This document shows positions 1 through 33,649 of a DNA stretch of 33,649 bases, piece after piece; the stretch's first letter is position 1; the number at the start of each line of letters is the position of its first letter. The stretch is taken from the NCBI GenBank assembly GCA_015488375.1, contig WFNX01000026.1, positions 1 to 33,649 of the forward strand. The letters run 5' to 3'. The DNA is from Mariprofundaceae bacterium (lineage in GTDB: Bacteria > Pseudomonadota > Zetaproteobacteria > Mariprofundales > Mariprofundaceae). The position numbers and the translations under genes are program-made. The notes beneath the pieces were generated by a model. The model was not told the DNA's origin, searched no databases, and saw only the letters and a list, made by a program, of their open reading frames with translations.

Positions 1-1
1 A

Positions 2-181
2 AAGGGCGAGTCATCCGGACATGTGCAGAAGGTCTTGGATATATTTCTCGACTGCGACGGCGATACGCTGTTATTGAAAATCGAACAAACCGGCCCGGCC
101 TGTCACACCAATCGGGCATCCTGTTTTTATCGTCATCCGGAAGGCGGTGACTGGCTCATCGTGGAGGACCCTCTGAAATGA
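2..181 (+). CDS. hisI: Phosphoribosyl-AMP cyclohydrolase, C-terminal part (truncated by window edge)
   Basis: Frame 2 reads [44 protein letters not shown], typical HisI C-terminus; stop overlaps the hisE start (ATGA). Confidence 0.9.
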
Positions 182-507
182 ACACTGCTGATATTTTGCA
201 GCGCCTAAGTGAGACCCTGGAAGCACGCAAACATGAATCGCCGGAAACATCCTATGTCGCCTCACTGTATGCCAAACCGGACAAAATGCTCGAAAAAATC
301 GGCGAGGAAGCCGTCGAAACCATCATTGCCGCCAAAAACAATGATCGTGAACAAATCATCTATGAAACCGCCGACCTGTGGTTCCATACCATGGTCATGC
401 TCAGTGCCAAAGACCTGTCGCCGGATGATGTACTCGCCGAGCTTGCGCGGCGTTTCGGCATTTCAGGTCACGAAGAAAAAGCCTCGCGCAATCGTTCGCA
501 CAAATAA
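178..507 (+). CDS. hisE: Phosphoribosyl-ATP pyrophosphatase
   Basis: [30 protein letters not shown]...[13 protein letters not shown] is characteristic of HisE. Confidence 0.93.
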
Positions 508-593
508 AAGTCAGGAACTGTCAACCACCCCTGACCTGCATCAACGACTCCCTGCCGGTTCTGTCCGCCTTACCATGGCCTGAAGAGATTTCT

Positions 594-1265
594 TCACTTT
601 CTTCGATCATCGACTGCATCCAATGCTCCTGAGATAGTATCCGCCCGGCTTTCGCTCACATATTGCAAGAATTCCCGGCGCGGAATTTCGCGTGCGCCGA
701 GGCTGGCCAGGTGCGATGTATGAAACTGACAATCGATAAGTTTCCAGTTTTCCCGACAGGCCTTTTCGCACAGCCTGCACAATGCCATCTTTGAACCATC
801 GATTATCCGGCTGAACATCGACTCGGCAAAAAAGATGCCATTCAGCCATACACCATACACGCCGCCGACCAGGGCATCGCCCTGCCAAACCTCCAGCGAA
901 TGCGCATAGCCGAGTGCATGCAGACGCGTATAGGCATGAATCATCTCCGGAAGAATCCAGGTGCCCGTTTCGCCCCTGCGCGGAATATGAGCGCAGGCGT
1001 CAATAACATCGGCAAAAGCCGCATCGAAAGAAAAACGATAGTCAGGCCGGCGCATGCGTCGCCTAAGCCGGCGTGAGGCATGAAACTCCGCAGGAAACAA
1101 CACCATGCGCGGATCGGGCGACCACCACAGAATCGGCTCCCCTGCAGCATACCAAGGGAAAATCCCCTGCCGATAGGCGGCAAGCAGGGTCTCCGGCTGC
1201 AAATCGCCACCGGCAGCCAGCAAGCCTTCCGGGCCGGCCTCTGTCGGATCGGGAAACTCAACCAT
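594..1265 (-). CDS. aat: Leucyl/phenylalanyl-tRNA--protein transferase
   Basis: GLLAAGGDL...YRQGIFPWY...PILWWSPDPRMVL...GGVYGVWLNGIFFAESMFS motifs. Confidence 0.95.
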   Translation of the reverse strand: MVEFPDPTEAGPEGLLAAGGDLQPETLLAAYRQGIFPWYAAGEPILWWSPDPRMVLFPAEFHASRRLRRRMRRPDYRFSFDAAFADVIDACAHIPRRGETGTWILPEMIHAYTRLHALGYAHSLEVWQGDALVGGVYGVWLNGIFFAESMFSRIIDGSKMALCRLCEKACRENWKLIDCQFHTSHLASLGAREIPRREFLQYVSESRADTISGALDAVDDRRK

Positions 1266-1373
1266 ACTTCAAAGGTGACATGCCCGGCCATGCGATGCAA
1301 TGCTCCGCTGTCATTGTTTTCCTGCCTTTGCTTGTTACATTTCCCTTTACCCGAAGCTCACAGGAGATGGCTG

Positions 1374-1703
1374 ATGTCCGATTGTCTGTTTTGCAAAATC
1401 GCGGCCGGTGATATTCCGTCCGGCAAAGTTTATGAAGATGACGATGTCTATGCTTTCAAAGATATCCATCCCAAAGCGCCGACGCATGTACTGGTTATCC
1501 CCAGGCAACATATCGCCACACTGGCCGACTGCCACGATCCGGCCCTGCTCGGCACATTAATGGATCGGGCACGCATGATTGCCGATGATATCCTGCAACT
1601 GGCAGCAGGGTATCGTATTGTGATCAATGTTCGTGATGGCGGCGGACAGGAAGTCTTCCACCTGCATGTGCACATTCTGGGCAGCAAAAAACTTCCCTTT
1701 TGA
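1374..1703 (+). CDS. HIT family protein (HinT-like)
   Basis: MSDCLFCKIAAGDIPSGKVYEDDDVYAFKDI...FHLHVHILG; histidine triad. Internal ATG at 1374 preferred over ORF start 1080. Confidence 0.93.
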   Translation: MSDCLFCKIAAGDIPSGKVYEDDDVYAFKDIHPKAPTHVLVIPRQHIATLADCHDPALLGTLMDRARMIADDILQLAAGYRIVINVRDGGGQEVFHLHVHILGSKKLPF

Positions 1704-2206
1704 ATATGAAACGACCGCGCTCCCGGCTGACAGGGTTGCATGACAGCCTGGCGGCCGTGCTGGGCGAAGATTCACTGGAATTATTGACCAGTATTGCGCA
1801 GTTACGCCGGCACTGGCCGGATATCGTCGGCGCGATGATGGCGGCGCGCACGGAACCGGTCAGCATTGAACGCTTGAAGGATCAGGGGCTATGCCTGCTG
1901 ATCGGCGTGGACCATCCGATCATGGCGCAACAAATCCGCTTCCTGCGCAACGATATCCGGCAGGCATGCTTCCGCCATGCGCGCGTGACAAATCTGCAAC
2001 AAATCCGCACACGCATTCAGCCCGGTGCCGGCATCCGCAGCCAACAGCGGAAAATACGAAAAAAAGCGGTCCGTTTTGCCGCGAAACGCGCTATTGCCAA
2101 AGAACTGGCCAGCATCAAGGATAGCCGTCTGAAACGCGCCATGTTCGAGGCACGTATCGCCCAGATGGCCTTCGCAGAAGATTCAAAGCATGAGGAGAAT
2201 TCATGA
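1700..2206 (+). CDS. DUF721 / DciA-like protein
   Basis: LRRHWPDIVGAMMAARTEPVSIERLKDQGLCLLIGVDHPIMAQQIRFLRNDI resembles the DUF721 pattern; ATGA overlap with HIT gene. Confidence 0.7.
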   Translation: MNMKRPRSRLTGLHDSLAAVLGEDSLELLTSIAQLRRHWPDIVGAMMAARTEPVSIERLKDQGLCLLIGVDHPIMAQQIRFLRNDIRQACFRHARVTNLQQIRTRIQPGAGIRSQQRKIRKKAVRFAAKRAIAKELASIKDSRLKRAMFEARIAQMAFAEDSKHEENS

Positions 2207-3024
2207 AATACATTTTTTCGATGTTACTGATTGCCGTATTCTCAGTGACGCTGATATCCGTTGATCAGGCCGATGCCCGTCGCTTTGGCGGTGGCATGAG
2301 CTTTGGCAAACAACGCATGGCCCAGCCCATGGCCCGACCGGGTGCGCCGCGCCAGGCAACAGCACAGCGAAATACAACCCAGCGTGGCAGTGCTCGAACC
2401 GGCCTGATGGGCGGCCTGGCCGGCCTGGCCATGGGCGGCATGCTGGGCGCCATGCTGTTTGGCGGCGCCTTTGAAGGCATCAACTTTTTCGATATCCTGG
2501 TCATCGGCGGCATCATCGCCCTGATCATCATGTTTTTACGCAGGCGCGCGATGCCCGCAGCAGCCTATGCCGGCCATACTGCGCCGATGAGCAATCCGGA
2601 TTTTAATCCCCCGTCCGCCACGGTTCGCGCGGTCCGTCCGGATATCGACGAAAAGCACTTCACCCAGGCGGCAAAAGACATCTATATCCGCATGCAAAAG
2701 GCCTGGGACAGCGGCGACATTGAAGACATCCGGTGCTTCTGCACGCCTGAAGTCGCCGACCTGATTGCCGAGGAAATGCGCAAGGGCGGCGTGCATGAAA
2801 CCGAAGTCGGCATGCTTAATGCGGAAATCATCGACAGCTGGCTTGAAGCTGACCATGAATGGGTCGCCGTGAACTTCACAGCCATGTTGCGTGAAAAAAC
2901 CTGTGACACGAATGGCGCCACGATCAAGGATCGCAGTGAAAACGTAAATGAAACCTGGATATTCAAACATGATCCGGATTCAACGGATCCGACCTGGTAT
3001 CTGGCCGGCATTCAGCAGGCCTGA
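2203..3024 (+). CDS. Tim44-like domain membrane-associated protein
   Basis: N-terminal signal/TM, Gly/Met-rich segment, second TM, then Tim44-like C-terminal domain (FTQAAKDIYIRMQKAWDSGDIEDIRCFCTPEVADLIAEEM). Confidence 0.8.
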   Translation: MKYIFSMLLIAVFSVTLISVDQADARRFGGGMSFGKQRMAQPMARPGAPRQATAQRNTTQRGSARTGLMGGLAGLAMGGMLGAMLFGGAFEGINFFDILVIGGIIALIIMFLRRRAMPAAAYAGHTAPMSNPDFNPPSATVRAVRPDIDEKHFTQAAKDIYIRMQKAWDSGDIEDIRCFCTPEVADLIAEEMRKGGVHETEVGMLNAEIIDSWLEADHEWVAVNFTAMLREKTCDTNGATIKDRSENVNETWIFKHDPDSTDPTWYLAGIQQA

Positions 3025-3044
3025 TCCTGTAACATTCCCGTATA

Positions 3045-3070
3045 CGGCCGGACATCTGTCCGGCCGTTTT
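3045..3070 (+). terminator. Intrinsic terminator downstream of Tim44-like gene
   Basis: Perfect 9-bp stem CGGCCGGAC-atct-GTCCGGCCG followed by TTTT. Confidence 0.85.
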
Positions 3071-3104
3071 ACTTGCATGCGTCCGCCTTCGCTATAATAG
3101 AAGT

Positions 3105-3317
3105 ATGATTACGAAGCTTCTTTGGCAGCGCTGGCTGCTGTATCTGGCCGGAGTGATATTTCTGCTGGTTGCCATAGCGCATATCACACGTTTTGTTATG
3201 CGGGCGCCGCTGATTCTCGGCTCCTGGCATGTTCCGCTGTGGGGCAGCCTGCTGGCGGCTTCTGTTGCCCTGTTACTGGCCTGGTGCTATTTCCGCGCTG
3301 CCTCAGGGAAGCAATAG
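3105..3317 (+). CDS. Small two-TM membrane protein, unknown
   Basis: 70-aa ORF with two hydrophobic helices; overlaps the convergent rluC end by 15 nt. Confidence 0.5.
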   Translation: MITKLLWQRWLLYLAGVIFLLVAIAHITRFVMRAPLILGSWHVPLWGSLLAASVALLLAWCYFRAASGKQ

Positions 3318-4265
3318 CGAACGCCAGTTTTCCGGCCAGACTGCCCGCAGATCAAGTTCCCGGCCGGTCACCGGGTGCACAAAACGAAGACGCCATGCAT
3401 GCAATGCCAGCCCCTTCCCTCCCATCTTCCGGAACCGGCGATTGTCTTCCTGACGGCCATATTTGCCATCACCCAAAATCGCATGGCCTTCGCCGGCCAG
3501 CTGAACACGCAGCTGATGCGTACGACCGGAATGCGGTTTGAGGGCGATCAGTGCATAATCAAAGCCGTCACGGGTCAGTTCCATCATCACCTGATAATCG
3601 GTAACGGACTCCTTGCCATCATCCCTGTGTTGCACCATGCGCTCCCCGCCGCGCACGACGCCCTTGCTCAATCTGGAGCGCATGCATCCGGCTGAGGCGA
3701 AAGGATGACCGGCAATCAGTGCAACATAGACTTTCTGCATGTCCCGCTCACGAAATGACTCGGTCAGCGAACGCAGGGAGGCCAGCGTCTTGGCCATCAG
3801 CAACACACCGGAGGTGTCACGATCAAGCCGGTGTGCCAGACGCAGCTCAGGCACATCACGCAAGGTTTTCAGCCCCTCGATCAGGCCTGCCTGATAGCCG
3901 CTGCCTCCATGCACCACCATGCCCGCCGGCTTGTACACCGCCAGCAACGATTCATCCTCATACAACGTTTGCAATTGTTCAATTCGCCGTAACAGCGTGG
4001 CCGGCAGCGCAGATGGAGGCGTTTCCGCATGGCCGCTGTCGCGCAGGCTGGCTGGCAAAAACACCTGATCGCCTGCCTGTACGCGCAATTCCGGCCGGGC
4101 GCGTTTTTTATTCACCCGTACATTACCCTTGCGAATCAGACGCAGAATCAGCGCCCGCTTTTCACCGCCAAGGCGACGTATCAGCACCCGGTCCAGACGA
4201 CTGTTTTGTTCGTCATCACTAATATGCAACAGGCTCTGTGCCCTGTTTTCTCTTGCCAAACCCAA
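3303..4265 (-). CDS. rluC: Ribosomal large subunit pseudouridine synthase C-type (RluC/D family)
   Basis: S4 domain plus LAHRLDRDTSGVLLMAK and PHSGRTHQLRVQL motifs; divergent from rne as in E. coli. Confidence 0.9.
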   Translation of the reverse strand: MGLARENRAQSLLHISDDEQNSRLDRVLIRRLGGEKRALILRLIRKGNVRVNKKRARPELRVQAGDQVFLPASLRDSGHAETPPSALPATLLRRIEQLQTLYEDESLLAVYKPAGMVVHGGSGYQAGLIEGLKTLRDVPELRLAHRLDRDTSGVLLMAKTLASLRSLTESFRERDMQKVYVALIAGHPFASAGCMRSRLSKGVVRGGERMVQHRDDGKESVTDYQVMMELTRDGFDYALIALKPHSGRTHQLRVQLAGEGHAILGDGKYGRQEDNRRFRKMGGKGLALHAWRLRFVHPVTGRELDLRAVWPENWRSLLLP

Positions 4266-4592
4266 CCTCTTTCGGCTATCGTTTCCGGCCGTGCGTTAGC
4301 TCCGTGAAGCCACCACGTCCCTGTTGTCGCAAGCGTAATGCGTTGCACCAAGGATTCCCAGACTGGACCTGATGGCCATCGCTGGAATTGATGAGACAAG
4401 AATCCTTTTCCGAGATCGGGCCGGGTGGACGACCAGTCACGTTTGAGCTGGCACTAAAACATTGTGTTCCGAGGTTTGCACCAGTAGCCGGGAAACCATT
4501 TGCCGGCATTGGTCATTACTGATAACCCGATGTCTCAGTGTGAGACATTATACATTCGTGCAAACATTCGTGAACGCCAAAAGGATGATGGC

Positions 4593-6830
4593 GTGACAAA
4601 AAAACTCATGCTGATCAACGCGCAGCACGAAGAAGAAAGCCGCGTCGCGATCGTTGAAGACGGATATCTGCATGAACTGGATATCGAATCGGCCCAAAAG
4701 GTCTTAACCAAAAGCAATATTTACAAAGGGCGCATCACCAAGGTTGAAGGCAGCCTGCAGGCGGCATTTGTCGAATACGGTGCCAATCGGCAGGGCTTTC
4801 TGCCTATCAACGAAATTCATTCCGACTACTGGAAAGAAGGCGTGGATAAAACCGCCGATGCGCGCAAGCTGAATATTCAGGATATTCTGGAACCGAAACA
4901 GGATATTCTCGTGCAGGTGGTCAAGGAGGAACGCGGCAACAAGGGCGCGGCCCTGACCACCTATATCTCACTGGCCGGACGCTATCTGGTGCTTAGTCCG
5001 AACACCCAGCGGGCCGGTATTTCGCGCAAACTTTCCGACGAAGAACGCAAGGTCATGAAGGCCATCATTGCACAGCTGGAAGTTCCCGACACGATGGGAC
5101 TGATCGTGCGCACTGCCGGCAAGGATCAGACGCTGGAGGCCCTGCAGCGCGACTATAACTATCTGCGCCGTTTATGGGATGAAATCCGCATCAAGAGCGA
5201 ATCGGCACCTTCACCCACCCTGATTTATCTTGAGGGTGACCTGGCCACGCGTGCCATCCGGGATCACTTCACCGAGGATATCAACGAAATCTGGGTTGAT
5301 AATCACGAGATTTACTCCCGTACCAAGCAGTTCGTCCATGCCGTGCTGCCAGGCAAGGAAAAACTGGTCAAGCTGTATCGCGGCAAGAAACCGTTATTTC
5401 GTCATTACAATATCGAAGCGCAATGCGAGGAAATCCATGAGCGGGAGATTCGTCTGCCCTCGGGAGGCTCCATTGTTCTTGATCCGACCGAGGCCCTGAC
5501 GGCCATTGACGTCAACTCCTCCCGAGCCACCAAAGGCCGGCATATCGATGATACGGCACTGGCCACGAACCTGGAGGCAGCCGAAGAAATCGCCCGCCAA
5601 TTGCGTATTCGTGATATCGGCGGCCTGATCGTTATCGACTTCATTGATATGAATTCGCGCAAACATAATCAGCAGGTGGAAGAAACGCTGCGACGTGCCT
5701 GCAAGGGCGACAAGGCACGTGTCCAGTTTGCCCGTATTTCCCGTTTCGGCCTGCTGGAAATGTCACGCCAGCGCATTCACCCCTCGGTTCGGGAAACAAC
5801 CACTGAACCCTGTGCCCGTTGCCAGGGTCGTGGCTTTGTGCGCACCGTGGAATCCATGGCTCTGCAGATGCTCACCCGCATGGAAGACTGGGCGGAGGCA
5901 GGCAAGAAACCGACGCTTGTCATTCAGGTTCCTTCCGATACCGGTGAATACCTGATGAATAACAAACGGCAATCCATTGCACGCATCGAGGAAGTTTACG
6001 ATGTGCAAATCACGCTGCAAATCCGCAAGGATCTGGAGATTCCGCATTATCGCATCGAACGTCAGTGGAACGAAAACAACCAGCAGCGCGTCGAAGTGCT
6101 CGAAGACACGATGAAAAACAAACGGCCGCCGCGCAGCGGCCGTAAACTGAAGCCGCTGAAGCCGGTGGTTGGTATTCCGACGCCGCCGCCGGAAAAGAAA
6201 GCGCCGGCAGAAACAAAGCCGAAGAAGACACTGAATCCGCTGACCAGGCTGATACGCCTGATTGTCGGCGACAAGGAAAAGGAAGAAACACCGCAGGAAA
6301 CGGCTGTACAGGAAGCAGAAGCACCGGCAACCGCACCCTCGCGCAATCGCCGCAGAAGGCGGTCCGGCAATCGCTCCGGCAACCGCAACGCGCAGAGTCA
6401 GCAGCGCAGTCGCAATACCCGGGAGGATGCGGAGACGCCTGCCGCGCAGGAGCGCAATATCGATGACAAGGCGACGGAACAGGATGAGGATAACCCGCAA
6501 CACCGGAAGCCAAACAGACGGCGTCGCAGAAGAAAGCCTCAGCAGAAAAACGAACAGGGGTCGGGTGAAAACGCCAACAGCAGCGAGCAGGACAGCTCCC
6601 GAAACCCGCCTGATCAGCAAGCGCAGGCGACGGACAGCGATAATGCGGAAAAACCCAAACGTCGCCGCCGGCGTCGGCGTCCGCGCAAGCCGGCTGCAGA
6701 TGCTGCCGCCAGTGGCCAACAGGATGATAAACCCGTGAATTCCGAGCGTACGGAATCCGGGAATACCTCCGCACCGGAGAACAGGGAAGCACCGGCAACC
6801 GCTCCGACGACTGAAAACGGAGGTTCATGA
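4593..6830 (+). CDS. rne: Ribonuclease E/G
   Basis: Rne/Rng family sequence (RVAIVEDGYLHELDIE, YKGRITKVEGSLQAAFVEYG, TAIDVNSSRATKG, GGLIVIDFIDM) with long Arg-rich C-terminal tail. GTG start at 4593 preceded by AAGGATG preferred. Confidence 0.93.
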   Translation: MTKKLMLINAQHEEESRVAIVEDGYLHELDIESAQKVLTKSNIYKGRITKVEGSLQAAFVEYGANRQGFLPINEIHSDYWKEGVDKTADARKLNIQDILEPKQDILVQVVKEERGNKGAALTTYISLAGRYLVLSPNTQRAGISRKLSDEERKVMKAIIAQLEVPDTMGLIVRTAGKDQTLEALQRDYNYLRRLWDEIRIKSESAPSPTLIYLEGDLATRAIRDHFTEDINEIWVDNHEIYSRTKQFVHAVLPGKEKLVKLYRGKKPLFRHYNIEAQCEEIHEREIRLPSGGSIVLDPTEALTAIDVNSSRATKGRHIDDTALATNLEAAEEIARQLRIRDIGGLIVIDFIDMNSRKHNQQVEETLRRACKGDKARVQFARISRFGLLEMSRQRIHPSVRETTTEPCARCQGRGFVRTVESMALQMLTRMEDWAEAGKKPTLVIQVPSDTGEYLMNNKRQSIARIEEVYDVQITLQIRKDLEIPHYRIERQWNENNQQRVEVLEDTMKNKRPPRSGRKLKPLKPVVGIPTPPPEKKAPAETKPKKTLNPLTRLIRLIVGDKEKEETPQETAVQEAEAPATAPSRNRRRRRSGNRSGNRNAQSQQRSRNTREDAETPAAQERNIDDKATEQDEDNPQHRKPNRRRRRRKPQQKNEQGSGENANSSEQDSSRNPPDQQAQATDSDNAEKPKRRRRRRRPRKPAADAAASGQQDDKPVNSERTESGNTSAPENREAPATAPTTENGGS

Positions 6831-7783
6831 AGCTGGCCGAATCGCCCTGTGAACTGACCGTCACGTCAGCCCAGCACGGGCAACGGCTGGATACCGTGTT
6901 GTCAGCCTGCAGTGGCCTGTCGCGCAGCAGAATCCGGCAAATGCTGGAGCAGGGTCTTGTGCAGGGGCCGGCGGAAAAACCTTCGGCCAGGGTCAAAAGC
7001 GGTGAAACCTATCGCTGGACAGTGCCCGAAACGCGCCCGCTGGATCTTGTTGCTGAGGATATTGCACTGGATATCCTTTATGAAGATGAGCATCTGATCA
7101 TCATCAACAAGCCTGCCGGTATGGTCGTGCATCCCTCACACGGCCATGATCGCGGTACACTGGTGCATGCACTGCTGCACCATTGCCCTGATCTTCCCGG
7201 CATCAACGGCATCGAACGTCCGGGCATTGTTCATCGCCTGGACAAGGATACCTCAGGCAGCATGGTTGTCGCCAAAACCGAGGTCGCACATCAGCGCCTG
7301 ACCGCAATGTTTGCCGCCCATGATTTAACGCGCCAATATCTGGCATGGTGCCGCGGCACACCCGCCTGGCAGCACAGAACAATCGAGCTGCCGATTGCCC
7401 GGCATCCGGCGCATCGCCAAAAAATGGCGGTGGTTGCACAGGGGCGTCATGCCGTCACCGAAGCGGAGACAGAGGCGCGCCATGGCCCCTTCTGCCGTCT
7501 TCGCCTGACACTGCACACCGGCCGTACACACCAGATCCGGGTACATTTATCGCATATCGGCCTGCCTTTACTGGGTGATCCGGTCTATGCACGCCGTTTC
7601 AACCCGGGCAAGGATATTCCGCCCGCAGTGCGTGAAGCCCTTCGGCATCTGCACCGCCAGGCACTGCATGCCGAAATACTGGCATTCGAGCACCCGCTCA
7701 GCGGGCAGATGCTCAGTGTTACCGCACCGTTACCCGATGATTTGCAGCAGCTTGCTGATGCCCTGACCCATGCCTACCGGTAA
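6827..7783 (+). CDS. rluD: Ribosomal large subunit pseudouridine synthase D
   Basis: S4 domain, IINKPAGMVVHPSHGHDRGTLVHALLHH, HRLDKDTSG, HTGRTHQIRVHLSHIG. Confidence 0.94.
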   Translation: MKLAESPCELTVTSAQHGQRLDTVLSACSGLSRSRIRQMLEQGLVQGPAEKPSARVKSGETYRWTVPETRPLDLVAEDIALDILYEDEHLIIINKPAGMVVHPSHGHDRGTLVHALLHHCPDLPGINGIERPGIVHRLDKDTSGSMVVAKTEVAHQRLTAMFAAHDLTRQYLAWCRGTPAWQHRTIELPIARHPAHRQKMAVVAQGRHAVTEAETEARHGPFCRLRLTLHTGRTHQIRVHLSHIGLPLLGDPVYARRFNPGKDIPPAVREALRHLHRQALHAEILAFEHPLSGQMLSVTAPLPDDLQQLADALTHAYR

Positions 7784-8537
7784 GCCCGGCATCATCCGTT
7801 CACCCCTGTTTTCCGCCCATGGTCTGCATGCACTGTTTACCACGCGGCAGGGCGGTGTCAGCTCCGCACCGGGCGACAGTTTCAACTTCGCGCCCTCGGC
7901 ATTCAATCCGGCGGAAGATGTCGAACACAATCTGCAACACCTGATCCAGGCCGTGCCATTGCCATGTTCTCCCAAACGCCTGCAACAGGTACATGGCAAC
8001 AGGGTCATCCGTTGCCATCGCCATACAGTGGACGGGGAACAGGCTGATGCGCTGTTCACGTCGGAGGCCGATCTCCCGCTGGCCGTACAGACAGCCGACT
8101 GTCTGCCCGTGCTGCTGGCCGATCCCGTGCATGGACTGGTCGCAGCCGTTCATGCCGGCTGGCGGGGTACGGCTGCCGATATTGTCGGTCGAACAGTGCA
8201 GGCCATGAGCAAGGCCGGCGCTTCAATTACGGATATGCTGTCCACCCTGGGCCCGTGCATCGGCGCATGCTGTTTTACAATTGATGAAGCCTGTGCCTCG
8301 ACGCTGGGAGAACAAAGTATCTATCGGCCTCACATCACCCGTCACAACCATGGCTTTTCGGCCGATCTTGCCGCCATGAATCGCGCCCGCCTGCTACAGC
8401 TAGGCCTGCTGCCCGAACAGATTGAATGCCTGCATCAATGTACTTCATGCCACCGCGATCGTTTTTTCTCCCACCGCCGCGACCACGGCAACACAGGACG
8501 TCATCTGGCCGTTGTCGTTCGCCCCTCATGCACCTAG
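7770..8537 (+). CDS. pgeF: Polyphenol oxidase/laccase-domain purine nucleosidase (PgeF/YfiH family)
   Basis: QVHGNRVI...ADLPLAVQTADCLPVLLADP...VAAVHAGWRGTAADIV...LGPCIGACCF motifs; synteny with rluD and bamD. Confidence 0.93.
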   Translation: MPTGKPGIIRSPLFSAHGLHALFTTRQGGVSSAPGDSFNFAPSAFNPAEDVEHNLQHLIQAVPLPCSPKRLQQVHGNRVIRCHRHTVDGEQADALFTSEADLPLAVQTADCLPVLLADPVHGLVAAVHAGWRGTAADIVGRTVQAMSKAGASITDMLSTLGPCIGACCFTIDEACASTLGEQSIYRPHITRHNHGFSADLAAMNRARLLQLGLLPEQIECLHQCTSCHRDRFFSHRRDHGNTGRHLAVVVRPSCT

Positions 8538-8546
8538 AGTTTGTCC

Positions 8547-9269
8547 ATGTTACGTTATTTCTGGATTTTCGGACTTGTGTTCCTGTTATCTTCCTGTGCC
8601 AGCGACCTTAAGCATCAGGGCACCGCTGAAGAAGATTATGCCTATGCCCAGCACCTGCTGGATGAAGGAAGGTATGATATCGCCAATCAGTACCTGGAAC
8701 ACTATGATGAACACCATCCCTACAGCCATTATTCCATTCAGGCAGAACTGTTACGCATTTTTGCGGCTTACAAAAATGGTGAATACATTCTTTCCGAAAC
8801 CCTCAGCAACCGTTTTATCGATCGTCATCCCCGTCACCCCAACGTCGATTATGCCAAATATATGCTGGGCATGAGCTATTATCATCAGATCACCAAGGCC
8901 GAGCGCGATTCCACCCAGACCCAGAATGCCATTCAGGCATTTAACCGCCTGATCAGGGAGCATCCTTCCTCCAGCTATGCCAAGGATGGCGCATCACGAT
9001 TGCAAATGCTTTACAATCGGCTGGCTGCCCATGAACTCGCAATCGGCATGCATTATTATGACCGGGAGCGCTATGTCGCTGCGGCCAATCGTTTCCAGTA
9101 CATTGTCGATCATTATGAAATCACCCCGTCGATTGAGGAGGCGCTGTACTATCTGGCCTCATCCTATGACAAACTGGGCCTGCATGATGAAGCCAGGGAC
9201 ATTGCCACACTGTTGCGTTATAACTATCCCCACAGTGAATGGAGTGACGAGGCAGGCGAGTTTCTCTGA
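8547..9269 (+). CDS. bamD: Outer membrane protein assembly factor BamD
   Basis: Lipobox LLSSCAS, TPR-like YAQHLLDEGRYDIANQYLEHYDEHHPYSHYSIQAELLRIFAAYKNGEY...MLGMSYYHQ. Confidence 0.92.
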   Translation: MLRYFWIFGLVFLLSSCASDLKHQGTAEEDYAYAQHLLDEGRYDIANQYLEHYDEHHPYSHYSIQAELLRIFAAYKNGEYILSETLSNRFIDRHPRHPNVDYAKYMLGMSYYHQITKAERDSTQTQNAIQAFNRLIREHPSSSYAKDGASRLQMLYNRLAAHELAIGMHYYDRERYVAAANRFQYIVDHYEITPSIEEALYYLASSYDKLGLHDEARDIATLLRYNYPHSEWSDEAGEFL

Positions 9270-9288
9270 TTTAAGGCTGTAACCGGGC

Positions 9289-9975
9289 CTAACGGCTCCG
9301 GTAATAACGATCTGCCGCGTAAAGATCGGCCGGGCGACCAATATCGAACCAGTGGCCATCATGATGATATCCCCGGCACTGTTGCCGCTCCATGCAGTCC
9401 CGGATGCAGGCCAGCAATGAAAAGCACTCACCCGCCGGCCACCGATGTAACACCGCAGCCGACCAGAGGGAAACACCGGCAAAGGTCAAACGCCTGCCCT
9501 GACAACACGTGACCTGCCCGCCATGCAAACAAAAATCCCCTGATGCATGATGCAAGGGGTTATCCACCAGGGCCAGCACAGCTCCCTGCCGGGGCAGGCA
9601 CCCCGCCAGTTGCTGCACATCGATATCGGCCTGGATATCCGCATTATGCACCAGCAGGGCCTCGCTGGCCGGCAACAGTTCCATGGCCTGGCGCACACCA
9701 CCGCCGGAATCCAGCAATGCCGGTTCATGACTGTAAACCACGCGCGCGCCAAAACGTCTGCCATCGCCGATGGTTTCGCGCAACATCGCCGCATGATGGT
9801 GCGTATTAATGGCAATATCGCGAATTCCTGCCGCCACCAGGCGGCGCATGATGCGGATAACCGAGGCCTCGCCGGCGATCTGCATCAAGGCTTTGGGGCG
9901 CCGATGCGTCAGCCATTTCAGCCGCGTGCCAAGACCGGCCGCCAGAATCACCGCGCATTCGATATTTGCTGTCAC
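9289..9975 (-). CDS. NTP transferase (MurU/GlmU-type nucleotidyltransferase)
   Basis: AVILAAGLGTRLKWLTHRRPKALMQIAG; GTG start at 9975 overlaps the upstream gene stop (GTGA). Confidence 0.85.
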   Translation of the reverse strand: MTANIECAVILAAGLGTRLKWLTHRRPKALMQIAGEASVIRIMRRLVAAGIRDIAINTHHHAAMLRETIGDGRRFGARVVYSHEPALLDSGGGVRQAMELLPASEALLVHNADIQADIDVQQLAGCLPRQGAVLALVDNPLHHASGDFCLHGGQVTCCQGRRLTFAGVSLWSAAVLHRWPAGECFSLLACIRDCMERQQCRGYHHDGHWFDIGRPADLYAADRYYRSR

Positions 9976-10229
9976 GATGTCTTCCTGCCGGCGCGGAGCA
10001 AACCCCATACATTGATGCCGGTCCAGGCAAGTTCCAGCACAATCAATCCTGCATTGCGATACAGCAATGCCAGCCATAACAGACACAAGCCACCGAGCAG
10101 GCTGACAGAAAAATAAAAACGCTTTTTTTCCGGCCTGGCAACCATGACACCATAGGCAAACAGAATCAGCCAGGCCCCCAGCATGCCCAGTATCTGTTCA
10201 AGCGCATACCCGCCTGTGTCCGCATTCAT
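9972..10229 (-). CDS. Small multi-TM membrane protein
   Basis: 85-aa hydrophobic ORF in an operon-like arrangement with overlaps on both sides. Confidence 0.65.
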   Translation of the reverse strand: MNADTGGYALEQILGMLGAWLILFAYGVMVARPEKKRFYFSVSLLGGLCLLWLALLYRNAGLIVLELAWTGINVWGLLRAGRKTS

Positions 10230-11158
10230 GTACGTTGCAATGCGGCAAGCAACTGCGGCATGATCTCCAGCGTAGCCTGCCGACCTTTCTCAATTTCTTC
10301 CTTCGGGCGGGAAAAATCATGCCACTGCGTGTAGGCCACCAGCGGCTCAATCAGGATATCGGCATACTGTTTCTCATAGCGCCGAAGATATAATGATTTG
10401 ATTTGCGAGGACCAGTCCAGCATGCCATAGACATTAGCCGGTTCATAATCATCCAGCGGCCGTGAACCGACATTGACCGCAACCACCAGTTGCTCCTCCG
10501 AAGCCAGCATGCTTGCCTCCCGGGCCGGAATTTCGGAAGCCAGACCGCCATCCATATATTTTTCATCCGCAATCCTGACTGGTTCAAATACGCCCGGAAT
10601 CGCCATACTGGCAGCAATCGCCCGACTCAGGGCCACGCCATGCTGCTGCGAAAAAATACGACATTCGCCACAGGGAAACTGTACCGCTGTAATAAACAGG
10701 GGGATTTTTACAGCCGAGAAATCCTTGCCGCCGGTAAACAACTCGGCAACCTCATACAACACCTGCACATCCGCAAAGGCCATATCCGTTGCCGCCTTGG
10801 TGTACATAACAGTTTGCCTGGCCGCCGACACAAAACGTGACAACCAGCTTTCATCCGGATGGTCGGCTTCCTCAATAACAGGCAATTCCAGGCGATGGAA
10901 AGGTTCGGACTGAAGATATTCCAGTGCCTGCTCCTGAATACTGGCCGCACTGTTACCCATCGCATACATCGCCCCAAACAAGGCGCCAATGCTGGTGCCG
11001 ATAATGGCATCCGGCACCAGATCATGCTGCTCCAGAACATCAAACACGCCCAGGTGCGCCAGCCCGCGACCACCGCCACCGCCCAGGGCCAGGACAAAGC
11101 CGCTTTTTTTCTTTGCCGATCGATGCCCGTGCGGAAACCACTGCTCCCAGATACTCAT
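10226..11158 (-). CDS. Patatin-like phospholipase (RssA-type)
   Basis: LALGGGGGRGLAHLGVFDVLE...IIGTSIGALFGAMYA (GXSXG) ...MDGGLASEIP (DG[GA]). Confidence 0.92.
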   Translation of the reverse strand: MSIWEQWFPHGHRSAKKKSGFVLALGGGGGRGLAHLGVFDVLEQHDLVPDAIIGTSIGALFGAMYAMGNSAASIQEQALEYLQSEPFHRLELPVIEEADHPDESWLSRFVSAARQTVMYTKAATDMAFADVQVLYEVAELFTGGKDFSAVKIPLFITAVQFPCGECRIFSQQHGVALSRAIAASMAIPGVFEPVRIADEKYMDGGLASEIPAREASMLASEEQLVVAVNVGSRPLDDYEPANVYGMLDWSSQIKSLYLRRYEKQYADILIEPLVAYTQWHDFSRPKEEIEKGRQATLEIMPQLLAALQRT

Positions 11159-13719
11159 GCTGCCTCCGGCAACCGTGCCGCCTGCTCAAGCCGGACAAGC
11201 AATTGTTGCATTTCCTCCGTCGTCAATGGCTGACCGTCCTTACCAACGAGAAAAAATACATCAACAGCCCGTTCGCCAAATGTGGATATCGCCGCATTGC
11301 GGATATTGTACCCTTCCCTGCTGATCGTATAGGTCAATCGCGCCAGCAATCCGGGATGATCCGCCGTGCTCACCTCGATAGCCGTCTGCCTTGATGAGGC
11401 TTCCGGCAAATGCCGAACTCGCACCGGCACATGCTCCATCAGAATATGTTTCCTGTGGCGGATACTACGGGGCTCCTGTAACCCCTGATACTCATCGAGT
11501 ATATTGCAAATGCGCTTTTCAATACGTTGCAGGTCCGTCGCTTCATCAAATGCCTGCCCGTCTGCACTTTGCACGTGGAAGACATCCAGAGCCCGTCCAT
11601 CGTACAGTTCAAAGGCCTGAGCCGCAATAATACTGACATGACCTGAACTCATGACATCGGCAAGCGTTGCCAGCAAACCTGGCCGTTCGTCCGTCACAAC
11701 CATAATCAACGTCTCACAACGCTTGCTATCCACCCAACTGGCCACTCTGCGTCTGCCCTGACTGGCAACTATCAGCTCCATGATTTGCGCCAGCTGATGC
11801 GGCGGAAAATGGGTCAGACAACGCCGGGGAATCAGGGACACGGCCTTATCAAGCAATGTTTCATCCAGTGACAGCTTGTCGCGTGCTGCCTGCACACGAA
11901 TTTTCAGCATTTCTTCCGCTGACTTGCTGCGTATATGATCGCCACGAAAATAACGCTGGGTGGCCTGATACAACTCCCGCAGCAGGGTTCCCTTCCAGTC
12001 ATTCCATACATTCGGCCCCACGGCAGCAATATCGGCCACGGTCAATAATAAAAGATAATCCAGCCGCCCCGCGTCACCCACCAGATCAGCAAATTTACGG
12101 ATAACCTCAGGGTCGGATAAATCACAGCGCTGGCTGGTCACGGCCATTGTCAGGTGCTCCCGCACCAGCCATTCGACCAGTGCCGAAGCATCGACGTTCA
12201 GCTCCATGCGCTGGCAGAAACGACGCGCCAGCATGGCGCCGTTGTGCGAATGATCTCCCGGCATGCCCTTGGCGATATCATGGAAAAGCAGGGCCAAGTA
12301 AAGCAATTCGGGACGGTGAATCTTGTAAATCACCTCGGCTGCCAGGTCCAGACGTTGCGGACGCTCGCCATGAATAAAATTGCGTGCTTCACCAACAGCA
12401 CGAATCGTATGCTCATCGACTGTATAGGCATGATAACGATTGAACTGCCCTAACCCGACCACATGCCGAAACTCCGGAATATAGCGCCCCAGCACGCCGG
12501 TATCGTTCATTTCCTTCAACGTCCAGTGCACATTGCGTTTGGCGCGCAAAATGGCCATGAAATGCTCTCTGGCATCGGGATGCCGGCGAAAATCATCATC
12601 AATCAGCAATACATCCTCGCGGATCTGGCGCAAGGCCGTGCTGGAAAGCCGCCGCCGGCCTTCCTGGGCGATATGAAAAATGCGCAGCAGTCGCAGACGA
12701 TCCTCCTGAAACACCCGTTCATGGGCAATACCCACCCGGTCTCCCTGCAATGTAAATCCATCACCGATATCCTTCTTCCATGAAAACAGCCTGGGATTCA
12801 GCAGTTCATCAAAATGCATGGTTAACAGCCCGCTGACACGTGCCAGCCGGCCGGCATGACGGAAATAGTCCTTCATGAAAACTTCCACTGCGGGCCGCCC
12901 CTCAGCCGGCTGATATCCCATGCATTCGGTCAGGGCCATCTGCAATTCGAAGCTCAGCCTGTCCACACCGCGCCCGCTCTCCAGGTGCAGGCCTGTCCGA
13001 CAACGCAACAGAAAGTCCCGGGCGGTCAGCAGATGCTCCAGTTCCCGTGGTGATAACACACCATGTTCCGTTAACCCCTCGGCATCCCGGATGTCATACC
13101 ATGCACGCGCCATCCAGAAAATCGACTGAACATCACGCAAGCCGCCCTTACCCTCCTTGATATCCGGTTCCATCAGGAAGGCGGTATCACCACTGCGCAA
13201 ATGTCGTTGTTCAACCTCGGCGCGTTTGACACGAACAAACTTTTTGTATTGTCGCCGAAAAAACGATTCCAGTTGTTCATCCATGGCGTGATAATGTTCA
13301 CCTGTACCATCTAACAGGCGTGACTCCAGCGATGCCGTTGCCGCATCCCAGTCGTTCTGAATATGCTCCAGTGACTCCTTGACGCTGCGCACAGCATAGC
13401 CGACCTTGGCTCCCATATCCCACAACGCATAAAGGAATGCCTGGATTTCCTCATTCACATGTTCATCGACCCGTTCCGGCACCAGCAGCCAGAAATCCCA
13501 GTCCGAGAATGGTGCCAGTTCCGCACGCCCGTACCCGCCTACCGCCACCAGATCAACACAGGTCGATGCCGTCGGGGCATGCTGCCGCCAGAGATCCGCG
13601 ACGATCTCATCCACCCCGTCGCTCATCATGCGACACAACACACTGCCGTCCTGCCCCTGCCGAAAGGACTCCCGGATCGTGTCATGCAAGGCTTGCAGCC
13701 GGGCCTTAGGCTGACTCAT
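11155..13719 (-). CDS. glnD: [Protein-PII] uridylyltransferase/UR enzyme
   Basis: [21 protein letters not shown] nucleotidyltransferase motif, HD domain ([15 protein letters not shown]), two C-terminal ACT domains. Confidence 0.96.
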
Positions 13720-16339
13720 GGGCTTGCACCTCCTGTTTCAGTTCCGCCAGCAAATTCAGGGCATCCAGTGGCCGCAAATGATTCTCGTCCACCTCGGCCA
13801 GACGCTCAGCGATGCGTTGCAAATGCCTGAGTTCCTGTTCCTTTCTGCGTTGTTCCGCAACAGCAAACAATCCCAGCTGCGTTTTACCCTTTTCTGCCGC
13901 CAGTTCCGAATCATGCTCCAGACGAAACAGGTGTTCACGCGCGCGCTTGATCACGTCCCGCGGCATACCGGCCAGCTGCGCAACGGCAATGCCGTAGGAC
14001 TGATCGGCGGCATCCTCAATCACGCGATGCAGAAACACGACCTGCCCGTTCCATTCACGCACAGTCACCGAGGCATTGAATGCCGCCTCGTACTGATCTG
14101 GCAGTTCCGTCAGCTCATGATAATGGGTGGCAAACAGGGTCAGCACATCTTCGCTGGCCACCAGCTTTTCAGCTACCGCCCAGGCAATGGCCATGCCGTC
14201 CCAGGTGCTTGTTCCACGGCCGATTTCATCAACAATCACCAGTGAACGTGGCTCCAGTTGATTGAGGATCGTTGCGGTTTCCATCATCTCCACCATAAAT
14301 GTCGAACGCCCGCTGGCCAGTTCATCACCGGCACCGACACGCGTGAAGATTCGCCTGGTTAATGGAATACGCGCACTTTCCGCCGGCACAAAGCAACCGG
14401 TATGAGCCAGCCATACAATCCAGGCGACCTGCCTCATATAGGTTGATTTACCCCCCATATTCGGACCGGTCAGCAACATGAAACGACGGGATTTCAAATC
14501 CATATGCGTATCATTGGTGACGAATTCTTCTCGCCCCAGCGCCTGCTCGACCAGTGCATGCCGTCCGGCCTGAATCTGCAATTGTCGGCCCTGATGCACA
14601 TCCGGTCGCACGTAACGATAGTTCCGCGCCAGCCAGGCAAAACAGGAAAGCACATCCAGCATGGCCACCGCTGCAGCGGCCTGCTGAATCGCCGCGGCCT
14701 GCTGGCTGATCCGCTGACACAATTGTTCAATCAGCCAGCTCTCCCTGCTCATTGCCTGATCACGGGCACCCAGAATTTCCGATTCAAAGCGATGCAATTC
14801 GTCGGTAATAAAACGTTCCGCATTGACCAGCGTCTGCTTGCGCACATAGTCCGCCGGCGCATGTTCGGCCTGTGCCTTCGAAATTTCGATAAAATAGCCA
14901 AACACCTTGTTATATTTGACGCGAAGATTGGCCAGCCCTGTCCGCTCCCGCTCACGGGCTTCATATTCTTTCAGCCAGGCTCCGGCATCATCAGCCAGCT
15001 TGCGCAGCCGGTCCAGTTCCGCATCGTAGCCGGCGCGAATTACGCCACCATCCCGAAATACAGCCGGCGGCGTTGCCTCGATCGCCGCATCCAGTTCTGT
15101 CGCCAGCTCCTCCAGACCACTCATTGCCCGGCGCATGTGTTCAAACAGACCGCTGCGTTCGCCGATTGCCTGCACCAGTTCCGGCAGGGCCATCAGACTA
15201 TCGGCCATCCCCCTGAAGTCTCTCGGCAAGGCACGCCCCAGCAACAGCCGTGTCAGCATACGTTCCATATCACGAATATTCGACAGTGTCTCCAGAATCG
15301 CCTGCTGTGCCTCCGCATCGTCCAGCAAGCTCTGCACCGCATCCTGACGTGCCTGAATCATTGCCGTATCCAGCAAGGGGAAATTCAGCCACTGGCGCAG
15401 CATGCGGGCACCCATGGCCGTCCCTGTCTGATCGATGACGGCCAGCATGCCGGCTTTCGCATCACCATTCATGCCGCAGTGCAATTCCAGATTACGCCGT
15501 GAACGCGCATCAATACGCATAAAATCGGCATGCTCTCTGAACACCGGCAGTTCGGCATGCGCCAGCGCACCTTTCTGGGTCTGCTCCAGATAAACCAGAA
15601 TCGCACCGACTGCCGCACTGACCGCCAGATGCTGCTGCAAATTCAGCGCATCCCAATCCGACACGCCAAAATGCATTTGCAGTTTCTCCCGCGCCACCGC
15701 GGCACTGAAGCTCCAGTCACCCGGATGTGCCGCACTGCAATTGAGTACATCCGGCTTTTCCTGCCCGTTCATTAACAGAATTTCCGCCGGGCGTAATACC
15801 TCCAGATACTCATCCAGAGCGGATGACTGCTCACCCTCATACAGCAACCAACGGCCGGTCGAGACATCCAGTGCCGCCAGCCCCCATGCATTATCCGTAT
15901 AGAACAAGGCTGCCAGAGGCGCCGACTGCTGTTGCGGCAACAGTTCGGACTCGGTAATCGTGCCGGGCGTAACCACACGCACTACTTCCCGCCGCACAGG
16001 TCCTTTCTTGCCATCAGGCGGCTCCATCTGTTCACAAATCGCCACGCGCATGCCCGCCCGAACCAGTCGGGCCAGATAGGTTTCGGCCTGATGCCATGGC
16101 ACACCGGCCATGGGAATATCCTGTCCGCCCGACTTGCCGCGTTTGGTCAACGTGATATCCAGAATATCCGCAGCCACACGCGCATCATCAAAGAACATTT
16201 CATAGAAATCGCCCATGCGATAGAACAAAAGACAATCGGCATACTCGGCCTTGATTGCCAGGTACTGCTGCATCATCGGCGTATGTTTCGGAGAATCGGA
16301 CATCTTGCTCATCGCGCATAATGTAGCATGCAGCATCAT
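13706..16339 (-). CDS. mutS: DNA mismatch repair protein MutS (likely start at internal Met near 16312)
   Basis: [74 protein letters not shown]. Confidence 0.97.
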
Positions 16340-16446
16340 CTTGCACAGCCATCAATACGCTGCCATTCGCTGTCTGCAATCAAATTCCGGCTTGTGCATT
16401 CACTCGTTTCGGCATACGTTGAAGACAGACCATCGACGGAGGTGCA

Positions 16447-18096
16447 ATGGAATACAGTTATCTGAATGATACCCTGATCATCCTGCTGGCCACGGTGGGC
16501 ATCATGATGCTGTTTCTTCACCTGCATATTCCGGCAGTGCTCGGTTATTTCGCCGTCGGCATGATGGTAGGCCCCTACACCCTGGGCCTGGTGAACGACG
16601 TTGAACATATTCGCGTGCTGGCGGAATTCGGGGTGGTCTTTCTGATGTTCAGCATCGGCCTGGAGTTTTCTGTCGCGCAATTACGGCGCATGAAAAACAT
16701 CGTGCTGGGCCCGGGCAGTGGCCAGGTACTGGCGACTGCGACTTTGACCACGCTGATTGCTGTAGCCATGGGCATGCAAGCGGCAAGCGCGCTGGTACTT
16801 GGCGGCATTATCGCCATGTCTTCCACGGCTCTGGTTATCAAGGCGCTGACCGATCAGGCAGAGCTGCATACCCGCCACGGTCGCAACAGCCTGGGTATTT
16901 TGCTGTTTCAGGACATCATGGTCGTACCGTTCCTGATTCTGGTGTCCATGCTTAGCAGCACCGGCCAGGCCGACACATTGACGGTACTCAGAGCCCTGTT
17001 TGAAGGTATCCTGGCTCTCGTCCTGTTTTTTGCCTTTGGTCGCTGGATTCTTCGCCCCCTGTTCCGCCAGGTATCCCGTTTTCAGTCCGCTGAATTATTC
17101 ACACTTACGGCGCTGCTGGTCGTACTCGTCTCCGCCTGGCTAACCCACCGCGTCGGCCTGAGTTTTGCACTGGGCGCATTTCTTGCCGGGGTGATGCTCA
17201 GCGAAACAGAGTTCCGTCACCAGATGGCGTCGGAAATCCGTCCTTTCCGGGATGTTCTGCTCGGCCTGTTTTTCATTACCATCGGGATGATGCTTGATTT
17301 CACCGGACTGCCTGAAATCTGGCCGTCGGTTCTGTTGCTGTTCATCGCGCTGATCACGCTTAAAACGCTCATCACCTTGCTTTTCTGCCGTCTCGGCGGC
17401 TGCAATACCGCTGTATCCCTGCGCACCGCTTTAATTCTCGCGCATGGCGGCGAATTCGGTTTTGCCATCCTGATCCTGGCCATGGATGGCAACATTTTCA
17501 GTGCCGGCGAAGGACAAACCGTGCTCGCAGCCATGCTGCTGAGCATGATCGTTGCGCCACCGATTATTCGTTACAATGGCCTGATCGCCGCCCGTCTTAT
17601 GCCTGAAGCCATGAAAAAAAGCCGCGAGGAAATACGCCGTAAAATCAGCGAAAAATCCCGTTCCCTGCAGCACCATATTATCGTCTGTGGCTATGGCAGA
17701 ATCGGCCGGCATACGCTGAAGCTGCTGCATGAACATCACCTTCCCTGTCTGGCTATTGAACTTGATCCAGAAAAGGTTCGGCAGGGCGTGGCCGATGGTG
17801 CACCGGTCTCCTATGGTGATGCAGGCAGTCTTGAACTGCTGCGGGCCTGCGGCCTTTCACGCGCGGCAGCGCTGGTTATCAGCCCGATCGATTTTAATAC
17901 CACCATGAAAATCATTCGCCGTGTACGTGCCGTTGAGACCGATATTCCCATCATCGTCCGCACGCGCAAGGAAATACACCTCTATCAGTTCTACCAGGCA
18001 GGTGCGACCGAAGTCGTTGCCGACACCTTCGGCAGCGATCACATGCTCACAGCAGAACTGTTGCAATCGCTGGGCATCCTTGAAAGTGGAGACTAG
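16447..18096 (+). CDS. CPA2-family cation/proton antiporter with TrkA-N domain (Kef/YbaL-like)
   Basis: Multi-TM N-terminal half (FLMFSIGLEFS, GGEFGFAIL), C-terminal Rossmann TrkA-N (IIVCGYGRIGRHTLKLL). Confidence 0.92.
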   Translation: MEYSYLNDTLIILLATVGIMMLFLHLHIPAVLGYFAVGMMVGPYTLGLVNDVEHIRVLAEFGVVFLMFSIGLEFSVAQLRRMKNIVLGPGSGQVLATATLTTLIAVAMGMQAASALVLGGIIAMSSTALVIKALTDQAELHTRHGRNSLGILLFQDIMVVPFLILVSMLSSTGQADTLTVLRALFEGILALVLFFAFGRWILRPLFRQVSRFQSAELFTLTALLVVLVSAWLTHRVGLSFALGAFLAGVMLSETEFRHQMASEIRPFRDVLLGLFFITIGMMLDFTGLPEIWPSVLLLFIALITLKTLITLLFCRLGGCNTAVSLRTALILAHGGEFGFAILILAMDGNIFSAGEGQTVLAAMLLSMIVAPPIIRYNGLIAARLMPEAMKKSREEIRRKISEKSRSLQHHIIVCGYGRIGRHTLKLLHEHHLPCLAIELDPEKVRQGVADGAPVSYGDAGSLELLRACGLSRAAALVISPIDFNTTMKIIRRVRAVETDIPIIVRTRKEIHLYQFYQAGATEVVADTFGSDHMLTAELLQSLGILESGD

Positions 18097-19674
18097 GAGT
18101 CTGTCGGACTTTCTTCCAGCACCCATGCTGATATAGTTTTCTGTAATGTGGGAGGCTGGTTTATGTCAGTGAGATTTCGTTTGATCAATCGCAGCACGCC
18201 ATATTTGTTGCCGCCGTCGATAGACGAGTGGCTGCCCGAGAGTCACCTTGCCCGGTTTGTCGTTGATGTGGTGAATCAGCTTGACACCTCAGAGATTGAA
18301 CGGAGCTACTCAGGTCGAGGCAGTGACCCGTGGCATCCGAAGTTGATGATAGCGCTGTTGTTTTATGGCTATGCGACGGGCGTATTTTCGAGTCGCAAAC
18401 TTGAGCGAGCCTCATACGATTCGGTGGCCTTTCGTTATATCTGTGGCAATGAGCATCCCGATCACGACAGCATTGCCACCTTCCGCCGCCGTTTTCTGCC
18501 CGCGCTTGAGCGGTTGTTTGTGCAGATACTGCATGTTGGCAGTGAGATGGGGTTATTCAAGCTGGGCAACGTCAGTCTGGATGGCACCAAGGTGAAAGCA
18601 AATGCGAGCAAGCACAAGGCATTAAGCTGGAAGCATGCGTGCAAGCTGGAAGAACAGTTTGAGGCCGAGGTGAAGGAGCTGCTGCGTCTGGCCAATGAAG
18701 CGGATGCATCGGAACTTCCGGACGGATTCAGCATTCCCGAAGAGCTGGCGATCCGGGAGAAGCGCCTGTCGGCCATCCGGGATGCGAAACAGAAGATTGA
18801 ACAGAGAGCGGCCGAACGGGAAGCTCGCGAACGTGCCGAGTATGAAGAGAAGCTGGCCAGACGCGAAGCGAGGGAGAAGGCCACGGGTAAGAAGGCGCGC
18901 GGCCGTGCTCCCGTTCCTCCCGAGTCAGGCCCGAAGGATAAGGATCAGGTGAGCCTGACCGACGAAGAGTCACGCATCATGCCTGTTTCCGGCGGTGGCT
19001 TTGAGCAGGCGTATAATGCACAGGCGGCCGTGGATATGGAGAGTATGATTGTGGTGGCCGCAAATCTTTCGCAGAACCCCAATGACAAACAGGAGGTGGA
19101 GCCGGTACTGGAAACGCTGGACAGCCTTCCCGAACAGCTGGGTAAGGTGGAAACCATCGTCGCAGATACAGGTTACTTCAGCGAGAACAACGTCAATGCC
19201 TGTCAGGCAAAGAGCATCCAACCACTGATCGCACACGGACGACAGCCGCATCATCCACCGTTGAATGAACGTCTTGAGCAACCCGGAGAACAGACCGCTG
19301 AATGCAGTGATCCGGTGGTGAATATGAAGCAGCAGCTACAAAGCGAAGAAGGCAAGTCGCTCTATGCCAAACGCAAAACAACTGTCGAACCGGTATTTGG
19401 CATCATCAAGCATGTGATGGGCTTCAGGCAATTCCTGATGCGCGGAAAGGAGAAGGTCAAAGGCGAGTGGAATCTCGTTTGCATGGCCTGGAATATTCGC
19501 CGCATGTTTGCTCTCCAGGCCGCATAATGCGGATCAATCGTTTGCCTGCAGGGGCTGAACAGGTGAAATCAGGGCAAATGACCGTGCCATGTCGCAGCGA
19601 CTATGCGTCAGGTCTTTTTCAACAAGGCGAAGCCTCAAGAAAGGAGGCTTGTCGGCTTCAAGTCCGACAAACTC
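18097..19674 (+). mobile_element. IS1182-family insertion sequence
   Basis: Terminal inverted repeats GAGTCTGTCGGACTT (18097-18111) / AAGTCCGACAAACTC (19660-19674), 14/15 matching, flanked on both sides by CTAG (18093-18096, 19675-19678); contains a DDE transposase. Confidence 0.88.
18163..19527 (+). CDS. IS1182-family transposase
   Basis: RSTPYLLPPSIDEWLPESHLARFVVDVV...HPDHDSIATFRRRF...SLDGTKVKANASKHKALSW...VADTGYFSENNV...KTTVEPVFGIIKHVMGFRQFLMRG. Confidence 0.93.
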   Translation: MSVRFRLINRSTPYLLPPSIDEWLPESHLARFVVDVVNQLDTSEIERSYSGRGSDPWHPKLMIALLFYGYATGVFSSRKLERASYDSVAFRYICGNEHPDHDSIATFRRRFLPALERLFVQILHVGSEMGLFKLGNVSLDGTKVKANASKHKALSWKHACKLEEQFEAEVKELLRLANEADASELPDGFSIPEELAIREKRLSAIRDAKQKIEQRAAEREARERAEYEEKLARREAREKATGKKARGRAPVPPESGPKDKDQVSLTDEESRIMPVSGGGFEQAYNAQAAVDMESMIVVAANLSQNPNDKQEVEPVLETLDSLPEQLGKVETIVADTGYFSENNVNACQAKSIQPLIAHGRQPHHPPLNERLEQPGEQTAECSDPVVNMKQQLQSEEGKSLYAKRKTTVEPVFGIIKHVMGFRQFLMRGKEKVKGEWNLVCMAWNIRRMFALQAA

Positions 19675-19675
19675 C

Positions 19676-19697
19676 TAGGGCCTGTTAACAGGCCCTA
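19676..19697. repeat. 22-bp perfect palindrome at the convergent gene junction
   Basis: TAGGGCCTGTTAACAGGCCCTA is its own reverse complement; spans the rnhB stop codon. Confidence 0.8.
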
Positions 19698-20266
19698 ACC
19701 GCGCGCTGCACCGGCGCAAAGCTTTTACGATGCCATGGGCAGGGACCATGCTCCTGCAGAGCCTGCAAATGTGTTTTCGTCCCGTAGCCCTTATGTGCGG
19801 CAAAGCCATATTCGGGATAATGCAGCGCAAGCCATCGCATCATGCGATCCCGTATCACCTTGGCTACAATGGATGCGGCCGCAATCTGCTGCACACTGTC
19901 GTCACCACCGATCACGGACTCAGCCGGTATGTGCAGGGAGGGGATGCGATTCCCGTCCACCATCACCTTTGCCGGCTCAATACGCAAACGCTCCACGCAG
20001 CGACGCATGGCCAGCATCGTGGCATGCAGGACATTCAGACGATCAATTTCCTCCACACTGGCCAGGGCAACCGCATAGGCCAGCGCATGCCGGCGAATAT
20101 GATGATACATAATCCGGCGTTTATTCTCGGAAAGTTTTTTTGAGTCGCGATACTGCCCCAGTAACGGATCATCAGGCCGCAAGATAACCGCTGCCGTCAC
20201 CACCGGACCAGCCAGCGGACCTCGCCCGACCTCATCCACACCGGCAATCAGGGAAGCAGCCACCAC
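19685..20266 (-). CDS. rnhB: Ribonuclease HII
   Basis: [24 protein letters not shown]...[11 protein letters not shown]...VMVDGNRIP...[12 protein letters not shown]. Confidence 0.95.
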
Positions 20267-20689
20267 TCAGCTACCCCAGCGTTTGACTGTCACTGTTTTC
20301 CCTTTTACAGCCACAATCTCGGCCCATTCGTCCGCTTCAATCGGCGTATCGGATATCGCCGTCCATAATTCACTATGATACAGAATCTTGCCCCTGGGAT
20401 TGATCGACTCCATGACCCGCACACGACGTCCGATCATATGTTCAACATCGCCGCCCACCAGTTCGATATCCGGTGCCGCCCGGTATAAACCGAGGAAATA
20501 GCCCGTGGCAATGGTCGCCCCGAAAAACACCAGCGCTTCCAGCACCAGCGACGAACCATAGATACCCGATACAAGTGCCGTGGCCACGGCTCCGCCCAAC
20601 AAGGCCAGAATATGGCGCACCGCCTCTTCCGTATTAAACCGCCTGCGTTGCATCATCCCTCCCCCGCCTGTCCGCTCAGACCCGAACAT
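20267..20689 (-). CDS. NfeD-like membrane protein with C-terminal OB-fold
   Basis: TM region followed by MIGRRVRVMESINPRGKILYHSELWTAISDTPIEADEWAEIVAVKGKTVTVKRW. Confidence 0.7.
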   Translation of the reverse strand: MFGSERTGGGGMMQRRRFNTEEAVRHILALLGGAVATALVSGIYGSSLVLEALVFFGATIATGYFLGLYRAAPDIELVGGDVEHMIGRRVRVMESINPRGKILYHSELWTAISDTPIEADEWAEIVAVKGKTVTVKRWGS

Positions 20690-20755
20690 TGTCTATTCAA
20701 TTAATAGCAGAGTTGCAGCTTTTTGCCAGTCAGAGCCGGCCAGCGACAACCAGGA

Positions 20756-23110
20756 CTATCGCAAGGAGGCGCCGAACTTTTGCTCAACAGCCGCCACGAT
20801 TGCCTCGGATACAGCATCGCTATCCGCCTGTGTCAGCGTGCGACTCGCATCCTGCAACGTAAAGCGAATGCCCATGCTGATTTTCCCTTCCGGCACGCCC
20901 TGCCCGTGATAGACATCAAACACATAGGCATCGGCCAGCAACCGCCCGGCAGCCTGCTGCACACAACGGATCACCTTTTCGGCAATCACATTCCGGTCGA
21001 ACAAAAAGACCAGATCCCGCTGCACGCCGGGGAATTCCGCCACCGGCACATATCTGGCCGGCCGGCCTTGCGGCAACAGGTCAAGATCGAGGGCCGCAAC
21101 ATAAACCGGCATATCCAGTTCATAGTATTCAGCCACATCGCGTGCCACGCGCCCGATCATTCCCACATGATTCTTGCCCGCCATAATCCTTGCCGCCTGC
21201 CCCGGCTGCAGACCGGTCAGGGTATCATCCGCAATCCAGCGAGCTGCAAGCCTGCGTTTCGCCAGCCATGCATCCACGGCTCCCTTGAGATCAAAAAAAT
21301 CAGCAGCACGCCCCCGGGCATACCATTGATCGGCCTCTTTTTCTCCCGCCATTAGCCAGGCAAGCATATTATGCTCCCGGCGTGACTCGCCTGCCAATTC
21401 GTAAATTCGCCCGTGTTCCACCAGCGATACACCTGCCTGCTGGCGATTCATATTGTATTTGGCCACATTCAAAAGCCCCGGCCAGAGACTCCTGCGCATC
21501 ACACGCATCGATTCGGAAATCGGATTGGACAGCACCAGATCACGGCCATCATCACTGACAAAATGACGCTGTTCTTCAGCCGCGATAAAGGCATAGGTAA
21601 TCACCTGTACGGCGTCTCCGGCGACGGCCAGGCGCACGCTGTCATCCACCGGCTCCACACCTTTTGCCAATAACGGCGGCATGCGTTCAGGAATACGGTC
21701 AAAGCCGATAATACGAGCATATTCTTCGGCCATATCCTCCGCAATGGCAACATCATGCCGGAATGCCGGCACACTCACCTTCAGACTGTCCTCCTGACGA
21801 TGGATCGAAAAACCCATGCGCTCCAGTGTCTGATCCACCGCTTCCGGAATGGCGATTCCCAGACGTGCCTCGATATCCGAAACACGGCAATGAATCGTGC
21901 GCCTGGCATTAACTTGCCGGATATTGCCGGCACGCTCAACAGCACCGGGCCTGCCTCCGTACAAATCGACAATAATCTTGCTTGCCTGTTGCAACGCGAT
22001 TTCAACCATGGCCGGATCGACACCACGCTCAAAACGCATCGATGCTTCCGACACCATGCCATGATAACGGCGTGAACGACTGACGGAGGCCGGCCGGAAA
22101 TAAGCGGACTCCAGTACAATATTCACCGTGTTCTCGTTCACAGCGGAGTCTTCGGACCCCATGATGCCGGCCAGCGCCACGGCATGTTCGGCATCAGCAA
22201 CCACAAGGTCTTCATCGGTCAGTTGCAAGTTACGTCCGTCCAGAGCTACAAACGACTCACCCGGCCCGGCCCTGCGCACCTGCAAATCACCCTGCAGTTT
22301 ATCCGCATCGAATGCATGCATCGGCTGCCCGAGATACAGCATCGTATAGTTGAGCACATCGACAATGCCGTTGACCGGACGCATACCTGCCAGCAGCAAC
22401 CCCTGTTGCATCCATGCCGGCGATGCCGTGACATGCACGCCCTCAATGCGGCGACTCAGGTAGCAGGGGCAATCCTCGCGGGCAATAATCTCCGCACGCG
22501 GACTGACAACCGAAGCATCATCTTCCAGACAAATCATCTTGGCATGCGCCATCGGCAATACCATATCCGCCGCCAGTTCACGGGCCAGTCCATGGGCACT
22601 CATACAATCGCCACGATTGGGGGTAATGGAGAGATCGAACACGGCCTCTTCCAGACCCAGCCATTCGCCAACCTCCATGCCGACCGGCGCATCGGCGGAC
22701 AAAATCAGCAGCCCTTCGGCTTCCTCGGCCAGCCCCAGCTCGGCCTCCGAACAGCACATGCCGAAACTGACCTCTCCGCGAATTTTACCCTTTTTAATCG
22801 TCATGCCGCCGGGCAGCGTTGTGCCAACGGTGGCTACCGGAACCTTGTCCCCGACATCCATATTGCTGGCGCCACAAACAATGGCCAGCGGCTCATCCTT
22901 GCCAATATCGACCTTAAGCAAACTTAAACGATCGGCATCGGGATGCGGAACCTTCTCGACAATCTTCCCGACAACAACGCCCTGCACATCCTGACGCGGC
23001 GTTTCCACGCCCTCTACTTCATGTCCCAGACGGATCAGTGCATCGACCACCTCATCAACCGACACCTTGATCGGCGTATGCTCCTTCAGCCATGAAAACG
23101 GTATTTTCAC
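20756..23110 (-). CDS. pheT: Phenylalanyl-tRNA synthetase beta subunit
   Basis: MKIPFSWLKEHTPIKVSVDEVVDALIRLGHEVEGVE; tRNA-binding domain; ITPNRGDCMSAHGLARELAA. Confidence 0.96.
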   Translation of the reverse strand: MKIPFSWLKEHTPIKVSVDEVVDALIRLGHEVEGVETPRQDVQGVVVGKIVEKVPHPDADRLSLLKVDIGKDEPLAIVCGASNMDVGDKVPVATVGTTLPGGMTIKKGKIRGEVSFGMCCSEAELGLAEEAEGLLILSADAPVGMEVGEWLGLEEAVFDLSITPNRGDCMSAHGLARELAADMVLPMAHAKMICLEDDASVVSPRAEIIAREDCPCYLSRRIEGVHVTASPAWMQQGLLLAGMRPVNGIVDVLNYTMLYLGQPMHAFDADKLQGDLQVRRAGPGESFVALDGRNLQLTDEDLVVADAEHAVALAGIMGSEDSAVNENTVNIVLESAYFRPASVSRSRRYHGMVSEASMRFERGVDPAMVEIALQQASKIIVDLYGGRPGAVERAGNIRQVNARRTIHCRVSDIEARLGIAIPEAVDQTLERMGFSIHRQEDSLKVSVPAFRHDVAIAEDMAEEYARIIGFDRIPERMPPLLAKGVEPVDDSVRLAVAGDAVQVITYAFIAAEEQRHFVSDDGRDLVLSNPISESMRVMRRSLWPGLLNVAKYNMNRQQAGVSLVEHGRIYELAGESRREHNMLAWLMAGEKEADQWYARGRAADFFDLKGAVDAWLAKRRLAARWIADDTLTGLQPGQAARIMAGKNHVGMIGRVARDVAEYYELDMPVYVAALDLDLLPQGRPARYVPVAEFPGVQRDLVFLFDRNVIAEKVIRCVQQAAGRLLADAYVFDVYHGQGVPEGKISMGIRFTLQDASRTLTQADSDAVSEAIVAAVEQKFGASLR

Positions 23111-24162
23111 GATCCCATCCTCCTGAGAAAACGCACATCATTCTCGAAAAACAGCCTCAAATCCGGAATACCGTGCTTCAGCATCACCAAACGCTCCACG
23201 CCCAGTCCGAAAGCAAAACCGGAATATTCACGATGATCAATGCCCACGGCCTGCAATACATTCGGATGAATCATGCCGCTGCCCAGCACCTCCAGCCAGC
23301 CGGTCTGTTTGCATACCCGACAACCCTTTCCATCACAGAATACGCAGCCGATATCCACCTCGGCTGAAGGCTCAGTAAACGGGAAATAACTCGGTCGCAA
23401 ACGAATCGGCAGAGCCTTGCCGAAATAACTGGATAAAAAGAATTTGAGTACGCCTTTCAGGTGCGCCATCGAAATATCACGACCCACCTGGAACACCTCC
23501 ACCTGATGAAACATCGGTGAATGGGTCATATCATAGTCACAGCGATACACCCTGCCCGGTGCAACGACAGCCACAGGAGGCGTGCCGCCACGTTTGATCA
23601 GGCTTTGCATGGCGCGAATCTGCACCGGCGAGGTATGGGTACGCAAAAGGTGGCCATCGGCGAAAAAGAACGTATCGTGCATGGCGCGTGCCGGATGCTC
23701 CGGCTGAATATTCAGGGCATCGAAATTATGAAACTCATCCTCGATTTCCGGACCTTCCGCCACAGTAAAGCCCAATTGACGGAAAATCGCCGTCATTTCT
23801 TCCAGTCCCTGCTGCACCGGGTGAATTGCTCCCTGGGGCAGCTTGCGTCCCGGCAGGGTTACATCAATGCGTTCGGCCTCAATCCGTTGCTGCTCGGCAA
23901 CGGCCTGCAATTCACGTTCACGTCCGGCAAGCGCCTCGGCCAGCAACTGTTTGATTTCATTGACCACCTTGCCGATCAATGGTCGCTGTTCCGGCGCCAG
24001 GCGGCCCACGCCCTTGAGCACTTCCGTCAATTTGCCCTTTTTGCCCAGATACCTGACGCGCAACTGCTCCAGCTCGTCAAGCCCCGCCGCTGCAGCAAAG
24101 TCCTGCAGGGCCTGCTCACGCAGGCGATCAAGCTGCTCGTTCAGTGATTCCAACTCGGACAT
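23107..24162 (-). CDS. pheS: Phenylalanyl-tRNA synthetase alpha subunit
   Basis: VRYLGKKGKLTEVLKG...AEGPEIEDEFHNFDALNIQPEHPARAMHDTFF...GFAFGLGVERLVMLKHGIPDLR; start Met at 24162. Confidence 0.96.
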   Translation of the reverse strand: MSELESLNEQLDRLREQALQDFAAAAGLDELEQLRVRYLGKKGKLTEVLKGVGRLAPEQRPLIGKVVNEIKQLLAEALAGRERELQAVAEQQRIEAERIDVTLPGRKLPQGAIHPVQQGLEEMTAIFRQLGFTVAEGPEIEDEFHNFDALNIQPEHPARAMHDTFFFADGHLLRTHTSPVQIRAMQSLIKRGGTPPVAVVAPGRVYRCDYDMTHSPMFHQVEVFQVGRDISMAHLKGVLKFFLSSYFGKALPIRLRPSYFPFTEPSAEVDIGCVFCDGKGCRVCKQTGWLEVLGSGMIHPNVLQAVGIDHREYSGFAFGLGVERLVMLKHGIPDLRLFFENDVRFLRRMGS

Positions 24163-24240
24163 GGCAACTCCCCTCAAATACATGCAAAACCGCAGCCATT
24201 GCACGCAACATGTATCGATCTCAATAAAACAAACTGCTAC

Positions 24241-24270
24241 AAAAAAAGCAGGGCCTTGTCAGCCCTGCTT
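24241..24270 (-). terminator. Intrinsic terminator/possible attenuator between rplT and pheS
   Basis: Minus strand AAGCAGGGC-tgacaag-GCCCTGCTTTTTTT. Confidence 0.8.
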
Positions 24271-24308
24271 CCATCATTGTGTTTAAGCCGGTGTCATCCG
24301 GCCTGCGA

Positions 24309-24662
24309 TTACTGATTGGCGCGGGCGAGTTCTGCCAGCTTGGCAAACGCGCTCTTGTCCTGCACAGCAATATCAGCCAGCACCTTACGATCCAGTTCGA
24401 TACCAGCCTGGTCCAGACCGTGCATAAAGCGCGAATAGCTCAAACCATGCTGACGCGCCGCGGCATTGATACGGGTAATCCACAGGCTGCGGAACTCACG
24501 CTTTTTAACCTTGCGATCCCGATAAGCATACTGACGCGCCTTATCGACGGCCTGAGTCGCTGTACGGAAGCAATTCTTGCGGCGGCCGCGATAACCTGCA
24601 GCGGCCTTGATAACTTTCTTATGACGGGCGTGCGCCTGCACACCGGATTTTACGCGAGGCAT
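24309..24662 (-). CDS. rplT: 50S ribosomal protein L20
   Basis: [51 protein letters not shown]. Confidence 0.97.
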
Positions 24663-24680
24663 AGATGTCTCCTGTTCTGT

Positions 24681-24878
24681 TTACTTGTACGGTACGAGTC
24701 TGGTCAGCGCACCGGCATCGGCCGGAGAAACCAGATCACTCTGACGGAAACCACGCTTACGCTTCTGCGATTTCTTGGTCAGGATATGGCTGGAAAATGC
24801 CTTGTTGCGCTTCCATTTCCCGCTGCCGGTCTTCGAAAAACGCTTGGCAGCACCACTGTTCGATTTCATCTTAGGCAT
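24681..24878 (-). CDS. rpmI: 50S ribosomal protein L35
   Basis: [45 protein letters not shown]. Confidence 0.97.
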
Positions 24879-24890
24879 ATCGTACCTTCC

Positions 24891-25403
24891 TTATTTCTTT
24901 TGTGGCGCCAGCACCATGATCATTTGCCGACCTTCGAGGTTCGGCATTTTTTCCGGTTTCCCGAGATCTTCCACCTGCGCCGCAATAAACTTCAACTGAT
25001 CCGCCCCGCGGTTCGTATGCGCCATTTCACGGCCACGAAACCGAAGCGAAACCTTTACCTTGTTTCCCTGTCCGAGAAACTTTCTTACCTGCTTCAGCTT
25101 GACTTCCAGATCATGGCTGTCGGTGTTGGCACCAACCTTCACTTCCTTGATCTGCATCACATGCTGACGCTTTTTGGCCAGGTTTGCCTTTTTGCTCTGC
25201 TCATACTTGTATTTGCCGTAGTCCATGATCCTGCAAACCGGCGGATCGGCCTTGGCAGCCATCATCACCAGATCCAGGCCTTTTTTTTCAGCTCGGGCGA
25301 CTGCTTCCTGCAAGGGAAGAACCCCGATCTGTGAGCCATCCTCATCAACCACCCTGACGGTTGATGCCTCAATCGCCAGATTAATCGGCAAATCCGTTTT
25401 GAT
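24891..25403 (-). CDS. infC: Translation initiation factor IF-3 (probable AUC start at 25403; the TTG at 25391 is the alternative)
   Basis: VVDEDGSQIGVLPLQEAVARAEKKGLDLVMMAAKADPPVCRIMDYGKYKYE...LRFRGREMAH...EGRQMIMVLAP. Confidence 0.92.
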   Translation of the reverse strand: MKTDLPINLAIEASTVRVVDEDGSQIGVLPLQEAVARAEKKGLDLVMMAAKADPPVCRIMDYGKYKYEQSKKANLAKKRQHVMQIKEVKVGANTDSHDLEVKLKQVRKFLGQGNKVKVSLRFRGREMAHTNRGADQLKFIAAQVEDLGKPEKMPNLEGRQMIMVLAPQKK

Positions 25404-25435
25404 ACAAGCCCCCTTTTAACACAAAACCTGTTCCA

Positions 25436-27355
25436 TTATTCATAGTTCGCCATCATCTCATGCATTTTTTCAATCCATGCATCGATGGCAAACGTACCCA
25501 AATCCTCACCCGAACGGCTACGTACCGCTACCGTCCCGTTTTCCTTTTCGCGCTCACCGGCAACAAGAATGTACGGCACCCGGGAAAGAGTATGGGCGCG
25601 CACTTTATAGCCGACCTTTTCGTTTCGCAAGTCCATTTCTGCACGAATGCCCGCTTTACGCATGCGATCCGTGATTTCCGTAACATATTCGGCCTGCGCA
25701 TCCGTGATATTGCACATCACCACCTGCACCGGTGCCAGCCAGAACGGGAACTTTCCCTCGTAATGTTCAATGAGAATGCCGATAAAACGCTCCAGCGAAC
25801 CAAGAATCGCGCGATGCAGCATGACCGGCGTCTGACGACTCGAATCCTCGGCGACATACTCCGCCCCCAGTTTGCCCGGCATGGAGAAATCCACCTGTAT
25901 CGTGCCGCACTGCCAGACACGACCCAGACAATCCTTCAGGGAAAACTCGATTTTCGGCCCGTAAAATGCGCCTTCTCCCGGATTCAGCCCGTAACTGATG
26001 TCCTTGGATTTAAGCGCCTGATGCAAGGCTGCTTCGGCCTTGTCCCATTGTTCATCGGTACCGACGCGATTATCCGGGCGATCGGAAAGGAAGATGATCA
26101 CATCTTCGAAGCCGAAACGGCGATATACTTCATACGTCAGATCGATGAAATTGCAGACCTCATCCTGAATCTGCTCTCCCGTGCAAAAGATATGGGCATC
26201 ATCCTGCACAAAATTGCGAAGACGCATCAGGCCATGCAAGGTGCCCGACGGTTCATTACGATGACAGGAGCCGAATTCAGCCAGTCTGAGCGGCAAATCG
26301 CGATAGGAATGCAGCGTCTGATTGAACACCTGAATATGGCACGGACAGTTCATCGGCTTGATCGCATAGTCGCGGTTTTCCGTATTCGTCGTGAACATTT
26401 CCTGACGGAATTTGCCCCAGTGCCCGGAACGTTCCCACAGTTTGCGATCCACCACCTGCGGCGTCCTGATTTCCTGATAGCCGTGTTCGCGCATAACCTG
26501 GCGAATTTCCTGCTCCACGCTCTGCCAGATGCTCCAGCCCCTGGGATGCCAGAACACCATACCCGGCGCCTCTTCCTGCAAATGGAACAGATCGAGCGTT
26601 TTGGCCAGCTTGCGATGATCACGCTTCTCGGCCTCTTCCAGACGATGAAGATAGATCTTCAGCTCTTCCTTGCTGGCCCATGCCGTGCCGTAAATGCGCT
26701 GTAACTGCTCGTTTTCCGCCTTTCCTTCCCAATAGGCACCGGCCACCTTCATCAATTTGAAATGTTTCAGTTTTGCGGTATTCGGAACATGCGGACCGCG
26801 ACACAGGTCAGACCATTCACCCTGCCGGTACAGGCTGACCGTTTCACCCTCGGGAATACGTGCGATCAATTTGGCCTTGTAGCTCTCGCCCAGACGTTCG
26901 AAATGCGCGATGGCCTCGTCGCGGTCCCATTCTTCACGATGGATATCCAGCTTGCGACGGGCAATTTCCTTCATTTTCGCCTCGATCTTCTGCAGATCTT
27001 CCGGCGTAAACGGACGCTCGAACGCAAAGTCATAATAAAATCCGTCCTCAATCACCGGGCCGATCGTCACCTGCGATTTGGGGAACAACTCCTGCACGGC
27101 CATGGCCAGCAGATGCGCCGTGGAATGGCGGATAATCTCAAGGCCTTCTTCCGACTTATCGGTAATCAGCGCGACCTCATCGCCATCATGCAGCACATGG
27201 GAAAGATCAACCAGACGACCATTCACTCTGGCCGCCAGTGCTGCGCGTGCCAGTCCGGGACCGATCGCAGCGGCCAGATCCATCGCGGTGGAAGCAGGCG
27301 GCAGTGTGCGGTCGGAGCCGTCGGGTAATCGAACTGTAATCACGTGTTGCCGCAC
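25436..27355 (-). CDS. thrS: Threonyl-tRNA synthetase
   Basis: TGS domain, [77 protein letters not shown]. Confidence 0.97.
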
Positions 27356-27368
27356 TCCTGAATCAAAA

Positions 27369-27443
27369 TGGTTGGCTCGGGCGGTTTCGAACCGCCGACC
27401 CCCACCATGTCAAGGTGGTGCTCTACCCCTGAGCTACGAGCCA
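27369..27443 (-). tRNA. tRNA-Val(GAC) with encoded CCA
   Basis: Minus strand TGGCTCG TAGCTCAGGGGTAGAGC CCACC-TTGACAT-GGTGG GGCGGTTCGAACCGCC CGAGCCA-A-CCA; 7-bp acceptor stem closes perfectly; anticodon GAC. Confidence 0.93.
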
Positions 27444-27444
27444 A
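27405..27444 (-). repeat. attL: 40-bp direct repeat, 5' half of tRNA-Val
   Basis: ccatgtcaaggtggtgctctacccctgagctacgagccaa, identical to 32107-32146. Confidence 0.93.
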
Positions 27445-27469
27445 AAACGTTGAAATAGCTGGGCTCCTC

Positions 27470-27498
27470 ATCATAAGCAAGTTGCAGCACACTGAAAA
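27470..27498 (-). promoter_or_regulatory. Candidate element-borne promoter for the intact tRNA-Val
   Basis: Minus strand TTTTCA -17 nt- TATGAT, ending about 26 nt upstream of the tRNA 5' end. Confidence 0.45.
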
Positions 27499-27516
27499 GT
27501 TGCACTATAGTTGCAG
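27494..27516 (+). repeat. Left copy of 23-bp direct repeat, candidate integrase arm sites
   Basis: gaaaagttgcactatagttgcag; identical copy at 31979-32001; an additional AGTTGCA lies at 27480-27486. Confidence 0.8.
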
Positions 27517-27574
27517 AGAGAAACACTCCCAGCCCCTCTAAGCTGGCGCGAATCATAGTCAGGAGCATACTACC

Positions 27575-28657
27575 ATGGCAAGCATTCAAAAACGAACTCT
27601 CCAAGACGGGTCAGTCAGATGGCTGCTTCAGATCAGGAAGAAAGGTTTCAAAACCGTCAACAGAGTCAAAAAGACCAAGGCTGCCGCAGAAAGAGAAGCT
27701 CGAAGAATCGAAGCCGCCATGGATAACAACACATGGGATGAATTCGCTTCAGAAGAACAAAAGAAAGGCAACACTCCCCTAGCCTACTTCATTAAGAAGT
27801 ATCTCGAAGAAGTCACCCCTCACAAGGCAGGAGGAGAAAAAGGCATCATCAATGAAACAAGCACCCTGAATCAGGTGCTTCGATCGCCGATAGGAAGCAT
27901 GGATATCTACCGAATCAAGAGAGGCCACATCATCGAGTTGCGCAACTCCTGGAGAGACAATGGCAACTCTCCATCAACCATCAATAGAAAGCTCACCACG
28001 CTTCAGGATGTGTTCACACACATTCAAGTGGACTGGAGACATGAGCAACTGATCAATCCAGTTCAAGGCACGAGAATATCTTTTAAGAAAAATGCAGCAA
28101 AGGCAAAAGCCCGAAGCCGCACGCTTTCAGAAAGTGAACTCGCCGCCATGAGGAAAGCACTCGATGAATGCCGCAGCCCCTACATGCGCTGGATGTTTGA
28201 CTTCGCTCTGGAAACAGCCGGCCGCAGACGAGAGCTATTGGAAAACACATGGAATAATGTATCCGCTGACTTCAGCAGCCTCTGCATTCCCGCAGAACTA
28301 TCCAAAACGAGAGTCGAGAGGCATATTCCATTAACTCCGGCTGCTCAAGCAATTCTCAAAGAGATCAAATCTTATCAGGCTGATAAACCAACTGAATATA
28401 TCTTCCCTTTAACGGAAAAGGCATTCACCGAAGCATGGAAGAAAGCTTACAAGCGATCAAAGCTCGTAGACTTCCAATTCAGAGACACTCGCCACATGGC
28501 CACCACTATGCTTTCGAATATCTATCCGAAGATGCAAGACCTCGCGAAAATCACCGGACATGAAAAACTCGAAACACTGCTAGGATACTATGAGGAAGAT
28601 ATCAACGATCAAATCTCAAGAATGAGAGCCCACTTCAACAGTGAAAACCGAACCTAA
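27575..28657 (+). CDS. Tyrosine recombinase/integrase
   Basis: N-terminal arm-binding-like domain, TAGRRRELLENTW, FRDTRHMATTMLS, ITGHEKLETLLGYY catalytic motifs; adjacent to attL. Confidence 0.92.
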   Translation: MASIQKRTLQDGSVRWLLQIRKKGFKTVNRVKKTKAAAEREARRIEAAMDNNTWDEFASEEQKKGNTPLAYFIKKYLEEVTPHKAGGEKGIINETSTLNQVLRSPIGSMDIYRIKRGHIIELRNSWRDNGNSPSTINRKLTTLQDVFTHIQVDWRHEQLINPVQGTRISFKKNAAKAKARSRTLSESELAAMRKALDECRSPYMRWMFDFALETAGRRRELLENTWNNVSADFSSLCIPAELSKTRVERHIPLTPAAQAILKEIKSYQADKPTEYIFPLTEKAFTEAWKKAYKRSKLVDFQFRDTRHMATTMLSNIYPKMQDLAKITGHEKLETLLGYYEEDINDQISRMRAHFNSENRT

Positions 28658-28660
28658 CTA

Positions 28661-28689
28661 TTGATTTTTATTGGTCTTTCGTGTATAAT
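28661..28689 (+). promoter_or_regulatory. Sigma70-type promoter upstream of AlpA-like gene
   Basis: TTGATT (28661-28666) -17 nt- TATAAT (28684-28689). Confidence 0.6.
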
Positions 28690-28775
28690 AATAAAAGTTG
28701 CTAGACAGCTGTTCAACCGAAGCTGAGTCATCAGTGGAACCCTGCTGTTAAATCGAAATCAGGAGGAAGGACAAC

Positions 28776-28976
28776 ATGACAAAGCAACAAGATTTGGCAG
28801 CAATGGTAATCAATATTGATGAGCTGTCTGAAATCCTCGGGATATCCAAAAAGACAATCCACAACCGACTCAGCGCAAACGATGATATGCCGACACCAAG
28901 AAAGTTTGGAAAAAAACTAATATGGCTGCGGCCAGATGTTGAGGACTGGCTCATCAGGCTGCCGAAGGTAGCCTGA
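28776..28976 (+). CDS. AlpA/excisionase-type helix-turn-helix regulator
   Basis: INIDELSEILGISKKTIHNRLSANDDMPTPRKFGKKLIWLRPDVEDWL; strong RBS AGGAGGAAGG. Confidence 0.8.
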   Translation: MTKQQDLAAMVINIDELSEILGISKKTIHNRLSANDDMPTPRKFGKKLIWLRPDVEDWLIRLPKVA

Positions 28977-28998
28977 TGATAAAATCAGCCTCGCAGAG

Positions 28999-29035
28999 CA
29001 GGAGCATAAGACCAGCTTATGCATATCCTGCCTTC
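28999..29035 (+). promoter_or_regulatory. Candidate oriT with MOBP-like nic site
   Basis: Perfect 7-bp inverted repeat GCATAAG-accag-CTTATGC (29004-29022) immediately 5' of ATATCCTG|CC (nic-like TATCCTG 29024-29030). Confidence 0.6.
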
Positions 29036-29086
29036 ACTTTGTTTCGTCGCTAAAGTCTATTAGGCAGGAGCCTATCTAGATGATGT

Positions 29087-29605
29087 ATGAAACTGACAAG
29101 AAACAAAGTGCCGTCGCTGACGCGCGACAACCTAGATCCGCGAGTCTATCTCCCATGGTATTGGGAGCTCATAGAATCGCTTGTGCCACGCTTCAGTGGC
29201 TATCCTTTCCATCTATCGCCGAAAGACTTCGGCTACACTGATGAGCGTTGGCCCGGCCTGTTCTACAACAAGCAGGCCCATTGGCCGAGATGGTTTGCCA
29301 TTCGCCAGACGATTAATCTTGGCGAGAAGCATGCGAAGAGCACACCCTCCCTCATTGGAAGCTCCAATTTCCCGAAGGTCGTTTCGGAATGGCTCGATAG
29401 AGCTCTGGCATCCGAAAAGCTTCTCGCCAATCCAGATAAAATCTGGATTGATCCTCACGGATTTCTCATCACCGATGAAAGGATCGAACTCGAAAACTGG
29501 AGCGAATCTGAGAAAGAAACATTCTTTGGACAGCAGCGCTATCAGTTCCGAGAATTACTTGAATGGGATGTTGACCTCAAGTGCGCGAGATTCATCAATG
29601 ATTAA
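29087..29605 (+). CDS. Uncharacterised 172-aa protein, possible mobilization accessory
   Basis: Intact ORF between oriT-like site and relaxase-like gene; overlaps next start by 8 nt (ATGATTAA). No motif recognised. Confidence 0.65.
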   Translation: MKLTRNKVPSLTRDNLDPRVYLPWYWELIESLVPRFSGYPFHLSPKDFGYTDERWPGLFYNKQAHWPRWFAIRQTINLGEKHAKSTPSLIGSSNFPKVVSEWLDRALASEKLLANPDKIWIDPHGFLITDERIELENWSESEKETFFGQQRYQFRELLEWDVDLKCARFIND

Positions 29606-30197
29606 GGTGCGCTGGGGAAGCGATGTTGGAGCCCTCAGAGCCCACCTGGCATATATTGCTGGTGGAAAGAGCAAGGTACTCGCCAACGGCGAGCGAGTTT
29701 ATCCCGCCAAGAGCATCAAGGATGGCGCTTCGCGAAAATCATACCTGGCAAAGCACAAATATTTTCTGGAACCGAAAGGGAAAGGCAGACGATCAAAAAC
29801 AACCGATCTTCGAATGATCATGTCATTTCAAGGAGCACTTCCAAAAAACGCTCACAAAATCGCCATCGAATTCCTGAAAGAGAACTTTCCCAACATGTGC
29901 GCCACCTATGCAATCCATTCCAAGCCGGTTAAAAAGAACGCCGCAGGAGACAAGCAGGCAGGCTGGCACATTCACTATGTCATCTGTCCCCGCAAGCCGG
30001 ATGGAAAGATGCTGCGACTTCGCAAACAAGAGCTGAAAGAGCTAAAAGCTGCTTATCACGACCTTGCTCTTCGCCATCAACTCAAAACAGGATGGGAGGT
30101 TCAACTAAAGGAAACTGCAGAAAAAGAAATGGCTTGGCCAAACGGGCCAAGCCAGTTAGGTACCCACAGCAACTCAAGAAATTTATTGGTTAAATAA
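29598..30197 (+). CDS. Minimal HUH relaxase-like protein (about 199 aa)
   Basis: LRAHLAYIAGGK near N-terminus, MIMSFQGALPKNAHKIAIEFLKENFP, TYAIHSKP...GWHIHYVICP (H..../HxH triad-like) as in MOBP/MobA relaxases. Start at 29598, not 29181. Confidence 0.6.
   Translation: MIKVRWGSDVGALRAHLAYIAGGKSKVLANGERVYPAKSIKDGASRKSYLAKHKYFLEPKGKGRRSKTTDLRMIMSFQGALPKNAHKIAIEFLKENFPNMCATYAIHSKPVKKNAAGDKQAGWHIHYVICPRKPDGKMLRLRKQELKELKAAYHDLALRHQLKTGWEVQLKETAEKEMAWPNGPSQLGTHSNSRNLLVK
30121..30154 (-). terminator. Intrinsic terminator for lipoprotein gene, embedded in relaxase-like ORF
   Basis: Minus strand TGGCTTGGCC-cgttt-GGCCAAGCCA followed by TTTCTTTTT; perfect 10-bp stem. Confidence 0.75.
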
Positions 30198-30578
30198 TCC
30201 TGTCTTATGCTTAACGGCAGCTTCACTCATTTTAGCTTTTTTAACCACCATATGTTCATCAAACAAAATCGTTAGCTCTTTCTTAGTTCCACTAGCGGTA
30301 CCGCCAAACGAACTAATTATCGGGATATAGCTGATCGCATCAGCGCTCACCTTTTCAAAATCATACTTCCAGATCTCAAGACCATTTCCTGTAAAACTTG
30401 TAGAATTAGGCTCACCGAACATATTTTTCACTTCACTAGCAGTAGTCTTTCCTTCGATTACTTTTTGAGAAATCGACTGACTATCCTCGTGCCTCAAAGC
30501 CTCATTTCCACTCGAAGCACACCCTGCCAAAAGACCTAGCCCTGCAATCACAATCGTACTTTTTATAAATATATTCAA
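30183..30578 (-). CDS. Lipoprotein with SmpA/OmlA (BamE)-like domain
   Basis: Lipobox LLAGC after hydrophobic stretch; VIEGKTTASEVKNMFGEPNSTSFTGNGLEIWKYDF resembles SmpA/OmlA fold. TTG start 30578 with AGGGGGG upstream preferred over ORF start 30608. Confidence 0.65.
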   Translation of the reverse strand: MNIFIKSTIVIAGLGLLAGCASSGNEALRHEDSQSISQKVIEGKTTASEVKNMFGEPNSTSFTGNGLEIWKYDFEKVSADAISYIPIISSFGGTASGTKKELTILFDEHMVVKKAKMSEAAVKHKTGLFNQ

Positions 30579-30776
30579 AATCAACCCCCCTAAAGAATCA
30601 ACAAACACCCAATGGCATTTTGAATTGCAATAATAGACAATAACCCCATAAAAGCAACGTAATACATCGACAGTCTAACCAGCTGAATCCTCCTCCTATC
30701 GTCGGACGATTAGCTCCCTGCGGGGCAACATTTATTATATTGAGTTCGCTATCGCTACATATCTGATGGCACCGTA

Positions 30777-31751
30777 TTACACACTTTTCGGTTTCCAGAG
30801 GTCAGGGTGATTGTAGACAGTTTTTCTGCTCAGGCCACTCAGCTTTGCAATAGCGGTAGACCCTACTTTCTTACCCTCACTGCGTAACTGCTCCACCGCT
30901 TCGAGAATCTTACGCTCAGTCTCGGTTGCACGCTGCTGGTTGGCATAAGCCGCTCCAAGAGCCTGCTTCTCTTTGAGAGGCAAATCAGGGTTGATTTCCG
31001 CAGCACCTCGATTCTTTTGTACCCCGATACTGTTTCGATGCTTCCAGCTCCATTTGGCGATGCTTTTCGCTGTTGCCTTGACCTCTGAGAAAGGCAGCGG
31101 CTCCATAAAAAGGCTATTGCGATACTCGCATAGGCTGAGCACATCACGCTCCCAGCCCGAGAAGCTGAGGTAGCCCTTCACGGCCTTGTAAGCCCACACT
31201 CTCGCATCATTGAACAAGTCGCAGTTGCGGCTTTCATAAACAGACTCAGCGGTTTCGATTTCAAGTTCACTGATCGGATCGCAGTATTCCTCAATTTCAG
31301 GGAGGCCGTACCTCACATCACAACAGGTCATCCGCCATTTTTTCGACAGAGGGTTTTTGACCATCAGGCCAGCGTAATTTGGGTCGCCACCCATTGTCGC
31401 TGTCATACCCCGCCAGAGCGCTTTGAAGTATTTCTGAGGGGCGAGGCGTGCATTCTCGGAGAACAGTACTGGTGCATCCAGTTCGAAGAGCAGATGCGCG
31501 TGCGCATTCTCGGGGTTACTCAGAATGATGGTCGGATTAAGGCCGATTTCCTCGTAGGCCAGCGCGCCGCCTTCGTAGTCAACATCAATGACAATGTACC
31601 TGCGAAGAATCTGGTTCAGAGATACGTGGCTATATTGGAGCGCCAGCTCTCGGGGAAGCAATCGAGTCCCGTAGTCAAAGTCATTAGAACATCGAACCTT
31701 CTTGCCGAGGCTCTCTATGAATCGCTGTATCGGTGCCGGGTGTCCTTTCAC
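30777..31751 (-). CDS. ColE2-type plasmid replicase (Rep) with PriCT-like region and C-terminal HTH
   Basis: RRYIVIDVDYEGGALAYEEIGLNPTIILSNPENAHAHLLFELDAPV...WRGMTATMGGDPNYAGLMVKNPLSKKW...RDVLSLCEYRNSLFMEPLPFSEVKATAKSIAKWSWK...GSTAIAKLSGLSRKTVYNH. Confidence 0.82.
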   Translation of the reverse strand: MKGHPAPIQRFIESLGKKVRCSNDFDYGTRLLPRELALQYSHVSLNQILRRYIVIDVDYEGGALAYEEIGLNPTIILSNPENAHAHLLFELDAPVLFSENARLAPQKYFKALWRGMTATMGGDPNYAGLMVKNPLSKKWRMTCCDVRYGLPEIEEYCDPISELEIETAESVYESRNCDLFNDARVWAYKAVKGYLSFSGWERDVLSLCEYRNSLFMEPLPFSEVKATAKSIAKWSWKHRNSIGVQKNRGAAEINPDLPLKEKQALGAAYANQQRATETERKILEAVEQLRSEGKKVGSTAIAKLSGLSRKTVYNHPDLWKPKSV

Positions 31752-31807
31752 CCATGCACGTAACTAATTTTTTAGGAATTGCTACTCCGACCAGGAGTCG
31801 GCTGCGG

Positions 31808-31826
31808 GCCGCCCAATCCGGGCGGC
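31808..31826. repeat. Strong hairpin in the rep-attR intergenic region
   Basis: GCCGCCC-aatcc-GGGCGGC perfect 7-bp stem. Confidence 0.8.
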
Positions 31827-31978
31827 TAAAATCAGATCAAACGTGCGAGACGGAGCAGGGAACTATGGCCGAATGCGTGGAGGTCAGAGCCGGATGCCGC
31901 GGGACCATCCAAGGCATGCCATCTGCGTGTCCGCTAGGACGAGGCCCGCACGAGCTAAAATCAATCCTCCCGAAGCTC

Positions 31979-32001
31979 GAAAGTTGCACTATAGTTGCAG
32001 T
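31979..32001 (+). repeat. Right copy of 23-bp direct repeat, candidate integrase arm sites
   Basis: gaaaagttgcactatagttgcag, identical to 27494-27516. Confidence 0.8.
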
Positions 32002-32106
32002 GAAAGTGGGAACACCCGGGAATAACAAGGAATAATAATTAGTATAACTTCTTGTTTATAAAGGAATTATATTGTTTTCTTGAGGAATGAAAAAGAATAT
32101 ATTTCG

Positions 32107-32146
32107 CCATGTCAAGGTGGTGCTCTACCCCTGAGCTACGAGCCAA
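32107..32146 (-). repeat. attR: truncated tRNA-Val (5' half only), 40-bp direct repeat
   Basis: Same 40 bp; continues into non-tRNA sequence on the element side (TTCG|ccatgtc). Confidence 0.93.
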
Positions 32147-32177
32147 TAAAAGAACATCCCTTACGCGAGGGTGGCGA

Positions 32178-32206
32178 ATCGTATTGTCGCCCCTGCATAT
32201 GGTCAA
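32178..32206 (-). promoter_or_regulatory. Candidate original host promoter of tRNA-Val, now reading into the element
   Basis: Minus strand TTGACC -17 nt- TACGAT just upstream of the truncated tRNA copy. Confidence 0.45.
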
Positions 32207-32209
32207 GCC

Positions 32210-33556
32210 TCACGCCTGCACAATGGCGCGAATCCCCTGATACAGGGTATTGCCGGTTTCCTGCATCAAGGCATCATTTTCCGCCTCGACCATAATGCGC
32301 AGTTTCGGCTCGGTTCCGGACATGCGCACATTCAACCGGCCATGCCCCTGCAATGCATTTTCAGCCTGACGAATCAGCTTCTGCACGGCGGCATCCGCCA
32401 GGACATCACGGCGCTGCGGCAGTGTGATATTCCACAAATGCTGCGGAAACAACTGCATATCGGCTGCCAGTTCACTGAGCGGCCTGTTGTTATCGGACAT
32501 CGCACAAAGCAATTGCAATGCCGTCATCAGGCCATCACCGGTGGTATTATAATCCAGCAAAATCATATGCCCGGATTGCTCGCCACCAATATTGCAGCCA
32601 TGCTTGCGCATCATTTCCAGCACATAGCGGTCACCGACACTGGCTCTCAACATATCAATGCCGCGCGCCTGCAGGTAACGCTCCAGCCCCATATTGCTCA
32701 TGGTCGTCGTAACTACGGCACCACCCTGCAACCTGTCTTCCTGCAACGCGTGTTCGGCCAGGATGGCAATAATCCGGTCACCATCAACAATCCGTCCTGC
32801 CTCGTCGCAAACAATCAGGCGATCCGCATCACCATCAAGTGCAAAACCGATATCCGCGCCTGTTTCCAGCACTGTACGACTCATGACCTCCGGCGCTGTG
32901 GAGCCGCAGTCCTTATTGATATTCAGACCATCAGGCTGATCGAAAATCGATGTCACATGACAGCCAAGCTCGACAAACAAACGCTGGGCCACGCCATAGG
33001 CCGCACCATTGGCGCTATCGACCACCACCTTCATGCCATCGAAACGCAGGCCGCGCGGCAGTGATGCCTTGAGAAATTCGATATAGCGTCCCTTGGCATC
33101 ATCAATACGTTTGGCACGACCGATATTCAATGCCGGCGGCAATGGCGGCGGGTTATCCAGTTTCTGCTCGATCTCCAGTTCCACCTCATCCGGCAGCTTG
33201 AAGCCATCGGCTGCAAAAAACTTGATCCCGTTATCACCGGCCGGATTATGCGATGCAGACAACACCACGCCGGCATCAGCGCGCAGACTGCGTGTCAGGT
33301 ATGCCACTGCCGGTGTCGGTACCGGCCCGACCAGCAGCACATTCATGCCCTGTGCCGTCAGCCCCGCACACAATGCCGATTCAATCATATAACCGGACAG
33401 GCGTGTATCCTTACCGATCAGAATACTCGGCGTATGCTGCACATGGCCGGTCAACACATGACCGGCTGCACGCCCCAGTGCCAGCGCAAACTCCGCCGTC
33501 ATCGGCGCCTGATTCACTGTACCACGTACGCCGTCCGTACCGAAATACTTACGCAT
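32210..33556 (-). CDS. glmM: Phosphoglucosamine mutase
   Basis: MRKYFGTDGVRGTVNQAPMTAEFALALGRAAG...GVVLSASHNPAGDNGIKFF...FALDGDADRLIVCDEAG. Confidence 0.97.
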   Translation of the reverse strand: MRKYFGTDGVRGTVNQAPMTAEFALALGRAAGHVLTGHVQHTPSILIGKDTRLSGYMIESALCAGLTAQGMNVLLVGPVPTPAVAYLTRSLRADAGVVLSASHNPAGDNGIKFFAADGFKLPDEVELEIEQKLDNPPPLPPALNIGRAKRIDDAKGRYIEFLKASLPRGLRFDGMKVVVDSANGAAYGVAQRLFVELGCHVTSIFDQPDGLNINKDCGSTAPEVMSRTVLETGADIGFALDGDADRLIVCDEAGRIVDGDRIIAILAEHALQEDRLQGGAVVTTTMSNMGLERYLQARGIDMLRASVGDRYVLEMMRKHGCNIGGEQSGHMILLDYNTTGDGLMTALQLLCAMSDNNRPLSELAADMQLFPQHLWNITLPQRRDVLADAAVQKLIRQAENALQGHGRLNVRMSGTEPKLRIMVEAENDALMQETGNTLYQGIRAIVQA

Positions 33557-33649
33557 TACTCCTCCCCTTGATTCGTGCGATTGCCCGCCGCATCACGTAT
33601 AAGCACGCCGCGCACAATAAAACGGGCCTTTGGACTGGCCATGCGGATG
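33556..33649 (-). CDS. C-terminal end of gene upstream of glmM (truncated by window)
   Basis: Open frame ...IRMASPKARFIVRGVLIRDAAGNRTNQGEE* whose TAA overlaps the glmM ATG (TAATG); identity not determinable. Confidence 0.4.
   Translation of the reverse strand, partial: IRMASPKARFIVRGVLIRDAAGNRTNQGEE

Follow-up and report, generated by a model that had tools for sequence, protein, structure and literature searches.

Organization of the locus

The element described here lies in a stretch of 33,649 nucleotides (the window) from a bacterium of the family Mariprofundaceae, Zetaproteobacteria (contig WFNX01000026.1 of GenBank assembly GCA_015488375.1), whose genome is available as a draft of 157 contigs that is 87% complete. 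A repeat search located a perfect 40-bp direct repeat at 27405–27444 and 32107–32146, exactly where the preliminary description of this DNA had placed it, with a start-to-start distance of 4702 bp; the full match extends over 43 nt at 98% identity, its first 40 nt being identical, and a chance origin of such a 40-bp perfect repeat within 7 kb is excluded. On the basis of the open reading frame list and family searches, the 4,702 bp between the repeats hold six protein genes, in the order integrase, AlpA-like regulator, 172-amino acid (aa) protein, 199-aa relaxase-like protein, BamE-like lipoprotein and ColE2-type replication initiator (Rep). The gene identities proposed earlier hold as described, but the count of "about seven" was too high. 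The GC content of the element is 47.5%, versus 54.2–57.5% in every sampled host stretch of equal length. A reading of the locus as a phage satellite was rejected, as a phrog profile search of the element detected no packaging or structural phage genes.

The tRNA-Val(GAC) integration site

At the left end of the element, ARAGORN identifies an intact tRNA-Val gene with the anticodon GAC (27369–27443, minus strand; Rfam tRNA, 9.1e-13), which is also the sole match in the Rfam search. The 3' half of this restored gene is that of the host and the 5' half (27405–27443) is contributed by the element, which thus sits upstream of the restored tRNA, in the front half of the gene. The attL core (27405–27444, minus strand), defined by the repeat search and by alignment with other elements, corresponds to the tRNA-Val 5' half, starting at its first base and reaching slightly beyond the anticodon loop, an identity of the repeat that had previously been overlooked. 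The attR core (32107–32146, minus strand), defined by the repeat search and by flank joining, is the host's original 5' half, now a stub. In-silico joining of the two flanks, which recreates attB, yields an intact tRNA-Val gene together with its upstream region and promoter. The locus accordingly has the anatomy of a 5'-tDNA-fragment island, with a restored tRNA at one end, a 5' fragment at the other end and a crossover at the anticodon loop.

Beyond attR lies the stranded native promoter of the tRNA, TTGACC-N17-TACGAT (32178–32206, minus strand), sigma-70-like according to the promoter scan. The same promoter is kept upstream of an uninterrupted tRNA-Val gene in three related genomes (G188, G209 and G072, the last from the host's genus), which therefore represent empty sites. 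In the window, the insertion has severed this promoter from the tRNA, leaving it 4.7 kb away. Since reading the restored tRNA from its original promoter would require transcription to cross 4.7 kb, which is implausible, the element must supply a promoter of its own, as its anatomy requires; which site plays this role can be proposed from the sequence only as a candidate. The top-scoring sigma-70-like site facing the tRNA, TTGCCA-N18-TATGAT (27552–27581, minus strand), is a consensus match only and overlaps the start of int. It has top-scoring counterparts in two other elements at the same site (see below), so that all three share TTGCCA, a spacer of 16 or 18 and TATGAT or TATCAT. Conservation of the TTGCCA hexamer would be expected in any case, as it falls within the Met-Ala-Ser codons at which int begins; the second hexamer is noncoding. 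A weak terminator-like hairpin directly after this site (27546–27529) counts against it, and a nearer alternative, TTTTCA-N17-TATGAT, matches at 9/12 positions in the window. Because the general promoter scan returned 10 sites versus 5.4 expected (sd 2.4), these sites are best regarded as candidates.

Integration into the 5' part of a tRNA gene is the less common arrangement in the Islander collection, with 159 islands carrying a 5' tDNA fragment versus 3,760 carrying a 3' fragment (PMC4383910), and a recombinant bacterial tRNA has been reviewed as being nearly always transcribed from its original promoter (PMC8371274). In the Islander 5'-tDNA islands (PMC4383910) and with the archaeal pTN3-like integrases (PMC8371274), as here, the 5' part of the tRNA gene is displaced and a promoter on the element side is required; those cases involve other elements and lineages, whereas the present integrase family targets tRNA-Val(GAC) in Zetaproteobacteria.

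Integration module and same-site relatives

The integrase is a 360-aa tyrosine recombinase (27575–28657, plus strand; Pfam Phage_integrase, 5.4e-18). The next gene encodes a 66-aa AlpA/excisionase-like HTH protein (28776–28976, plus strand; HTH_17, 27.1 bits against a cut-off of 27; phrog_66, 1.9e-6), the probable recombination directionality factor. Direct repeats of probable arm-type integrase binding sites occur near both ends: AGTTGCA repeats at 27478–27519 (TTGCACTATAGTTGCA) and a second site close to attR, at 31980–32003 (AGTTGCACTATAGTTGCAG).

Integrases 65% identical to this one are encoded in two genomes of other genera, G245 and G252, in both cases beside the 5' end of tRNA-Val, adjoining thrS, and with AlpA-like homologues beside int. 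The G245 element is complete, at 25.4 kb, with a second tRNA-Val 5' half at C49:6076–6113 and the intact tRNA at about C49:31448; it has the same bounding repeat and site and a different cargo. In G252, the contig end falls inside the element. The motif TTGCAACTATAGTGCAACT, probably the arm site of the integrase, is present close to each end of the elements in the window and in G245; in G252 it is present at the int end. A search of 399 genomes of the phylum (E 1e-60) found no integrase of this subfamily beyond these three and none outside the host family, and the integrase had no match in viral contigs.

Predicted origin of transfer and relaxase-like module

The oriT-like site reported in the preliminary description is present at 29005–29031 (plus strand), just upstream of the gene pair for the 172-aa and relaxase-like proteins. 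Repeat and pattern searches resolve it into a 7-bp inverted repeat, GCATAAG/CTTATGC, followed by A and the nic consensus TATCCTG|CC, the whole reading GCATAAG-ACCAG-CTTATGC-A-TATCCTGCC. IncP/MOBP1 relaxases have YATCCTG|Y as their nic consensus. Besides this site, the window has one more place where a perfect 7-bp inverted repeat stands 0–4 nt before YATCCTGY, at 16117, far outside the element; across 60 Markov-simulated windows, the pattern appeared only twice. The strict oriT pattern was found in three of the 78 genomes of the class. Besides the window host, these are G040, where a Mariprofundus island located at tRNA-Met genes has the same layout with different arms (GGGATAAG-TGGAG-CTTATCCC-TATCCTGCC; L009, about 9334–9362), and G009, where the match lacks the inverted repeat, falls inside long open reading frames and was discarded as a chance occurrence. 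The nic consensus beside an inverted repeat, as in MOBP1 systems, is thus common to the window and G040.

The 199-aa relaxase-like protein (29598–30197, plus strand), recognized by profile searches and alignment, contains an HxH motif (H124, H126), H107 and a candidate catalytic Tyr19. It scores 24.4 bits with Pfam Relaxase, against a cut-off of 24.6, and 24.9 bits (1.2e-5) with NCBIfam MobP1, against a cut-off of 200, so that the MOBP1 family cut-off is not reached. MOBP enzymes usually have HxD, where the window protein carries HxK. The protein thus resembles MOBP1/IncP relaxases in its HxH motif, its weak MobP1 profile match and the adjacent oriT; it differs in its small size, its score below the cut-off, its HxK and a 172-aa partner of no known family, and no TraJ/TraK-type neighbours of its gene were recognized. 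We regard it as putatively MOBP1-like in function but, in view of its score below the threshold and of HxK in the place of HxD, not as a member of MOBP1.

The G040 island encodes a relaxase-like protein of about 193 aa that is 37% identical to that of the window, shares H107, H124 and H126, and independently matches both MobP1 and Relaxase weakly. In an alignment that also includes a third homologue, from G233, the three histidines are present in all sequences, and Tyr19 is not cleanly aligned in G233, whose gene is disrupted by a stop and by a change of frame. The 172-aa protein (29087–29605, plus strand), whose gene overlaps the relaxase start, is an orphan, with no family found in profile searches. 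The G040 island encodes a 160-aa protein in the same position, and in a global alignment the two are 25% identical, with a score reached by 0 of 2000 shuffles. A role of the 172-aa protein as relaxosome accessory protein is probable.

Neither the relaxase nor the 172-aa protein has relatives in 72,556 plasmid records; the relaxase had no match in viral contigs and, when used as a single sequence, no relatives in the whole genome collection, which a search with the three-row relaxase alignment extended only to two already-known Mariprofundus contigs. The AlphaFold models were of too low a quality for use (mean pLDDT 51.6 for the relaxase-like protein and 40.2 for the 172-aa protein); a fold search with the relaxase-like model gave no significant match, and the relaxase profile returned nothing usable among solved structures. 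There is no T4SS gene among the six genes of the element and no family match to a VirB4-type gene in the host assembly or in ten relatives. As the host genome is an incomplete draft, a helper may be present though unseen.

Replication initiator and lipoprotein

The 324-aa replication initiator (30777–31751, minus strand; Pfam Replicase, 4.6e-26) resembles those of ColE2-type plasmid replicons in its Replicase domain, a PriCT-1-like part and a match to a chain named Rep in the Protein Data Bank (PDB 3vw4, 1.6e-6). It differs from them in being at best about 34% identical to plasmid replication initiators, over 95% of its length, and in being carried by an integrative element. Related Rep proteins are encoded in 3,055 plasmid records, of which roughly half are mobilizable; no relatives were found elsewhere in the same bacterial family. 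A candidate promoter for rep, TTTTCA-N16-TATAAT (32066–32093, minus strand), is a consensus match only, and strong hairpins in the rep leader could hold ColE2-style antisense control. The homology of Rep suggests that the element would be capable of autonomous replication.

Adjacent to rep is the gene of a BamE-like lipoprotein of about 132 aa with an LAGC lipobox (30183–30608, minus strand; phrog_3135, 1.2e-24), the start of which is uncertain and probably a TTG near 30578. Relatives of this accessory cargo protein, some of them named BamE, occur on 130 plasmids and 7 phages; a role in surface exclusion would be a guess.

Relation to known elements

As expected of an integrative mobilizable element (IME), the element encodes an integrase and is inserted at a specific site between precise att direct repeats; its sequence also shows an oriT anatomy and a relaxase-like gene and lacks mating-pore genes. 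Its Rep is of the ColE2/Replicase family, as expected of a ColE2-type replicon. One of the closest known elements is Tn5520 of Bacteroides fragilis, which has one tyrosine integrase and one relaxase without a T4SS, falls in the same size class at about 4.7 kb and, to our knowledge, has no rep gene. Tn5520 differs in its MobV relaxase and in its low-specificity insertion in AT-rich DNA, with no tRNA site, and is called, in a title cited by a 2017 review, the smallest mobilizable transposon with single integrase and mobilization genes (PMC5704250). With Tn5520 of similar size, and with IMEs that carry a Rep (SGI1, GIsul2 and others) already known, the term "undescribed system" in the preliminary description was too strong. 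SGI1 and GIsul2, both larger than the window element, use other integration sites and have Rep proteins of other families, and GIsul2 lacks a canonical relaxase of its own. These proteobacterial IMEs are nevertheless alike in being integrated, in having a theta-type Rep and in being mobilized in trans (PMC5704250, PMC7826253). The 2017 review gives the size of most IMEs as 5–15 kb and reports no canonical IME (with its own relaxase and no T4SS) from Proteobacteria, although later examples may exist (PMC5704250). All parts of the window element are hence of known kinds; what is new is the way they are combined, the family of insertions into the tRNA-Val 5' half, and the divergence of the mini-relaxase, together with its partner.

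Proposed life cycle and alternative explanations

We consider it likely that the locus is a zetaproteobacterial integrative mobilizable element of 4,702 bp that would excise by means of Int and AlpA, replicate briefly with its Rep and be mobilized in trans. A model in which the anticodon loop is the point where the tyrosine integrase recombines the host gene with attP, which carries the tRNA-Val(GAC) 5' half, is supported by the repeats, the restored tRNA, the empty sites and the two other elements in the same half-gene. The host promoter and 5' half have thereby been moved to the far end; the element provides a new 5' half and must also provide a promoter. Excision would probably be driven by AlpA, together with Int, and the ColE2-type Rep would sustain replication of the resulting circle for a time. 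Nicking of TATCCTG|CC in the upstream oriT would fall to the relaxase-like protein, probably assisted by the 172-aa protein; the relaxase-like protein would then lead the strand through a mating pore supplied by a helper conjugative element.

A compact element that combines integration, mobilization and replication functions, as initially proposed, is also the best-supported reading here, although the full six-gene order occurs in no relative. Syntenic relatives, a circular form and an empty attB had been named as the evidence on which that proposal would stand or fall, and the proposal survives this test. Empty attB sites exist in related genomes, homologous integrases occupy the same half-tRNA site in two other genera, and an oriT/172-aa-like/relaxase module is present in a second Mariprofundus island; searches of plasmid records, viral contigs and the genome collection found no circular form, plasmid relative or second copy of the six-gene set. 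Alternatively, the locus could be a small mobilizable ColE2-type plasmid with an integrase, caught in an occasional integrated state. The thousands of plasmid relatives of its Rep, about half of them mobilizable, and the strong hairpins of the rep leader would fit such an origin. We nonetheless think it unlikely, given that the relaxase and its 172-aa partner are absent from the plasmid records, that the int/AlpA module and the site are common to other integrated elements with no rep match, and that integration, to judge by the conservation of the att and arm sites, is a regular state.

That the element was formerly mobile and is now a fixed remnant with a nonfunctional relaxase-like gene seems very improbable. 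The six genes are open at full length, the 40-bp repeats are perfect, the two arm sites are intact, as is the oriT, and an independent island has the same relaxase motifs; set against this are the broken homologue in G233, some expected residues that the relaxase-like protein lacks, and the failure of the VirB4 search to reveal a helper in the host or the ten relatives. An assembly artefact, in which a free plasmid with 40 bp of the tRNA gene was joined into a chromosome contig, might be suspected in a draft of 157 contigs, the more so as a 40-bp overlap is no longer than some assembly k-mers. However, an assembler would normally break at such a point instead of joining on both sides, and homologous integrases lie at the exact same half-gene junction in two other genomes, which makes this explanation extremely improbable.

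If the locus is indeed an integrative mobilizable element, six genes are enough for integration, replication and mobilization, close to the lower size limit of a relaxase-bearing IME, and this in a group of iron-oxidising bacteria whose mobile elements have been little studied. The divergent mini-relaxase and its partner would offer a handle on the minimal size of a working mobilization module. Insertion into the 5' half also obliges the element to take over expression of the tRNA gene, which makes it an example, open to testing, of mobile DNA that furnishes the promoter of a host housekeeping gene.

A more speculative extension, which we regard as doubtful, concerns the orientation of the two transcripts. 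Transcription of rep and of the tRNA runs leftwards in both cases, so that recombination would swap the promoter in front of rep with that in front of the tRNA half. In the circle, the element promoter would read via the tRNA half into rep; upon integration it would pass to the host tRNA, with the host tRNA promoter landing in front of rep. A candidate promoter of rep itself also exists, at 32066–32093. The 5'-half insertion might in this way couple replication and the supply of tRNA-Val to the state of integration across a family of elements.

The tRNA-Val half contributed by the 4.7-kb element starts with U1 at window position 27443, which pairs with an A of the host 3' half, and many relatives from other genera have A1-U instead; thus, the att half suits the present host lineage. 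The same tRNA-Val half-gene is occupied in genome G245 by a 25.4-kb element (L065/L030, G245:C49:6076-31487) that encodes FtsK/SpoIIIE-like and AAA ATPases. The ATPase genes adjoin proteins without an assigned role. Together, the ATPases and their neighbours are perhaps a defence cluster.

In a neighbouring lineage, what looks like an island (L008, G233:C313, 2009-13129) lies next to a carA-like gene and carries genes for an integrase, a MOBF relaxase of the TrwC type and a coupling protein of the TrwB type, along with two copies related to the element's relaxase-like protein P0004, one of which is broken. A 2017 review of integrative mobilizable elements (IMEs; PMC5704250) knew of no canonical IME whose relaxase is of the MobF type. 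Homologues of the mobilization pair, the 172-aa protein and P0004, are also present in Mariprofundus sp. OFTM252 (G040), within an island of about 10.6 kb at tandem tRNA-Met genes (L009, 4008-14719) that is bounded by a partial tRNA-Met copy; its 1506-aa protein, which has a weak AAA match, may be a defence gene.

In the Rep leader of the 4.7-kb element (31752-31880), each strand has strong hairpins (z -1.75 and -2.57), which may serve as an antisense copy-number control. Besides this element, the window holds just one further obvious mobile element, an IS1182-family transposase gene (18148-19527) that is open over 459 aa.
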